Shown here: positions 1-64,000 of the stretch, one piece after another
Layout: each line of letters opens with the position of its first letter
Numbering within the stretch: position 1 is the first letter of the stretch
DNA from: Trueperella pecoris
GTDB taxonomy: Bacteria; Actinomycetota; Actinomycetes; Actinomycetales; Actinomycetaceae
DNA: 64,000 nt
Direction: 5' to 3'
Assembly (NCBI RefSeq): GCF_014926385.1
Contig: NZ_CP053291.1
Span: 806,001 to 870,000 of the forward strand
Made by a program: the position numbers and the translations under genes
The notes under the pieces: model-generated
Told to the model about the DNA's origin: nothing
The model's database searches: none
The model's input: the letters and a program-made list of their open reading frames with translations, nothing else

Positions 1-2
1 TC

Positions 3-635
3 GAATGGCGGCTCCCTGAGGGAGCGGATCTCCAAGACGCTGATCACATTCACACCGGCAGCTTCGGCGCCACCGAGGAGCCCGGGGCCTCGCACGTGCG
101 CGCGGTGATCGCGGCAAACCCGGAGGCCACCGTTTCTTACGATCCAAACATTCGCCCGGCGATCATGGCTGAGCCTTCCGTCACCGTGCCGATTGTTGAG
201 GACATCATTGCCATGTCGACCCTCGTCAAGGCATCCGATGAGGACATTGCGTGGATGTATGGCCTTGAGAACGCTTCGGAGCAGGAGCTTGCGTCCGTCT
301 GCCAGCGGTGGCTCGATCTGGGGCCGGACCTCGTCGTCGTCACACGCGGCGGGCAAGGCGCGGTGGCCATGTGGAAGGGAAGCTCGGACATGGTGTCGGT
401 GCCCACCTGGGGCACGCAGGTGGTAGATACCGTCGGTGCTGGCGATTCGTTCATGGCAGGCCTGATCTCGGGCCTTCTCGACGCCGGGCTGATGGGCCGC
501 TCGCCGTCCCCGCTGGCCGAGGCGAGCCAGGATCAGATCGTCGCCGTGCTGACCCGTGCGTCACACAACGCGGGTATCACGGTGGCGCACACGGGCGCCT
601 ATGCGCCCTCGCGCGAGGAACTCGACAGTCTCTAA
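3..635 (+). CDS. PfkB-family carbohydrate kinase, C-terminal part (5' end outside window)
   Basis: The frame is open from the first bases of the window, so this is the last 210 residues of a longer protein; PfkB kinases are usually about 300-320 residues. The second PfkB signature is intact near visible residue 142 (DTVGAGDSFMAGL) and includes the GAGD catalytic base and anion hole. The upstream part contains a DPNIRP segment typical of fructokinase and ribokinase-type sugar kinases. Expected role: ATP-dependent phosphorylation of a sugar such as fructose in the cytoplasm. The substrate cannot be read from this fragment. The gene converges on the metal-transport operon and is separated from it by a hairpin at 649-676. 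Confidence 0.9.
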   Translation, partial: EWRLPEGADLQDADHIHTGSFGATEEPGASHVRAVIAANPEATVSYDPNIRPAIMAEPSVTVPIVEDIIAMSTLVKASDEDIAWMYGLENASEQELASVCQRWLDLGPDLVVVTRGGQGAVAMWKGSSDMVSVPTWGTQVVDTVGAGDSFMAGLISGLLDAGLMGRSPSPLAEASQDQIVAVLTRASHNAGITVAHTGAYAPSREELDSL

Positions 636-648
636 TGCCCGTTACGAG

Positions 649-676
649 TGATGCCCGCACAAACGTGCGGGCATCA
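649..676. terminator. Hairpin between convergent genes
   Basis: A 12-bp perfect stem (TGATGCCCGCAC and its complement) closes a 4-base loop between the ends of the sugar kinase gene and the permease gene. No clear T-run follows on either strand, so it may act as a weak bidirectional terminator or as an mRNA 3' end stabiliser. Confidence 0.55.
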
Positions 677-750
677 GTTCTGCCATGTGGGCGGGTGCCG
701 AGTTCGTCCTCACGCTGAGCGATTGTTGCCACGAAGCTATCGTTGCCGAG

Positions 751-1596
751 CTACGCCTGGCGCCGGAGCACCTGACTCGCGGCCTTGGCCAGCCACACGA
801 AGGCGAACAAACTTGCAAGAATGAGCACAATCGCTCCACCTGTGGGTAGGTCCCATACCCAGGATGCCCAGATGCCGAAGAAGGCGCCAGCCGATCCTAT
901 AACGGGGGCAATGAGCATCATGGGCAAGAGCCGGTCAGTCAACAAACGTGCCGTTGCCGCAGGCGCAATAAGGAGTGCCAGTACGAGGATGTTCCCTACG
1001 ATCTGCACACTCATGACGACGGCCGCGGCTATCGTCAGGTAGAGCACGACGTCCATGACACCCGCGCGTACTCCCAACGATTGGGCATAGGCACGGTCGA
1101 GGGAAACAAGCACGAGCTTCTTGTGAGCAAGCGCTAAAGCGGCGAGGATTAAAACCGTTCCGATCGCCACCGTACGTAGATCGCCCGGCTGAACGCCGGT
1201 CAGTGATCCGAAGAGGATCGATTCTAGCGAACCCGTGTAGGTCGATATACGCGCCATAATGACCAGGCCTAGCGCGAATGCGGCAGCGAAAAAAATCCCA
1301 ATGACGGAGTCTTCCCCGATTTTGCGATTCTGAGTGAACAAAGCAATCAGGAGCGTCACAACTACGCCGGCGATCGCGCCGCCCAAGAGCACCGATCCAC
1401 CCAGCGCGAAAGCAACCGCAATTCCAGGAAATACAGCATGAGCGAGTGCGTCCCCAATAAAACTCATGCCACGCAAAACCGTATGGACACCCACAGCGCC
1501 GCAAATGATGGCAGACAGAACGGCCACGATGAGTGCGCGCTGAAGAAAGGCAAGCTGTGGATTAGTGAGGTCAGCAAGGAAATCAACGAAACTCAT
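751..1596 (-). CDS. ABC-3 family metal permease of an anchored-repeat transporter
   Basis: This 281-residue, strongly hydrophobic protein has about eight membrane segments and the ABC-3 (ZnuB/MntB/TroC) pattern GDALAHAVFPGIAVA near residues 48-62. It would form the membrane channel for Zn2+ or Mn2+ import, partnered by the ATPase encoded just upstream (4-base ATGA overlap at 1593-1596) and the binding lipoprotein at 3295-4818. It is the last gene of the minus-strand operon that begins at 7993. In subfamily terms it corresponds to the permease of the anchored repeat-type ABC transporters described in propionibacteria and other actinobacteria; that assignment rests on gene context rather than on residues unique to the permease. 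Confidence 0.93.
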   Translation of the reverse strand: MSFVDFLADLTNPQLAFLQRALIVAVLSAIICGAVGVHTVLRGMSFIGDALAHAVFPGIAVAFALGGSVLLGGAIAGVVVTLLIALFTQNRKIGEDSVIGIFFAAAFALGLVIMARISTYTGSLESILFGSLTGVQPGDLRTVAIGTVLILAALALAHKKLVLVSLDRAYAQSLGVRAGVMDVVLYLTIAAAVVMSVQIVGNILVLALLIAPAATARLLTDRLLPMMLIAPVIGSAGAFFGIWASWVWDLPTGGAIVLILASLFAFVWLAKAASQVLRRQA

Positions 1597-2315
1597 GAGC
1601 CCAATCCAATCGTTCGCAATAGTGCGGAATCAGGACGCACCTGAAAGGTGTCAATCCATATCTGCGGATCACGCATATTCTTCGGAGCATCAGCTGCACG
1701 GATCGTTCCAGAAAGAAGAGCGATTCTGTGGGACATTCCTACCGCTTGAGTGAGGTCATGAGTCGACATCAGGATAGCGACCCCGGCCGTCGACAGCGCG
1801 GTGAAGAGATCCGTCAACGAATCTTGGGTGGGATGATCCAAACCTGTGAAGGGCTCATCAAGAAGGAGCAGACGCGGCTTAGGTGCGAGAGCACGCGCGA
1901 TCAACACACGTTGCTTTTGCCCACCGGAGAGTTCGTCGAGTGTACGATCGCGTAAATCCATCATGCCGACCATATCGAGAGCGTCATATACTGCACGCCA
2001 GTGTCCCGGCCTGGCCCATTGCCAGGGGCGCATGCCAGCCTGTAGCGAGGTCATCACGGTCTCTTGGACGCTGATGGGATAATTCCACGCGATGTCGTGG
2101 CGTTGGGGAACATAACCTGGGGCGCCTGCGCGTTCGATATTTCCCGAGGTCGTGGGGATGAGCCCCATGATGGCACGCATGAGGGTGGTCTTGCCGGCTC
2201 CATTGGGGCCCAACAGTCCCACAATTTCGCCCTCGCCGATGTCGAGGTTGACGGCGTGGAGGATCTGCCGGCCCGAGAGCGAAACGTTGACGTCGTTAAG
2301 GCTGAGAACGTTCAC
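1593..2315 (-). CDS. ABC transporter ATPase, metal import
   Basis: A 240-residue nucleotide-binding subunit with every expected motif: Walker A GPNGAGKT (residues 36-43), Q-loop region QRHDIAWNYP (about 71-80), signature LSGGQ (129-133), Walker B LLLDEP (150-155) and H-loop STHD with His186. It energises import through the ABC-3 permease at 751-1596. Its start overlaps the end of the preceding repeat protein gene by 4 bases and its end overlaps the permease start by 4 bases, so the three are translationally coupled. Length and motif spacing match ZnuC/MntA-type ATPases. Confidence 0.95.
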   Translation of the reverse strand: MNVLSLNDVNVSLSGRQILHAVNLDIGEGEIVGLLGPNGAGKTTLMRAIMGLIPTTSGNIERAGAPGYVPQRHDIAWNYPISVQETVMTSLQAGMRPWQWARPGHWRAVYDALDMVGMMDLRDRTLDELSGGQKQRVLIARALAPKPRLLLLDEPFTGLDHPTQDSLTDLFTALSTAGVAILMSTHDLTQAVGMSHRIALLSGTIRAADAPKNMRDPQIWIDTFQVRPDSALLRTIGLGS

Positions 2316-3292
2316 TCAACATCCCCGCGGTCGGCCAGTGCAGCAGATTGCGCTGCCCGCGTGCGCTTGCGTGCCAGAAGGAAACCGGCCAGGCCGATGG
2401 CGGCAAGGCCAATAATGCCAGTTGCGACGAACACGCCGGTGCGATCGGTGCTGCGGCCTGTTGAGGCAACTGAAGCTGGCTCACTCGAGGTTTTCTCCGG
2501 GCCTGATTGCGAGGAAGTGGTGGCTGAGGGAAGAGCGGTGGCAACGGCGTCGTCGACGACGGCCCACGCCTGATCGACGGTGGTTTGAGAACCGACTGCG
2601 ACAGTGACAAATGCGGGTGCACCGACGGTCTGGCCGTCCTTCAACGTCGCCGTAAAGGTCAGGCGAAGCCGATGTACGCCGGGCTCCGTAAAAGCCCAGT
2701 TCACGTGCGTATGGGTGTTGAGCTCAACGGCGATTGGCTGAGCTTCCTTTTTCTTCGAATCCCAAAGAACATTGGGACCTTGGAAATTACCTGCCTGGAC
2801 AAACGCGGTGAAATCTCCCGGCCCGTCATGCCCATCGAAAACGATCGAAACAGTGCCATTGACACCCTCGATAACGGCAGGATCCTGAGTGTTCCACCCT
2901 AACCACGGAACGGCGGCGATTTCCTGTTGAGGAATTACCCAAGCTTGCTTTCCGCCCACGAAATCGTAGCCTTCGGGCACGTCCAGCCGGGCGGTGTCAC
3001 TAACTTTGTAGACGACGTCGTTAGTGTGCCGCCAAGTAGGGGAAGCGGACGTATCATCACGGGCGAGCACCTGCCATTGGCCGTCAATGAGACGCGGCCC
3101 CATGTCGACGTGCCCAGCCTCAATGACGGTGCGTTGGCCAATGGGAGCTACGGCCTCGTTAGCGTCGACTCGCTGGGTGAGGGCCGGATCAACTGCAGTG
3201 GAGCCGTTATCAGTTGTGCCCGTCGTGGCATAAGCAGGGCCTGTCACGAGCGAAGCGAGCATACCGAGGGTAACGATTTGGCGTATTTTCAT
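2312..3292 (-). CDS. Membrane- or wall-anchored single-repeat surface protein of the metal transporter
   Basis: This 326-residue exported protein begins with a signal peptide (residues 1-22, ending PAYA). The body is one copy of the repeat that defines this transporter type, closing with the histidine motif HTHVNWAFTEPG at 194-205. A Ser/Thr/Pro-rich stretch (250-285) leads to a membrane segment at 287-307 and a basic tail. VASTG at 275-279 could be a degenerate sortase signal, but no clear LPxTG is present, so simple membrane anchoring is equally possible. It lies between the binding lipoprotein (2-base gap) and the ATPase (4-base overlap). Likely role: holding or relaying metal at the cell surface; this is inferred from context. 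Confidence 0.85.
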   Translation of the reverse strand: MKIRQIVTLGMLASLVTGPAYATTGTTDNGSTAVDPALTQRVDANEAVAPIGQRTVIEAGHVDMGPRLIDGQWQVLARDDTSASPTWRHTNDVVYKVSDTARLDVPEGYDFVGGKQAWVIPQQEIAAVPWLGWNTQDPAVIEGVNGTVSIVFDGHDGPGDFTAFVQAGNFQGPNVLWDSKKKEAQPIAVELNTHTHVNWAFTEPGVHRLRLTFTATLKDGQTVGAPAFVTVAVGSQTTVDQAWAVVDDAVATALPSATTSSQSGPEKTSSEPASVASTGRSTDRTGVFVATGIIGLAAIGLAGFLLARKRTRAAQSAALADRGDVE

Positions 3293-3294
3293 TC

Positions 3295-4818
3295 TTATCC
3301 TTCAAATTTCCATGCTGGATAGGCGCCTGGATCTAGGCACTTCTTGAGTTCGTTAGTGTTGGCGATCATGAGATCAACATAAGTAGGAGTGTCAGGCATG
3401 AGGGTATCGGAAGATAGGGAACATACTTCGATGCCAAGCCCATCAGCGATCGAGGTTAGTTCTCCACGTCCTGATCTGGTTGAACGCTCAGTGAAGACGG
3501 CAGGGACCCCAAGATCTCGTAACGTGGCGGACAAGATAGCGAGCTGGCCTGCCGATGGCTCGAGAGATGGGTTAGCTGAAGCGAAGCCTGTGATTGTTAA
3601 ACCGTAGGCGTTGGCGAGGTAGCCGTACGCATCGTGAGCGGTGACGAGCCGGCGGTTCTTTTTTGGAATCGTTGCAAGAACGTTGGCCATCCACCGATTG
3701 AGTTTTTCTAACCGCGCGATGTATGCTTTCGCGTTTTCTTGAAAAGTTTGTGCGTGTTCAGGTGCGATTGTGCTGAGTCGTGCTTGGATGATTTCAGCGA
3801 AGGCGATGGCGTTACGTGCGTCGAGCCACATGTGTGGGTCGACTTCGCCATGCACATGTTTGCCGATAACAGCTTGAGCGAGTACCCACGCATCGTCCCC
3901 TGGTTTTCCCAGGAAGCGCCATTTGGGGTCGGCAGGCACTTGCGTTCGAGTGGCGTGAGGTACTGCCACGACGCCGTCAACAGGCTTACGTTCGAAACTT
4001 TTGCCTTTTTCTTCGCCACGGTAGCGGAGATTTCCATCGAGGCTGGCGAGAAGATCTACGTGGCCAGTTGCGAGCGCCCGCGGACCGGCGTCGACTCCTA
4101 CCGCGAATTCTATAGTGGCACTGGAAAGGGGCTTATCTTCGTGCAGTGCTTCGAGGGTGAGCTGGTAGTGTCCTGGCTTGGTAAAGCCCCAGGACATGTG
4201 GGTATGTGAGCCGAGGGGAAGGGAAAGTTCGTCATCGCCTAGCCCATCGGAGCTGTCGAGCCAGATGGAGGGCTGACCAAAGACACCGGTCGTGAAGGCC
4301 GAGATATGTCCGGGCCCCTTGGCATCGATCGCACGGAAAGTGACAACACCTGGGTCGGAGTACTTTCCTTCGACGCGCAAGCCCAACCATACGGTGTCGA
4401 GCGCTCTGTCTTCGACGAGGGGAATATGATATGCGCCCATGGCCACGGATTCATCGCCGAGCTCGACGAGGGGAGAGCCTTCTGGCAGGTTGGCACTCAC
4501 CATTTCCCGTATCGCCGTGTTTTCAAGTAATAATCCGTTTGAAAAGGCTGCCTTGGCACGGGTTACCTGACGCAGCATGGACAGAGGCGGCTCGTAGGTG
4601 TGCGGGTCGGAAGTTGGTGGGACGAGCGAGACGACGTCGATCGCCTCGCCCGCCACGTTCTTCACCATATCGGCCACGATTGGCGTAGTTGCAACAACGA
4701 CTGAGGCAGACCCTGCCTGGGCCTGTGGGAGAGCACATCCGGTCAGCACGAGGCTGACCGCGAGGAGCAGACGGGAGGGGCGGGCAAGCCCGCCCCTCGA
4801 CGTTGTGTTGTTATGCAC
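3295..4818 (-). CDS. Metal-binding lipoprotein (ZnuA/TroA type) with inserted surface repeat
   Basis: This 507-residue solute-binding protein carries a lipobox (LVLTGC, Cys28) and starts at GTG 4818. The TroA-type metal ligands are recognisable: His73 in DPHTYEPP, His329 in DPHMWLD, His395 in TAHDAYGY and Asp471. Normal family members are about 300 residues. The extra length is an insertion of about 190 residues (roughly 130-325) between the first and second ligand. It contains the same repeat as the neighbouring surface proteins, including HTHMSWGFTKPG at 205-216, and the beginning of a second unit (GHVDLLASL). The start overlaps the end of the large wall protein gene by 8 bases. Known family: the substrate subunit of anchored repeat-type ABC transporters. 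Zn versus Mn is not decided by sequence alone; Zur-like boxes favour zinc. Confidence 0.92.
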   Translation of the reverse strand: MHNNTTSRGGLARPSRLLLAVSLVLTGCALPQAQAGSASVVVATTPIVADMVKNVAGEAIDVVSLVPPTSDPHTYEPPLSMLRQVTRAKAAFSNGLLLENTAIREMVSANLPEGSPLVELGDESVAMGAYHIPLVEDRALDTVWLGLRVEGKYSDPGVVTFRAIDAKGPGHISAFTTGVFGQPSIWLDSSDGLGDDELSLPLGSHTHMSWGFTKPGHYQLTLEALHEDKPLSSATIEFAVGVDAGPRALATGHVDLLASLDGNLRYRGEEKGKSFERKPVDGVVAVPHATRTQVPADPKWRFLGKPGDDAWVLAQAVIGKHVHGEVDPHMWLDARNAIAFAEIIQARLSTIAPEHAQTFQENAKAYIARLEKLNRWMANVLATIPKKNRRLVTAHDAYGYLANAYGLTITGFASANPSLEPSAGQLAILSATLRDLGVPAVFTERSTRSGRGELTSIADGLGIEVCSLSSDTLMPDTPTYVDLMIANTNELKKCLDPGAYPAWKFEG

Positions 4819-7800
4819 GGCGCTTCCTGATTGCGAGCGCGATGCCCGCGCCTAGGAGAACAACGCTGAATCCTGCAAGCGTAGACACGGTTGCACCGGT
4901 GTGCTTGAGTGCCTTGACCTGGCTTGAGGCCACGTGCTTACCTTCGGCTTTCAGCTTTGCGATCTGCTCGGGCGAGAGCTGGCAATCCTTACCTGACGGA
5001 GTCTTGCCGACCCACTCGGTCTTGAAGTACTTGCCATTCTTCTTCTCCACACCCGGGGGAAGCTGGCCTGCTGAGCCGGAGGCTCCGCCGAACCAACGGG
5101 TGCCAACTACCTGTCCGAGGTTGCCGGAGGAGAAGACTGCGAGCTTACCGGGGCCGCTGACGTTTGACAGAGTCCACTTAACCGTTCCGGTGGTACCGGA
5201 AACAATCGAGGGATGCTGTGTGTTCGCACCCACCCATGGCACGTTGGCAACTTGGGATGATGAAATCATCCAGATGTCGGATCCGGCCGGAGCGATGAAA
5301 TCAATGCCTGCGGGGGCCTTAGCCTTCGAGGCAGGGCCAAGTCCGAAGATCAAGGTATTGGGATCAACCCATTTCGCGGGTTGATTACGATCATCCTTGA
5401 CCTTGACGTAAAGGTTGTCACCTTCGAGGATGGAACCAATATCGAAATGGCCAGAATTGGCATTACCGGATCCGCCCACATTGAAGGTGAGAGTGCCGGT
5501 TGCCTGTGCACGCTTGCCGTTCTTGAGAGTGGCGGTCTGCGTAAGGGTGACCTTGTAGGTGCCAGGCTTGGTGAAGACCCAGTTCGGATGTGCGTGGGTG
5601 TTTGCCGGAACAGTGTAGGAGCCACCCGCGGATTTTGCTGCTGGAGCTGCGACTTCCTTTTCAATCGGGGTTGGGATGCACTGTTCAACCTTAGGGGTTG
5701 CCTTGGCATTTTGGGTACCCGTGGATGCTTTGCCGTTCGTGGTTGTTCCGGAACCGTTCGGGTCCGTTCCGCCCGTGTGCGAATTCTTGGAGTTCGACTT
5801 GTCGGGTGTGGTGTTTGCTTCGTCTGTCTTCTCAACCTTTCCAGGAGTCTTGTCGTTAATGACGAAGCGGATTGTTCCAGGCTGGGACGTCACCGATGTT
5901 CCGTCCTTGTTAGTTGCTGAGGCCTGGATAGAGAACTCGTATGTTCCTGGCTTGGTGAACACCCAGTTTGCGTGGATGTGAGCTGGGCCCGCATTTGTGA
6001 TCGTGGTGCCTTCAGACTTGGTCGAGTCCACGAGCAAGTTTTGTAGCTCGGTCAGGCCAGAAGTGAAGGCCCAGGCCTTTCCACCTTCTGGTGTGGAGGT
6101 TGCCTTGATCTTCAGCGTCGTTCCCTTCGGGAATGTCGATGTTGAAAGACGTTCGGTTGAGAATCCTGGCCAGACAAGACCGTCAGCCTTCGTCTGTGGC
6201 AGGACGAAAAGTGCGGTTCCAAGCTCTCCGAGGAAGTTGTAGGATTTGTCGCCGAATACGCGCTTGGATCGAGCGTGATCGTTAATGGTGGCGGTTAGAG
6301 TAACTGCGTCCGGATCGCGTAAGACTGTCTTCTTAGCGTGGGTACGAGAATCGTCACCGACGATGACGCGGAGCGTCCCATCGGGCATCGCTATGGGGCC
6401 ATAATCAAGATGTCCGTCATTGATGGTGACCTTCTCATTGAGAACTGTCATGTCTTGATTGTCGGACTTGTCCTTGGAGTCGTTAGTGGCCTTGTCGGTG
6501 GGGTTTTGATCTTCCGAGTCCGCGGAGGACCCGTTGTCACCTTGCGAGGAGAAAGTTCCCTTGCCAGAGAATGTGGCATTATCGGCATCAATCTCAAATG
6601 TTGTCTGGCCGGCATCGTACTGGGTAGCGGGAGTGACCTTCCAGATGGCGTGGCCTTGTGTACACGTTTCCTCGAAGTACTCCTTGGGGAGTGTCATGGT
6701 GCGTGAGGAGCGAGTAGATGTGAAGTTGACAGGACAGTTCGTAGTGTCGGTCAGGTCCTGCCCGAAACCGCCCGAGAGCGTGAATTCGATGTTGCGATCT
6801 TCTGGCATCGCTGTGATGACATAGTTATCGCCCTTGAGCTCATTGGTGATGGTGAAGTTCTTGCTCGTCACGTTCACGGGATCAAGGTGATGCTCGGGAG
6901 TGTCAGACTCCGCAGGCGTCGGGAATTCGCCAGACTTATCGGTGGAGGTCGCTTCCTTACCGTGGGTGTAGTGCACGGGTGCAGTGATCCAACGCGGGGC
7001 AGGCGAATCAGCTGCGGGGACATAGACGGCTTGGAACGTGGATTCCAAAGATCCGATCATCTCGTGCCACGTTGCTTTTCCTTCAGATAGCGAGGCTTGC
7101 GCGAGGTAGTGGCCATCGATATAGAAAGCCACAGTACCGGTGGCCTTCTTGTCGCCCGTGTCGAATGTTAGGGCTGTCATGGGGTCTTCAGTGTCGGTGG
7201 GTGACAGGGTGAAGGTGTGAGTGAAAGACTTCGATGAGCCTTCAGCTTTCGAGTCGTTGTAGGCTTCGATGACGTTTTCGAGCTCAGCCTTGCTGGGATC
7301 GGAGCCGCCCACCTGCCAGAACATCTTTTGCGGCTCAGAAGCAACGAACTTGCCTGTAGTCGCATCACGGTAGGAGGTACGATAGGTCAGCGTGTAGCTG
7401 CCAGGCTTGGTGAACGTAGTGCTAATGTGGCTGTGTGCACCGGCCGTGAGCTGGATAAAACGGTAGTCGTTTAGGTGGCTAGAGATGAAGCGCTCCGGCG
7501 GATCGCCCTCGAAAGGCTCGCGGAACATTTCCATACGTCCTGGCCCCTCGAAGTCGACTAGCTCGAGCTGGAAAGTTTTATCGCGGAATTTTTCTACCGG
7601 GACGGCGGCATCGGCTCCGTAGCCGATCCACAGGTTGGAAGCGCCGCCCGTGGCGTTCACGGGGCTGCCCAAATACAGATGACTGTCAGGTTCGCCGAGG
7701 AAGCTGAGCATATCCCCTTCGGGGACGGTGTAGTAGAAATATTGCTTTCCGTCGTCGTTATGGCCTTGGTGGAGCCAGTGGATTCCTTCTTCAAGCGCGG

Positions 7801-7993
7801 TGAGTTGCTGACCTGATGCCTTGAGGGTCAGGCCATTGTTCTCCCAGTAGGCCTTGGGGGAATCGGTATGACCCTGTGAGAAAAGGGCCTTATCTTCAGA
7901 TGGGATCGCCGAGGCTGGAGCCATCGTGGCCCCGGCTAAGGCAATTGTTGCGGCAGCGATTGTGAATCGCTTTGCCCACGTCAGACGTGACAA
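4811..7993 (-). CDS. Large wall-anchored repeat protein, first gene of the metal-import operon
   Basis: A 1060-residue exported protein translated from a TTG at 7993; the signal peptide (1-29, ending ASA) and an upstream AGGGTG support this start. Three copies of the His motif HxHxxxxFTKPG occur at about 186-198, 671-683 and 799-811, each at the end of a repeat unit. Two low-complexity Ser/Thr/Asn/Asp-rich linkers (485-515 and 715-768) separate the units. The C-terminus has LKHTG (1029-1033), a hydrophobic segment and the tail RKRRA: the layout of a sortase substrate with a non-standard signal. As the first gene of a five-gene operon with a metal ABC importer, it probably captures metal or metal complexes at the wall. 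Base composition of the 3' half of this operon looks lower in GC than the core genes. Confidence 0.88.
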   Translation of the reverse strand: MSRLTWAKRFTIAAATIALAGATMAPASAIPSEDKALFSQGHTDSPKAYWENNGLTLKASGQQLTALEEGIHWLHQGHNDDGKQYFYYTVPEGDMLSFLGEPDSHLYLGSPVNATGGASNLWIGYGADAAVPVEKFRDKTFQLELVDFEGPGRMEMFREPFEGDPPERFISSHLNDYRFIQLTAGAHSHISTTFTKPGSYTLTYRTSYRDATTGKFVASEPQKMFWQVGGSDPSKAELENVIEAYNDSKAEGSSKSFTHTFTLSPTDTEDPMTALTFDTGDKKATGTVAFYIDGHYLAQASLSEGKATWHEMIGSLESTFQAVYVPAADSPAPRWITAPVHYTHGKEATSTDKSGEFPTPAESDTPEHHLDPVNVTSKNFTITNELKGDNYVITAMPEDRNIEFTLSGGFGQDLTDTTNCPVNFTSTRSSRTMTLPKEYFEETCTQGHAIWKVTPATQYDAGQTTFEIDADNATFSGKGTFSSQGDNGSSADSEDQNPTDKATNDSKDKSDNQDMTVLNEKVTINDGHLDYGPIAMPDGTLRVIVGDDSRTHAKKTVLRDPDAVTLTATINDHARSKRVFGDKSYNFLGELGTALFVLPQTKADGLVWPGFSTERLSTSTFPKGTTLKIKATSTPEGGKAWAFTSGLTELQNLLVDSTKSEGTTITNAGPAHIHANWVFTKPGTYEFSIQASATNKDGTSVTSQPGTIRFVINDKTPGKVEKTDEANTTPDKSNSKNSHTGGTDPNGSGTTTNGKASTGTQNAKATPKVEQCIPTPIEKEVAAPAAKSAGGSYTVPANTHAHPNWVFTKPGTYKVTLTQTATLKNGKRAQATGTLTFNVGGSGNANSGHFDIGSILEGDNLYVKVKDDRNQPAKWVDPNTLIFGLGPASKAKAPAGIDFIAPAGSDIWMISSSQVANVPWVGANTQHPSIVSGTTGTVKWTLSNVSGPGKLAVFSSGNLGQVVGTRWFGGASGSAGQLPPGVEKKNGKYFKTEWVGKTPSGKDCQLSPEQIAKLKAEGKHVASSQVKALKHTGATVSTLAGFSVVLLGAGIALAIRKRRA

Positions 7994-8015
7994 GGAGGAT
8001 CACCCTGCTTTCGTG

Positions 8016-8030
8016 TGAGAATGGTTTTCA
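8016..8030. promoter_or_regulatory. Zur-like box 1
   Basis: TGAGAATGGTTTTCA has the TGAnAA...TTnTCA dyad of actinobacterial Zur/Fur operators. It overlaps the predicted transcription start of the minus-strand metal operon, a repressing position. Confidence 0.65.
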
Positions 8031-8036
8031 ACAACA

Positions 8037-8065
8037 AGCGTAATGGGAATCAGTATCAATACCAA
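8037..8065 (-). promoter_or_regulatory. Promoter of the metal-import operon
   Basis: On the minus strand TTGGTA (8060-8065) and TACGCT (8037-8042) are separated by 17 bases. The predicted start near 8030 is about 37 bases ahead of the TTG at 7993. One Zur-like box sits in the spacer and another at the start site. Confidence 0.5.
8044..8058. promoter_or_regulatory. Zur-like box 2
   Basis: TGGGAATCAGTATCA shares the TGrGAAT...T.TCA core with the other two boxes and lies between the predicted -35 and -10 of the metal-import operon, where a bound repressor would block RNA polymerase. Confidence 0.55.
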
Positions 8066-8101
8066 TGATGGTGGTCGAATTGTGGTGCGTTGCGCAGTAG
8101 A

Positions 8102-8116
8102 TGGGAATGGTTTTCA
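8102..8116. promoter_or_regulatory. Zur-like box 3
   Basis: TGGGAATGGTTTTCA differs from box 1 at one of 15 positions. It lies 13 bases upstream of the predicted -35 of the arsR-like gene, so it could serve either divergent promoter. Confidence 0.6.
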
Positions 8117-8129
8117 TAAAATAAACATA

Positions 8130-8158
8130 TTGCAATGTATTTATATGTGATGTAGATT
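8130..8158 (+). promoter_or_regulatory. Promoter of the arsR-like gene (leaderless transcript likely)
   Basis: TTGCAA (8130-8135) and TAGATT (8153-8158) are 17 bases apart. The start would fall about 7 bases after the -10, at the GTG of the ArsR-like gene (8165), giving a leaderless mRNA, which is common in actinobacteria. Confidence 0.55.
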
Positions 8159-8164
8159 TGAGAT

Positions 8165-8482
8165 GTGGATATGGAGAGAGGACTTACTGAAGCAGCTCGG
8201 TTGTTTAAAGTCTTGGGTTCAGACTCAAGGCTGGGGATCTTGCGTTTCCTCCAGGAGCATCCGGCTACTGTCGGAACACTGGTGGAAAAGACTGGGATGA
8301 CTCAGCCGCTCGTCTCTCAGCATCTTCGAGTCCTCCGGCATACCGGCCTCGTAACCCGGGACCGGCAGGGGAAAGAAGTGACATACCAGATTGCTGATTT
8401 CCATGTATCTCACTTGATTGAGGACGCCATCATCCATGCCCTAGAAAACCGCCCGGAAGGCAAAGGAGAAGACCATGACTGA
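8165..8482 (+). CDS. ArsR/SmtB-family metal sensor repressor with alpha-5 zinc site
   Basis: A 105-residue winged-helix repressor; the recognition region is TQPLVSQHLRVLRHTGLV. The last helix reads DFHVSHLIEDAIIHALE, which lines up with SmtB Asp104, His106, His117 and Glu120. All four zinc ligands of the alpha-5 site are therefore present, while the alpha-3 Cys motif of ArsR/CadC sensors is absent. It should release DNA when zinc is abundant. The GTG at 8165 is favoured because it coincides with the predicted transcription start; ATG 8171 is the alternative. Its end overlaps the His-rich gene by 8 bases, so the two are co-expressed. It probably acts with Zur at this locus; its operator is not obvious. 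Confidence 0.9.
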   Translation: MDMERGLTEAARLFKVLGSDSRLGILRFLQEHPATVGTLVEKTGMTQPLVSQHLRVLRHTGLVTRDRQGKEVTYQIADFHVSHLIEDAIIHALENRPEGKGEDHD

Positions 8483-8768
8483 GCATGCCAAGGCAGAGCA
8501 CACCACCGAAGAGCACAAGCACGGCGAGGGCTGCGGCCACGTCGCGATCCAGCACGGCGATCACGTCGATTACCTGCACGACGGCCACCGCCACGCCGAG
8601 CACGGCGACCACTACGACGAGCATGAGGCGAAGGCCGAGCACACCACCGAAGAGCACAAGCACGGCGAGGGCTGCGGCCACGAGGCTGTTCAGCACGGCG
8701 ATCACGTCGATTACCTGCACGACGGCCACCGCCACGCCGAGCACGGCGACCACTACGACGAGCACTGA
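8475..8768 (+). CDS. Histidine-rich metal-binding protein made of two 47-residue repeats
   Basis: A 97-residue cytoplasmic protein with no signal peptide or membrane segment. More than a quarter of its residues are His. Two nearly identical units each contain HKHGEGCGH, HGDHVDYLHDGHRH and HGDHYDEH, rich in candidate zinc ligands with one Cys per unit. It overlaps the zinc-sensor gene by 8 bases, which suggests zinc buffering or delivery to a partner. From memory, short single-unit proteins with the GCGH...HGDHVDYLHDGHRH pattern are widespread in actinobacteria and are sometimes annotated, without basis, as zinc permeases. The doubled form here looks like a recent duplication. Function is inferred, not shown. 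Confidence 0.85.
   Translation: MTEHAKAEHTTEEHKHGEGCGHVAIQHGDHVDYLHDGHRHAEHGDHYDEHEAKAEHTTEEHKHGEGCGHEAVQHGDHVDYLHDGHRHAEHGDHYDEH
8490..8768 (+). repeat. Tandem duplication, 141-bp unit x 2
   Basis: Units 8490-8630 and 8631-8768 are almost identical at the DNA level. Differences are confined to a few bases near the start, a patch of about nine bases encoding VAI versus EAV, and the last codons. Such high synonymous identity implies recent duplication or ongoing homogenisation. Confidence 0.9.
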
Positions 8769-8777
8769 GTAAACCAA

Positions 8778-8809
8778 CAGGTGGGCCCGGCAACAGCCGG
8801 GCCCACCTG
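8778..8809 (+). terminator. Terminator hairpin after the His-rich gene
   Basis: A perfect 14-bp GC-rich stem (CAGGTGGGCCCGGC) with an AACA loop begins 9 bases after the stop codon. The following CATTAATT is only weakly T-rich. Confidence 0.75.
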
Positions 8810-8872
8810 CATTAATTCGAGATTACCCTCCCTTGGAGGAGGGCGGCGCAAGAAGTATCCCTGGTGCCAGCC

Positions 8873-9487
8873 TCAGTGGCGCTGGCCATCGATGGGGCCC
8901 ACCAGTTCGAGGAAGCACTGTCCGCACAGGGCGATGTATTCGACGTCGTCCTGGTTATCGATGGAAACCTGCTCGCCATGAAGCACGAACTTTCCATTGA
9001 CCTTGCGGGCGTTGAAGTTGGCCTTGCGGCGGCAGCCTGCTCCGCACATGGTTTTGAGCTCTTCGAGCGTGTGGGCAGTTTCAAGCAGGCGGGCCGATCC
9101 AGGAAAGACCTTGGTCAAGAAGTCGGTTCGTAGCCCGTAGCACAGCACCGGAATGTTGAGCTTGAGCGCGGCAAGCAAGAGCTGATCTACCTGGGCTGTG
9201 GTCAGGAACTGAGCCTCGTCAACAAGGATTCCACCCACGGTCTTGCCGTGGATCGACTCGAGCCATTGCTTGGCGATCTGGTAGAGGTCGTCGGACGGGG
9301 ATGCCAGGTGGTCGACTTGGCGCTCGATTCCCATACGCGTATACAGGGCGCCGCCCGCCTTTGAATCGAGGGCGGGTTTGATGATGAGGATCTGCTGATG
9401 AGACTCTTCAAAGTTGTGGGCGGCCATGAGGAGGCCGGCCGTCTTGCCTGAGTTCATCGTTCCGTAGCGGAAATAAAGTTTTGCCAC
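8873..9487 (-). CDS. tdk: Thymidine kinase
   Basis: A 204-residue type II thymidine kinase that phosphorylates thymidine to dTMP in the salvage pathway. Visible motifs: P-loop GTMNSGKT (9-16), Walker B DEAQF in the middle of the protein, the lasso-region zinc site CGAGC about 60 residues from the C-terminus, and a second CGQC pair near the C-terminus. The GTG start at 9487 is preceded by AAGGAT at a suitable distance. It stands alone on the minus strand downstream of the DtxR-like regulator; the 190-base gap between them can hold its own promoter. Confidence 0.96.
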   Translation of the reverse strand: MAKLYFRYGTMNSGKTAGLLMAAHNFEESHQQILIIKPALDSKAGGALYTRMGIERQVDHLASPSDDLYQIAKQWLESIHGKTVGGILVDEAQFLTTAQVDQLLLAALKLNIPVLCYGLRTDFLTKVFPGSARLLETAHTLEELKTMCGAGCRRKANFNARKVNGKFVLHGEQVSIDNQDDVEYIALCGQCFLELVGPIDGQRH

Positions 9488-9678
9488 TGGTGATCCTTCG
9501 TGTGCAGGCGATCGGAGGCTATACGATCGTAAATAATGTCGGAGCTGGGTGAGACGCTGTGCTCATGGACAAGACGCATCTTCCTGAGAAATATATTGGC
9601 AAGCCACGTCTTGGATGGATCCTGAGTCGCCGCGATGAGGCGGAGATAGGACCCATCCACGTGCTTCCTGCGTGGAAA

Positions 9679-10347
9679 CTACTGTGGCTTGATGGTGACG
9701 CGGATACGGCGAGCCGCCGGGAGGGGGAGGGACACGTCACGGCCGTCGATCGAAATCGTCGTCAGGCCCAATACTGGGGTCTGTGAAAGGATGGCCGCGG
9801 TGGTCGAGGGGCATACGCCCAAGTCCCCAAGGAAGGTCAGCACGTCGGCGTCGTCATCGTCAACTTGCTCGATTCGCACATCCTCGCCTGTCGGCACCTC
9901 ATGAAGAAGAAAGACGTCCATGGCCGGCATCGTGCCGTCCGGGCGCGGGATCGGATCTCCATGCGGATCGCGGAGGGGATGGCCTAGCACGTCGTCAACG
10001 GCATCGACGAAACGGTCGGAGACCGAATGCTCGAGCGCCTCGGCTTCCTCATGAAGCTCCTGCCAAGCGTAGCCGAGTTGGCTGTGGAGGAACGTCTCGA
10101 TGAGGCGGTGCTTGCGCACCATGCGTAACGCTTCGCGCTGCCCGAGTTCCGTGAGGCGAATCGGGCCGTAACGCCGGTGGTCCACGAGGCCCTGGGCGGC
10201 AAGCTTCTTGACCGCCTCAGTGACGGTCGAGGGGCTCAGGCCCATTCGGCGTGCAAGTTCGGTGGGGACTACCTCATCGCCTGACCATTCGGAGATGGAC
10301 CAGATCGTCTTGAGGTAGTCCTCATTCGAGGCTGTCAGATCTGCCAT
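9679..10347 (-). CDS. DtxR/MntR-family metal-dependent repressor
   Basis: A 222-residue regulator with an N-terminal winged helix (1-70), a dimerisation and metal-binding domain (71-145) and a C-terminal SH3-like FeoA domain (about 150-222). Ligand positions look MntR-like: Asp10 in NEDYL replaces Met10 of DtxR, and the primary-site helix reads EALEH (Glu103, Glu106, His107) where DtxR has CRWEH. His80 and His99 match the ancillary site. This favours Mn2+ over Fe2+ as co-repressor, an inference from ligand type. It overlaps the purine phosphorylase gene by one base (TAATG), so the two are transcribed together. Targets may include other manganese uptake genes outside the window. Confidence 0.9.
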   Translation of the reverse strand: MADLTASNEDYLKTIWSISEWSGDEVVPTELARRMGLSPSTVTEAVKKLAAQGLVDHRRYGPIRLTELGQREALRMVRKHRLIETFLHSQLGYAWQELHEEAEALEHSVSDRFVDAVDDVLGHPLRDPHGDPIPRPDGTMPAMDVFLLHEVPTGEDVRIEQVDDDDADVLTFLGDLGVCPSTTAAILSQTPVLGLTTISIDGRDVSLPLPAARRIRVTIKPQ

Positions 10348-11054
10348 TAGGACAGGGCTGCCGCCACGGCGAGCTTGAGGGCCTTGACGAAGTTCGTCTC
10401 GCGCTCCTCGGCCGTCATGTCCTGACCAGGCACGGTCATGTGATCCGACACGGTCAGAACCGTCAGGGCTTCCTTGCCGTAGAGCGACGCGATGCCGTAC
10501 AGCGCGCCGGACTCCATTTCTGCGCCGGCGGTGCCGACCTTCGCGGCGGCGTCGTTGACCTCGGCCGGGACGTTGTAGAAGCGGTCGCGGGAGATCACGG
10601 GCGCAACGACGACATCTGGGTCGTCCCCGGCGGCCTCTGCCGCGGCCTTGACCAGGTTGTAGGAGGCGACTGCCGAGAAGTGGGTTTGGGGAATGAGGTA
10701 GGTGTTCATGACGCCCTCGTAGTGAGCGCCATTGGCGATGACGACGTCACCAACTTTGACCTTCTCCGACAGGCCACCGCAGGTTCCCACGCGGATGATG
10801 CGCTGAACATCGAACTGGGTGAAGAGCTCAGTGGCGTAGATGCCCAAGGAAGGCTGGCCCATGCCCGAGGCCATAATGGACAGCGGCTTGCCGTCGACAG
10901 TTCCGGTGAAGGCCTTGATGCCGCGGACGTCCGAGACAACCTTCGCGTCCGGCATGAGCATCTGAGCCATGCGCTCGGCACGCTTGGGATCGCCGGGCAT
11001 AAGGACTGCGGGGGCGAAATCGCCCTTTTCTGCGTTAATGTGTGGCGTTGCCAT
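10347..11054 (-). CDS. deoD: Purine nucleoside phosphorylase, DeoD type
   Basis: A 235-residue hexameric-type phosphorylase that cleaves purine (deoxy)nucleosides with phosphate. Family landmarks: MPGDPKRAE near residue 19 (phosphate site), RVGTCGG near 88, AEMESGALYG near 180 (ribose-binding Glu) and VSDH near 205 with the catalytic Asp. The length is normal. It precedes the DtxR-like gene with stop and start sharing one base. A hairpin with a T-run at 11087-11121 isolates it from the upstream permease gene, so it probably has its own promoter in the 33 bases before its start or within the hairpin region. Confidence 0.95.
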   Translation of the reverse strand: MATPHINAEKGDFAPAVLMPGDPKRAERMAQMLMPDAKVVSDVRGIKAFTGTVDGKPLSIMASGMGQPSLGIYATELFTQFDVQRIIRVGTCGGLSEKVKVGDVVIANGAHYEGVMNTYLIPQTHFSAVASYNLVKAAAEAAGDDPDVVVAPVISRDRFYNVPAEVNDAAAKVGTAGAEMESGALYGIASLYGKEALTVLTVSDHMTVPGQDMTAEERETNFVKALKLAVAAALS

Positions 11055-11086
11055 AATTCCCCTTCGGAATACAGGATGAAAAATCT

Positions 11087-11121
11087 ACCGGGCACCATTA
11101 TTGCCGATAATGGTGCCCGGT
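11087..11121 (-). terminator. Rho-independent terminator of the AI-2E family permease gene
   Basis: A perfect 14-bp stem (ACCGGGCACCATTA with its complement, 15 bp if the A-T at the loop pairs) is followed on the minus strand by a T-rich tail (GATTTTTC). It lies about 85 bases past the stop of the minus-strand gene at 11206-12513. Confidence 0.85.
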
Positions 11122-11205
11122 GGGATGACCCGGGCCGATGTCGTTCGTGCGCTCCGCCCTCGGCCTAGGTGCGGTGCCGGGCGAGGCCCGGCCGTGGGGC
11201 GAGCC

Positions 11206-12513
11206 TTATGCCTCAGTCTCTTCGGGCAGGCCCTTGCGCCGTGCGCGGCGCTCTTTCGGAGTCAGGTGTTGGGCGACCTGCTCGTCGAAGATCTGCCAAT
11301 GCTCGGCCGAATACTCGGTGAAGTCGCGTGGACGTCCGCCCGGACGATTCTCCATCTTGTTCAGGTACGGGTAGATGTCGTGACCACGCAGGTACAAGAT
11401 GGCCGTGTTGATCGCCGCGGCGAGCGGAACGGCGAAGAGCGCGCCGAAAATGCCGGCCACAGCCGAGCCGCCGGCCACGATTAGAACGATCGCCAACGCA
11501 TGCATATTGAGCGCATTACCTTGGAGTATGGGCTGAAGGACGTTGCCCTCGATCTGCTGGATGAGAATCACGCCAGCGAGCATGAGCAGCGCCAACGGAA
11601 CCGACTGAGTGTTGACGAGGACAATGAGGACCGCAAGGAAACCTGACAGGAAAGCGCCCACGATCGGGATGAAAGCGAAGAGGAAGACGACGACGCCGAT
11701 GGGGAACGCAAGGCTGAGCGGCGTGCGAAGTGCCATGGCGACGATGGCGATGCCGACGGCGTCGACCACGGCGACAATCGCCTGAGTGCGTGTGTAGTTG
11801 CCGATCGTCACCCATGCCCGGATGCCGGCCTCATTGACTCGGTTGTGCTGCGAGCGCGGGGTCAGCCGCACGATCCAGTGCCACAGGCGCCGCCCGTCCT
11901 TGAGAAAGAAGAAGAGGGAAAACAGCGTCAGCACAAGGCCGGTGAGGAAGCTCGTCACGCTGGCGCCCACCGCGGCGACCCCGCCGATGAGGGACGAAGC
12001 GTTATCCTGAATGGCCTTTTGACCCTTGGCCCAGGCCTCGCTCAGCGTGTCTTGCAAGTGTGGGAACTTCTGGATCAGGAGGTCAACCAGGGCCGACATG
12101 CCCTCCTTGACCTGGTCAGCCAGGTCGCTCACTCCTGCAACGATTCCGGTTCCTGCACCGATGAGCAACCCGAGGATGACGAGGACCAGGCCAACGACGC
12201 CGACGGCGGCCGCGGCAGCCGGGGGCCAATTCCATCTATTCTTCAAGGCCGAGGTCATCGGCTCCAGTACGACGGCGATAAGCAAGGCGATCATGAGCGC
12301 TACCAGAATTAACGAGAACCTGAAAGCGACCCAGCCCATGCCAACAACCATGATGGTGATGACGATGATGCGCCACGCCCAACCTGCCGTGGTTTCAAGG
12401 GCGGCGGGCACGGGGGAGCGATGCTCGACGACGTTGGTTGTTCGGGTGGAACTCACCGTGACTTTTGTGCTCGGTTCGGGTGTCAAACCCTTGGTCTTGT
12501 CTCTTTCGTCCAT
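11206..12513 (-). CDS. AI-2E family (PerM/YdiK-like) transporter
   Basis: A 435-residue membrane protein with about seven to eight hydrophobic segments. Typical family sequences include the IVGAFLSG loop and the QQIEGNVLQPILQG segment that marks the AI-2E transporter family. A hydrophilic N-terminus of about 45 residues and a charged C-terminal tail of about 60 residues (TPKERRARRKG) are cytoplasmic. Members are linked to efflux of varied small molecules and to Na+/H+ exchange; the substrate here is unknown. It is transcribed alone, divergently from the HAD-VKOR pair. Confidence 0.9.
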   Translation of the reverse strand: MDERDKTKGLTPEPSTKVTVSSTRTTNVVEHRSPVPAALETTAGWAWRIIVITIMVVGMGWVAFRFSLILVALMIALLIAVVLEPMTSALKNRWNWPPAAAAAVGVVGLVLVILGLLIGAGTGIVAGVSDLADQVKEGMSALVDLLIQKFPHLQDTLSEAWAKGQKAIQDNASSLIGGVAAVGASVTSFLTGLVLTLFSLFFFLKDGRRLWHWIVRLTPRSQHNRVNEAGIRAWVTIGNYTRTQAIVAVVDAVGIAIVAMALRTPLSLAFPIGVVVFLFAFIPIVGAFLSGFLAVLIVLVNTQSVPLALLMLAGVILIQQIEGNVLQPILQGNALNMHALAIVLIVAGGSAVAGIFGALFAVPLAAAINTAILYLRGHDIYPYLNKMENRPGGRPRDFTEYSAEHWQIFDEQVAQHLTPKERRARRKGLPEETEA

Positions 12514-12564
12514 ACCGCAACAGTAACGTTTCTCCTCTCAGATTCCCTAACGCAGGTGGAGCAG

Positions 12565-12570
12565 TAGAAT
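12565..12570 (+). promoter_or_regulatory. Candidate -10 element for the HAD-VKOR operon
   Basis: TAGAAT lies 52 bases before the ATG at 12623 in the divergent intergenic region. No convincing -35 is visible at the usual spacing. Confidence 0.35.
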
Positions 12571-12622
12571 GTAATTTGCTCGCAGCCAGTGAGACACGCC
12601 CTGCTCCGACCAAGAAGGACCC

Positions 12623-13387
12623 ATGTATTCGCTTCTCGCTTTTGACCTAGACGACACCCTCGCACCGTCGAAATCGCCGCTTCCTGCGCGCATGGCTGCC
12701 GCGTTGCGGGCGTTGCTTGCCATTCGCGACGTGTGCGTCATCTCTGGCGGTAACTTCGAACAGTTCGAAAACCAGCTTCTTGCCGGGCTCGACGCCAGCC
12801 CGGAAGAGCTCTCGCGCCTGCATCTGATGCCAACGTGCGGCACGCGCTACATGAAGTACGACGCCGGAGCGTGGGCGCCCGTGTACGTTCGCGACCTGAC
12901 CGACGAGGAACGCTCCGAGGCTATGGCGGCGGTCGAGGAAGAGGCCAGACGCTTGGGGCTATGGGAGAGCGAGGTCTGGGGCGAGATCCTCGAAGACCGC
13001 GGGTCTCAGATCACGTTCTCCGCGCTCGGGCAGCAGGCGCCTCTCGAGGCGAAGCGTGCCTGGGACCCAACTGGTGAGAAGAAGGAAAAGCTACGCGCCG
13101 CCGTCGCCGTCCGCCTTCCTGACCTTGAAGTGCGTTCGGGCGGTTCGACCTCGGTAGATATCACCCGCAAGGGAGTGGACAAGGCCTATGGGATCGCCCA
13201 GCTAGTGCTCGAGACGGGCATGCCCATTGATCGCATGCTTTTTATCGGCGATCGTCTCGATGAGGGGGGCAACGACTATCCGGTCAAGCGCCTGGGCATC
13301 GACACACACGCCGTCACCGGGTGGGAAGACACCGTAGCATTTGTTGAAGAGTATGTAGCCGGCGGGCGGACGGAGTCACATGTATAA
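12623..13387 (+). CDS. HAD-superfamily phosphatase, phosphomannomutase-like
   Basis: A 254-residue protein with HAD motifs: motif I DLDDT (8-12), motif II SGG near 41, and motif IV GDRLDEGGND near 210. The GGND pattern and overall layout resemble eukaryotic-type phosphomannomutases and the bacterial HAD-IIB proteins related to them rather than Cof phosphatases. It may interconvert or dephosphorylate hexose phosphates; the specific reaction cannot be read from sequence. It overlaps the VKOR gene by 8 bases, so the two are coupled, though no functional link is evident. Confidence 0.85.
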   Translation: MYSLLAFDLDDTLAPSKSPLPARMAAALRALLAIRDVCVISGGNFEQFENQLLAGLDASPEELSRLHLMPTCGTRYMKYDAGAWAPVYVRDLTDEERSEAMAAVEEEARRLGLWESEVWGEILEDRGSQITFSALGQQAPLEAKRAWDPTGEKKEKLRAAVAVRLPDLEVRSGGSTSVDITRKGVDKAYGIAQLVLETGMPIDRMLFIGDRLDEGGNDYPVKRLGIDTHAVTGWEDTVAFVEEYVAGGRTESHV

Positions 13388-14051
13388 GGAAGAAGACCTC
13401 GATATCGCGGAGCTAGATCGCCGCATCGCCAAATTCGAGGCGCGCGCCAGCGAGCACGAAAGCGCCGGGGGAGCGTCCCGCGAGACGGCGCTCCTCATCC
13501 TCATCGCGGCGGCGGTGGGCATGCTGGCCTCGGCGATGCTCATCCTGTCCGAGCTGAGTTACGTGAAGAATCCGGCCGGCCATCTGGTCTGCGACATCAA
13601 CCCGCTCTTCGGGTGCTCGACCTGGTTCACCGCTTGGCAGGGCCACCTGCTTCTCGGCACGCCCAACGCCCTGTGGGGAGCATTGTTTTTCGCAGGCATG
13701 ACGGCCCTCGGATTCGTGCTCGCCCTCGGCGGGCGGCTACCGCGGCTACTGTGGCAAGGCGCCCTTGCGGGCAGTAGCCTCGGTATCGTGTGGGTTATGT
13801 GGTTTGCCTACGAATCCTTCGCCGTTGAGGGATCGCTGTGCCCGTACTGCCTGCTCGTATGGCTAGCGACCATCCCGCTATTCCTGACCCTCCTCGGGCG
13901 CGCTGCGCAGGCGGGACACCTGGGCCAGTCCGCGCAAGCATTCGGTTCGGCGATGGTTCGCAACCGCTGGGTGATCCTCGGAGGAACCTACTTCGCGTTG
14001 GGCCTCTTCACCGTCGTGTGGTTCTGGGACGCCTGGGCGCTCGTGTTTTAG
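13380..14051 (+). CDS. Vitamin K epoxide reductase (VKOR) family membrane protein
   Basis: A 223-residue four- to five-helix membrane protein with the VKOR cysteine arrangement: CDINPLFGC near residues 71-79 (loop pair) and the active-site CPYC near 157-160. In actinobacteria VKOR reoxidises a DsbA-like thiol oxidase using menaquinone, supporting disulfide formation in exported proteins. The partner DsbA gene is not in the window. The first 35 residues are charged and likely cytoplasmic. It follows the HAD gene with an 8-base overlap. Confidence 0.93.
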   Translation: MYKEEDLDIAELDRRIAKFEARASEHESAGGASRETALLILIAAAVGMLASAMLILSELSYVKNPAGHLVCDINPLFGCSTWFTAWQGHLLLGTPNALWGALFFAGMTALGFVLALGGRLPRLLWQGALAGSSLGIVWVMWFAYESFAVEGSLCPYCLLVWLATIPLFLTLLGRAAQAGHLGQSAQAFGSAMVRNRWVILGGTYFALGLFTVVWFWDAWALVF

Positions 14052-14099
14052 GCGCGCGGCGTCGAGCGGCTTGCCCCAGGCCCTTGTCGGCTGGACGCG

Positions 14100-14528
14100 C
14101 TATTGTGCGGCCCGCACCTGCTCCTCGTAGCCCGCCTCCACGAGCGCTGTGCGGAGCTTGTCCATCGCGCGGGCGATGTCTTGCGGGTTAGCTGCCTGCA
14201 CGCCATGGAATTGCGCCGCCTCTTCGGACTCGGCGGGAACCACGTGCACGTGGGTGTGGGGTACCTCAAAGCCGAGGATTGACACGATCGCTCGGGGCAC
14301 GTCGAACGCCTTTTCCTGCGCGGACGCAATCACCTGCGCAACCTGCATCATGTGGGCGAAAGCGCTCGGTTCGACGTCGTTAAACTTGGCTACCTCGGCG
14401 CGTGGCACAACCATCACGTGGCCCGGGCGCACCGGTTCGATCGTGGCCATGACGACGCAGACGTCGTCGACCCAGACGAACTGACCGGGAATCTCACCCG
14501 CAATGATCTTCGTAAAAATGCTACTCAT
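14100..14528 (-). CDS. HIT-family nucleotide-binding protein
   Basis: A 142-residue histidine-triad protein; the signature HTHVHVVP lies at residues 91-98. Family members are Hint/Fhit-like hydrolases or transferases of AMP-linked substrates. The size and the SIFTKIIAGEIPG start are typical of bacterial Hint proteins, though the last 45 residues are less conserved. It faces leuS divergently and converges on the VKOR gene. Confidence 0.93.
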   Translation of the reverse strand: MSSIFTKIIAGEIPGQFVWVDDVCVVMATIEPVRPGHVMVVPRAEVAKFNDVEPSAFAHMMQVAQVIASAQEKAFDVPRAIVSILGFEVPHTHVHVVPAESEEAAQFHGVQAANPQDIARAMDKLRTALVEAGYEEQVRAAQ

Positions 14529-14598
14529 AGGAAGATTCTACGGTGTAAGTCGCGTCTCTCACAGCGAACCTCGCCTAGGTCGCGGGCGTGTGCTGGGC

Positions 14599-14604
14599 TA
14601 GAAT
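14599..14604 (+). promoter_or_regulatory. Candidate -10 element of leuS
   Basis: TAGAAT lies 31 bases before the leuS ATG; a good Shine-Dalgarno (AAAGGAGA) follows at 14624-14631. No clear -35 and no T-box signature were seen. Confidence 0.45.
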
Positions 14605-14634
14605 TGGCCCGAATCACGCAGTTAAAGGAGAGAC

Positions 14635-17511
14635 ATGAGCATTACGCCGTCGCATCGTTATACGGCTGAGCTTGCCAACGAGATCGAAAAGAAGTGGCAG
14701 GATCGTTGGGAACAGGACGAGACGTTCAACGCGCCGAACCCGGTGGGGGACCTCGCCGCTGCAGACGGTGAGATTCCCGAGGAGTCCTACTACCTGCTCG
14801 ATATGTTCCCGTACCCGTCCGGCAAGGGCCTGCACGTGGGCCACCCGCTCGGCTATATTGCGACCGATACGCTCGCACGCTTCGCGCGCATGCAGGGCAA
14901 GAACGTCTTGTACACCATGGGCTACGACGCCTTCGGCCTGCCCGCCGAGCAGTATGCCGTCCAAACCGGCCAGCATCCCCGCGTGACCACGGAAGAAAAC
15001 ATTGCCAACATGCGCCGCCAGCTGCGCCGGCTTGGTATGTCCCACGAGCAGCGCCGCTCGGTGGCGACGACGGACGAGGATTTCGTCTCCTGGACGCAGT
15101 GGATCTTCCTCCAGATCTACAATTCGTGGTACGACGAGACCGCTCCGGGTCGTCGCGAAGGGACCGTCGGGCGTGCTCGCCCGATTACGGAGCTTGTCGA
15201 CGAATACGCCCGCGGCACCGTGCCCACCCCCGACGGGCGGCCCTGGAAGGAACTGGACGAAGCTGAGCGCCGCGCCGCGCTCGATGCTCGTCGTCTGGCC
15301 TACATCGACTACGCCCCGGTGAACTGGTGCCCGGGGCTCGGGACCGTGCTGGCAAACGAGGAAGTCACCGCCGAGGGACGCTCCGAACGGGGCAACTTCC
15401 CGGTGTTTAAGCGCGAGCTTCGCCAGTGGATGATGCGGATCACGGCGTACGCCGATCGTCTCGCTGAGGACCTGGATCTGGTGGATTGGCCAGAAAAGGT
15501 TCGCCTCATGCAGCGCAACTGGATCGGCAAGTCCCACGGCGCAGAGGTCACCTTTACGGCCCATACCGCCGACGGCGACGTCCAGCTCACCGTCTTCACC
15601 ACCCGCCCCGACACCCTGTTCGGTGCGACTTTCATGGTGGTCTCGCCCGAGCATCCGATGCTGGCAGGTGCCGGCGTGCCGCGCGAGTGGCCAGAAGGCA
15701 CCAAGCAGGCATGGACGGGCGATGGAGGTACGCCCGTTGGCGCCGTCATGGACTATCAGCGTGCGGCCTCGATGAAGTCCGATATGGCGCGCGCCGACGA
15801 CGACCGCGAAAAGACCGGCGTCTTCACCGGTATCTACGCCACGAACCCCGTCAACGGCAAGCAGATCCCGGTATTCACCGCAGACTACGTGATGATGGGC
15901 TACGGCACGGGCGCGATCATGGCCGTGCCAGCTCACGACCAGCGCGATTTTGATTTCGCCAAGGCCTACGACCTCGACATCGTGCCCACGATGAAACCCG
16001 AAGAGGGCTTCGACTGGGAGAGCGCGTGGACCGCCGACGGCGAAATCATCGATTCGGCGAACGAGGAGATCTCGCTCAACGGCATGTTCAAGGCCGAGGC
16101 AGTGTCCGCAATGAGCGCATGGCTCGCTGAGAAGGGCATCGGCCGGGCCACGATTTCTTACCGACTGCGTGACTGGCTCTTCTCTCGTCAGCGCTATTGG
16201 GGTGAGCCCTTCCCGGTGGTCTACGACGAAAACGGCAACGCACACGCGCTGCCCGAGTCCATGCTGCCCGTCGACCTGCCGGACACGCCCGACTATTCTC
16301 CGCGGTCCTTCGACCCGGACGACGCGACCTCGAACCCGGAGCCCCCGCTTGGGCGCCTGCAGGATTGGGTCAACGTCGAACTCGACCTAGGCGATGGCGT
16401 GAAGAAGTACACCCGTGACACAAACACGATGCCCAACTGGGCCGGTTCGTGCTGGTATGAGCTTCGTTACCTCGATCCGCACAACGCCGAGGCATTCGTG
16501 GACCCGGCGGTGGAGGAGTACTGGATGGGGCCACGCGAAGGCAAGGCCTCCGGCGGTACGGACCTGTACGTGGGCGGCGTCGAGCACGCGGTGCTTCACC
16601 TGCTCTACGCACGCTTCTGGCACAAGGTACTCTTTGACCTCGGCTTCCTGTCATCGTGCGAGCCCTTCCACAAGCTGTTCAATCAGGGCTACGTGCAGGC
16701 ATACGCCTACACGGATTCCCGCGGCCAGTACGTCCCGGCCGACGAGGTGGAGGAAGTTGCTGCGGGCGACGGCTCGGGAGAGGTGACCTACGTCTACAAC
16801 GGTGAGAAGGTCAAGCGTGAGTACGGCAAGATGGGTAAGTCCCTGAAGAACATCGTCACTCCCGATGAGATGGCTGAACAGTACGGCGCCGATACCTTCC
16901 GCCTGTACGAGATGTCGATGGGACCCCTCGACGTCGACCGCCCGTGGGAGACCCGTGCAGTGGTTGGCTCCCAGCGTTTCCTCCAGCGTCTGTGGCGCAA
17001 CATCATCAACGAGGAAACCGGCGAGCTGGTGGTGACCGATGCAGAGCCTGATCTGGAGACCGCCAAGCTGCTCGCCCGCACGATCGTGGGCGTGCGTGAG
17101 GACTTTGAGGCCATGCGCATCAATACCGCGATCGCGAAGATGATCATGCTCAACAATCACCTCACCGGCCGCGACGTGCCGCGTCCGGTTGCCGAGGCTC
17201 TTGTGCTGATGGTCGCTCCGGTTGCCCCGCACGTCGCTGAAGAACTGTGGAGCCGCCTCGGCCATGGCAAGACTCTTGCATTCGAAGCCTTCCCGAAGGT
17301 GGAGGACGAGTCATTGCTGGCCGATGACACGGTCACGGCCATCGTGCAGGTTAAGGGTAAGGTCCGCGATCGCCTCGAGGTGCCGGCCGACATTTCGGCA
17401 GCGGACCTGCAGACGCGGGCCCTGGCATCGGACAAGGTTGCCAAGTTCTTGGAAGGTGAACCCCGAAAGGTCATCGTTCGCGAGCCGAACCTCGTCAACA
17501 TCGTTCCGTAG
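14635..17511 (+). CDS. leuS: Leucyl-tRNA synthetase
   Basis: A 958-residue class Ia synthetase that charges tRNA-Leu. The HIGH-type motif GLHVGHPLG is near residue 65; the editing domain (connective polypeptide 1) occupies about 290-530 with the threonine-rich [13 protein letters not shown]; the KMSKS-type motif appears as KMGKSLKN near 731. The C-terminal anticodon-binding and extension domains are complete. The length matches actinobacterial LeuRS enzymes. It is monocistronic with a strong RBS and is followed by an inverted repeat at 17538-17570. Confidence 0.98.
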
Positions 17512-17537
17512 ACCAATCTTCACCGCGATGACGCGCT

Positions 17538-17570
17538 CAGGTCCCGTCCCAGCAGATGGAACGGGACCTG
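17538..17570 (+). terminator. Hairpin after leuS
   Basis: A 10-bp perfect stem (CAGGTCCCGT) with further partial pairing toward the loop lies 27 bases after the leuS stop. No T-run follows. Confidence 0.55.
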
Positions 17571-17590
17571 CTCCGTGATCGCCAAACGAC

Positions 17591-17596
17591 TAGAGT
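17591..17596 (+). promoter_or_regulatory. Candidate -10 element of the mutarotase gene
   Basis: TAGAGT lies 26 bases before the ATG at 17623, just after the leuS hairpin; an RBS (GAAAGG) sits between them. Confidence 0.4.
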
Positions 17597-17622
17597 GGGC
17601 GAATCGAAAGAAAGGGCATGCA

Positions 17623-18582
17623 ATGGCATCAACAGACATCTCAAAGGTCGAAAAATTTGGACACGCAGCCTGGGAGATTGTCTCACCGACCGGCGCGCGA
17701 GCGCTCGTCTCGGAGCGTGGTGCCACGCTCCTGTCATGGCAACCCGAGCCGGGCGTTGAGCTCCTGGCGGCGCACGAGTCGAGGGAAGAGCTAGAGTCCG
17801 GCGCTGGAGCACGGTCCATGATTCTCGCGCCCTGGGCGGGCCCGATCGCGGACGGTACCTACACCTTTGACGGCCAGGACATCACGGTTGACGAGGCTGT
17901 GCGCGCCTATTCGCTGGCTTATCGTCAAGACTTCCGCGTCACGTCGGCTGGAACCACCCTGTCGATGGCGACGCTCATCGAGCCCTCAGAATCTTATCCG
18001 TGGAAGTGCGAGGTCGCCGTCCATTACTCCCTCGACTCGGGTGCTGATCGTGAGGAGCATTTGTCGATCACGTTGGAGGCGAAGAACCTCTCCGACACGG
18101 CCGCGCCGATGACGGTTGGCTGGCACCCTTACGTGAAGATTCCAGGAATGTCGACGGTCTCTCACTTGAGTATCTCCGTTCCCGCCCGCACGAAGATTCT
18201 GTGCGACCGCCGGGGGATTCCGCTTCCCGGCGAGTCTGCCTACGCTGGCGTCAACATGCCGATGGAAATCGAATACCTAGGCTCGACCTCCATGAATGAC
18301 TATTACCGCGGCCTTGTTCCCGACAACTACGGCGTGGTTGCCACGCGCGTGGTCGGCCAACCTTCGAACGCCTCGATTGAGCTGACCCAGGAGCCGGGTG
18401 AGGCCGCCGTCGTTCACGTCGATACCGGTGACAAGCTAGAACGCGATCCGCGCAAGGCCATTGCTCTTGCTCCCATGTCGGCAGTTCCCGATTCGTTCAA
18501 CCGCCCTGATGCGGTGGGATCGGTACGCGTTGAGGCAGGCCAGTCCCGCCAGATGACGGCGACTCTGACCTACGTGAAGTAG
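17623..18582 (+). CDS. D-hexose-6-phosphate mutarotase (aldose 1-epimerase superfamily)
   Basis: A 319-residue beta-sandwich epimerase-type protein. VGWHPYVKIPG near residue 165 carries the family catalytic His; GATLLSWQP near the N-terminus and LAPWAGPIADG are typical of glucose-6-phosphate 1-epimerases of the YeaD type. The enzyme would equilibrate alpha and beta anomers of hexose 6-phosphates. The ATG at 17623 is preferred to an in-frame GTG at 17575, because a Shine-Dalgarno and a -10 element lie between them. It stands alone and converges on the HerA-like gene. Confidence 0.87.
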   Translation: MASTDISKVEKFGHAAWEIVSPTGARALVSERGATLLSWQPEPGVELLAAHESREELESGAGARSMILAPWAGPIADGTYTFDGQDITVDEAVRAYSLAYRQDFRVTSAGTTLSMATLIEPSESYPWKCEVAVHYSLDSGADREEHLSITLEAKNLSDTAAPMTVGWHPYVKIPGMSTVSHLSISVPARTKILCDRRGIPLPGESAYAGVNMPMEIEYLGSTSMNDYYRGLVPDNYGVVATRVVGQPSNASIELTQEPGEAAVVHVDTGDKLERDPRKAIALAPMSAVPDSFNRPDAVGSVRVEAGQSRQMTATLTYVK

Positions 18583-18687
18583 GCCGCGCCGCGCACCCGT
18601 GGCGAGGGCGCTCCGGCGTCGTTCATAGATCTGAGCGGCCAGAGCACCCCTTGCCAGAAAGCTCTCGATCCTTCTGCGCAGATGTGT

Positions 18688-18719
18688 GTGGGCTGCCCAT
18701 GTTTCCAAGGACAGCCCAC
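18688..18719. terminator. Hairpin between convergent genes
   Basis: GTGGGCTG pairs with CAGCCCAC across a 16-base loop with two further pairs inside. It lies between the mutarotase and HerA-like genes and could end both transcripts. Confidence 0.5.
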
Positions 18720-18744
18720 TCACGATATCTGCGCTGAACAGACC

Positions 18745-20637
18745 CTACCTGCGCCGCGTGCCGAAGATTGCGCGAGTGATTTCCCGCGTGAGCGTACGAC
18801 CGGCGGTTCTGACGATCTGGTCGACAGTGCTTTCGCGGCGTTTACGACGCCGTTCGGCTTCGGCGGCCTCGGCGCGCCGCTGGCGTTCGGCCTCCTTCTT
18901 GGCCTCGCGCTGTTCACGCTCGATCTGCTTCTCGAGTTCGCGCGCTTGGCGATCCATCTCCTTCTTGCGCTCGGCCTCTTCCTTGGCAGCCTGGGCGGCT
19001 AACTCTTCTTGCCTTGCAGCTTCGGCGCGCGCGGCTGCTTCCTCGGCCATTCGCTGCTCAAGCAGCTCGAAGGCGGACTCGGGGTCGATGGCGTTCTTGT
19101 AGCGAGCCATGGTTGGCGAGTTGGCCAACGCCGCGGACACGGCTTGCTGCGATGCTGGCCCCATGACGGCCGCGGGGGCCCAGATGCGCACGGGTGCCAC
19201 AGGGGAGGGACGCCCCTTCTTGTCCAGGACCGTGACGATGGCTTCGCCCGTTCCAAGATTGGGAAGCACTTCCTGCAGGTTAAGCGGCGAGGTGGGGAAG
19301 GTTGCCACCGTCTCACGCAACTTCTTGGCCTCGTTAGGCGTGTGGGCGCGCAGCGCGTGTTGGACCTTCGAACCCAGCTGGGCGAGGACATCGTCGGGAA
19401 TGTCCTTCGGCGTCTGGGTAATAAACATGATTCCCACGCCCTTGGAACGGATGAGCCTGACCGTTTGGACGACCTGGTTTAGGAATTCCTTTGAGGCGTC
19501 ACTAAAGAGGAGGTGGGCTTCGTCGAAGAAGAAGACGAGCTTGGGCTTGTCGGCGTCGCCCACTTCGGGCAGCTCTTGGAAGAGTTCAGCGAGGAGCCAC
19601 ATGATGAAGGTAGAGAAGAGCGCGGGCCGCGATTGAACGTCGGGAAGTTCGAGGGCGGAGATGACGCCACGCCCGTCACTGGAGGTGCGGAGGAACTCGG
19701 AAACGTTAAAGGCGGGCTCGCCGAAGAATTCGCCGGCACCCTGCGCCTCCAGCTCGGCGACGTTACGCAGGATAACGCCGGCGGTCGCGGGCGCGACGCC
19801 TCCGATGTTCTTCAGCTCGTTCTTGCCATCCTCCGAGGTGAGGTAGGAGATGACCGCACGCAGGTCGGTCAGGTCGATGAGGGCCAACTGGGCGGCGTCG
19901 GCCCAATGGAAGATGAGGGAAAGTGCGGACTCCTGGGTCTCGTTGAGTCCCAGCACCTTCGACATGAGGATCGGCCCAAAATCAGTGACGGTGGTTCGAA
20001 TCGGCGTGCCGTTGCCCACGCCGCCGAGGGCATAAAGTTCGGTGGGGAAGGCGGAGGGCTTCCAGTCCTGGCCCTGTGCCGCCACCCGTTGGATGAGCTT
20101 GTCCGAGGATGGGCCCGGCTCCAGCAGTCCGGTCAGGTCACCTTTGATATCGGTCACGAAGCACGGAACGCCGTTGGCGGACAGCCCTTCGGCAAAAAGC
20201 TGGAGTGTGCGAGTCTTGCCGGTTCCGGTGGCGCCGGCAATGATGCCGTGGCGGTTGAGCATGCCCAAAGGAATGCGTACGTGGGTGCCCGGGCGTGGCT
20301 CGCCCTGTTCCATATACGTTCCGACCGTCATCGTGGCTCCCTCGAAGGCGTAACCATCGCGGACAGTTGTTTCGTACGACGACGTCGCATCTGGAGCGTC
20401 TGGCTCCGCTTGGGCAACTGGCTCAGGCTGTGTAACCGGCTCAGCGCTGGAAGGGGCCTCGTCGGGCGTCGGATCCTCGGGCGTCGGCTGGGCTGGGCCT
20501 TCTTGGGCGGTGCCTGCCTGCATCGAGGCGAGTGCGGCCTCGAGCTTGGCCTTGGCGGCCGCGGCTTTAGCGGCTGCAGCCTGTGCTTCTGCTTCGAGGG
20601 ATTCGGCTTTGAGGCGGAGGAGTTCGGCATCGTTCAT
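18745..20637 (-). CDS. HerA-like ATPase of the DUF853 (YjgR) family
   Basis: This 630-residue protein has an Ala/Glu/Pro-rich N-terminus (1-95), an FtsK/HerA-type ATPase core (Walker A GATGTGKT at 135-142; Walker B LVFFFDEAHLLF near 370) and a highly charged coiled-coil tail (about 530-610, rich in Glu, Arg, Ala). DUF853 proteins are cytoplasmic P-loop ATPases related to archaeal HerA; their role is not established. There is no NurA-like nuclease next to it. It is transcribed divergently from the comEA-comEC-holA unit. Confidence 0.9.
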   Translation of the reverse strand: MNDAELLRLKAESLEAEAQAAAAKAAAAKAKLEAALASMQAGTAQEGPAQPTPEDPTPDEAPSSAEPVTQPEPVAQAEPDAPDATSSYETTVRDGYAFEGATMTVGTYMEQGEPRPGTHVRIPLGMLNRHGIIAGATGTGKTRTLQLFAEGLSANGVPCFVTDIKGDLTGLLEPGPSSDKLIQRVAAQGQDWKPSAFPTELYALGGVGNGTPIRTTVTDFGPILMSKVLGLNETQESALSLIFHWADAAQLALIDLTDLRAVISYLTSEDGKNELKNIGGVAPATAGVILRNVAELEAQGAGEFFGEPAFNVSEFLRTSSDGRGVISALELPDVQSRPALFSTFIMWLLAELFQELPEVGDADKPKLVFFFDEAHLLFSDASKEFLNQVVQTVRLIRSKGVGIMFITQTPKDIPDDVLAQLGSKVQHALRAHTPNEAKKLRETVATFPTSPLNLQEVLPNLGTGEAIVTVLDKKGRPSPVAPVRIWAPAAVMGPASQQAVSAALANSPTMARYKNAIDPESAFELLEQRMAEEAAARAEAARQEELAAQAAKEEAERKKEMDRQARELEKQIEREQREAKKEAERQRRAEAAEAERRRKRRESTVDQIVRTAGRTLTREITRAIFGTRRR

Positions 20638-20763
20638 GAGGCAAGTTTACGTCGAAGAGGGCGGCGTGGCCCGATTTTGTCCACACATGATCAGCCGACG
20701 TTCCTATCCACATTTGCCGGATCGAGGAAACGCCGGCGCGGGCGATCTTTGAATAATAGAGCC

Positions 20764-21585
20764 ATGACTTCTCCGCCGCCTCGCCGCCCGTCCCCGCGCA
20801 GATCACCGCGCGTTCGTCATCGCGCCTCACATTGGGAAAGCGTCGAAGGATTCGTCTCGACGGCCATGCGCATGGGTGCTGGTGACGACGTCGGCGCGCT
20901 GACGACTACCGGCAAGAAGCGGCGCTTCGTGCTCGACGGGCAGTCCCTCAAGCTCGTCGCCCTTCTCATCACCGTGCTGGCGCTCGCGGGCGCAATTGGC
21001 GCCTTCTCCCAACGATCCGTGGAAGTAGCTGCGATCCCTATCACGACGGCGAGCACGGCGGCGCCGAGCCAGACGATGATGCCGAGTGAGTCGACGATGC
21101 CGGGGTCGGCCCCCACCCCAACGCAGGGCGAGCCTGACCAGATCGTTGTGCACGTCTCTGGCGAGGTCGCCCATCCAGGAATCGTCAAGCTCACGCCACC
21201 GGCGCGGATCAACGATGCGCTCATGGCGGCCGGTGGTCCGACACCGGCCGCCCAGCTCGCACGTATCAATCTGGCTCAAAGCATCGACGATGGCACGCAC
21301 GTGCACGTCCCAGGCGCCACCGAGGAACCACTCCTCGAGGGAGGAAGCGGGCAGGGTCAGACCGGAGACGCCCACAGCCACCCTGCCGGGGAGAAGGTCA
21401 ATATCAATGAGGCGAATCAGGCAGGGCTACAAGCCATCCCCGGGGTGGGACCGGTGACAGCGAAAGCCATCATCGCCTGGCGTGAGGAAAACGGCCGATT
21501 CACCTCGGTTGAGCAGCTCATCGAGGTGACCGGCATCGGCCCCAAGACCCTCGAGCAACTACGCGAGCACGTACGTGTCTCGTGA
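20764..21585 (+). CDS. comEA: ComEA-like competence DNA receptor
   Basis: A 273-residue membrane-anchored protein: a basic N-terminus, one membrane segment at about 62-84, a Ser/Thr/Pro linker, an SLBB domain (VVHVSGEVAHPGIVKL, about 125-170) and a C-terminal double helix-hairpin-helix (VNINEANQAGL...IPGVGPVTAKAI...GIGPKTLEQL, 210-270) that binds DNA. It would capture double-stranded DNA outside the membrane and hand it to ComEC. An open frame runs far upstream, antisense to the HerA-like gene; ATG 20764 is chosen because it lies after that gene's start and gives the usual domain order. It overlaps comEC by 11 bases. Confidence 0.93.
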   Translation: MTSPPPRRPSPRRSPRVRHRASHWESVEGFVSTAMRMGAGDDVGALTTTGKKRRFVLDGQSLKLVALLITVLALAGAIGAFSQRSVEVAAIPITTASTAAPSQTMMPSESTMPGSAPTPTQGEPDQIVVHVSGEVAHPGIVKLTPPARINDALMAAGGPTPAAQLARINLAQSIDDGTHVHVPGATEEPLLEGGSGQGQTGDAHSHPAGEKVNINEANQAGLQAIPGVGPVTAKAIIAWREENGRFTSVEQLIEVTGIGPKTLEQLREHVRVS

Positions 21586-23743
21586 GGACTATCGGCTCCT
21601 GCTTCCGGCGGGTTTGGTGTGGGTGGTGGCGATCATCGGCCCATTGGACTACCTCGCTCTCGGACTCATGGCGCTGCTGGTCACCGCCATGGGACTCATG
21701 CACGAGAACTGGCTTGCCACGATCGTCGGGGTCGCTCTGGTGGGAGCCTCCATTGCCGGGGGTATGCACTTCCTCGTCCGTGATAGCGACATCGTCATGC
21801 GCAGCGGCGGCGCAGTAGTCGAAGCGGTCGGCGTCGTCGAGTCCTACCCGAAAGAAAAAGACGGCGCATTCACCGCCAAAGCCACGATCTCCTCGGTGAC
21901 GGCGGCGGGGCGGACGCACTCGTCGTCGGCACAGGTACTCATACGCTGGGAAGGAGAACGCCTTGAGCGCGGCATGAGCTTCCACGGCCGAGGGAAATTG
22001 GAAAGCCTTCCGGAGGACTTCGTGGCATTTGCAAAGCTCAACCTCACGCACATTCGCCACGACTCCGGCGGAAACGCCGCACGCATTCATTCGGCGCTGC
22101 GTGGGGCGATAGCTGACCGGCCGTGGCACGCCCAGCTCATACCTGGCGTGGTCATCGGCGACGACACCGGTCTTCCCGAACAAGCCATCGCCCTTATGCG
22201 CACGCTCAACCTCTCCCACCTCACCGCCGTCTCGGGCGCGCATATCTCCATGGTTCTCGCCCTCGTGCTCTTCGGAGTTGGACGACGCCGACCTGTCGTC
22301 GCCGGCGTCGTGTCCCTCTTCGCGCTAGTGGCCCTCGTGGAGCTGGTAGGGCAGGAGGCATCGGTCCTGCGAGCCGGCTATATGGGAATCTTGCTCTGCC
22401 TCGCCATCGCTCTCCGCCGCCCGAGCAGCGCACTACCCCTCCTCAACGCCACCGTCCTCGCGGTGAGCCTGCTCGACATTGACCTCGCCCGTAGCCTTGG
22501 TTTCCAACTTTCCGTCCTCGCGACCGCCGCGATCATCATCTTCTCCTATCCGCTCCAACAACGGCTCGCCACTCACATGCCGCGCGTCCTTGCCGACCTC
22601 CTCGCCATTTCGCTCGTCGCCGCTGTCGCGACCGGCCCAATCACGCTCACTATCCAGGACGAGGCATCGGTGTGGGCAGTGCTAGCCAACGCCCTCGTCG
22701 CCCCCGTCGTCACGCCACTAACAATAGGCGGCATGAGCGCGGCACTACTCCTCCCGATCATTCCCTGGCTCGCCATCCCGATTCTGCGCGCCTGCGAGCT
22801 ATGCACATGGTGGATGGTCACGGTATCGAAAACACTCGGCGCCCTGCCAGGCTCCGGCCTACCAGCCTCCGTCGTCTTCGTCTTCAACTTCCTCATCCTG
22901 CTCGCGCTCGCGGTCACCTTGACGATGGGCGGCGTGCGACTTCTCCTCGCCTCGATGGGCGTGGCGGCCACATCGGTGTGGCTGTCAACCTTCATGCCGA
23001 CCTACTCGCCGGCCGACTGGGAGGCGATCCAATGCGACGTGGGGCAAGGCTCGGCCTTTCTCGCACGCGACGATCGCACGACCGTCCTCGTCGATGTGGG
23101 TCCGGAAAACGGCAACATCTCTGGGTGCCTGCGGGCGGCCGGCGTCAACAAACTCGACCTCGTCGTCCTCAGTCACTTCGACGCCGACCACGTGCGAGGA
23201 CTGGCCGAGGTTATTGAGAACGTCCAGGTGGACATGGTCTGGCATTCGCCCAACCTCGCGCCAGACTACAATTCGCGTTGGGCACTCGCCCTCCTGAAGG
23301 ACAGAGGGATCGAACATGCCGCAGTGAGATACGGCCAGAGTTTGGGAAGGCTGGCGACGGTGGTTGGCCCGCGCTCTGTCAGCGGCGCCCAAGACTCGTC
23401 GAACACCGATTCGCTCGTCGTCGTCCTTCAGACTGCCTCCCACAGGATCCTCGTGCTCGCAGACGCCCCTTACGAGCGCCAGGTGACCTTGGTCTCCGAA
23501 GTCGAGGGAGTCGACGTCGTGGTTGCGGGGCACCACGGAGCTCGCGACCAAAGCCCGGAGCTCGCGCGAAAAATACGCCCGGCGATCTCTGTTTTTTCGG
23601 TGGGGGATAACGACTACGGGCATCCGACGCGCGAGGCACTGGACATCTGGCGTGCGCCGATCCTCGCCCGTACCGACCAATGTGGCCACATTGCGATTAC
23701 TGCGGGGGAGGTCGTCGCAGGGTGTCGGAGCGACGTGGAATAA
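21575..23743 (+). CDS. comEC: ComEC/Rec2 DNA uptake channel
   Basis: A 722-residue protein with an N-terminal OB-like region, the ComEC membrane core (about 180-480; SHLTAVSGAHISMVLAL is the family hallmark) and a C-terminal metallo-beta-lactamase domain. That domain retains CDVGQG, SHFDADHVRGL and GHHGARD, so its nuclease-like site looks complete. Role: transport of single-stranded DNA across the membrane during natural transformation. The GTG start lies within the comEA coding end (11-base overlap) and the stop shares a base with the holA start. The presence of an intact pair suggests competence but does not prove it; no pilus genes are in the window. Confidence 0.95.
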   Translation: MSREDYRLLLPAGLVWVVAIIGPLDYLALGLMALLVTAMGLMHENWLATIVGVALVGASIAGGMHFLVRDSDIVMRSGGAVVEAVGVVESYPKEKDGAFTAKATISSVTAAGRTHSSSAQVLIRWEGERLERGMSFHGRGKLESLPEDFVAFAKLNLTHIRHDSGGNAARIHSALRGAIADRPWHAQLIPGVVIGDDTGLPEQAIALMRTLNLSHLTAVSGAHISMVLALVLFGVGRRRPVVAGVVSLFALVALVELVGQEASVLRAGYMGILLCLAIALRRPSSALPLLNATVLAVSLLDIDLARSLGFQLSVLATAAIIIFSYPLQQRLATHMPRVLADLLAISLVAAVATGPITLTIQDEASVWAVLANALVAPVVTPLTIGGMSAALLLPIIPWLAIPILRACELCTWWMVTVSKTLGALPGSGLPASVVFVFNFLILLALAVTLTMGGVRLLLASMGVAATSVWLSTFMPTYSPADWEAIQCDVGQGSAFLARDDRTTVLVDVGPENGNISGCLRAAGVNKLDLVVLSHFDADHVRGLAEVIENVQVDMVWHSPNLAPDYNSRWALALLKDRGIEHAAVRYGQSLGRLATVVGPRSVSGAQDSSNTDSLVVVLQTASHRILVLADAPYERQVTLVSEVEGVDVVVAGHHGARDQSPELARKIRPAISVFSVGDNDYGHPTREALDIWRAPILARTDQCGHIAITAGEVVAGCRSDVE

Positions 23744-24705
23744 TGAAACGTATGGCAGAAGTAAACCTCGCACCCATCGTGCTCGTGACGAGTGGCGAAC
23801 CCGTTTTAGCTGATCGCGCTATTGATTCGGTGCGTCGTCAGCTGCGCGGGATTGACCCGAGCACCGACATTGTGGAACTCGATGCGGCCGCCTACGTCAG
23901 CGGCCAGCTTGAAGCCTTACTTACGCCCTCGCTTTTTGGCGAGCCCCGCGCGATCATCGTTGGGCACTTGGAACAGCTCAATCCTGCGTTCCAAGAGGAC
24001 CTCCTGTCTTACATTTCCGCCCCGGAGGTCGATTCAGTGATGGTGCTTCGCCACAACGGTGGTCAGCGCGGCAAGAAGGTTCTTGATGCCTTGAAGAAGG
24101 CGAAGGTACCAACCTACGACTATCCCAAGGTGAAGTATCCCAACCAGAAAGTCAAGATTGTCACTGATGACGTCCGAGCGGCCGGGCGTAAGATGACCTC
24201 CGATGCGATCGGTGCCCTCGTCGCAGCCCTGGGCTCGGATCTACGAGAACTCTTGAGCTCGGTCAATCAGCTGATGGCGGATATTCAGGGGACGATCACG
24301 GAGGAGGACGTTCACACCTATTTCGCCGGGCGGGTCGAAGCGACCACCTTCAACGTGGCGGACGCGGTCGTCGTCGGGAACGCTGGCAGGTCGGTCGAAC
24401 TTGCGCGCCACGCTATCGCCACCGGAAATTCGCCGGTCTCGATCGTCGGCGCAATAGCGAGCAAGCTTCGGGCGATGGCGCAGGTGCTTGGGCAAAGGTC
24501 TGCCAAAGGCAAGACGCGCCTGAAAATCAACGAGTGGCAGGCTAACCGAGCTAAGACGGACCTTCGGGGGTGGTCAGGGGATACGCTCGCGCGTGCCATT
24601 CAGGTGATCGCCCGGGCGGACGCGGAAGTCAAGGGGCTCTCGCGAGATCCCGAATACGCCCTCGAACGGGCGATCATCGAGATCTGCGAGTTACGGCGGC
24701 GGTGA
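23743..24705 (+). CDS. holA: DNA polymerase III delta subunit
   Basis: A 320-residue clamp-loader delta subunit. N-terminal domain I (APIVLVTSGEPVLADRAIDSVRRQL), the FGEPRAIIV segment and the C-terminal collar domain (LSRDPEYALERAIIEICEL) match HolA. It loads the sliding clamp as part of the replisome. The ATG at 23743 overlaps the comEC stop (TAATG); a second ATG at 23752 is possible. comEA-comEC-holA is a common order in many Gram-positive bacteria. Confidence 0.93.
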   Translation: MKRMAEVNLAPIVLVTSGEPVLADRAIDSVRRQLRGIDPSTDIVELDAAAYVSGQLEALLTPSLFGEPRAIIVGHLEQLNPAFQEDLLSYISAPEVDSVMVLRHNGGQRGKKVLDALKKAKVPTYDYPKVKYPNQKVKIVTDDVRAAGRKMTSDAIGALVAALGSDLRELLSSVNQLMADIQGTITEEDVHTYFAGRVEATTFNVADAVVVGNAGRSVELARHAIATGNSPVSIVGAIASKLRAMAQVLGQRSAKGKTRLKINEWQANRAKTDLRGWSGDTLARAIQVIARADAEVKGLSRDPEYALERAIIEICELRRR

Positions 24706-24791
24706 GACTCTGCCGCTTTATGAAGCGCCGTGGCGATATGCTGAAGATGTAACTCACAAGGCCGTGATAGACAACGAACAAAGGAGCGAAG

Positions 24792-26321
24792 TTGCGCATT
24801 GGTGTACCACGCGAGTCTGACGAACAGGCTCTGGTCGCCGCTACTCCAGACACTGTTGGAAAGCTGATCAAGCTTGGCTACGAGGTGGTCGTGGAACACG
24901 ACGCCGGAGCTAGGGCCAGTTTTCCAGACACACTGTATGACAGTGCTGGGGCGCGGATCGTCAGCAAAGAGGAAGCATGGGCCGCGGATATCGTGACCGC
25001 TTTGGACGCCCCTGCTTCAGCCGAATTGGACATGATGAGGCAGGGCGCAACGTTGATCGCGCGCATGGCTCCGGGGCGTCATCAAGACATTCTCGATGCG
25101 CTCTCGAGCCGCGGCATCACGGGGCTTGCCATGGACATGGTTCCGCGTATTTCGCGCGCCCAGTCGATGGATGTGCTTTCCTCGCTGGCCAACGTTGCCG
25201 GCTACCGAAGCGTCATTGAGGCGGCCCATCATTTCGGGCGTCTCTTCTCCGGCCAAGTCACCGCGGCAGGAAAGGTCGCCCCGGCCAGCGTGTATGTGAT
25301 CGGCGCCGGTGTTGCTGGCCTTGCCGCGATCGGCACAGCCAACTCGATGGGCGCCATCGTCAAGGCTACGGATGTGCGAGCCGAGACGGCCGAACAAGTC
25401 GAGTCCATGGGCGCCCAGTTCGTCGCCATTCCGGTTGCCGCTCAGGAATCCTCCGACGGTTACGCCAAGGAGATGGGGCAGGAGCAGGCTCGCGCTGCTG
25501 AAGCCCTCTACGCCGAGCAGGCTGCGGCAGCTGACGTTGTCATCACAACTGCCGCCATTCCCGGACGTCGCTCACCGGTCCTTTTGACTGCCGAGGCAGT
25601 GGCCGGGATGAAGCCCGGATCCGTCGTCGTGGATATGGGGGCGGCGAACGGCGGAAACGTCGTTGGCTCGCGCCCGGACGAGGTCGTTGTCACCGAAAAC
25701 GGCGTGACGATCATCGGCTATACCGAGCTAGCCGGCCGACTGCCCGCGCAGTCCTCCCAGCTCTATGGCCAGAATGTCGTCAACTTCTTCAAGCTCACCA
25801 CACCGGAGAAGGACGGGATGCTCCATCTGGACCTCGACGATGAGATCGTTCGACAGATGCTGGTCACGCTCGAGGAGCGTGTCATGTTCCCGCCGCCGCC
25901 TGTCAGGGTTTCTGCAGCGCCCGTCGCTCGGCCTGCACCGGTAGCGCCGGCCGAGCCCGAGCCGGTGAAGGAGAAGTCCTGGGTCGCCAAACACTGGTGG
26001 AAGGCGGCCGCCGCCGCGCTCTTTACGTTGCTAATTCTCGCCGCACCGCCGGGAAGTACTACGCACTTCATGGTCTTCCTGCTGTCTGTGGTGATTGGCT
26101 TCTACGTCATCACCGCGGTCACGCACGCCCTTCATACACCGCTGATGTCCGTCACGAATGCGATTTCGGGCATTATCGTTGTGGGGGCTCTGCTGCAGGT
26201 GGGCGCTCATAACCTTGCCGTCCAGATTCTCGCCTTTATCGCGATCGCCGTGGCATCCATCAACATCTTTGGTGGATTCCTCGTCACCGAGCGCATGCTG
26301 AAGATGTTCCATAGGAGCTGA
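24792..26321 (+). CDS. pntA: NAD(P) transhydrogenase subunit alpha
   Basis: A 509-residue protein combining the NAD(H)-binding domain I (1-380; [20 protein letters not shown] near 170 is the Rossmann motif) with a C-terminal membrane domain of about four helices (400-500). Together with PntB it couples proton influx to NADPH formation from NADH. The TTG start has a strong Shine-Dalgarno (AAAGGAG) at 24779-24785. The Pro/Ala/Glu linker at about 365-395 joins the soluble and membrane parts. It is followed after 2 bases by pntB. Confidence 0.97.
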
Positions 26322-26323
26322 AA

Positions 26324-27757
<1,434 letters not shown>

Positions 27758-27767
27758 GGCTGGCTCG

Positions 27768-27811
27768 GTTGCGGCTTCCCGGCCTCGCGGTTGCGGCTTC
27801 CCGGCCTCGCG
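27768..27811. repeat. 22-bp direct repeat x 2
   Basis: Two tandem copies of a 22-base unit (CGGTTGCGGCTTCCCGGCCT followed by CG) lie directly after pntB and before a long inverted repeat. A second short direct repeat (GCTGTACCGGGC, twice) lies at about 27890-27917 on the other side. Confidence 0.85.
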
Positions 27812-27818
27812 GCTGTAC

Positions 27819-27875
27819 TAAGCTGATTGCCGCTGTAGTAATCTACGCCAGATTACTACAGCGGCAATCAGCTTA
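27819..27875. repeat. Perfect 26-bp inverted repeat with 5-base loop
   Basis: 27819-27844 (beginning TAAGCTGATTGCCGC) is the exact reverse complement of 27850-27875; the loop is ACGCC. The stem is only moderately GC-rich and has no T-tail, unlike the intrinsic terminators elsewhere in this window. It lies between pntB and the rpsT terminator and is flanked by short direct repeats. It may be a small non-coding repetitive element or an unusually long mRNA 3' hairpin. Confidence 0.9.
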
Positions 27876-27958
27876 ATAGGGTCTGGGCGGGCTGTACCGG
27901 GCGCGCTGTACCGGGCAGGCCGCGCCGGGCACGCCCACCTCCTGCGCACCAACGGTAA

Positions 27959-27995
27959 CAAAAAAGGAGGGGCAGACCAATGGTCTGCCCCTCCT
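27959..27995 (-). terminator. Rho-independent terminator of rpsT
   Basis: A 15-bp stem (AGGAGGGGCAGACCA) is followed on the minus strand by six Ts. It begins 22 bases after the rpsT stop. Confidence 0.93.
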
Positions 27996-28016
27996 ACGAG
28001 CTTTACTCTGAAGAGC

Positions 28017-28283
28017 TTAGCCTTCGATCTTAGCCACAAGCTTGGCAAGCTTCGACTTGCGGTTAGCGGCCTGGTTACGGTGAATAACACCCTTCGAGAC
28101 AGCCTTGTCGAGCTTGCGGGATGCGGTGCGAAGCGCAGCTTCAGCCTCTTCGGCGTTGCCAGCGGCGGCAGCTTCGCGGACCTTGCGGACCAGGGTGCGA
28201 ACCTCGGTCTTGACGGCCTTGTTGCGAAGACGACGCTTTTCGTTGGTCTTGATGCGCTTGATCTGGGACTTGATGTTTGCCAC
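28017..28283 (-). CDS. rpsT: 30S ribosomal protein S20
   Basis: An 88-residue basic protein beginning with [20 protein letters not shown], the S20 hallmark, and consisting of helices that pack against 16S rRNA. The GTG at 28283 with an upstream GAAAGAG is the natural start; the open frame upstream of it is not conserved. It is a single-gene unit closed by a strong terminator at 27959-27995. Many actinobacteria place rpsT near holA and lepA, as here. Confidence 0.97.
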
Positions 28284-28447
28284 TGAATAACTCTTTCGTT
28301 GTAAATGGTTGGCCCCTTGCGGGCCGCGGGTCGGTTGAGGGCTTGCCACCTTCGGACTGAGGCGTGGGGCGCCCGTGGAAAGAAGGATGACCGGACCTTT
28401 CACCCGACCAGGTTCAAAGTCCAATTAAGTACTTTAGCAAAGCAGTC

Positions 28448-28507
28448 GGCGCCGCAAAAGTGAGGCCAGATGCGGATTGTGGTGCATCTGCTCACGTTTG
28501 CGGCGCC
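28448..28507. repeat. Long imperfect hairpin
   Basis: 28448-28464 (GGCGCCGCAAAAGTGAG) pairs with 28491-28507 at 16 of 17 positions, and an inner AGATGC/GCATCT pair extends the structure. It lies downstream of the csbD-like gene and may form part of its 3' end; no T-run follows. Confidence 0.75.
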
Positions 28508-28529
28508 GTAAGCGCCTGAGCCCGAGAAT

Positions 28530-28555
28530 CACGTTCGGCGACAACGCCGAACGTG
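28530..28555 (-). terminator. Hairpin after the csbD-like gene
   Basis: A perfect 11-bp stem (CACGTTCGGCG) with an ACAA loop lies about 25 bases past the csbD-like stop. It has no T-tail, so termination is likely but not certain. Confidence 0.6.
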
Positions 28556-28580
28556 CCTACGCGGCTGAGCGGCTGGCGAG

Positions 28581-28793
28581 TTACTTATTGCCCTTCAGCT
28601 TATCGATCGCGTCATTGACGACGCCTTTGGCCTTTTCGGCAGCGTTTGCGACCTTATCCTTGATGTCGGCTGACATCTGGTCCTTCTTGCCTTCGAATTC
28701 CAGGCTCTCGTTGTCGGTTGCCTTGCCGGCAGCCTCCTTGGCCTTTCCGCCGAGGTCTTCTGCCGTGTTCTTGATGTCATCTCCGAGACTCAT
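28581..28793 (-). CDS. CsbD-like stress protein
   Basis: A 70-residue, Lys/Glu/Asp/Ala-rich hydrophilic protein (GKAKEAAGKATDNESLEFEGK) of the CsbD family, small general-stress proteins without a known biochemical role. The ATG at 28793 has a Shine-Dalgarno (TAAGGA) at a good distance; the ATG six bases upstream would touch that site. It is transcribed alone. Confidence 0.87.
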   Translation of the reverse strand: MSLGDDIKNTAEDLGGKAKEAAGKATDNESLEFEGKKDQMSADIKDKVANAAEKAKGVVNDAIDKLKGNK

Positions 28794-28876
28794 GGTCATT
28801 CCTTACGTTGAACTTGAAGCTTGGAAACTCCCTGACCACACCAACACTAAGTGGCCAACCTTGGAAAACCCTGGCA

Positions 28877-29518
28877 TTAACCGTGGAGCTCCTTGAGAGC
28901 GGCGACGACGGCGTCGTACCGAGCGCGGTCGAGGGTACTGCCCTCGCGGCGAACCTGGCCGACATGCGCGACGAGAAGGCGATCGAGCCGGACCTCCGAG
29001 TTGCGGCCCTTGCTGTCCCAGGGGCCGCTGCCGATATCCAGCCAATGGCGCCCCTGCCCTTCCTCGTATCCCGTGTAGGAGTCGTGATCCTTGCTGCTCA
29101 TCTGCGCGAAGATGACGTGGTCATCCATATCGGCGACGACGAGCACGGGCCGATCTTTTCCGCGTCCGTCGTTTTCGTCGAATGGCACCCACGCCCACAC
29201 GACCTCGCCGGGATCGGGGAAACCGTCGTGACGTGGCTGATACTCGAAACTGGGCAGTCCCACCGTGGCAATCGGCCACGCGACAGCCTGCTCGTCGCGG
29301 CCAGGTAGCGAGAACGAAGGCTTATTCCCAGCCCGGCTCGGCTTCCCAGATACGCTCGTCCTTCCAGGCTGCCCGGCCTTCGTGGCCCGGGTCGGTTGAG
29401 AGGACCGACGAGCCGGCTTACGCGAGGCGCTCTTGTCTTTCGCCGCACTCATGACGTCGCGCGCCACGGATCGGCCGACGGAGAAGACGATCTGGAGGAG
29501 AGAATCCTTGAAAGACAT
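28877..29518 (-). CDS. PemK/MazF-like protein with long basic N-terminus
   Basis: A 213-residue protein whose second half (about 100-213) resembles the PemK/MazF fold: DPGEVVWAWVPFDENDGRGKDRPVLVVA matches the conserved start of that domain. The first 90 residues are an amphipathic segment followed by an Arg/Lys/Ser/Pro-rich stretch that looks disordered. Classical members are mRNA interferases with a small antitoxin gene upstream. Here the upstream gene (3-base gap) encodes a PH-domain membrane protein instead, so either this is not a toxin or its antitoxin lies elsewhere. Many actinobacteria have such solitary PemK-like proteins. Confidence 0.8.
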   Translation of the reverse strand: MSFKDSLLQIVFSVGRSVARDVMSAAKDKSASRKPARRSSQPTRATKAGQPGRTSVSGKPSRAGNKPSFSLPGRDEQAVAWPIATVGLPSFEYQPRHDGFPDPGEVVWAWVPFDENDGRGKDRPVLVVADMDDHVIFAQMSSKDHDSYTGYEEGQGRHWLDIGSGPWDSKGRNSEVRLDRLLVAHVGQVRREGSTLDRARYDAVVAALKELHG

Positions 29519-29521
29519 CGG

Positions 29522-30010
29522 CTATTCCTGATCTACATCGTTGAGAAGGTTGATGACGTCGACATGGAGACGTTCGGCGTCGGGAACGTCGTGCAGGTAG
29601 AGCGGATTGTCTGCCGACGTCTCCAGCACGAGCGTGCCGCAGCCGAAGAAGCGGTCCACAAGGTCACGCTCATAGGAGGCGCTCGAAATGCGGGAGAGAG
29701 GAATGTCGTGGCCGGATTTATTGAAGATTCCGGAGCGCGTGATGATGCGGCGCGAGGTGACGGTGTATGTCGTCGTCAACCACTGCAGCCACGGTATTGC
29801 GAAGAGGAAGAGCACTAAAACCGCGCCGGTTGCTCCCACGGCCCACGGCCCCCACGGTGAGAGCGAGTCTGGCATGAACGCGAGGGCCAACGAGACCGCG
29901 ACGACGACGATGACGAGCGCCGCGATGTTGCCGAAGAGTGCCTTGATGTGTTCGCGCATGTGGCGTACGACGTATTCGTCTGTTGCCAGTAATTTCTCAT
30001 TAAATCCCAT
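29522..30010 (-). CDS. PH-domain membrane protein
   Basis: A 162-residue protein with two adjacent membrane segments (about 28-48 and 55-77) and a bacterial PH domain (TYTVTSRRIITRSGIFNKSGHDIPLSRISS, about 80-150). The ATG at 30010 follows an internal stretch of the open frame that shows no membrane-protein character. bPH proteins of this size occur in stress or secretion contexts; the role here is unknown. It lies 3 bases before the PemK-like gene, with the unknown membrane protein gene 31 bases upstream. Confidence 0.85.
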   Translation of the reverse strand: MGFNEKLLATDEYVVRHMREHIKALFGNIAALVIVVVAVSLALAFMPDSLSPWGPWAVGATGAVLVLFLFAIPWLQWLTTTYTVTSRRIITRSGIFNKSGHDIPLSRISSASYERDLVDRFFGCGTLVLETSADNPLYLHDVPDAERLHVDVINLLNDVDQE

Positions 30011-30041
30011 AGCCCTATCTTCCCACATGCTCCGGGCGAGG

Positions 30042-30674
30042 TTACAGCCAAATGAAGAGGCTGACGATGACCAGGAAGCCAATCAGGGGCAACGAGGCGA
30101 GAGTGATCGTTGCGGAGGCGAGCGTCCAGCGTAGGTCGTCCCTCAGGTGGGGTGCTTCCTCGATGCCGCCCGCTTGGGCGATCGCCGCGCGTTGGGCAGC
30201 CTCGAGCCGGGGGAGGAAGACGTTCTTCTTCAGGGAAGCTTCCCGTTCGGCGGCGGCGAGACGTTCGCGTGCGGCCAGGCGCTCGGCCTCGGCGCGCATT
30301 CCCTGCGGGTTAGGGCCGGAGATGACCTCGCCATTCTCGTCAATAACGACGCCGTCTCCGCCGCGCATCGAAAGCTCGGCGGCTCCCGTGGGGGCTTGGT
30401 AGCTTTGGCGTAGCCTCTCGATGTAGCGATCGACGCCCTGCTCTAGGCGCCTGCGGCGGAGCGCGAAAAAGACCAAGACGAGTGAAAAGAAGACGCCGGC
30501 ACCGAACGGGATCCACGCCGCGGGCGACGAGGAGTGGTTGCCGGCTTGCCAACCGACCACAAGCAACAGTGCGTTGCCGACTCCAGCGAGGCTGACGAGG
30601 GCTTTTCCGGGCAGGCGTGAGAGCCGCTCGATCGCGGGAAGGAACAGATTCATGGATCCAGGGCCTAGGCTCAT
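30042..30674 (-). CDS. Unknown membrane protein with central coiled coil
   Basis: I do not recognise this 210-residue protein. Hydrophobic segments lie at about 23-43 and 50-70, and a C-terminal one at about 188-210. Between them is a charged Ala/Glu/Arg-rich helical stretch (125-165: AEAERLAARERLAAAERE) facing the cytoplasm. An alternative ATG at 30653 removes seven residues. It starts the minus-strand cluster with the PH-domain and PemK-like genes and diverges from lepA. Confidence 0.65.
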   Translation of the reverse strand: MSLGPGSMNLFLPAIERLSRLPGKALVSLAGVGNALLLVVGWQAGNHSSSPAAWIPFGAGVFFSLVLVFFALRRRRLEQGVDRYIERLRQSYQAPTGAAELSMRGGDGVVIDENGEVISGPNPQGMRAEAERLAARERLAAAEREASLKKNVFLPRLEAAQRAAIAQAGGIEEAPHLRDDLRWTLASATITLASLPLIGFLVIVSLFIWL

Positions 30675-30821
30675 GCGTTGAATTGTGTCACGAAGGATAC
30701 GCGCCGCGGCGAAACTTTCGCTGAGGGAGGCATACTATCCGCCTAACCTCACACAGCCACCCGCGCGATGCTCGCCAGGGCGCTGGTATCGTTATGACCG
30801 ACTGTTATGTGAAGGAGACTC

Positions 30822-32681
30822 GTGCCCGTTTCTAACGCACCTGAGCTGGCGAAGATCCAGCCTGCGACCACCCCGGCGTCGAAGATCAGAAATTTCTGCA
30901 TCATCGCCCACATTGACCACGGCAAGTCCACGCTTGCCGATCGCATGCTACAGCTGACGGACATCGTCACTGAGCGTGAGATGCGAGCCCAGTATCTCGA
31001 CCGCATGGATATCGAGCGCGAGCGCGGCATTACGATTAAGTCGCAGGCTGTGCGCATGCCGTGGACGGTCGACGGCGAAGCCTATGCCCTGAACATGATC
31101 GACACCCCCGGGCACGTGGATTTCGCCTACGAGGTCTCGCGATCGCTGGCGGCGTGCGAGGGTGCGATCCTTCTTGTTGATTCCGCGCAGGGCATCGAGG
31201 CGCAGACGCTTGCCAACCTTTACATGGCTCTTGATAATGATCTCGTCATCATTCCCGTCCTTAATAAGATTGACCTTCCCGCGGCCAACCCGGATAAGTA
31301 TGCCGAAGAGCTCGCCGCGCTCATCGGGTGCGAGCCGGAGGATTGCATCCGCGTGTCGGGCAAGACCGGCGAGGGCGTGGACGTGCTTCTGGACCGCATC
31401 GTCAACGAGATTCCGGCGCCCGTGGGCGATCCGGAGGGCGAGGCGCGCGCGATGATTTTCGACTCGGTCTACGATTCCTACCGTGGCGTGGTCACGTACG
31501 TGCGTGTGGTCGACGGCAGCCTGACCCCGCGTCAACGTGTCCAAATGATGTCTACCCACGCCAACCACGAGCTGCTCGAGATCGGTGTTATCTCCCCTGA
31601 GCCTAAGCCCTCGGCCGGCCTTGGTGTCGGCGAGGTCGGGTACCTGATCACGGGCGTCAAAGACGTGTGCCAGTCCCGCGTCGGTGACACGGTCACCGAT
31701 GCGCGCAATCCTGCCCGTGAGGCTCTCTCCGGTTACCGTGATCCGAAGCCCATGGTCTATTCGGGCATCTACCCGATCGACGGCTCGGACTATCCGGCGC
31801 TACGCGACGCGCTGGACAAGCTCAAGCTCAACGACGCCGCCCTGACCTACGAGCCCGAGAACTCGGTTGCCCTCGGGTTTGGCTTCCGCTGTGGCTTCTT
31901 GGGACTGCTACACCTAGAGATCGTGACCGAGCGCCTCGAGCGAGAGTTCGACCTCGATCTGATCGCCACAGCCCCGTCGGTCATCTACCGTGTGATCGCT
32001 GAGGGTGGCGCCGAACACGTCGTGTCCAATCCTTCAGAGTTTCCCGAAGGGAAGATTAAGGCCATCTATGAGCCGCTCGTCAACGCCACGATTCTGACCC
32101 CCACCGATTACGTGGGAACGACGATGGAGTTGTGCCAGCAGCGCCGAGGCATGCTCCAGGGCATGGACTACCTGTCATCCGATCGCGTGGAATTGCGCTA
32201 CAAGTTGCCGCTCGCCGAGATCGTCACGGACTTCTTTGACCAGCTCAAGTCCCGTACGAAGGGCTACGCCTCGCTCGACTATAAGGAAGAGGGGGAGCAA
32301 GAGGCGGACCTGGTCAAGGTTGACATCCTGCTCAACGGCGAAAAGGTCGACGCCTTCTCCGCGATCGTGCACCGCGACAACGCCTACCACTACGGTGTGG
32401 AAATGACCGGCAAGCTCAAGGGCCTCATTCCTCGCCAGCAGTTTGAGATTCCCGTCCAGGCGGCCGTCGGCTCCCGCATCATTGCCCGCGAGACCATCCG
32501 CGCGTTGCGCAAGGACATGCTCGCCAAGTGTTATGGCGGCGACATCTCGCGTAAGCGCAAGCTCTTGGAGAAGCAGAAGGAGGGCAAGAAGCGTATGAAG
32601 TCCATCGGCCGCGTGGATGTGCCCCAGGAGGCTTTCGTCGCCGCGCTTTCCTCCGAGATGCCAGAGTCTAAGAAGAAGTAG
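30822..32681 (+). CDS. lepA: Elongation factor 4 (LepA) GTPase
   Basis: A 619-residue translational GTPase. G-domain motifs: AHIDHGKST (about 29-37), DTPGHVDF (near 91) and NKID (near 149). The EF4-specific C-terminal domain ([25 protein letters not shown], 565-590) is intact. It back-translocates or remodels stalled ribosomes. The GTG start is preceded by GAAGGAGA. It is directly followed by trmB with no gap and probably heads the lepA-trmB-hemW operon. Confidence 0.98.
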
Positions 32682-33488
32682 ATGAACGATCACAGTGTTC
32701 ACGGCTGCCCGCAGGGGCAGGACAACCCCAACTATGGGCGCATCATGTCCTTCACTCGCCGCGGCTCGCGCTTGGGCGATAAGTACGAGAAGGTCATGGC
32801 CGAATTCGGGCCGAAGTACGTCATCGATTACCCGGAGGGTGCGGCTCAAACTACGATTGCGCAGGACGCCTTTGTCGATCTCAACGCGGCCTTTGGCCGT
32901 AGCGCGCCGCTCGTGGTGGAGATCGGGCCCGGTTCGGGCGAGCAGACGATGTCCGCCGCCCTTGCCCACCCAGAGTGGAACTTCCTGGCGTTGGAGGCCT
33001 GGTCGCCGGGCGTTGCTCGGTGCGTGAACGCGGCCGTGCGTGAGGGCGTGAGCAACGTGCGCATTATGGAAATCGACGCTGCCCAGGCGCTTCCCATCCT
33101 CTTCCGTCGCGGGGATTTGGAGAATCCGCGAGCACACGAGATGTGGACGTTCTTCCCCGACCCGTGGCGAAAGAAGCGCCACCGCAAGCGTCGTATCGTC
33201 TCGGATGAATTCGCTCAGACCGCAGCGCTCGTCCTCGAAGAAGGGGGAGTGTGGCGCCTGGCGACGGACTGGGCCGACTACGCGTGGCAGATGCGTGACG
33301 TGGTGGCGGACAGCTCCCACTTCGACAATGCGTACGCCGGGCTGAACCTCGACGAGGCGGACGAGGGGAAGTACACGGGTGGATTTGCCCCGCGTTGGGA
33401 CGGGCGCGTCATGACGCGCTTCGAATCCCGCGGCATCGAGGCGGGCCGCACAATCTACGACATTGAGGCGATCCGCAGGCGTGACTGA
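32682..33488 (+). CDS. trmB: tRNA (guanine-46-N7)-methyltransferase
   Basis: A 268-residue SAM-dependent methyltransferase with motif I VVEIGPGSGE (about 80-89) and the family signature FFPDPWRKKRHRKRR (about 157-171). The first 45 residues (SFTRRGSRLGDKY) match actinobacterial TrmB. The ATG abuts the lepA stop. Its last 8 bases overlap the proposed hemW start. Confidence 0.95.
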   Translation: MNDHSVHGCPQGQDNPNYGRIMSFTRRGSRLGDKYEKVMAEFGPKYVIDYPEGAAQTTIAQDAFVDLNAAFGRSAPLVVEIGPGSGEQTMSAALAHPEWNFLALEAWSPGVARCVNAAVREGVSNVRIMEIDAAQALPILFRRGDLENPRAHEMWTFFPDPWRKKRHRKRRIVSDEFAQTAALVLEEGGVWRLATDWADYAWQMRDVVADSSHFDNAYAGLNLDEADEGKYTGGFAPRWDGRVMTRFESRGIEAGRTIYDIEAIRRRD

Positions 33489-34638
33489 CGTCGATCTTGC
33501 CAGTATCGCGGGCCCGGTCGAGGATTTTTCGGCCTACGTTCACGTTCCCTTCTGCTCGGTGCGGTGCGGGTATTGCGACTTCAACACCTACACCAACCTC
33601 GACTTTGGTGGTGGGGCGAGTGCCAGCCGTTTCGCCCAGACCTTGATCCTCGAGATCGAGCTGGCGCGCGACGTCGTCGCCCCCAGCGGGCTTCGAACCG
33701 TGTTTTTTGGCGGCGGGACGCCCACGATGCTTCCGGCCACGGACCTGGCCGCGATCATGTCTGCGTTACGTGAGGCCTTCGGCACGCCCGAGCTGGAGGT
33801 GACTACGGAGGCGAACCCCGAGACGGTGACTCGTGCCGATCTGGAGGCGCTCGCCGAGGCAGGATTTACCAGGTTCTCCTTCGGAATGCAGTCCGCGGTT
33901 GACCACGTGCTCAAGGTACTCGACCGCAAACACACCCCTGGCCAGGTCAGCGCTGTCGCGGCGTGGGCCCGGGAGCTCGGGTTGGAGTTTTCGCTCGACC
34001 TGATCTACGGCGCGCCGGGAGAATCGCGTGAGGATTGGCAGGCCTCGCTCGACGCCGCGATCGAACTCGAGCCGGGGCACATTTCGGCTTATGGGCTCAC
34101 AATCGAGAACGGCACCAAGATGGGCGGCCAGTTGCGCCGCGGAGAGATTGCGCCACCCGACCCGGACGAGCTCGCCCTCAAATATGAAATGGCAGACGAC
34201 ACCCTCTCGGCAGCCGGCTATTCCTGGTACGAGGTCTCTAACTGGGCCAAGCCGGGCAAGGCCAGCGAACATAACCGCGCCTATTGGACGAACGCCAACT
34301 GGTGGGGATTCGGGCCTGGCGCACACAGCCACATCAACGGCTGGCGCTTTTGGAACCTCAAGCACCCCATCGCTTATACGGGCAAACTTGACCAGGGCAT
34401 CGCCCCGATCGGCGGGGGAGAGCATCTGTCGCCGGAGGAGCGCAGGGAAGAAGACATCATGCTGGGCATCCGGTTGCGCGAGGGTATCTCCTCCGACGGT
34501 GTGCCGGCCCACGTGATCGCTTCGCTCATCGCTGATGAGCTCATCGATTCCAGCGCTACGTTCACCGGGCGCATACGCTTGACTCGCAAGGGCCGGCTCC
34601 TGGCCGACACCGTTATTCGTGCCCTGTGGGGCGTTTAG
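33481..34638 (+). CDS. hemW: HemW-like radical SAM haem chaperone
   Basis: A 385-residue radical SAM protein with the cluster motif CSVRCGYCDF (CxxxCxxC) near residue 22 and the HemW-type FGGGTPT, SFGMQS and AYGLTIENGTK segments. HemW binds haem and is often misnamed oxygen-independent coproporphyrinogen oxidase; the fourth Cys found in HemN (CxxxCxxCxC) is replaced here by Phe, favouring HemW. The GTG at 33481 overlaps the trmB stop by 8 bases; a TTG at 33463 is possible. Confidence 0.93.
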   Translation: MTDVDLASIAGPVEDFSAYVHVPFCSVRCGYCDFNTYTNLDFGGGASASRFAQTLILEIELARDVVAPSGLRTVFFGGGTPTMLPATDLAAIMSALREAFGTPELEVTTEANPETVTRADLEALAEAGFTRFSFGMQSAVDHVLKVLDRKHTPGQVSAVAAWARELGLEFSLDLIYGAPGESREDWQASLDAAIELEPGHISAYGLTIENGTKMGGQLRRGEIAPPDPDELALKYEMADDTLSAAGYSWYEVSNWAKPGKASEHNRAYWTNANWWGFGPGAHSHINGWRFWNLKHPIAYTGKLDQGIAPIGGGEHLSPEERREEDIMLGIRLREGISSDGVPAHVIASLIADELIDSSATFTGRIRLTRKGRLLADTVIRALWGV

Positions 34639-34647
34639 GAGACAACC

Positions 34648-35274
34648 ATGCACCGTGATTACATCGTCTTTACACTTCTTGGCCTCCTGATTGGCCTGCC
34701 GCTGCTATACACGGCATTCGCGCTCGTCTCGAAAAACTCGAAGGGAAGCTGGGATGAGGCCTCGCGGCTGAAGGGGCGCATGCGCGCCGAGGGGTGGCGG
34801 GTGAAGGATACGACTGACAACCTCGCCTTGTTCCTACTCGGCACGGCCGACTTGCCAGAATTTTGGCCGATTAGCGCCAAGGCGCACGGAATCGAGGCGG
34901 TCAGTTCCGGTCGGCGCCGGCCCGCGTGGCGGGCGGGAACATTCGTTGCCCCGTCGGTGGGGACACACATGTTCTTCACTCTCGAGATACCGCAGCGCTC
35001 GGACGGCGCGGAGCCTGAATTTTCCGAAGCGCTCGTGCGCGTCGTGGACGGGGAACTCGTGTACGAAGGGGCCGGTGACGTTCCGGCATTCCTCGACGAC
35101 GCCGTACGGCGCTTCCTCCTCGGATGGCCGGGCTTGCAGGCGGCGCATTTCCTTGGGGAGAAGGTGACGTTCATGTTTGACGGCCACCGCGAGGATCAGG
35201 TGGAGCGGCTCAAGACCGTCGACGAGCACGCCCAGGGGATCATCGGGTTGATCCCCGAGGAGGCGTGGACGTAG
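34648..35274 (+). CDS. Unknown membrane-anchored protein
   Basis: I do not recognise this 208-residue protein. One N-terminal membrane segment (about 7-28) is followed by a soluble domain of about 175 residues with no clear motif; composition is normal and no Cys is present. A good RBS (TTAGGAGACAACC) and a 9-base gap after hemW place it in the lepA-trmB-hemW operon. It is probably a lineage-specific envelope protein. Confidence 0.7.
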   Translation: MHRDYIVFTLLGLLIGLPLLYTAFALVSKNSKGSWDEASRLKGRMRAEGWRVKDTTDNLALFLLGTADLPEFWPISAKAHGIEAVSSGRRRPAWRAGTFVAPSVGTHMFFTLEIPQRSDGAEPEFSEALVRVVDGELVYEGAGDVPAFLDDAVRRFLLGWPGLQAAHFLGEKVTFMFDGHREDQVERLKTVDEHAQGIIGLIPEEAWT

Positions 35275-35321
35275 ACGGCGTCGTGCGGACGGTGCCGGAC
35301 GACTCGGCGTCGTCGGTGAGT

Positions 35322-36179
35322 CTAGCGGCTGGGCACCGTCACGAAATCGATGAGTTCCTCCATACGGCCGAGGAAGGCGGGTTCTAGGTCGCGGTAGTCG
35401 CGCACGGAGTCGAGGATGCGTTTCCACCCCAGCCCGATGTCCTCCTTCGACTGGTAGGGCCAGCCCATCCGCTTAAGTGTTCCGGCCTTGATATCTTCCC
35501 CGCGAGGCACGTACGGCCACTGCTTCAGGCCGACCACCGCGGGCTTGATGGCCTGCCAAATATCGACGTAGGGGTGGCCGAGGACAAGGACACCCTCCAT
35601 GCGCGAGACCTCGGCGGCGATGCGCGCTTCTTTTGAGCCCTCGACCATGTGGTCGAGCATAATGCCCGCCCGCTTGGAATTGCTCGGCCCGAAGACGGCC
35701 AGGATCTGCGCGAGGTTGTCCGCGCCGAAGAGCTCTTCGATCATGATTCCCTCGTAGGCGAGGTCCGAGCCCCAAATTTTCGAGATGAGTTCGGCGTCAT
35801 GCTTACCTTCTACCCAGATGCGGCTGGCCTGGGCAATGCGCGCTTCGTGTTCGACGTGGAAGGAGCCGGAGGCAGTGATCTTCCGGGTGGACGCACGCTT
35901 CTTCGGGCGGGGCGGCAGGAGATTGACGGCCTGGCCCTCGAGCCAGAACCCTCTGCCGAGGGGGAACTGGCGGCGGTGCATGCGCGAGTCTTCCAGCTCC
36001 ATTTGCCACTGCCCGGCAACCTTGCCCACCTTCATGACCTCTCCGACGAATCCCGAGGAGGGATCCTCGATGACCATGCCAACCTCGACCTCGACGTCGG
36101 AAAAGCGTGAGGCGCGGGCGGAGGAGAGGACGTCGTGGCCGTATCGATCCTGGCCGGGAAATGAATAATCATGTGGCAT
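35322..36179 (-). CDS. DUF3097 family protein
   Basis: A 285-residue protein of the actinobacterial DUF3097 family. VEGKHDAELISKIWG near residue 120 and HPYVDIWQAIKP near 200 are typical and resemble a Toprim-like core; the family has no assigned function. It usually lies beside hemW and hrcA, as here. The ATG at 36179 (MPHDYSFPGQDRYG) matches the expected family start; a TTG at 36224 would add 15 residues and place the start in the CIRCE/-10 region, so it is less likely. Confidence 0.88.
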   Translation of the reverse strand: MPHDYSFPGQDRYGHDVLSSARASRFSDVEVEVGMVIEDPSSGFVGEVMKVGKVAGQWQMELEDSRMHRRQFPLGRGFWLEGQAVNLLPPRPKKRASTRKITASGSFHVEHEARIAQASRIWVEGKHDAELISKIWGSDLAYEGIMIEELFGADNLAQILAVFGPSNSKRAGIMLDHMVEGSKEARIAAEVSRMEGVLVLGHPYVDIWQAIKPAVVGLKQWPYVPRGEDIKAGTLKRMGWPYQSKEDIGLGWKRILDSVRDYRDLEPAFLGRMEELIDFVTVPSR

Positions 36180-36228
36180 AAGCCCAAGGCTATCGCGTCG
36201 GGGACTGGGATATTTCGACAACACGGCG

Positions 36229-36234
36229 TAGAAT
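36229..36234 (+). promoter_or_regulatory. -10 element of hrcA-dnaJ
   Basis: TAGAAT directly abuts the CIRCE operator, so HrcA bound there would cover the transcription start. No clear -35. Confidence 0.5.
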
Positions 36235-36260
36235 TGGCACTCGGTGTGGGGGAGTGCTAC
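36234..36260. promoter_or_regulatory. CIRCE operator
   Basis: TTGGCACTC, nine spacer bases and GAGTGCTAC match the CIRCE consensus (TTAGCACTC-N9-GAGTGCTAA) at 16 of 18 arm positions. It lies 14 bases before the hrcA start, giving autoregulated, heat-inducible control of hrcA and dnaJ. Confidence 0.92.
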
Positions 36261-36273
36261 CGAAGGAGGGGAG

Positions 36274-37290
36274 ATGAATAACGAGCGCAGGGCAATGGTT
36301 CTGAACGCGATTGTGCAGGACTACGTCAAAACGGGGGAGCCGGTGGGTTCACGCGCCGTTGTCGAGCGTCACCACCTGGGAGTATCGCCTGCGACTGTTC
36401 GCAACGACATGGCGGCGCTCGAAGAGGCCGGGCTGATTCATCAGCCACACACGTCGGCCGGGCGCGTCCCTACTGACGCTGGATACCGCCAGTTCGTTGA
36501 CCAGATTGCCGACGTCAAGCCGCTTTCACGGGCCGAGCGGGCCGCGATTGAACGCATGTTGTACGACGCCGTCGACCTCGATGACGTCATCACGCGCGCT
36601 GTCCGCCTCCTGGCTTCCCTCACGAACCAGACGGCAATGGTCCAGTATCCCTCGCTCCGTCGCACGTCCTTGCGCCACATCGAGCTGGTAGCGCTGACCG
36701 AGCGCAAGGTGCTCGTCGTCATCATCACTGACGCCGGACGGGTCGAACAGCGCGTGGTCAGTTTTCCGGACGCGTTGGGGGCCGATGACCTCGCCGCGCT
36801 GCGCCTCGCCGTCAACTCCGAGCTGGAGGAGCTGCAACTGCCCGAGCTTGGTCAAGCACTTGCGCGACTCGCTGCGTGTCTTCCGCATCAGCTGGTCGAC
36901 GCCGCCGATATTATCGGCCGGGCCGTGGAAGACACGCTGGCCAACGAGGCCGAGGAGCGGGTCGTCGTTGCCGGGACGGCCAACCTCACGCGCTATAACA
37001 TCGACTTCGAGCATTCTGTCTTCCCGATCCTTGACGCTATTGAAGAGCAAGTGGTGCTGTTGCGCATGCTCGCCAACCAGCAAGACGGCCTGCACGTGGG
37101 CATCGGGCGTGAGAACTCCGGTGATGCTTTCAGCGAAACCTCTGTGGTGTCCACCAATTACGTGGGGCCTGACCAGAAAACGCTCGCCCGACTTGGCATC
37201 ATAGGACCGACCCGGATGGACTACACGGCCAACATCTCCTCGGTTTACGCCGTGGCGAAGTACCTATCCGACATTCTTGCAGCTAACTAA
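36274..37290 (+). CDS. hrcA: Heat-inducible transcription repressor HrcA
   Basis: A 338-residue repressor. The N-terminal winged helix ([32 protein letters not shown], about 33-64) is followed by the HrcA dimerisation and GAF-like domain. It binds CIRCE and represses chaperone genes until GroEL is titrated by heat shock. The ATG at 36274 has a strong GAAGGAGGGG RBS. A CIRCE site lies directly upstream. It is followed by dnaJ after 11 bases. Confidence 0.97.
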
Positions 37291-37301
37291 AAAGGGACAC
37301 T

Positions 37302-38420
37302 GTGGCAGATTATTACGACATCCTTGGCGTGAGCCGAAACGCTACCCAGGCTGAGATTAAGAAGGCCTATCGGAAGAAGTCGCGCGAACTGCATCCGGAC
37401 AACCCCAACGGCGGTTCGACCGAGAAATATCAGGAAGTCAACACCGCATACGAGGTCCTCTCGAACGCCGAGAAGCGTCAGATGTACGACATGGGCGGAG
37501 AAGACGCATTGCGAGGTGGCGCCGGAGGCGGCTTCAGCGGAGACTTCGGTGGGTTCCAAGACATTTTTGACACCTTCTTCGGGGGCGGTAACACGCGCCG
37601 GGGCCCGGCCTCGCGCACCCGCCGCGGTCAGGATGCCCTCGTGGGCATGAGCCTGACGCTCGAGGACGTCGTCTTCGGCACGGACAAGACGATCAGCCAC
37701 GAAGCCATCATCGAATGCCCGCATTGCTTGGGACAGATGACCGAGCCCGGTACCGAGCCCGTGATCTGCACCAACTGTGACGGCACGGGTAGTACCCAGC
37801 GCGTGACCCAGTCCCTATTCGGCCCGGTCATGTCTCAGGCGACGTGTGGGCGTTGCCAGGGCTACGGCACCATCATCGTCACCCCGTGCGGGGAGTGCTC
37901 GGGAGAGGGGCGCATCCGCGCCAATCAGTCGGTGACGGTCAAGGTCCCGGCCGGCGTCGAAGAAGGGATGCGCATTCGTCTTCAGGGGAAGGGCGACGCC
38001 GGTTTGGCAGGCGGCCCCGCCGGCGACCTGTTTGCACAGGTGCACATCGAGGCGGATCCGGTCTTTACCCGATCGGGCGATGACCTGCTGTGTACGCTCG
38101 AGGTGCCGATGACGTCGGCCGCACTGGGCACCGAGATTTCGATCAATACTTTTGACGGCGAGCGTAGTCTCACGCTCGAGCCGGGCACGCAGGCTGGCCA
38201 GGTGGAGGTCCTCGACGGGCTCGGCGTGGGGCGCCTGCACCGCCGTGGCCGTGGCGACCTGAAGGTCCAGATTCAGGTGGCTACGCCGACGAAGCTCGAC
38301 GCCCGCCAGCGCGAGCTACTGGAGGAGTTCGCAGCCCAACGTGGGGAGGACACCGGCTCGTTGGTGCATTCCAGCTCCTCGATTTTTGATCGGATTTGGG
38401 AGCGCTTGAGCGGGCGATGA
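37302..38420 (+). CDS. dnaJ: Chaperone DnaJ
   Basis: A 372-residue type I Hsp40: J domain with HPD (about 30-32), Gly/Phe-rich linker (65-105), zinc region with four Cys pairs (CPHC, CTNC, CGRC, CGEC at about 140-205; the first is CxxCxGxM rather than CxxCxGxG) and C-terminal substrate domains. It stimulates DnaK. The GTG start follows AAAGGGACACT. The hrcA link marks it as the second dnaJ copy usual in actinobacteria. The stop overlaps rsmE by ATGA. Confidence 0.97.
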
Positions 38421-39142
38421 CACGGCCAACCTACATCGACCCTGACCTCGTCGACGCCGAACGCATCGTCCTCGGCAGCAGCGAGGGGCGCCACGCCGCA
38501 ACCGTGCGCCGCACGAAGGTAGGCGAGCAGATCGACGTCGTTGACGGGCGTGGCTTGCGCGTCACGATCGAGGTCGAGTCCGTGACCAAGAGCGAGGTCG
38601 TGGGTCGGCGCCTGGGGTGCGTGCGCGAGGACGCGCGCGATCCGCACCTCACGCTCGTGCAGGCGCTGGCCAAGGGCGGGCGCGACGAGCAGGCGATCGA
38701 GACGTGCACGGAATTCGGGGTCGACGCCTTCATTCCGTGGATGAGTGAGCGTACCATCGTGCGCTGGAACGACCGCGCCAAGGCGGACAAGGGCCGGGCG
38801 AAGCTCGCCGACACCGCCTGGGCGGCGGCGAAACAGTCGCGGCGCGCTTATGTGCCACAGGTTCGTCCGGCTGTGACGAGCAAGGAACTGGCCTCGATCA
38901 TCGCCGACTTCGACGGGACCGTGCTCGTGTGCCACGAAGAAGCGACGACGCCCCTACCGCACCTTATGCCGTTGGCCGGGCACGTCATGCTGATCGTGGG
39001 GCCAGAGGGCGGCATCTCCCCGCAAGAGATCGAGGCCTTCGAAGGTGCCGGAGCGCGTACCATCCTCTTGGGCCAACACGTGTTACGTTCGGCGAGCGCG
39101 GGGGCGTGGGCCACGGCCGTCATCCGCGCTTATAGCCGGTAG
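38417..39142 (+). CDS. rsmE: 16S rRNA (uridine-1498-N3)-methyltransferase
   Basis: A 241-residue SPOUT-family methyltransferase with the C-terminal knot [17 protein letters not shown] and the end [13 protein letters not shown]. It methylates U1498 of 16S rRNA. The ATG at 38417 sits in the ATGA overlap with the dnaJ stop; an upstream in-frame start would lie inside dnaJ. It belongs to the hrcA to era transcription unit. Confidence 0.95.
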
Positions 39143-39152
39143 GATAAGGGCA

Positions 39153-40106
39153 ATGGAAACAACAGCGACTATGAACGTGCCGGACCGGATTCCGATGATC
39201 AACATCCTCGGGCACCGGGACGAGGTTCTTCGCGCGCTCGAACGCGGCCTCGCGCCCGTCGTCATACATGTGCGCGGCCAACAGATTAGCCTCAGCGGCC
39301 CGCAGTCCGACGTCGCGCTTGCTCGTGATCTCCTGGGCGAATTGATCTCGGTGGCGGGGACGGGGGAGCACATGACGGTCGACGCCGTCGAGCGTGCCAT
39401 CGCGATCCTTCGATCCGGGCTCGCCAAGCCTACGGACCTGCTGAGCACTGACATTTTGACTAACCGTGGCAAGACGATCCGCCCCAAGACGCTCGGCCAG
39501 AAGGCCTACGTGGACGCGATTGACGAGAACACCATTGTCTTTGGCATCGGGCCCGCGGGAACCGGCAAGACGTACCTGGCTATGGCCAAGGCTGTTGTGG
39601 CGCTCCAGAAGAAGCAGGTCAATCGCATCGTTCTCACCCGCCCCGTCGTGGAGGCTGGCGAGTCGTTGGGATATCTGCCAGGTTCGCTCAACGACAAGAT
39701 CGACCCGTACATGCGCCCGCTGTATGACGCGCTTTATGACATGATCGATCCCGATGCGATCCTCAAGCTGCTCGCCGCGGGCACGATTGAGGTTGCGCCG
39801 CTGGCCTACATGCGTGGACGCACGCTCAACGATGCGTTCGTCATCCTCGACGAGGCGCAGAACACGACGCCCGAACAGATGAAGATGTTCCTCACGCGCC
39901 TTGGGTTTAACTCCACGATGGTCATCACCGGTGATCTGACTCAGGTCGACCTGCCCTCGAAGCAGACCTCGGGACTGGGCCTCGTGCGGCGCATCTTGCG
40001 CGATGTGGACAAGATCAAGTTCATCGAGCTTGGCTCGGCCGACGTCGTTCGCCATCGGCTCGTGGCGGACATCATCGACGCGTACGCCCGCTTCGATGCG
40101 GAATAG
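39153..40106 (+). CDS. PhoH-like ATPase
   Basis: A 317-residue protein with an N-terminal KH-like segment (about 1-100) and the PhoH P-loop domain (GPAGTGKTYLAMAKA near 130; LDEAQNTTPEQMKMFLTRLG near 230). PhoH-like proteins are linked to RNA metabolism together with YbeY, the next gene. The ATG at 39153 is preferred because the open frame before it overlaps the rsmE coding end in another frame. Confidence 0.94.
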   Translation: METTATMNVPDRIPMINILGHRDEVLRALERGLAPVVIHVRGQQISLSGPQSDVALARDLLGELISVAGTGEHMTVDAVERAIAILRSGLAKPTDLLSTDILTNRGKTIRPKTLGQKAYVDAIDENTIVFGIGPAGTGKTYLAMAKAVVALQKKQVNRIVLTRPVVEAGESLGYLPGSLNDKIDPYMRPLYDALYDMIDPDAILKLLAAGTIEVAPLAYMRGRTLNDAFVILDEAQNTTPEQMKMFLTRLGFNSTMVITGDLTQVDLPSKQTSGLGLVRRILRDVDKIKFIELGSADVVRHRLVADIIDAYARFDAE

Positions 40107-40115
40107 GGGGAAGAC

Positions 40116-40625
40116 ATGATTGAAGTCAACGACGAATCCGGCTTCGAGCCTGCCATCGGCGTGAGCGAAGTGTCGGAGCTGGCAGCATACGTCCTCACCG
40201 AGATGCGTGTTCATCCGCAGGCTGACCTGTCCATCCTGTTCGTCGACGAAGAGGCGATGAGCACGCTCCACGTAGAGTGGATGGATCTTCCCGGCCCCAC
40301 TGACGTGCTGTCCTTCCCCATGGACGAGATCCGACCCGCTCCGGTGGGCACCGAACCCAAGCCGGGCATGCTCGGCGATATTGTGGTTTGCCCGACCGTG
40401 GCGGCCGCCCAGGCGCTGAAGTCGGGACACGCGACCATGGAAGAGGTTCTTCTCCTTGTCACGCACGGTATCTTGCACCTGCTTGGCTACGATCACGCCG
40501 AGCCGGAGGAAAAGAAGGAGATGTTTGATCTCCAGCGCCGGCTCTTGCTGACCTTCCTCGCCCGTAAACCCCACGATTACGGGTCGGGAGATATTGACGA
40601 CATCGCGCCCACGATCGACGACTAA
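40116..40625 (+). CDS. ybeY: Endoribonuclease YbeY
   Basis: A 169-residue zinc-dependent RNase. The metal motif [16 protein letters not shown] (H-x3-H-x5-H, about 118-133) is complete, and DVLSFPM near residue 67 is conserved. It acts in 16S rRNA 3' maturation and ribosome quality control. It lies 9 bases after the phoH-like gene and overlaps the CNNM gene by one base (TAATG). Confidence 0.96.
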
Positions 40626-41881
40626 TGATCGAATCCGAAGTTTCTTTGGCCCTCGCGAGCGTCGTGGCGGTGGTGGCCCTGCTTGGTACCTCGCTGACGG
40701 GCGTCGTGCTTGAGGCGCTTAATTCGATCACGCGCCCGCGCGTCCGCCAGGCCCTGGAAGACGGGTCTGCGGGCAAGCACTTGACCCGCATCTATCAGCG
40801 TCGGCCCGCAGCGCTCGCCGCAGTCATGGCCCTGCGTAACGTTTTTCTCCTCATCCTCGCCCTCGGTGTGTCCACACTCGTGGCCGACTTTCTCCATGAT
40901 CCGTGGGCGGTGTGGACCCTGACCGTCGTGATCTCCGTGCTCGCTCTGATGGCCATGAACGCGTGGCTGCGCACCGACGTGGGGGCGAAGTATCCCGTGC
41001 AGGCGTTGCGGGTTGGCGATGCGGTGGTGTGGCCTCTGGCGCGTCTTGGCTCCGTGTTCGTCACCCGCCGCGAGCCCGACGACGAGGAGGAGCGCGAAAA
41101 CCGGTACGAGGACGAGCTCCAGGTGATGGTCGAGCGCGTTTCCGAATCCGAAGTGTTGGAAGACGACGAGCGCTCGATGCTGCGCTCCGTGTTCGAACTG
41201 TCGCATACGATCGTGCGAGAGGTGATGGTTCCCCGCACCGACATGGTGGCCATCGATTCCACGGAGGATCTCGATCATGCCCTGTCACTCTTTACCCGGT
41301 CGGGATTCTCGCGTGTGCCCGTGATCGGAGAATCCTCCGACGATTTGCTCGGGGTGCTGTTCATGAAGGACGTGGTGCGCCGGATTCATCGGCGCACAGA
41401 CGCCGACGGGCTACTGGTGACCGACGTGATGCGTGAGGCCCATTTCGTTCCGGAGTTCATGCTTGCCGACGACCTGCTCGCCCAGATGCAGGCAACATCG
41501 AACCACATCGCCTTCGCCGTCGACGAATGGGGTGGCATTGCCGGCCTGGTCACCATCGAGGATCTGCTCGAGGAGTTGGTGGGGGAGATGGTTGACGAAC
41601 ATGACCGTGCCCTTCCTGAGATCGAAGAAATCAGCGAGGGCGTCTACCGAGTTCCGGCCCGCATGCCGATTGACGACGTCGTGGAGATCTTCGACATCGA
41701 CTTCGATGACGAGGACGTGGACACGATCGGCGGCCTGCTGACCAAGGGGCTGGGCCGCATTCCCATCCGCGGGTCGGCGACCAACATTGCCGGGCTACAC
41801 CTGCAAGCCGACCGTTTCGAGGGGCGCAGAAAGCGCCTCGTCAGTGTTATTGCCCAACGAGCTGAGGAAAATGATGAATGA
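40625..41881 (+). CDS. CNNM/CorC-type membrane protein (hemolysin family)
   Basis: A 418-residue protein: an N-terminal DUF21/CNNM membrane domain with about three to four helices (1-135), a CBS pair (about 205-325; FTRSGFSRVPVIGESSDDLLGVL and TSNHIAFAVDEWGGIAGLVT) and a C-terminal CorC/HlyC transporter-associated domain (335-412). Related proteins export or regulate Mg2+. The hemolysin label is historical. Translationally coupled to ybeY and era. Confidence 0.93.
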   Translation: MIESEVSLALASVVAVVALLGTSLTGVVLEALNSITRPRVRQALEDGSAGKHLTRIYQRRPAALAAVMALRNVFLLILALGVSTLVADFLHDPWAVWTLTVVISVLALMAMNAWLRTDVGAKYPVQALRVGDAVVWPLARLGSVFVTRREPDDEEERENRYEDELQVMVERVSESEVLEDDERSMLRSVFELSHTIVREVMVPRTDMVAIDSTEDLDHALSLFTRSGFSRVPVIGESSDDLLGVLFMKDVVRRIHRRTDADGLLVTDVMREAHFVPEFMLADDLLAQMQATSNHIAFAVDEWGGIAGLVTIEDLLEELVGEMVDEHDRALPEIEEISEGVYRVPARMPIDDVVEIFDIDFDDEDVDTIGGLLTKGLGRIPIRGSATNIAGLHLQADRFEGRRKRLVSVIAQRAEENDE

Positions 41882-42791
41882 TTTCCCCCCTGATTTTCGC
41901 GCTGGTTTCGTCTCCGTGGTGGGACGGCCAAACGCGGGTAAGTCCACGTTGACCAACGCGATGGTCGGCACGAAGATCGCCATCACGGCGGATCAGCCCG
42001 AGACGACCCGCCGGGTCATTCGTGGCATCGTCCAGCTCGACGCCGGCCAGCTCATCGTCGTCGATACCCCTGGCCTTCATCGCCCGCGAACGCTCCTCGG
42101 CGAGCGCTTGAACGACATGGTCGGGGAGTCGCTCTCCGACGTCGACGCCGTGGCCCTATGCATGCCCGCGGATGAGCCGACCGGGCCGGGCGACCGTTTC
42201 CTGCTCGACCTCGTGAAGAAGACGGGCGCGCCCATCATCGCCGTCATCACGAAGACGGACAAGGTCGCCAAGGACAAGCTGGCCGACCGTATCATCGAAG
42301 TCTCCCAACTGCACGACTTCGAGGAGATCGTTCCAGTCAGCGCCGTCAAGGGCGACCAAGTCCAGCTGCTGGCCGAGCTTCTGCTCACGCGCATGCCGCT
42401 CAGCCCCCCGCTCTATCCACGCGATTCGATCACTGACGAGACGGAAGAGGAACTGATCGGTGAGCTGATTCGAGAGGCCGCCCTCGTGGGCGTGCGCGAC
42501 GAGTTGCCGCACTCGATCGCCGTTGTCGTCGAGGAAATGTATACCCGGCCGCGCAAGGACGGTGACGATCGCCCGCCGGTCATGGCGATCCACGCCAGCC
42601 TCTTCGTCGAACGCGAGTCGCAGAAGGGCATCGTCATCGGTAGGGGCGGCGCCCGTTTGAAGCGCGTGGGCAAGCAGGCCCGCGAGTCGATCGAGCGTCT
42701 CCTGGGTCAGCAGGTCTACCTCGACCTGTATGTCAAGGTCGCCAAGGAATGGCAGCGCGACCCGAAGATGCTGGGACGGCTCGGATTTTGA
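41871..42791 (+). CDS. era: GTPase Era
   Basis: A 306-residue ribosome-assembly GTPase: G1 GRPNAGKST (about 18-26), G3 DTPG (near 66), G4 TKTD (near 127) and a C-terminal KH domain ([21 protein letters not shown], about 245-265). It binds the 3' end of 16S rRNA. The ATG at 41871 overlaps the CNNM end by 11 bases; a second ATG follows immediately. It ends the conserved hrcA to era block. Confidence 0.97.
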
Positions 42792-44284
42792 GCGCACGCA
42801 CCGGGGCTAGGCGGCGGGTACCGCTCGTTCTCACGTGGGTGCTCGCCGTTCTCGTCCTAGGCGCGTGGGGAGCGTGGGCTGGGCCCGGCTGGAATCCTCA
42901 ACCGATGACGAATCTGATCGTCCCTCAGACGGCGTCGACGGCGATCATCTCCGCGGTCAATACGCCGAGGCTGGGCGCTTTTGAGGTTGCCAGTTCGATA
43001 CACGAGGTGGCACTGAGTGACGGCCAGAAAATCCAGGTGACGCTACGCGAACCGGTGGGCAAGGAGGGCCAGAGCCCAGCAATCGTTTTCTTGCACGGCA
43101 CCGGGACCTTCACCCACAAGGCCTTCGCGCAACACGCCACGTGGCTAGCTTCCACCGGAATTGTGACCGCGGTCCCCGACAAGCTACTCAACCACTATTC
43201 CGCTTTCGAGCGCGATTACGTTGGATTGTCGAAGGAATATCAGGCCGTAGCGACGTGGCTACGGGCGCAAGGCTCGGTTTATGCCCGAGAGGTGGGCTAT
43301 TACGGCGAGTCTGAAGGAGCGTTGATCGCCCCGATCGCCGTCGTCAACGACGCCGACGCGGCTTTCCTCGTCCTCGTGTCGGATCCGGCCATGCCGATCC
43401 GTGAACAGGGCGCGTTCGCCGCCGACGCCTATCTTCGTAAATTGGGGGCGCCCTCGGCGCTGTATCAGGCCATCCCACGGCTCATCTCGGGGGCGATCGC
43501 GGACGGAAACTTCCTGTATGCCACTTTCGATCCCGGCCCATATCACGAGCGCATCACCGTGCCCGTCATGATGGCCTACGGGACAAAGGACCTTTCGATG
43601 CCCATCGTGCAAGGGCCGATTCGCGTTGCCGAAGATCTTAAGGAAGCGGGCAACGACGACCTCGTGTTGCGCTATTACAAGGACGCCGACCACGGCCTGC
43701 GCATCGACAAGGAGCTTCAATCCCAGCCCTACCAGGACATCTCGGATTTCATCAACGGTCTTCCCTCGTCGGTGCGCATGAGCCCGGCGGTGGCGGGCGC
43801 CCAACCTCGCCAGGACTACACCGCCCAGACGCTGGAGACCCCGCGGTGGTTTGGCTCCGGAGACGCTATGGCGGCCATCCTCGCCTCAGGGCTCATGCTG
43901 ACACTCTTGGGCTCTTTGCTCATGATCGGCGGACGCCTACCGTGGGCGCGTCGGCAAACATACCGCGGTGTGGGCCGGCCGATCCTCGCCAGCGGCGTCC
44001 TCATCACACTCACGTGGCTGGCCTTTCTCGCCTACGTCATGGCGGTGGCACGGCTGGCCTTGTCCTATGAGACAAACCGGTGGGTGGTACAGGGCGGCGT
44101 GCTCGGGGTGCAGATCCTTGGCCTCCTCGCGCTGTTCTTCCTCGTGTTTGCGGCGTCACGGTGGTACGCGCGGCCCATGTTGACGCGCCGCGCCGGGGCG
44201 TCCTTGCGTGTGGTCGTCACGGGGCAGATTCTGCTCCTCTTCGCCCTGGCATACTGGGGCATCTACCCCTCGCCGTTCTTCTGA
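42788..44284 (+). CDS. Membrane-anchored alpha/beta hydrolase with C-terminal membrane domain
   Basis: A 498-residue protein beginning at a TTG that overlaps the era stop (TTGA). An N-terminal signal-anchor (about 10-31) precedes an alpha/beta-hydrolase domain outside the membrane: FLHGTGTFTH near 100 (oxyanion region), nucleophile GESEG near 175 and the terminal DADHGLRI His near 300. After about residue 360 there are four hydrophobic segments ending at the C-terminus. The combination of an extracytoplasmic serine hydrolase and a four-helix membrane domain is unusual; the substrate is unknown. The distal TTG has only a weak RBS, so translation probably depends on coupling to era. Confidence 0.75.
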   Translation: MSARTGARRRVPLVLTWVLAVLVLGAWGAWAGPGWNPQPMTNLIVPQTASTAIISAVNTPRLGAFEVASSIHEVALSDGQKIQVTLREPVGKEGQSPAIVFLHGTGTFTHKAFAQHATWLASTGIVTAVPDKLLNHYSAFERDYVGLSKEYQAVATWLRAQGSVYAREVGYYGESEGALIAPIAVVNDADAAFLVLVSDPAMPIREQGAFAADAYLRKLGAPSALYQAIPRLISGAIADGNFLYATFDPGPYHERITVPVMMAYGTKDLSMPIVQGPIRVAEDLKEAGNDDLVLRYYKDADHGLRIDKELQSQPYQDISDFINGLPSSVRMSPAVAGAQPRQDYTAQTLETPRWFGSGDAMAAILASGLMLTLLGSLLMIGGRLPWARRQTYRGVGRPILASGVLITLTWLAFLAYVMAVARLALSYETNRWVVQGGVLGVQILGLLALFFLVFAASRWYARPMLTRRAGASLRVVVTGQILLLFALAYWGIYPSPFF

Positions 44285-44360
44285 GTCTCCCGGCCATCGC
44301 TGTGCGGCGTGCCGAATCTGGCTGCGGCGTCTAATATGGAGGGCGATCCAAGGAGGATTC

Positions 44361-45124
44361 GTGACCAATCGACTGAGGGCAACGACGGTATCGATCACCG
44401 ATACTGGCCGCGTGCGCGCCCGCAACGAGGATCGCCTCTTGACTACAGAACGCCTGTTTGCGGTGGCTGACGGCATGGGCGGGCACACCCTCGGCGATGT
44501 GGCCGCCACCTGTGCGATCGACGCGCTCAAAGACGCGCTGCCGGAGCTGGAATCGGAGCGCGAGCGCGGCGAGCACGAGTCGACGATCACGGCTGGCCTC
44601 ATGAGGGCCGCGGACGAGATTTGCCGGTATGTCGACGGCGATCCGCGGGGTACGACCTCCACCTCGGTCCTCCACATTGGCAAGGCTGCGGGGACGACCA
44701 TCGCCGGCGTCTACTTAGCGCGCGAGCCGATCGTGTTCCACGTGGGCGACTCTCGCGTGTACCGCTACCGCGGGGGAGAAATGGCGCGGCTCACGCGCGA
44801 CCATTCATTAGTGCAGGAGATGGTCGATGCGGGGGAGATCACCGACGCGCAGGCGCATGTTCACCCGCGCAAGAACATCATCACCAGAGCTATCGGCACG
44901 TATGGGCCCCTCGCGTGGAGTTCGCCGCCGCTGAATTCACCGCGGGTGACTATGTGCTGGTGTGTTCCGACGGCCTGCACGATGAGCTGACGGATGAGGA
45001 AATCTCGGACGTTCTTCGTCGAGCGTCGACGATTGAGCAGGCCGTTGAAGAACTACGTGACGCGGCGCTCGCCGCCGGCGGTCATGACAACGTTTCTATC
45101 GTTTTGGCACAGATTGGAGAATGA
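44361..45124 (+). pseudogene. PP2C-family Ser/Thr phosphatase gene with a one-base frame break
   Basis: The gene starts at GTG 44361 after a strong AAGGAGGATTC. The first frame carries RNEDRLL, ADGMGGH and GDSRVYRY, then runs out of homology after ITRAIGTYG; it would stop at 44990. The -1 frame from about 44907 continues exactly where a PP2C should: EFTAGDYVLVCSDGLHDEL and GGHDNVSIV, ending at 45124. Adding one C in GGGCCCC (44904-44910) restores a single 254-residue phosphatase with all metal-binding Asp residues. It may be a sequencing or assembly error, a real inactivating deletion, or a slippage site. It is the first gene of a phosphatase-FHA-kinase cassette. Confidence 0.85.
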
Positions 45125-45125
45125 C

Positions 45126-45827
45126 GTGGCACTGTCCATTGACTTCGTCGGAGAATGGTTCACGGTTGACCCGAACGAACCATTTCTCATTGGACGCGAG
45201 GGCCCGCTCGAGCTCGATGACAACCCCTACCTGCACCGTCGCTTTCTTGTGATCACCCACCAGGACGGGATGTATTGGATCGACAACCTCGGATCTCGCC
45301 TGTCCGCCACACTCGCCGACGAGGACGGCCAGACCCAAGCTTACCTCGCGCCGGGAGCACGCCTGCCGCTTGTCTACGCCCGCACTAACCTGCTTTTCAC
45401 CGCTGGCCCGACGACCTACGAGATGACGATCGTCAACGATGAGCCTCCGTACGCTCCGGCCAACGTGGTCAACGAGGATGAGGATTCGGGGGTGACGACG
45501 ATCGGCCCGGTCGAGCTGACGCCGTCGCAGAAGCTACTCGTGGTTGCCCTTGCCAGACCGGTGCTGGCAGGCACGGGAACGACGTCGTCGATTCCGTCTT
45601 CGAAGGTGGCAGCCGAGCTTTTGGGCTGGCCGCTGACGCGATTCAATCGCAAGCTCGACCACGTGTGCGAAAAGCTGACGCGCCATGGCGTGCGCGGCCT
45701 GCACGGCGGACCCGAGAAGCTCGCCGTCAACCGGCGCGCCCGGCTCGTTGAGTATGCGGTGGCTACCCGCCTGGTGACGGTCGACGACGTCGACATGCTT
45801 GCCCACCCGATGGATTTTGACGACTGA
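45126..45827 (+). CDS. FHA-like protein of the phospho-signalling cassette
   Basis: A 233-residue cytoplasmic protein. Residues 1-100 resemble a forkhead-associated domain (FLIGREGPLELDD, NPYLHRRFLVI, IDNLGSR), but the phosphothreonine-contact Ser is replaced in YLHRR, so binding may differ. The second half (about 125-225) is a helical region (SSKVAAELLGWPLTRFNRKLDHVCEKL) that looks like a winged-helix domain found in some actinobacterial FHA proteins. The GTG at 45126 lies one base after the phosphatase stop; the stop overlaps the kinase ATG (TGATG). Confidence 0.78.
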   Translation: MALSIDFVGEWFTVDPNEPFLIGREGPLELDDNPYLHRRFLVITHQDGMYWIDNLGSRLSATLADEDGQTQAYLAPGARLPLVYARTNLLFTAGPTTYEMTIVNDEPPYAPANVVNEDEDSGVTTIGPVELTPSQKLLVVALARPVLAGTGTTSSIPSSKVAAELLGWPLTRFNRKLDHVCEKLTRHGVRGLHGGPEKLAVNRRARLVEYAVATRLVTVDDVDMLAHPMDFDD

Positions 45828-47419
45828 TGCAAGTAGAGCTCGGCCAATACATACTTCGGTGGTCAATCGGCGGGGACTACCTGGGTGCCGTGGCACAGGC
45901 CCCCATCTTTCTTCTCATCGATCCCGCGGACGAGCCCGGTGCCCGCGTGGCGGCCAAGCGCCTGCGCGATGGCTTTGGCGCGCTCGCCCGCGCGGGCGGA
46001 ATCCCCGACGTCCATCAGGTTCGCCGCGTGTGGAACGACGCGATGACGGCCGCCGAATCCGATCTGGCAACGATTACCCTCATGGCCACCGACGTGGACA
46101 TGCCGTCGGTGAATCTGGGTGCCGTGCTCCTGGCTGTCGTGGAGGAGGACGGTCACTACTCTTGGCTCGTCCACTCGATGGGGCCGCTCACGGCTGTCCA
46201 CGACGACGGCACATCTAGCTCCGAGGTGGGCGGGGACTTCCGCCTGCAGCCGATGCGGGCGGGCGAGCGTTTCGTCCTATTATCCCAATCGTTGCGTGAG
46301 GCGCATTCCGCGGGTCGGATTCGCAACGTCATCTCTCAGCTTCCGCGCGCCCAGCGCGCTGCGGCCGTGCTCGTCAGCGACGAGCGCAATGCGGCCACCG
46401 CCGTCGTTGTCGACGTACACGACGCCGTGTCGATCGCTGCGCTCGATTTTCCCGAGACGCTCATGGCCGAGGACCTGGACGAGGAAGTCTCCGAGCCGAG
46501 CCTCACCTCCGACTGGGCCCTGCAGGCCCTGGGCATCGCGGGCCACACGCACGCCGCGGAGCAGCCGCTGACGGCGCCCGAACTCAACGATTTCGTCTTC
46601 GAGTCCTACCTTGGCTCGGGCGGCTACGCGGACGTCTTTCTCTATGAGGAGCAGACACCCAAGCGCTTGGTCGCGATCAAGGTTGGGGTGGGATCCGGGA
46701 AGGGGCGCAGCGGAGATTTTCGTTCGGAGATCGATGTGATGGGGCAACTGGGCGGGCATCCGTCGATTGTAAGTATCTTCGACGCCGACGTCGCGCCTAC
46801 CGGTCAGCCCTACATTGTCATGCAATATTGTCCCGGGCCCTCGCTCGCCGAGCGGCTCGTGGACGGCCCGCTTCCGATCGAGGAGGTCCTGCGCATGGGG
46901 ATTCAGCTGTCGGGGGCGACGCACACGGCACACATGCTCGGCATCGCCCACTACGACATCAAGCCCTCGAACGTGCTGACGACGGCGTTTGGCCGTTTCG
47001 CTCTGTCGGACTTCGGAATTGCGCAGATCGTGGGAAACTCCAGCACGGATGTGACCGGCATGTCCCTGCCGTGGGCGGCGCCCGAGGCGTTGCGCGGCGA
47101 GGAATGCACCTATCTTGCTGACGTCTATTCGATGGGAGCGACCCTCTACACCGCCATTTATGGCCACGCGCCATTCGCCACCGCCGGCTTGGGCAAGCGG
47201 GCCTATATCGAGCGTGTGCAGAACGCCGACATCGGCTACCCGCAGATTCCTGGCGTCACGGGGCTTGCCTTTGACAAGCTCGTGGCGGTGTTGGCCGGGG
47301 CGCTTGAGAGGGACGTGAATGCGCGGACGGCGTCGGTCGATCAGATCGGTCGCGGCCTGCAGGAAGTGCAAAGCGAGCTTGGGCTTGCCGTGACTGAACT
47401 GGAGATCCCGGCGAGCTAG
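45827..47419 (+). CDS. Ser/Thr protein kinase with N-terminal PP2C-like domain
   Basis: A 530-residue protein. The C-terminal half is a Hanks-type kinase: Gly loop LGSGGYADVF (about 265-274), VAIK, the catalytic loop HYDIKPSN (Arg of HRD replaced by Tyr), DFG and APE (PWAAPEAL). There is no membrane segment, so it is cytoplasmic, unlike PknA/PknB. The N-terminal 240 residues show the order of PP2C elements (VHSMGPLTAV for GDSRaY, MRAGERFVLLSQSL for GDrlLLcSDGL, AATAVVVDV for DNvTvvvv) without the metal-binding Asp residues, suggesting a pseudophosphatase. That reading is mine. It forms a cassette with the PP2C and FHA-like genes. Confidence 0.85.
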   Translation: MQVELGQYILRWSIGGDYLGAVAQAPIFLLIDPADEPGARVAAKRLRDGFGALARAGGIPDVHQVRRVWNDAMTAAESDLATITLMATDVDMPSVNLGAVLLAVVEEDGHYSWLVHSMGPLTAVHDDGTSSSEVGGDFRLQPMRAGERFVLLSQSLREAHSAGRIRNVISQLPRAQRAAAVLVSDERNAATAVVVDVHDAVSIAALDFPETLMAEDLDEEVSEPSLTSDWALQALGIAGHTHAAEQPLTAPELNDFVFESYLGSGGYADVFLYEEQTPKRLVAIKVGVGSGKGRSGDFRSEIDVMGQLGGHPSIVSIFDADVAPTGQPYIVMQYCPGPSLAERLVDGPLPIEEVLRMGIQLSGATHTAHMLGIAHYDIKPSNVLTTAFGRFALSDFGIAQIVGNSSTDVTGMSLPWAAPEALRGEECTYLADVYSMGATLYTAIYGHAPFATAGLGKRAYIERVQNADIGYPQIPGVTGLAFDKLVAVLAGALERDVNARTASVDQIGRGLQEVQSELGLAVTELEIPAS

Positions 47420-47460
47420 CTCGTTACGTGGAACGCCGCCCCGAAGCGTGCGGATCCGTG

Positions 47461-47466
47461 TAGGCT
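47461..47466 (+). promoter_or_regulatory. Candidate -10 element upstream of leuA leader
   Basis: TAGGCT lies 6 bases before the ATG at 47473, the spacing that makes transcription begin at that ATG. No -35 is evident. Confidence 0.4.
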
Positions 47467-47472
47467 GACGCC

Positions 47473-47520
47473 ATGATCACGGCACTGGTCCTTATGTGCC
47501 GCGGCGAGGTCAATAGCTGA
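47473..47520 (+). CDS. Possible leader peptide of leuA (15 residues)
   Basis: ATG 47473 to TGA 47520 encodes MITALVLMCRGEVNS. A -10 element (TAGGCT) six bases upstream would give a leaderless mRNA. The last third overlaps the left arm of an 11-base imperfect hairpin (47499-47509 with 47523-47533, 10 of 11 paired). The layout of short peptide, hairpin and amino-acid biosynthesis gene suggests attenuation, but only two Leu codons are present (CTG, CTT), so regulation by leucine supply is uncertain. Confidence 0.35.
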   Translation: MITALVLMCRGEVNS

Positions 47521-47533
47521 CGCCTCCCCGCGG
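47499..47533 (+). promoter_or_regulatory. Attenuator-like hairpin before leuA
   Basis: CCGCGGCGAGG (47499-47509) pairs with CCTCCCCGCGG (47523-47533) with one mismatch. It overlaps the end of the short leader frame and lies 63 bases before the leuA ATG. No T-run follows, so Rho-dependent or translational effects are as likely as intrinsic termination. Confidence 0.4.
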
Positions 47534-47596
47534 GAATTGATGTTGGCTCACACTACCCGCCACGATGGGCCCATGTGGGGCCGAATGGGAGAGACA

Positions 47597-49369
47597 ATGA
47601 AGACTGCAGGTTTTGGATCGCGTCAGCAACCTTCGTCCATGCCGATTTCGAAGTATCGCCACTTTCTTGAATCGAATCCGGTGTCGCTGCCGGACCGCAC
47701 CTGGCCGGGAAAGCGGATTACGAAGGCGCCGCGCTGGCTGTCCACCGATCTACGGGACGGCAATCAGGCGCTGATCGACCCGATGGACCCGGACAAGAAG
47801 CGCAAGATGTTCGATCTGCTCCTGGCCATCGGCATCAAGGAGATCGAGACGGGATTCCCAGCCGCGTCGAAGGCGGATTTCGACTTCGTGCGCTCGCTCA
47901 TCGACGACGATGCCGTGCCCGAGGACGTGACGATTTCGGTGCTGACACAGAGCCGGCCCGAGATCATTCATCGCACTGTTGACGCGCTTGAGGGCCTGCC
48001 GCGCGCGACCGTCCACCTGTACAACGCCACGGCGCCTGTCTTCCGTGACGTCGTGTTCAACATGAACCGTGCACAGGTCAAGCAGCTGGCGGTGAGCGGC
48101 GCGCAGGACCTGATCTCCTACATGGAAAAGTGTTTCGGCGACGAGACCGTCGTCGGCTTCGAGTACTCGCCGGAGATCTTCGTCGATACGGAGCTGGACT
48201 TCGCCCTCGAGGTGTGCGAGGCGGTCATGGACGTGTGGCAGCCCGGACCCGATCGCGAGATCGTGCTCAACTTGCCGACCACCGTGGAGCGTTCGACCCC
48301 GAACGTGTACGCCGATCAGATCGAATGGATGAGCCGTCATCTTTCGCGCCGTGAGTTCGTGGCCTTGTCCGCTCACAACCACAACGACCGGGGAACCGGG
48401 GTAGCGACGACGGAGCTGGCCCTCCTTGCGGGTGCCGACCGCGTTGAGGGATGCCTCTTCGGGCAGGGAGAACGCACGGGCAACGTGGATCTGGTGACGG
48501 TTGCCTTGAACTTGTTTTCCGACGGGGTGGATCCGGAGCTTGACCTGTCCAACATTGACGAGGTTCGCCGCACGGTCGAATACTGCACGTCAATGGAAGT
48601 TCCTCCGCGCAGCCCCTACGGCGGCGACCTCGTCTACACGAGCTTCTCGGGCTCGCACCAGGATGCGATTAAGAAGGGCTTCGCGGCGCGGGCTGCCAAG
48701 GTCGCCCAAGCCGGCGGGGACGAGAACGCGGTGCTCTGGGAGCTGCCCTACCTGCCAATTGATCCGAAGGACGTGGGCCGATCGTATGAGGCCGTTGTGC
48801 GCGTCAACTCGCAGTCCGGCAAGGGCGGCGTCGCCTACCTGCTGTCCTCCACCCGGGATCTCGACCTTCCGCGCCGACTCCAGGTGGAGGTGTCCAACCT
48901 CGTCCAGCACCGCACCGACGTGTTGGGCGGAGAGGTCACGGCCGACGAGCTGTGGAAGATCTTCGTTGACGAGTATCTGCCCTACACGGCCGCTGAGGGA
49001 CTTGAGCCGTGGGGCAAGTATTCCTTGCGCGGCACCACGGTCACGACGGCGGACGAGGGGCAGCACACGGTTTTGACCGTGACGTTGACCGAACGCGGCG
49101 AGGACGGGACGACGAACGACCTCACAGTAGCCTCCACCGGAAACGGCCCCATCGACGCCTTCACGGCCTCGCTGAAGAAGATTGGCATCGAACTGGACGT
49201 GTTGGATTACGCCGAGCACGCGCTGTCCGAGGGCGGGGACGCCACGGCCGCTTCCTACGTTGAGTGCGAGGTGGGCGGCCAGATCCTATGGGGCGTCGGG
49301 CTGGACCCGTCGACGGTGACCGCGGCCTTTAAGGCCATGATTTCGGCCGTCAATCGCGCCCTGCGATAG
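47597..49369 (+). CDS. leuA: 2-isopropylmalate synthase
   Basis: A 590-residue enzyme of the actinobacterial long LeuA class; it condenses acetyl-CoA and 2-ketoisovalerate in the first step of leucine synthesis. STDLRDGNQALIDPM (about 49-63) is the HMGL-like active-site start, HNHNDRGTG (about 261-269) holds the metal ligands, and the C-terminal allosteric domain (about 430-590) senses leucine. The ATG at 47597 has a GGGAGAGAC RBS. A possible leader peptide and hairpin precede it; a hairpin follows at 49388-49420. Confidence 0.97.
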   Translation: MKTAGFGSRQQPSSMPISKYRHFLESNPVSLPDRTWPGKRITKAPRWLSTDLRDGNQALIDPMDPDKKRKMFDLLLAIGIKEIETGFPAASKADFDFVRSLIDDDAVPEDVTISVLTQSRPEIIHRTVDALEGLPRATVHLYNATAPVFRDVVFNMNRAQVKQLAVSGAQDLISYMEKCFGDETVVGFEYSPEIFVDTELDFALEVCEAVMDVWQPGPDREIVLNLPTTVERSTPNVYADQIEWMSRHLSRREFVALSAHNHNDRGTGVATTELALLAGADRVEGCLFGQGERTGNVDLVTVALNLFSDGVDPELDLSNIDEVRRTVEYCTSMEVPPRSPYGGDLVYTSFSGSHQDAIKKGFAARAAKVAQAGGDENAVLWELPYLPIDPKDVGRSYEAVVRVNSQSGKGGVAYLLSSTRDLDLPRRLQVEVSNLVQHRTDVLGGEVTADELWKIFVDEYLPYTAAEGLEPWGKYSLRGTTVTTADEGQHTVLTVTLTERGEDGTTNDLTVASTGNGPIDAFTASLKKIGIELDVLDYAEHALSEGGDATAASYVECEVGGQILWGVGLDPSTVTAAFKAMISAVNRALR

Positions 49370-49387
49370 CCCTGTCGCAATCTCACA

Positions 49388-49420
49388 CACCGGCCTGACG
49401 TATTCGGCGTCAGGCCGGTG
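49388..49420 (+). terminator. Hairpin after leuA
   Basis: A perfect 13-bp stem (CACCGGCCTGACG) with a 7-base loop lies 18 bases past the leuA stop. No T-run follows. GATAAT at 49422-49427 just beyond it could be the -10 of recO. Confidence 0.7.
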
Positions 49421-49433
49421 CGATAATGCAGGG

Positions 49434-50165
49434 GTGAAGACTTACCGTGATGATGCGATTGTGCTGCGCTGCCACGATATTGGCGAGGCGGACCGCGTCA
49501 TCACCATGCTCTCGCGCCGCAATGGAAAAGTCCGTGCGGTGGCCAAGGGGGTGCGGCGGACGAAGTCTCGCTTCGGCGCCCGCGTGGAGCCATTCTCGAT
49601 GGTCGACGTCCAGCTGTATCGCGGGCGTAGCCTCGACACGATCACGCAGGTCGAGTCGCGCAGTCAGTATGGGCGTACACTCGCAGGCGATTACGATGCC
49701 TACACAACCGCTTCGGCGATGCTCGAGCTCGCCGATCGTCTGACGGGCGAGGACGCGGATCCGGAGCAGTTCCAGCTTCTCCACGGCGCCCTGCACGCGG
49801 CCGCCACCTTCGCCCATCGGCCCGAGCTCGTCCTGTATTCGTACATGCTGCGGGCGATGGCCCTCTCGGGCTGGGCCCTAGCCGTCTTTGAATGCGCCAG
49901 GTGCGCAGCGCCGGGCCCGCACGAGGCCTTCCACGTCCACAGCGGAGGTGCGGTGTGTAACGATTGCCGCCCACCGGGGGCAACAATCCCAACCGTCGAG
50001 ACGTGGCAACTCATTGGCGCGTTGGCCGAGGGGGACTGGCGGATCGCCGACGCCGCCGCGGAGCCCGCCCGTCGTTCGGCGGGAGCGCTCATCGCAGCTT
50101 TCGTCCAATGGCAGCTGGAATCGAACGTGTTGTCGCTGCGCATGGTGCGCGTGGGGGAGGACTGA
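49434..50165 (+). CDS. recO: DNA repair protein RecO
   Basis: A 243-residue RecF-pathway protein with the N-terminal OB fold (YRDDAIVLRCHDIGEADRVITMLSRRNGKVRAVAKGVRRTKSRFG) and a zinc-binding Cys set (CARCAAPG...CNDC, about 150-180). It helps load RecA at gaps. The GTG at 49434 follows a GATAAT (49422-49427) by six bases, so a leaderless message is possible. In many actinobacteria era, recO and uppS are contiguous; here about 6.6 kb separates era from recO. Confidence 0.94.
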   Translation: MKTYRDDAIVLRCHDIGEADRVITMLSRRNGKVRAVAKGVRRTKSRFGARVEPFSMVDVQLYRGRSLDTITQVESRSQYGRTLAGDYDAYTTASAMLELADRLTGEDADPEQFQLLHGALHAAATFAHRPELVLYSYMLRAMALSGWALAVFECARCAAPGPHEAFHVHSGGAVCNDCRPPGATIPTVETWQLIGALAEGDWRIADAAAEPARRSAGALIAAFVQWQLESNVLSLRMVRVGED

Positions 50166-50173
50166 GGAGACAC

Positions 50174-50899
50174 ATGGATAAGCACGTAGCCGCTCACGTC
50201 GCGATCGTCATGGACGGCAATGGTAGGTGGGCCAATGCGCAGGGCTTGCCCCGTACGGAGGGGCATCGCGCGGGGGAGGACGCCCTCATGGACGTCATCG
50301 CCGGGGCGATCGAGGCGGGCGTGAAGGTGCTTTCCGTTTACGCCTTTTCAACCGAGAATTGGCGGCGCTCGCCGCGCGAGGTTGCCTTCCTCATGAATTA
50401 TTCGCGCGAGGTTATTTGCCGGCGCCGCGAGGAGCTGAGGACGTGGGGAGTCAAGATCGTGTGGTCGGGCCGCCAGCCGCGGCTGTGGACGTCGGTGATT
50501 AACGAGCTTCAGGCGGCCGAGCGACACACGGCGGCGTGCGATACCCTCATTCTTAATTTTTGTGTCAATTACGGCGGGCGAAACGAGATTGCCGACGCCG
50601 CAGCGGAACTTGCCCACGACGTTCAGCGTGGGCTTGTTCGGCCACACCAGGTCACGCCGGAGCTCCTGGGGCAATACATGTACCAGCCTGATTTGCCCGA
50701 CGTGGATCTGTTCATTCGCACTGGCGGCGAGCAACGGACGTCGAACTTCCTCATCTGGGAGTCGCCCTACGCTGAGTACATGTTCGTCGACGAGCCGTGG
50801 CCGGAGTTTAACCGGCAATCGCTATGGCGGTGTTTGGAGTCCTATGCCAGCCGTGATCGTCGCTTCGGCGCGGCCAAAGACACCGTCGCGGAGGGCTGA
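50174..50899 (+). CDS. uppS: Isoprenyl transferase (undecaprenyl diphosphate synthase family)
   Basis: A 241-residue cis-prenyltransferase: AIVMDGNGRWA (about 9-19) with the catalytic Asp, FSTENWRR near 58, NYGGRNEI near 136 and DLFIRTGGEQRTSNFLIWESPYAE near 175-200. It makes the lipid carrier for cell-wall synthesis. The product length (C15 to C55) cannot be read safely. The ATG has a GAGGAGACAC RBS and lies 8 bases after recO. Confidence 0.95.
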   Translation: MDKHVAAHVAIVMDGNGRWANAQGLPRTEGHRAGEDALMDVIAGAIEAGVKVLSVYAFSTENWRRSPREVAFLMNYSREVICRRREELRTWGVKIVWSGRQPRLWTSVINELQAAERHTAACDTLILNFCVNYGGRNEIADAAAELAHDVQRGLVRPHQVTPELLGQYMYQPDLPDVDLFIRTGGEQRTSNFLIWESPYAEYMFVDEPWPEFNRQSLWRCLESYASRDRRFGAAKDTVAEG

Positions 50900-50948
50900 T
50901 TGCGGGTCCGCTAGGTGGGCGGACACAGAAAGTGTCGGGGGGCTTGCG

Positions 50949-50954
50949 TAGACT
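50949..50954 (+). promoter_or_regulatory. Candidate -10 of the his operon
   Basis: TAGACT lies 7 bases before the hisD ATG at 50962, consistent with a leaderless transcript. A small inverted repeat (GACAC...GTGTC, 50922-50936) overlaps the -35 zone and could be an operator. Confidence 0.4.
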
Positions 50955-50961
50955 TGTGAAC

Positions 50962-52293
50962 ATGTTGAAACGTCTTGATCTACGTGGAATGTCGCTCACG
51001 CGCGCCGAGCTGGCGGCGAAGTTGCCCCGTGCGACTGTCGATATTGATGCGGCCCTAGAATCGGTCCGCCCGATTATCGAGCGCGTGCGCGCCGAAGGGG
51101 GCACCGTGTTACGCGAGCTGGGTGAGCGCTTTGATGGCGTGCGCCCGGAGTATTTGCGCGTCCCGCAAGAGGCTATTGACGACGCCGAGGCACGGCTTTC
51201 GCCGGAGCTCCGCCATGCTTTACAGCTATCGATCGAACACAACCGTGCCGGTCACCGCGCTCAGCTTCCGCGTGAGGGGCGAACCGAGATCGTTCCCGGT
51301 GGATTCGTTTTCCAGCGGTGGATACCGGTTGAGCGCGTAGGCTTGTACGTTCCCGGCGGCCTGGCTGTCTATCCGTCCTCGGTCATCCACAACGCGGTTG
51401 CCGCGCAGGTGGCGGGCGTGCAACAGATCGCCCTAGCCTCGCCGCCGCAAAAGGGCTTCGGCGGACTGCCGCACCCCACGATTCTCGCCGCCTGCAAGCT
51501 TCTTGGTATCACGGAGGTCTATGCCGTGGGTGGGGCACAGGCTATTGCCATGTTTGCCTACGGCGCCGCGGGCGAAGCAGGAACCGCGGATGATGCGGTG
51601 CTGTGTGAGCCTGTGGACGTGGTCACGGGGCCGGGCAATATATACGTGGCCGCGGCTAAACGCGCGGTGCACGGCGTCGTTGGCATCGATGCCGAGGCGG
51701 GAACCACCGAGATCGCCATCATTGCCGATTCGGGTGCCAATCCGCGTTTCGTCGCAGCTGACCTTCTTTCGCAGGCCGAACACGATCCGGCCGCCGCGTC
51801 GGTTCTGATCACCGACAGCCCGGAGTTTGCCGACGCCTGCGATCGCCTGCTCGAGGAGATGGCCGCGCAGACCAAGCATTCTCAACGCGTGGCGACTGCG
51901 CTGGCAGGCCCACAGTCCGGCGTCGTGATCGTGGACGATCATGACGAGGCGATCCGGGTGGCGAACGCCTACGCGGCGGAGCACCTCGAAATCCATACGG
52001 CTAACGCTGCCGAAGATGCGAAGCTGATTCGTAACGCGGGTGCGATCTTCGTCGGCCCGTATACGCCGGTGCCGCTCGGGGACTACATGGCAGGTTCGAA
52101 CCACGTGCTGCCCACGGGGGCAACCGCGCGATTCGCAGCCGGGCTCAACGTCATGGCCTATATCAAGTCGGTGCAAGAAATCGAATACGGCGCCGATGCG
52201 ATGGCGTCGATGCTCGCGCCGTTGACGGCGCTTGCCATGGACGAGGATCTGCCCGCGCACGCGAATGCTCTGAAGGTGAGGACACAAGAATGA
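50962..52293 (+). CDS. hisD: Histidinol dehydrogenase
   Basis: A 443-residue NAD-dependent zinc enzyme that catalyses the last two steps of histidine synthesis. YVPGGLAVYPSSVIHN (about 131-146), GGAQAIAMFAYG near 193, the Asp/Glu/His metal site and TNHVLPTG-type sequence (SNHVLPTGATAR near 378) are present. No Shine-Dalgarno is evident; the ATG lies just behind a -10 element, so leaderless translation is likely (GTG 50956 is the alternative). It starts the his cluster; its end overlaps hisC by 4 bases. Confidence 0.96.
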   Translation: MLKRLDLRGMSLTRAELAAKLPRATVDIDAALESVRPIIERVRAEGGTVLRELGERFDGVRPEYLRVPQEAIDDAEARLSPELRHALQLSIEHNRAGHRAQLPREGRTEIVPGGFVFQRWIPVERVGLYVPGGLAVYPSSVIHNAVAAQVAGVQQIALASPPQKGFGGLPHPTILAACKLLGITEVYAVGGAQAIAMFAYGAAGEAGTADDAVLCEPVDVVTGPGNIYVAAAKRAVHGVVGIDAEAGTTEIAIIADSGANPRFVAADLLSQAEHDPAAASVLITDSPEFADACDRLLEEMAAQTKHSQRVATALAGPQSGVVIVDDHDEAIRVANAYAAEHLEIHTANAAEDAKLIRNAGAIFVGPYTPVPLGDYMAGSNHVLPTGATARFAAGLNVMAYIKSVQEIEYGADAMASMLAPLTALAMDEDLPAHANALKVRTQE

Positions 52294-53399
52294 GGCTGCC
52301 ACTGCGCCCCGAGTTCGTCGGGCAAGAGCCATACGGCGCCCCGCAGTTGGATGTGCCTGTCGTGCTCAACACGAACGAGAACCCGCACGAGCCGGCTCCC
52401 GAGGTGATCGCCGATATCGCGCAACGCGTTGCCGAGGCGGCCGCGAGTCTCAACCGGTATCCGGATCGTGAGGCCGTAGCTCTTCGGGCCGACCTGGCCG
52501 CGTACCTCAACGCCGAATCGGGCGTCGATCTCGACGCCAGTCGCGTGTGGGCGGCCAACGGCTCGAACGAGGTCATGGCACAGGTACTGACGGCTTTCGC
52601 GGGGCCCGGGCGCACGGTATTGACCTTCACCCCCTCCTACTCGATGTACCCGGAGTACGCGCGAAACGTTTACGGAGATTTCGTCGCGATCGCCCGTGAT
52701 GAGGACTTCTCTATCAGAGTTGACGACGTCCCGCTCCAGCTTGGCGAACACCGGCCGGCCGTTGTTTTGCTTGCCTCGCCGAACAACCCCACGGGCACGG
52801 CCCTCGATATCGAGGACCTGCGCGTTATCCTAGAGGCAAGCCGCACCACCGGCCCCAGCGACGATGGGTGGCCGGCAGCCACGATCGTCGTCGTCGACGA
52901 GGCGTACGGGGAGTTCCGGCGTGACGGCGTTCCGAGCGCGCTGGAGCTACTTGACGAGTTCGATAACCTGATCGTCACGCGCACGATGTCCAAGGCCTTC
53001 GGCGCGGCGGGGCTGCGGCTGGGATACATGGCGGCGAGCCGGGAGGTCGTTGACATGATCCGAATCGTTCGCCTGCCCTACCATCTGTCCGCCGTGAGTC
53101 AGGCGGCGGCTCGGGCGGCCCTCGCTCATCGGGACTCACTGATGGAACAGGTCGATCAGATTCGGCGCGATCGCGATGCGCTGACCGAGGAGCTTTCGAG
53201 CTTGGGATACCGCGTGGCGCCCTCGGACGCGAACTTCCTCATGTTCGGCACCTTCGAGGACCGCCACGGGCTCTGGCAGCGCCTGCTCGATCGTGGCGTG
53301 TTGATTCGCGAGGTTGGCCCTGCGGGCTGGCTTCGTGTGAGTATTGGTAAGCCGCACGAAAATGCGGCATTTGTGGAAGCGTTGAAGGAGGCGCGATGA
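52290..53399 (+). CDS. hisC: Histidinol-phosphate aminotransferase
   Basis: A 369-residue PLP-dependent class I/II aminotransferase. [11 protein letters not shown] (about 90-100), ASPNNPTG (about 164-171), DEAYGEF (near 204), the PLP-Lys in [15 protein letters not shown] (near 232) and the C-terminal Arg in WLRVSIG are all present. It converts imidazole-acetol phosphate to histidinol phosphate. Overlaps both neighbours by 4 bases. Confidence 0.96.
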
Positions 53400-53995
53400 G
53401 CCGTGTAGGGAAGGTCGAACGGACAACCGCTGAGTCCTCGATTCGAGTGAACATCGATCTGGATGGCACCGGCCAGGCCAAGATCCATACGGGCGTGCCG
53501 TTCTACGATCACATGCTCATCGCTCTTTCGAAGCATTCGCTGATCGACATGGAGATCGAGGCGGACGGCGATATCGAGGTCGATGTGCACCACACTGTAG
53601 AGGACACCGCGATTTGCCTCGGCCAGGCGCTCAAGATCGCCCTGGGGGACAAGCGGGGGATCGGCCGTTTTGGTGACAGCGTGGTGCCTTTGGACGAGGC
53701 GCTCGCCCGCGCCGTCGTGGACGTGTCGGGTCGCCCCTACATCGTGCACCGCGGCGAACCCGCAGGCCAGGAGTATCACCTCATCGGCGGGCATTTCACG
53801 GGATCGATGACGCGCCACGTGTTTGAATCGCTCGCGTTCAACGCAGAGATCTGCCTCCACGTCGAGCTCCTTGACGGCCGCGATCCCCACCACATCGTTG
53901 AGGCGCAGTTCAAGGCGCTCGCCCGCGCGCTGCGTGCGGCAGTCGAATATGACCCGCGCGTGGTGGGCGTCCCGTCGACAAAGGGGGCACTGTGA
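53396..53995 (+). CDS. hisB: Imidazoleglycerol-phosphate dehydratase
   Basis: A 199-residue monofunctional IGPD without the N-terminal phosphatase found in enterobacteria. The repeated manganese-binding sequences [17 protein letters not shown] (about 62-78) and [18 protein letters not shown] (about 160-178) are intact. It starts within the hisC end (ATGA) and ends in another 4-base overlap with the unknown gene. Confidence 0.97.
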
Positions 53996-54534
53996 ATTCG
54001 CGCCGCCGTTTCGTCGTTCTCACGCCCTTTAGCCAGCCCGAAGTAGTGGCCGGGATCCTGCGCCTGCGTGGGATCGAGGCGCATGTGGTGGCCACCGAAT
54101 CTGGGGTGTGCGTCGTCCGCGAGGTCATGAAGCGCGAATTTGCCGATTGGGACATCGCAGAGCTCCTCGGCGGTGAGCCCGAACCGGTAGACGAGCCCGC
54201 CGATCCTTCGGACGATCCCGAAAACATCGTCGGCCCGCTTTCCGAGCTGTCGGCCTACGGCGTCGTCCTCATCACCGCCGAGCTGGGTGACAACGTCGGG
54301 GGCGAGGCAGGTGTGTCCGGACTCGTCAGCGCAGTGCGCTACGTCCACGCAGAACGCGGCGAGGAGGTTCAGGCCGGCATCATGCTCAACATGCTCGATT
54401 CGCTGGTCGAACGCCTGGTGATCGGCAACGCCGACGCCGCGCAGATCGGCATCGCCACCAAGGATCTCACGCTCGTCGACGTCGAGCGCATCCTCGGCAC
54501 GGGCGGCTCGGATAAGGAAGGCGGAGTCTCGTGA
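53992..54534 (+). CDS. Unknown protein embedded in the his operon
   Basis: I cannot assign a function to this 180-residue cytoplasmic protein. An N-terminal segment ([23 protein letters not shown]) reads like a small alpha/beta fold; a Glu/Asp/Pro linker (56-80) separates it from a second domain (about 85-175). It has 4-base overlaps on both sides (GTGA with hisB, GTGA with hisH), so it is translated together with the histidine enzymes. Similar extra genes occur at this position in some Actinomycetales, which suggests a lineage-specific partner of the pathway; this is context only. Confidence 0.75.
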
Positions 54535-55160
54535 TCGCAGTCCTCGATATCAACATTGGCAACGTCCGATCGGTCGTCCGCGCCTTCGAAAAGGTGGGCG
54601 CGGACGTTGAACTGACCTCCGATCCCGACGTGGTGATGAGCGCCGATGGACTGGTCGTTCCAGGAGTGGGGGCGATGGGAGCCGTCATGGACAAGGTGCG
54701 CAGCCTTCGCGCCGACCGGCTCATGGAGCGTCGCCTTGCCGGTGGCCGCCCCGTGATGGGCATCTGCGTGGGCCTGCAAATCATGTTCGACGGTTCGACC
54801 GAGCACGGAGGCGCAGAGGGCCTGGCGCAATGGCCGGGTACGGTTGACCTGCTGCCCGCGCCGATCGTTCCACACATGGGCTGGTCGCCCGTACAGGTTC
54901 CCGAAGGGTCAACCCTCTTCGCGGGCATAGAAAATGAACGTTTCTACTTCGTTCACTCCTACGCTGTCATGTCCGATCCCGCCGAGGGCTTCGACACCGA
55001 ACATTTCGCGCCGCCACTGGTAACGTATGCCGAGCACGGCGCGCGCTTCGTGGCAGCCGTCGAAAATGGCCCGCTGGTGGCCACCCAATTCCATCCCGAA
55101 AAGTCCTCCGACGCCGGCCTGCAGCTTTTGCGTAACTGGCTGGACTCGATTGGCCAATAG
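54531..55160 (+). CDS. hisH: Imidazole glycerol phosphate synthase glutaminase subunit
   Basis: A 209-residue class I glutamine amidotransferase: PGVGAMG (about 43-49, oxyanion strand), nucleophile Cys in [13 protein letters not shown] (near 83) and the QFHPEKS His-Glu pair near 185. It supplies ammonia to HisF, which is not in this window. GTG start overlapping the preceding stop by 4 bases. Confidence 0.96.
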
Positions 55161-55188
55161 CAAGGCTTTCCGGCCACGAAAGGAAAAG

Positions 55189-55923
55189 ATGTCTCAGGCT
55201 CTACAGCTGTTACCCGCCGTCGACGTCGTTGACGGCAAGGCAGTCCGCCTCAACCAGGGCGAGGCTGGAACCGAGCAGGTTTATGGTGATCCGGCTCAGG
55301 CCGTGGCCGCATTCGTGGCCCAGGGTGCCAGCTGGATCCACCTCGTGGACCTCGATGCGGCCTTTGGTCGTGGTTCGAACCACGAGTTGCTGACCCGGAT
55401 CGTGGCCGATCACGACGCGGTGAAGATTGAGCTTTCGGGAGGAATTCGCGACGACGCCTCGCTTGCCCGCGCCATCGAGGCTGGTGCCGCACGCGTCAAC
55501 CTCGGCACCGCCGCACTCGAAGACCCGGCGTGGACGAAGCGGGCCATCGCCGAGTACGGGGACAAGGTCGCTGTGGGACTCGACGTGCGAGGGGAGGTGC
55601 TCTCGGCGCGTGGCTGGACGAGCGAAGGCGGAAACCTCTGGGAGGTGCTCAAGCGTCTGGACGAGGACGGTTGCGCCCGTTACGTCCTGACAGACGTGAC
55701 CAAAGACGGCATGTTGAGCGGCCCGAACCTGGACCTCTTGGCGAGGGTCTGTGCGGCAACGGACCGGCCGGTGGTTGCCTCCGGGGGAGTCTCCTCCCTT
55801 GCGGACATCGCCGCGCTGCGCACACTGACCGATCTGGGAGTGGAAGGCGCGATCGTTGGCAAGGCACTCTACGCGGGCAACTTCACGCTCCCGCAGGCGC
55901 TTGCCGTTGCCGAAGGCGAGTAA
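55189..55923 (+). CDS. priA: Phosphoribosyl isomerase PriA (HisA/TrpF type)
   Basis: A 244-residue (beta/alpha)8 barrel. [15 protein letters not shown], the [15 protein letters not shown] loop, [22 protein letters not shown] and [10 protein letters not shown] are typical of actinobacterial PriA, which isomerises both ProFAR (histidine) and PRA (tryptophan). The Trp in the RGW loop used to switch substrates is kept. Whether both activities exist depends on whether trpF is present elsewhere in the genome. RBS AAAGGAAAAG; the stop shares a base with the next ATG. Confidence 0.92.
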
Positions 55924-56663
55924 TGGATTTCAATCGGGTGCTAAACCCCCAGCCTTTCGCAGGGGATCTCGGGGACATCACGGACGAGCTCGCCGCGGCC
56001 TATGCCGAGCCCAATCGTCGGCGAACGGTTGCGATCGTCGAGGCCCTCGGCCGCGTTCTTGTCCCGGTCCTGCCACATGCCCACCCGGGCAGGGACGGCG
56101 CCGGCGTGGCCGGGCACGAGGGGCGGAGTGGAAAAACGGACCCCCTGGAATGCCCTGATGAGGACCTCGTGCGGGTCGCATTTCCGGGAGGAAAGCAGGC
56201 GTTGCCAATATTTTCTAGCGCCCGCGCGCTGGCGGAATGGAATCCGACGGCGCGGCCGGTGCCCCTCGAGGTCTCCAAGGTTGCATCGGCTGCCTTGCAA
56301 CGCGGGCAGGGCGTGATGGTTCTTGACCCGGATTCGGAGCAGACCACGTGGCTGGGCCGGAGCGCCACCGCCGCGCTGGCCTCCGGCACAGCGTGGACGG
56401 CGCCCTGGGAAGATCCATCGATTGCATCGCGCATCCTCGCCGGTGTAGACGGCGAACTTCCGGGACTGGCCGGGTTGTGCCTCGAGCCGGGACGGGCGGG
56501 CGCGGCCGTCGTCGTCGTTGAGCTCACCGAGCAGGTGGATCGGGAACAAGCGGCCAACATTGCCCACACCCTCATGGCTGTGATGGGATCTGACCCTTAC
56601 GTCAAGGCGCGCCTCGATGTCGTCGAGCTCAGGCCCCGCCAGGTGGGAAAGCTCACGCGTTAA
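55923..56663 (+). CDS. SseB-family N-terminal domain protein
   Basis: A 246-residue protein resembling the actinobacterial SseB-like proteins that follow hisA/priA. RVLVPVLPHA, the FPGGKQALPIFSSARALAEWNPTARPVPLEV segment and VMVLDPDSE are the family features. No enzyme motif is present. It overlaps the priA stop (TAATG), so it is part of the his operon; function unknown. Confidence 0.85.
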   Translation: MDFNRVLNPQPFAGDLGDITDELAAAYAEPNRRRTVAIVEALGRVLVPVLPHAHPGRDGAGVAGHEGRSGKTDPLECPDEDLVRVAFPGGKQALPIFSSARALAEWNPTARPVPLEVSKVASAALQRGQGVMVLDPDSEQTTWLGRSATAALASGTAWTAPWEDPSIASRILAGVDGELPGLAGLCLEPGRAGAAVVVVELTEQVDREQAANIAHTLMAVMGSDPYVKARLDVVELRPRQVGKLTR

Positions 56664-56877
56664 AAGGCCCTGACGGCGGCGGTGAAAATAGAAAAGGTCA
56701 GACGTGGCTGGTAAACTTCCATACGACCACGCCGGCAAACGCCGGAAATGCAAGCGGAGAAATCCCACCTTGAGTTCCCAAATTGGGGGAGCCGGGTTAT
56801 GAGTCACAACGGGCTGAGCCGTGTTGTCCTCTGGATACTCCGTGCGCATTGCACGTCGAAGTAGAAGAGGAACCGTT
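56664..56877 (+). promoter_or_regulatory. Leader region of infC-rpmI-rplT
   Basis: This 214-base gap has no credible gene. It holds a TAAACT at 56713-56718 as a possible -10, a CGCCGGCAAACGCCGG repeat near 56730-56750, a GTTCCCAAATTGGGGGA potential stem near 56775 and an AGAGG ribosome-binding site at 56866-56870. IF3/L20 operons often carry autoregulatory leaders bound by L20 or IF3; that role is inferred from position. Confidence 0.45.
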
Positions 56878-57519
56878 ATCAACGAGCCAAGAGTCAACGA
56901 TCGAATTACCGTTTCCGAGGTACGACTAGTCGGACCGGGCGGTGAACAGGTCGGCGTCGTTCGCGTTAAGGATGCCCTGCGCCTTGCCCAGGAAGCTAAT
57001 CTCGATCTTGTTGAGGTGGCGCCCAACGCTAATCCTCCGGTTGCGAAGCTGATGGATTACGGCAAATACAAGTACGAAGCTGCACAGAAGAAGCGTGAAG
57101 CACGTCGTAACCAGGTGAATACCCAGCTGAAGGAGATTCGCCTCAGTCTGAAGATTGAGAAGCACGATTACGAGACCAAGGTCGGTCGCATCAAGAAGTT
57201 CCTTGATGGCGGCGACAAGGTCAAGATTCAGCTTCGCTTCAAGGGCCGCGAGCAGCTACGTCCGGAAATGGGTGTCCGTCTCATGGAGCGTATTGCGAAC
57301 GATACCGAGGAAAACTCCACTGTAGAGTCAGCGCCTCGCGTTGACGGCCGCAACATGGTGATGGTGCTTGCTCCTATTCGCCGTAAGTCTCAGGCGAAGT
57401 CCGATCAGCGTCGTAGGCGCGAAGCCGAGCGCGAGCAGCGCAAGGCCGATGAGGCGCGGCGGGCCCAGAAGAACGCGGACCGAGTCGCGGAGAAATCTGC
57501 CGGGACTGAAGAGAACTAG
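56878..57519 (+). CDS. infC: Translation initiation factor IF-3
   Basis: A 213-residue IF-3. The N-domain begins [26 protein letters not shown] and the C-domain contains [15 protein letters not shown] Lys/Arg/Glu-rich tail of about 40 residues extends beyond the usual end, as in other actinobacteria. The best start is the AUC at 56878, 7 bases after AGAGG: rare AUU/AUC starts are the conserved autoregulatory feature of infC, since IF-3 itself discriminates against them. An upstream TTG (56821) would add unconserved residues. Confidence 0.95.
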
Positions 57520-57538
57520 AAAAGAAGGACATGAAAAA

Positions 57539-57733
57539 ATGCCTAAGATGAAGACCCACTCGGGTGCCAAGAAGCGCTTCCGCGTCACCGGTAGCGGCAA
57601 GCTGATGCGTGAGCAGGCGGGCAAGCGCCACCTCCTCGAGCACAAGTCGACGCGTCGCACCCGTCGCCTGTCCTCTGACCAGCCGGTCGCTGCGGCTGAC
57701 GTCAAGTCCACCAAGCGCCTTCTGGGCCGCTAA
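57539..57733 (+). CDS. rpmI: 50S ribosomal protein L35
   Basis: A 64-residue basic protein, [21 protein letters not shown] at its start, matching L35. It follows infC by 19 bases with an AAGAAGGA RBS, and precedes rplT in the conserved infC-rpmI-rplT order. Confidence 0.98.
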
Positions 57734-57752
57734 TCAGTAGGAGAAACAAAGA

Positions 57753-58136
57753 ATGGCACGCGTAAAGAACGCTCTTAACTCCAAGAAGTCCCGCCGTACC
57801 ACGCTTGAGCGCGCCAAGGGCTACCGCGGCCAGCGCTCGCGCCTGTACCGCAAGGCCAAGGAGCAGGTCACTCACTCATTCGTCTACAACTACCGTGACC
57901 GTAAGGTCCGCAAGAATGAGTTCCGCAAGCTCTGGATCCAGCGCATCAACGCTGCGTGCCGCGCTGAGGGCATGGTCTACTCGCGCTTCATGCAGGGCCT
58001 GTCGCTCGCCGGCATCGAGGTTGATCGTCGCATGCTCGCCGAGCTCGCCGTCAACGATCCGGCCGCTTTCAAGGCTATTGTTGAGGCCGCTAAGGCTGCT
58101 CTTCCGGCTGACGTGAACGCGCCGGTTGCGAAGTAA
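57753..58136 (+). CDS. rplT: 50S ribosomal protein L20
   Basis: A 127-residue basic protein ([41 protein letters not shown]) essential for early 50S assembly and, in several bacteria, the translational repressor of its own operon. RBS AGGAGAAA. A strong terminator follows at 58154-58188. Confidence 0.98.
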
Positions 58137-58153
58137 TTTACGATATCGCTGAC

Positions 58154-58199
58154 GGCGGTGGATGCGGGAATGACCCGCATCCACCGCCTTGCTTTGTTC
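58154..58199 (+). terminator. Rho-independent terminator of infC-rpmI-rplT
   Basis: A perfect 15-bp stem (GGCGGTGGATGCGGG) with a 5-base loop is followed by TTGCTTTGTTCT, 17 bases past the rplT stop. Confidence 0.92.
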
Positions 58200-58221
58200 T
58201 ATAGCCCCGTAAGTGTGCTGA

Positions 58222-58227
58222 TAGGAT
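58222..58227 (+). promoter_or_regulatory. Candidate -10 for the rmlC-like gene
   Basis: TAGGAT lies 24 bases before ATG 58252; an RBS (CGAAAGGTA) sits between. Confidence 0.4.
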
Positions 58228-58251
58228 AGGGCAAGACGAAAGGTAAAAATC

Positions 58252-58809
58252 ATGGTTGAGATCATCGAACCGAAGGTTGAAAAGACGGACATCGAGGGGC
58301 TGGTCGTCATCACCCCCAAGCAGATTACCGACGAGCGCGGCACGATTCGCGAGCTGGTGCGCCGCTCGTGGCTAGTCGAGCAAGGCTTTGTGAGCGACTT
58401 CGAACAGGCCAACAACACCTTCACGCACAAGGGCGGGCTTCGTGGCCTGCACGCTGAGGCGATGACGAAGCTTGTCACTGTTGTTTCCGGCCGAGCCTTC
58501 GGCGCCTATGTTGACGTCCGTGATGGCTCGCCGAGCTTTGGGGCTGTCGTGACCGTCGATATCGCGCCGGGGACGATGGTTCTCGTTCCGCAGGGCGTGT
58601 GCAACGGCTTCCAGGCCACTGAGGACGAGACCGAATACCTCTACTTCTTCGACCGTGAGTGGAAGCCGGGGATGCCGGGTTCGGCGCTGGCCCCGTTGGA
58701 TCCGGAGCTCGGCATTCAGTGGCCGATTCCCGTAGACGTCAACGATCGGGCCATGATCTCCGACAAGGATCTCAACGCCCCACGGCTGGCCGACCTGAAG
58801 GCCAAGTAG
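58252..58809 (+). CDS. RmlC-like cupin (dTDP-sugar 3,5-epimerase family)
   Basis: A 185-residue cupin with the RmlC fold: DERGTIRELVRRSW, RGLHAEAMTKLVTVVSGRAFGAYVDVRDGSPSFG (about 64-98) and LVPQGVCNGF (about 113-122). The catalytic His in RGLH and the following Lys are present, but HGF is changed to NGF and the usual YKCT becomes YLYFFD. It may therefore be an epimerase with altered specificity or a non-enzymatic sugar-nucleotide protein. No other dTDP-rhamnose gene is nearby. It has its own promoter region and overlaps the SpoU gene by one base. Confidence 0.8.
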   Translation: MVEIIEPKVEKTDIEGLVVITPKQITDERGTIRELVRRSWLVEQGFVSDFEQANNTFTHKGGLRGLHAEAMTKLVTVVSGRAFGAYVDVRDGSPSFGAVVTVDIAPGTMVLVPQGVCNGFQATEDETEYLYFFDREWKPGMPGSALAPLDPELGIQWPIPVDVNDRAMISDKDLNAPRLADLKAK

Positions 58810-59621
58810 TGCCGCGCCGCCATACGGAAGGTTTCACGGGTCAGCTCAAGAAGGTCGCGGGGCTGCAGCAGCGCCGCCAGCGCGAGCGTTTCGGTCAGAT
58901 GATTGTTGAGGGCCCGCAGGCTGTGCGTGAGCTTCTTGCCCAGCCGGAGTTCGTGCGTGACCTCTACGTGACCGAGGCCGGCCTGAGCCAGCATCCCGAC
59001 CTAGACGCGCTTGCCCAGCGCGTGGATCCCTACACCCACATTCTCAGCGAGGACGTGTTTGGCCGGCTTTCGACCAGCGCCCAGGGATGGCTCGCCGTCG
59101 CCGAGGCGCCACTACAGCCGAGCCTGGAGGAGTTTTTCGCCGCGAGCCCGCGCCTCGTGGTCTGCCTCGTGGAATCTGGCGACCCCGGTAATCTTGGCAC
59201 GATTATTCGTAGCGCGGACGCGGCGGGCGCGGACGGCGTCGTGCTGTGCAAGGGCTCGGTGGAGCTGTTCAACCCCAAGGTGATTCGATCCTCTGTTGGT
59301 TCGGTGTTTCACCTGCCGATCCTGAGCGACGTGACGGTGGACGACGCCGTCGCGGCGGCTCACGCTCACGGGCTGACGGTTCTGTGCGCCGACGGGAGCG
59401 CAAGAGTGGACCTGCTGGCCGCTCCGAGCGAGGCGGGGGCTAACCTGGCCGACCCCACGATGTGGCTCGTGGGTAACGAGGCCCATGGTTTCACCCCTCA
59501 ACAGTTGGCGCTCGCTGACCTGGCGGTTCGCATCCCGATGTGGGGGCAGGCCGAGTCGTTGAATGCGGCTGTGGCGGCGTCGCTGTGCCTGTATTCGAGC
59601 GCGCTTGCCCAGCGGCGCTGA
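58809..59621 (+). CDS. TrmH/SpoU-family RNA methyltransferase
   Basis: A 270-residue SPOUT methyltransferase with a substrate-binding N-domain and motifs GNLGTIIRSADAAGADGVVL, LVGNEAHGF and IPMWGQAESLNAAVAASLCLYS (motifs 1-3). It 2'-O-methylates rRNA or tRNA; the target is not clear from sequence. Such a gene between rplT and pheS is standard in actinobacteria. GTG start overlapping the preceding TAG. Confidence 0.93.
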   Translation: MPRRHTEGFTGQLKKVAGLQQRRQRERFGQMIVEGPQAVRELLAQPEFVRDLYVTEAGLSQHPDLDALAQRVDPYTHILSEDVFGRLSTSAQGWLAVAEAPLQPSLEEFFAASPRLVVCLVESGDPGNLGTIIRSADAAGADGVVLCKGSVELFNPKVIRSSVGSVFHLPILSDVTVDDAVAAAHAHGLTVLCADGSARVDLLAAPSEAGANLADPTMWLVGNEAHGFTPQQLALADLAVRIPMWGQAESLNAAVAASLCLYSSALAQRR

Positions 59622-59644
59622 CTGACGCTGTAAGTGCGCCGGGG

Positions 59645-59650
59645 TAGGGT
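59645..59650 (+). promoter_or_regulatory. Candidate -10 of the old yellow enzyme gene
   Basis: TAGGGT lies 37 bases before ATG 59688. A Shine-Dalgarno (GAGGAGAGAC) precedes the ATG. Confidence 0.35.
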
Positions 59651-59687
59651 TAGTGCATGAGGTTGCTCCAAGGGTGTGAGGAGAGAC

Positions 59688-60779
59688 ATGCACCTATTTG
59701 ATCCGATCGAACTGCGCGGAAAGCAGATCCGCAACAGGCTCTGGCTTCCGCCGATGTGCCAGTACAGCGCGGGGGAGAAGGGCGAATGGCTCGGCCGTCC
59801 GAACGATTGGCATTACCAGCACTACGCCTCGCGTTCGCTGGGTGGCTTTGGGCTCGTCACGGTCGAGGCCACCGCCGTCGCTCCCGAGGGGCGCATTTCT
59901 CCGTTCTGCCTCTGCCTCGACGACGAGGCCGACGTTCCTGCCTTTCGCCACATCGCGCGCGTCATTAATCAGCACGGGGCGTTGCCCGCTATCCAGCTCA
60001 ATCATGCGGGCAGGAAGGCTTCCACGGGCGTGCCGTGGGAGGGTTCGCACGCGTTGGGCGAGAGCGGTTGGCAGACCCTTGGCCCGAGCCCTCTTCCCTT
60101 CGACAAGGAGTTGCCGGCGCCGCGCGAGATGACGCACGAAGATATCGAACGCGTCATCGGACAGTTCGCCCGATCGGCTCAGCTTGCCGTCGAGGCGGGT
60201 TTTCAGGCGATCGAGCTTCACGCCGCACATGGCTACCTCATTCACCAGTTCCTCTCTCCCGTGTCCAACGTGCGCCAGGACGAATGGGGAGGCGACTTCG
60301 AGGGCCGCACGCGCCTGTTGCGCGAGGTGCTTCGCGCCGCGCGTGGTGCGATTGGTGATCTGCCGCTGTTTGTGCGGCTCTCCGCCACGGACTGGCTGGC
60401 CGAGTATTTTGAGGAACGCGAGGGGACGTTCGGCTGGACAGTGAAGGACTCGATCAGGCTGGTTCGGGAACTTGACGATGTCGACTTCTGGTCAATTACC
60501 TCGGGAGGCTGTATTCACGCGAAGATTCCCGTCGGCCCCGGTTACCAGATTCCCTTCGCCCGGCGTATTAAAGATGAGACGGGCGCGCTCGTTGGCGTGG
60601 CCGGGCAGATCACGAACGCCACGCAGGCCGACGTCGTCGTCTACGAGGAGGAGGCCGACGTGGTTTACACCGGCCGGGTGGCGCTCCACGACCCGTACTT
60701 GCCGCGCCATTGGGCACTCCAGCTTGATGAAAACGTTCCGTGGCCACATCAGTACCTGAGGGGCCGCGAGGACAACTAG
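59688..60779 (+). CDS. NADPH dehydrogenase, old yellow enzyme family (YqjM-like)
   Basis: A 363-residue FMN barrel. LPPMCQYSA near residue 24 carries the Cys that tunes flavin potential in YqjM-type enzymes, HAGRKA near 109 and ELHAAHGYLIHQFLSPVSN near 175-193 hold the substrate and FMN residues, and VYTGRVALHDPYLP closes the FMN site. It reduces activated alkenes using NADPH; the physiological substrate is unknown. It stands alone between the SpoU methyltransferase and pheS. Confidence 0.93.
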   Translation: MHLFDPIELRGKQIRNRLWLPPMCQYSAGEKGEWLGRPNDWHYQHYASRSLGGFGLVTVEATAVAPEGRISPFCLCLDDEADVPAFRHIARVINQHGALPAIQLNHAGRKASTGVPWEGSHALGESGWQTLGPSPLPFDKELPAPREMTHEDIERVIGQFARSAQLAVEAGFQAIELHAAHGYLIHQFLSPVSNVRQDEWGGDFEGRTRLLREVLRAARGAIGDLPLFVRLSATDWLAEYFEEREGTFGWTVKDSIRLVRELDDVDFWSITSGGCIHAKIPVGPGYQIPFARRIKDETGALVGVAGQITNATQADVVVYEEEADVVYTGRVALHDPYLPRHWALQLDENVPWPHQYLRGREDN

Positions 60780-61210
60780 GGGCGAGATGTCGATACCGCC
60801 GACTGGCCGGCGAGGAGTTGCCGCTGGTGTACGTCGCCCTCGGGGAATCGGCGGAAACGACGTCGGCCAGGCCTGGATGACGCGGGAGGATTTCGCGGTT
60901 TAGTTCGACGCCGTCGCGCAGGCGCTCGCAGGTCATGCCACTGTGGCAATACATGGTCCGCTACCACGCTGCCGATCTCTTCCACCCCAATTCGCCCTGG
61001 TATGCGGTCTGGGCGCAGGAGTTTGCCGATGTTGTGGCCGCGGCCTACGGGTGGCGCAGCGTGAACGTTGATGACATCGGCCCCTGGCCCGGGCCGATGT
61101 CCACCGACCTTTAGCGCGAAGAACCACATATTGAGGGGCAAAATCGCCCCTTGCCGGCCAAATGATTAGACTTAGACAGTTAAGACCCGGCAGGGCAAGG
61201 AAAGGTAGAC
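60780..61210. other. Gene-poor stretch between old yellow enzyme and pheS
   Basis: In 431 bases I find no full-length gene. It contains a 59-codon orphan frame (60935-61114) and the pheS upstream region. The latter has TTAGACTTAGACAG around 61165-61180 as a possible -10 region. Codon-like composition over 60780-61114 suggests a decayed gene. Confidence 0.6.
60935..61114 (+). pseudogene. Orphan 59-codon frame, probable remnant of a larger gene
   Basis: ATG 60935 to TAG 61114 gives a 59-residue sequence (MPLWQYMVRYHAADLFHPNS, later FADVVAAAYGWRSVNVDDIG) rich in aromatic residues and resembling the C-terminal end of a globular protein. No RBS precedes it. Protein-like sequence in other frames just upstream (for example TREDFAV before a stop at 60901) hints at frameshifts. 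I do not recognise the family. Confidence 0.4.
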
Positions 61211-62299
61211 ATGACGCTCAGTCCACTCGATGAGGCGGGCATCGCACAGGCCGTCGAGGATGCCAAGGCGGCATTCTCCGGCGCGAGCAGCCTTGAGGAA
61301 TTGAAAGAGGCACGTCTTTCGCACAGCGGAGATAAAGCGCCCATCACCCACGCGAACATGCAGATTCGCAACTTAGATAAGGCGGACAAGCCCGTGGCGG
61401 GCAAGCTCATGGGTGCCGCACGCAAGGCCATTGGCGAGGCGCTCGCCGCCGCCACGAAACGCCTTGAGGCAGCCGACCAGGCTCGCGTGTTGCGCGAGGA
61501 ACGCGTGGACGTCACGGTCCCCACCCGGCGCAACCCCATCGGCGCGCGTCACCCCTTGCCCGTGCTCATGGAGGACGTTGCCGACCTCTTCGTCGCGATG
61601 GGGTGGGAGATCGCCGAGGGTCCCGAAATCGAAAACGAGTGGTTTAACTTCGATTCGCTCAATTTCGGCCCCGATCACCCGGCCCGCCAGATGCAGGACA
61701 CGTTCTACATCGATTCCGTTCAGCGAGTCGGCGTCGAGTCGACCCAGAAGGTTGCCGACACGGAAGGCCTCGTTCTTCGTACCCACACGTCGCCGGTTCA
61801 GTCGCGCGTCATGCTTGACCGTGGCGAGCCGCCGATCTACATCGTCTGCCCGGGCAAGGTGTTCCGCACGGACGCGCTCGACGCGACCCACACGCCCGTG
61901 TTCCACCAGATCGAGGGGCTCGCGGTTGACAAGGGCCTGACGATGGAGCATCTTAAGGGCGCGCTCGATCACTTCGCCAAGGGCATGTTCGGCCCGGAGG
62001 CCAAGACGCGCCTACGCCCGTCATTCTTCCCCTTCACCGAGCCCAGCGCAGAGATGGACCTGTGGTTCCCGCAGAAGAAGGGCGGCCCGGGGTGGATCGA
62101 ATGGGGTGGCTGCGGCATGGTCAACCCTGAGGTCCTGCGAAACGCGGGTATCGATCCCGACGTTTACACCGGCTTCGCCTTCGGCATGGGTATCGAGCGC
62201 ACGCTCATGCTACGTAACTCGATCGACGACATGCGTGACATGGTGGAGGGCGACGTTCGCTTCTCTACGCAGTTCGCCACCACGGGAAGGGGCAACTAA
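61211..62299 (+). CDS. pheS: Phenylalanyl-tRNA synthetase alpha subunit
   Basis: A 362-residue class II synthetase subunit: N-terminal coiled coil (1-90), motif 1 region [19 protein letters not shown] (about 115-133), motif 2 ([19 protein letters not shown], about 218-236) and motif 3 ([16 protein letters not shown], about 320-335). With PheT it forms the alpha2-beta2 enzyme. RBS AAGGAAAGG. The stop shares a base with the pheT start. Confidence 0.98.
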
Positions 62300-64000
62300 T
62301 GCCAAGGATTCCAATCGATTGGCTCGCGGATCACGTGGAGGTTCCCTCCGGCCTGAGCGCTGAGCAGCTCGCCGCCGACCTCGTCAAGGTTGGTCTCGAG
62401 GAAGAAGAGATTCATCGCTCCGAAGTGACCGGCCCGATCGTCGTCGGGCGCGTGCTCACGCTGGAAAAGAACGAGCAAAAGAACGGCAAGCTGATCAACT
62501 ACTGCCGCGTCGACGTCGGTGAGCACAACGACGCCCCCGGCGAGGGCAAGGAGCCCTCCGAGTTCGCCTCGCGCGGCATTATTTGCGGAGCTCACAACTT
62601 CGTCGAGGGCGACTACGTGGTGGTTTCCCTTCCGGGCGCCGTCCTGCCGGGCAATTTCGCCATCGCCGCGCGCAAGACTTACGGGCACGTGTCCGACGGG
62701 ATGATCTGCTCGAAGGCCGAGCTCGGTCTCGGCGAGGACCACAGCGGCATTATCGTGCTCGCCTCCTCCCCGGAGGAAGCCGCCGAGCGCGGCATCCCGG
62801 CAGTGGGTGAGGATGTGCTCGACTATCTTGGCCTTGCCGGCGAGGTTCTGGAAATTAACGTCACTCCCGACCGCGGCTACTGCTTCGCTATGCGCGGGGT
62901 GGCGCGCGAGTTTTCCCACTCCACCGGGGCCCGCTTCACCGATCGTGGTCTGGAGGAAAATCTGGATGCGCCGTTGCCCGTACCCAATGCGGAGGGTTTC
63001 CCGGTCAAGGTCGACGACGTCGCCCCGATTCATGGCATACCCGGTTGCGATCGTTTCGTCACCCGCATCGTCCGCGGGGTCGATCCGCTTGCTGCTTCAC
63101 CGACGTGGATGCAGGATCGCCTGAGCGCCGCGGGCATGCGTCCGATTTCGTTGGCCGTGGACGCCACGAATTACGTCATGCTCGACCTTGGCCAGCCGCT
63201 CCACGCCTACGACCTCGATAAGCTGGTCGCGCCGATCGTCGTGCGCCGCGCTCGTGATGGCGAAACGCTGGTCACCCTCGACGAGGTGGAGCGCAAGCTC
63301 GGTGGCGACGACCTGCTCATCACCGATTCTGAAGGAGGCGAGGGCGCGCGCGTCATCGGCCTCGCCGGTACGATGGGCGGGCTCGAGACCGAGATCACCG
63401 CCTCGACGACCAACGTGCTTATCGAGGCCGCACACTTTGACCAGGTCTCTGTGGCGCGCATGGCCCGCAAGCACAAGCTTCCTTCGGAGGCTGCCAAGCG
63501 CTTTGAGCGCGGAGTTGACCCGCGCATCGCGGCTGTGGCCGCCCAGCGTGTGGCCGATATTCTCGTCGAGTTCGGCGGGGGAGAGCTCGATCCGGCCAAC
63601 TTTGACTTCAACGTCACGGTCGATCCCAAGCCCCAAGCGTTCGACGTCAACGAGGTCGCTCGCGTGGCGGGTCTGCGGCTCGACAAGGCCACGATCGTCG
63701 GCATCTTGCGTCAGATCGGTTGCGTCGTCGAAGACGAGGGGGACGGCTCGGTCGTCTCCGTCACCGCGCCCACGTGGCGTCCCGACCTGACCGGCCCCGC
63801 ACACTTCGTCGAAGAGGTTGCCCGCCTCGTCGGCTACGATGAGATCGCTTCGAAGCTGCCCCCGGTTCCCGCCGGCGCCGGGCTGAGCCCGACCCAGCGT
63901 CACCGCCGCGACATCAGCCGCACCCTCGCCGAGCAGGGGTGGACCGAGGTCCTGTCCTATCCCTTCGTCTCCGGCGAGACGTTTGCCAAGCAGGGAATTC
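62299..64000 (+). CDS. pheT: Phenylalanyl-tRNA synthetase beta subunit, N-terminal part (3' end outside window)
   Basis: ATG 62299 overlaps the pheS stop (TAATG), and the frame stays open to the window edge, giving 567 residues of a protein usually about 830-850 long. The N-terminal segment (PRIPIDWLADHVEVPSGLS) leads into an EMAP-type tRNA-binding domain (about 40-155; ICGAHNFVEGDYVVVSLPGA), then the B3/B4 editing domain and the start of B5. It binds and edits tRNA-Phe with PheS. Confidence 0.97.
   Translation, partial: MPRIPIDWLADHVEVPSGLSAEQLAADLVKVGLEEEEIHRSEVTGPIVVGRVLTLEKNEQKNGKLINYCRVDVGEHNDAPGEGKEPSEFASRGIICGAHNFVEGDYVVVSLPGAVLPGNFAIAARKTYGHVSDGMICSKAELGLGEDHSGIIVLASSPEEAAERGIPAVGEDVLDYLGLAGEVLEINVTPDRGYCFAMRGVAREFSHSTGARFTDRGLEENLDAPLPVPNAEGFPVKVDDVAPIHGIPGCDRFVTRIVRGVDPLAASPTWMQDRLSAAGMRPISLAVDATNYVMLDLGQPLHAYDLDKLVAPIVVRRARDGETLVTLDEVERKLGGDDLLITDSEGGEGARVIGLAGTMGGLETEITASTTNVLIEAAHFDQVSVARMARKHKLPSEAAKRFERGVDPRIAAVAAQRVADILVEFGGGELDPANFDFNVTVDPKPQAFDVNEVARVAGLRLDKATIVGILRQIGCVVEDEGDGSVVSVTAPTWRPDLTGPAHFVEEVARLVGYDEIASKLPPVPAGAGLSPTQRHRRDISRTLAEQGWTEVLSYPFVSGETFAKQGI

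Follow-up and report, generated by a model that had tools for sequence, protein, structure and literature searches.

Genes at the divergent locus

Positions 7994-8164 of the window, which is the whole 64-kb stretch of DNA that was analysed, form the exact gap between a minus-strand operon for a surface protein and an ABC transporter (the surface/ABC operon) and a plus-strand gene for an ArsR-family repressor (Table 1). The surface gene, which leads the operon, has a TTG start ending at 7993, and its product carries an LKHTG sorting signal at the C terminus. Both models for anchored-repeat ABC operons (TIGR03772 and TIGR03773) are passed at their curated cut-offs, and in relatives the three remaining genes again line up with the surface gene.

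Table 1. Features of the locus, in positions of the window. Bit scores of the Zur boxes are those of the matrix built from relatives.
Feature	Position	Strand	Remarks
Permease	751-1596	-	named from sequence
ATPase	1593-2315	-	named from sequence
Small anchored protein	2312-3292	-	named from sequence
Anchored-repeat ABC transporter substrate-binding protein	3295-4818	-	TIGR03772, 514.8 bits (cut-off 350.45)
Surface protein, cell wall, choice-of-anchor M	4811-7993	-	TIGR03773, 368.7 bits (cut-off 190.3)
Candidate Zur box 1	8013-8033		core 8016-8030; 11.6 bits
Putative surface/ABC operon promoter	8037-8065	-	-35 TTGGTA (8060-8065), 17-nt spacer, -10 TACGCT (8037-8042); by eye
Candidate Zur box 2	8041-8064		core 8044-8058; 21.0 bits, rank 1 in the window; strongest of the three
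Second 7-1-7 unit overlapping box 2	8050-8064		4.4 bits, rank 5
Candidate Zur box 3	8099-8119		core 8102-8116; 12.7 bits, rank 2; 1 bp upstream of putative arsO
Putative ArsR operator (arsO)	8121-8144		palindrome ATAAACATATTGCAATGTATTTAT; conserved upstream of arsR
Putative arsR promoter	8130-8158	+	-35 TTGCAA (8130-8135) inside arsO, 17-nt spacer, -10 TAGATT (8153-8158); by eye
ArsR/SmtB-family repressor, alpha5 zinc-site type	8165-8482	+	NF033788, 85.1 bits (cut-off 55)
Histidine-rich protein, 97 aa	8475-8768	+	ORF overlaps the end of arsR

The arsR gene starts with GTG at 8165. An earlier reading of this DNA, made from the sequence only, had described its product as a zinc-type sensor. The alignment is in keeping with this, as D-x-H-x10-H-x2-E stands at the position of the alpha5 zinc site of SmtB and CzrA. 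We take D-x-H-x10-H-x2-E/H in alpha5 as the definition of that site. The protein aligns with SmtB, CzrA and NmtR, the last SmtB ligand likewise being Glu, and D78, H80, H91 and E94 are invariant in all 11 aligned ArsR sequences. NmtR, a nickel sensor, is also a close match. Since this ArsR retains residues that match the alpha5 ligands in the alignment, we expect it to repress in the apo form and to be released by zinc.

The overlapping gene downstream encodes a protein with two repeats containing HGDHVDYxHDGHRH, and no Pfam or NCBIfam family matches it at an E-value of 0.001. Relatives that are 76-86% identical lie behind arsR in all four other family loci that were aligned. In one genome, probably of Georgenia satyanarayanai (L240 and L112), the genes for zinc-free ribosomal proteins, ArsR, the histidine-rich protein and a COG0523-like GTPase (assigned by sequence) stand in one same-strand row. 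In the window, a gene for an MntR/DtxR-like regulator lies at 9679-10347, about 1.2 kb past the start of the histidine-rich gene; its NCBIfam scores are below the cut-offs.

Candidate Zur boxes and the surface/ABC operon

The sequence-only reading had reported three near-identical Zur-like boxes in the gap, and the 15-mers TGAGAATGGTTTTCA, TGGGAATCAGTATCA and TGGGAATGGTTTTCA are indeed present as the cores of boxes 1, 2 and 3. Near-identity applies to boxes 1 and 3, which differ at one base (14 of 15 positions shared), but not to box 2, which agrees with the other two at 10-11 of 15 positions and, as judged by eye, sits in an imperfect inverted repeat of 21 bp (8044-8064). The boxes fit the actinobacterial Zur motif (7-1-7 or 10-1-10) with inverted symmetry.

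We scored them with a matrix built from sites upstream of the zinc-free ribosomal-protein (rpmB) operons of relatives, the genome's own site being excluded. Thirty L28 loci were sampled; six had no recognisable start and one had no site, which left 23 instances, or 18 unique 21-mers (17 once the genome's own 21-mer was removed). A palindromic Zur pattern served as the seed for these instances, which were then refined, so the matrix is not fully de novo. In the 64-kb window its three best sites are boxes 2, 3 and 1, in this order, and the next site scores 6.7 bits. When the 171 bp were put through 1000 Markov shuffles, the lowest of the box scores was reached at least once in eight shuffles and twice in none.

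The pattern of the sequence-only reading, which was derived from these boxes, has three exact matches in the window, all within the 171 bp; with up to two mismatches it is not enriched across the window (five matches versus 2.96 expected, with 16 of 100 shuffles reaching five). A less circular search, with the published 7-1-7 consensus of Streptomyces coelicolor Zur, TGAAAATGATTTTCA (PMC2823685), yields four matches in 64 kb at up to three mismatches, versus 0.56 expected. Three of the four fall on boxes 1 and 3, box 1 being counted on both strands, and box 2 is missed at this threshold even though it is the best site by the family matrix. The pattern TGRNAATNATTNYCA, which was widened after the boxes had been seen, has 16 distinct sites genome-wide at up to one mismatch, versus two for the reversed-pattern control. 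Three of the 16 are the boxes in the 171 bp, three lie just before genes (161104, ribosomal operon; 2211550, surface protein; 551057, secreted protein) and one lies in a convergent gap (1964899). Five others are inside ORFs and were taken as decoys (224355, 253458, 281574, 424576 and 940900), and four were left out of this classification (219303, 256180, 745116 and 1015615).

The reading presupposes a Zur homologue, and one is encoded at C1:1207535, behind znuA-znuC-znuB. Its closest solved structures are 3mwm (6.9e-40), 7vo0 (1.2e-39) and 2o03 (1.6e-35), of which we take 3mwm to be S. coelicolor Zur (ScZur) and 2o03 to be Mycobacterium tuberculosis FurB. The residues aligned with the zinc ligands C79, H84, H87, E105 and H36 of ScZur are kept, and the position of H41, a residue suggested to take part in a dimer-dimer contact, is occupied by Asp. 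Every match of the protein to the FUR-family models of NCBIfam is below cut-off. A second FUR protein, PerR/Fur-like, is encoded at C1:2117076.

The motif had also been expected at other zinc genes. In this genome it accompanies znuA, the zinc-free ribosomal operon and the gene of another anchored surface protein. The matrix was applied to 132 kb of the genome, a biased sample of stretches picked for pattern sites or related genes. The top site of these 132 kb (28.3 bits) is the one Zur-like box at C1:161101-161121 (L063), which separates the L28-L33-S14-L31B operon from a divergent gene for an MRF-related protein. We call this operon zinc-free because L33 and S14 have no cysteine and L28 has a single one. 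The MRF-related protein matches a GTPase model below the cut-off, and the match begins at profile position 57, such that an N-terminal part may be missing. A 14.5-bit site overlaps the start of znuA; it is outside the 16 pattern sites and has two mismatches to a Zur search pattern. At C1:2211547-2211567 (L061), a 24.7-bit site lies 34 bp before the gene for a second choice-of-anchor M surface protein, which stands head to head with a TrkH-like potassium transporter gene (by sequence).

Other Zur-like sites were seen in the same scan. A 17.9-bit site (C1:551054-551074; L059:3055-3075) is directly before the gene of a secreted protein that is trypsin-like by its GDSGGP motif and has an LAHTG-type signal, and for which no NCBIfam family was found. 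Another, of 12.7 bits (C1:225861-225881; L064:3862-3882), is about 60 bp before a 390-aa ORF. A 21.0-bit site (C1:1964896-1964916; L068:2897-2917) is in a convergent gap where no target gene was seen, and a further site of 12.9 bits lies 179 bp from it, inside a predicted gene.

Two of the boxes had been placed over the spacer and start of the surface-operon promoter, a placement that agrees with the putative promoter of Table 1: the start inferred from it is near 8030, which puts box 2 within the spacer and box 1 at the start site. The -10 element (TACnCT) and the 17-nt spacing are kept in four other members of the genus (G110, G055, G122 and G129), but the -35 element is not conserved, reading TTCATA in the last three. 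A scan of 7600-8600 for consensus sigma-70 promoters found none, for either the surface operon or arsR. The one close orthologous region is that of G110, whose ArsR is 79% identical. Against a background of 61 of 96 identical positions outside features, 13 of 15 are identical in the core of box 1 and 19 of 21 in the box-2 repeat (8044-8064). The core of box 3, at 11 of 15, is hardly above this background, but the corresponding site in G110 still scores 13.3 bits.

A Zur site of at least 13 bits is found 36-67 bp from the start of the surface gene in five of five other genus members (G110, G055, G122, G129 and G097), a count that left out G079, which also has TIGR03773 matches. A search for ArsR at 1e-8 gave no match in three of the five (G055, G122 and G129), and only box-1/2-type sites are found before their surface genes at 9 bits or more. 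The two-box pair with its 28-bp offset is present in this genome, G110 and G055. Elsewhere in the family, such operons have Zur sites ahead of the substrate-binding gene (L113, L114, L116-L118 and L123) or of the surface gene (L112 and L135). Since Zur sites precede the operon in all five genus members, three of them without an ArsR gene, the predicted boxes 1 and 2 are assigned to the surface/ABC operon.

Zinc-loaded Zur at boxes 1 and 2 very probably represses this import operon. Repression is the natural interpretation, as it has been demonstrated in Corynebacterium diphtheriae for cmrA and at the znu locus (PMC6711530; PMC12445094). Predicted control by Zur also favours zinc over manganese as the cargo, and the zinc binding reported for ZnuE and ZnuF of C. 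diphtheriae (PMC12445094) is in line with this assignment.

The putative arsR promoter and its adjacent Zur-like site

Box 3 had been described as lying just upstream of an arsR promoter. It does lie upstream of the putative promoter, but the description missed the palindrome that follows it, a probable ArsR operator (arsO). At up to three mismatches, arsO has one site in the genome, and the stretch 8119-8142 is identical to G110 at 22 of 24 positions. We compared arsR loci in two sets, a family set from 37 of 66 matched genomes and a wider set consisting of the best 80 of 312 relatives, of which 28 are Microbacterium; Georgenia is present in both. A single ArsR sequence did not find these relatives, and an alignment of 11 ArsR sequences did. 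The operator (at least 15 of 22 consensus positions) precedes arsR in 24 of the 37 family loci and is missing from 13. It precedes arsR in 70 of the best 80 wider loci, and a histidine-rich gene follows close behind arsR in 52 of these 70.

The distance from arsO to the start codon is exactly 20 nt in 17 of the 24 operator-bearing family loci and 19-21 nt in 21 of them. This fixed distance suggests a leaderless transcript, with a -35 element inside the operator and a -10 element 17 nt further on, and the arsR transcript is thus probably leaderless at GTG 8165.

In 18 of the 24 family loci, from six genera, arsO has a Zur-like neighbour that scores 4 bits or more; the other six loci have none. 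Fifteen of these sites are 0-3 bp from arsO and three are at 8 bp; the chance of an adjacent site under a null that ignores relatedness is about 0.006 per locus. Among the operator-bearing loci of the best 80 of 312 relatives, 43 of 70 have such a site, 37 times at exactly 2 bp from arsO, and 27 have none above 4 bits. The 43 positive loci come from 14 named genera and four further assemblies, 22 of them being Microbacterium; when Microbacterium is left out, 21 of 45 are positive. An alignment anchored on arsO, with one locus per genus (33) and no Zur matrix, gave a weak consensus in the box region and no de novo motif. At one locus (L119:8172-8192, in G013), an extra Zur-like site of 21.3 bits lies 44 bp upstream of arsO, in addition to the adjacent site of 6.4 bits.

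In one Microbacterium genome, the pattern YGANAAYSRTTNYCR, chosen to include the arsR site, has six distinct sites in 3.7 Mb, and the reversed control has none. The six include one before a znuA-like gene and one between znuC- and znuB-like genes, as well as the arsR site. A narrower pattern, for which 20 loci of this genome were checked, matched the arsR site and indicated no other zinc genes; the neighbourhoods of two ZnuC-like ATPases found with it were taken as those of unrelated ABC genes.

The Zur-like site and arsO also precede arsR at loci where the upstream gene is co-directional and unrelated to zinc by sequence (G054, G096 and G183). Because the pair recurs behind such genes, it belongs to arsR and not to a divergent zinc gene. 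There is thus a double dissociation, with Zur sites at the surface operon in genomes without ArsR, and a Zur-like site with arsO at arsR genes that have no zinc neighbour. By this comparison the predicted box 3 is assigned to the arsR promoter and not to the surface operon. Its centre lies about 56 bp before the inferred arsR start and its end 13 nt before the inferred -35 element; the 21-mer spans -66 to -46 of the start codon.

A proposed two-regulator model and related systems

Together, these features make it likely that two metalloregulators read the 171-bp region as a divergent zinc switch, with box 3 probably activating. Integration of Zur with an SmtB-like sensor was the proposal of the sequence-only reading. 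Its components are present, namely the Zur protein, the motifs and the alpha5 site, and joint control is what we infer from them. When zinc suffices, zinc-loaded Zur on boxes 1 and 2 would cover the start and spacer of the promoter and shut off the importer. On the other side, apo-ArsR bound to its own operator over the -35 element would repress arsR and the histidine-rich gene, and zinc would derepress both by releasing ArsR. Zinc-loaded Zur at box 3, upstream of the -35 element, would activate the arsR promoter or help to displace ArsR, and both sensors would then raise the histidine-rich, presumably zinc-buffering, protein at high zinc. Displacement is a conceivable alternative route because a footprint like that at zitB of S. 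coelicolor would overlap the left end of arsO. Activation by zinc-loaded Zur at box 3 is a reading that we hold at slightly better than even confidence, and some caution is due for this box because of its low conservation in G110, the only close orthologue.

Zur had entered the sequence-only reading as a repressor active at high zinc; at box 3 an activator appears more likely than a second repressor, the geometry being nearer to that of zitB. As a second repressor, Zur would act at high zinc and ArsR at low zinc, keeping expression of arsR near constant. The smtB-zur genes of M. smegmatis provide a precedent for this arrangement, with coregulation by SmtB and Zur and apparently constitutive expression (PMC7174638). 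The Zur site of that system is at -23, however, compared with -66 to -46 here, upstream of both the inferred -35 element and arsO, and the distance of box 3 from the start recurs in relatives. Repression would also silence the presumed zinc-buffer gene exactly at high zinc. We therefore consider a second repressor rather unlikely. It is less probable still that box 3 is a mere auxiliary Zur site of the divergent surface operon. The box does share the 171 bp with boxes 1 and 2, both of which are better conserved in G110, and multiple Zur binding upstream of a promoter is possible (PMC5472717). Nonetheless, the Zur/arsO pair recurs widely, also beside upstream genes that are unrelated to zinc, and the three genus members with no ArsR match show, at 9 bits or more, box-1/2-type sites only before the surface gene.

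Two further alternatives concern all three boxes. Fur-family boxes resemble one another and the genome does have a second FUR gene, such that the PerR/Fur-like protein, and not Zur, might read them. This is improbable, since zinc-uptake genes and genes for zinc-free ribosomal proteins have the motif in front of them, both here and in relatives. A chance similarity in an A+T-rich intergenic stretch would fit the lack of window-wide enrichment of the original pattern at two mismatches and the five of 16 genome-wide sites that lie inside ORFs. The shuffles, the matrix ranks and the conservation contradict it, and we regard it as highly implausible.

As a tentative generalization, whose chances we place a little short of even, a Zur box 1-3 bp from an arsO that covers the -35 element may serve in many Actinobacteria as a two-sensor zinc gate, where zinc-loaded Zur would activate or displace ArsR and zinc would release ArsR, and through which a metallothionein-like histidine-rich buffer would be induced over a wide range of zinc; in this genus the element would have merged with a Zur-repressed import promoter. 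The histidine-rich protein, widespread and without a family match, would then be a likely zinc buffer. Zinc deficiency and zinc excess are read by different regulators in most bacteria (PMC5472717). A conserved two-sensor element, if true, would show the very high-affinity sensor Zur being blended with a second sensor, ArsR.

Parts of this arrangement have counterparts in known systems. The cyanobacterial smtB/smtA pair likewise places an alpha5-type ArsR gene next to that of a small zinc-binding protein. Its smtA product is a Cys-rich metallothionein; here there are histidine-rich repeats and an extra Zur site instead. In the smtB-zur and zitA system of M. smegmatis, as proposed here, one promoter, that of smtB, is under both Zur and a repressor of the SmtB family, and the two are modelled as co-repressors; unlike here, no SmtB motif was identifiable, and the accessible part of that report mentions no histidine-rich gene (PMC7174638). 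Nearer in geometry is S. coelicolor zitB, where Zur acts as an activator at a box lying 8 nt in front of the -35 element, with a footprint from -78 to -40 that extends upstream at higher zinc (PMC5472717). The candidate box 3 likewise lies just upstream of a -35 element, a putative one, of a presumed zinc-excess gene. However, the spacing here is about 13 nt, roughly half a helical turn off, and the zitB target is an exporter for which the accessible text mentions no ArsR operator (PMC5472717).

For the import side, the Corynebacterium Zur regulons are the nearest match. In C. glutamicum (PMC2823685) and C. diphtheriae (PMC6711530; ZnuEFG, PMC12445094), genes for surface-anchored proteins and operons of the znu type have Zur sites upstream, which in C. 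glutamicum overlap core promoters; in the accessible parts of these papers, unlike here, neither an adjacent ArsR operator nor an arsR/histidine-rich operon is mentioned. Zur boxes before anchored zinc proteins are thus already known. Among the open-licence PMC papers listed by literature searches, no title or abstract opening described a composite Zur-box/ArsR-operator element or the histidine-rich family. Within that scope, what appears to be new is the Zur/arsO pair before arsR/histidine-rich operons, and its fusion with an import promoter, and the predicted Zur control of wall-anchored zinc proteins extends to Actinomycetaceae a theme known from Corynebacterium.
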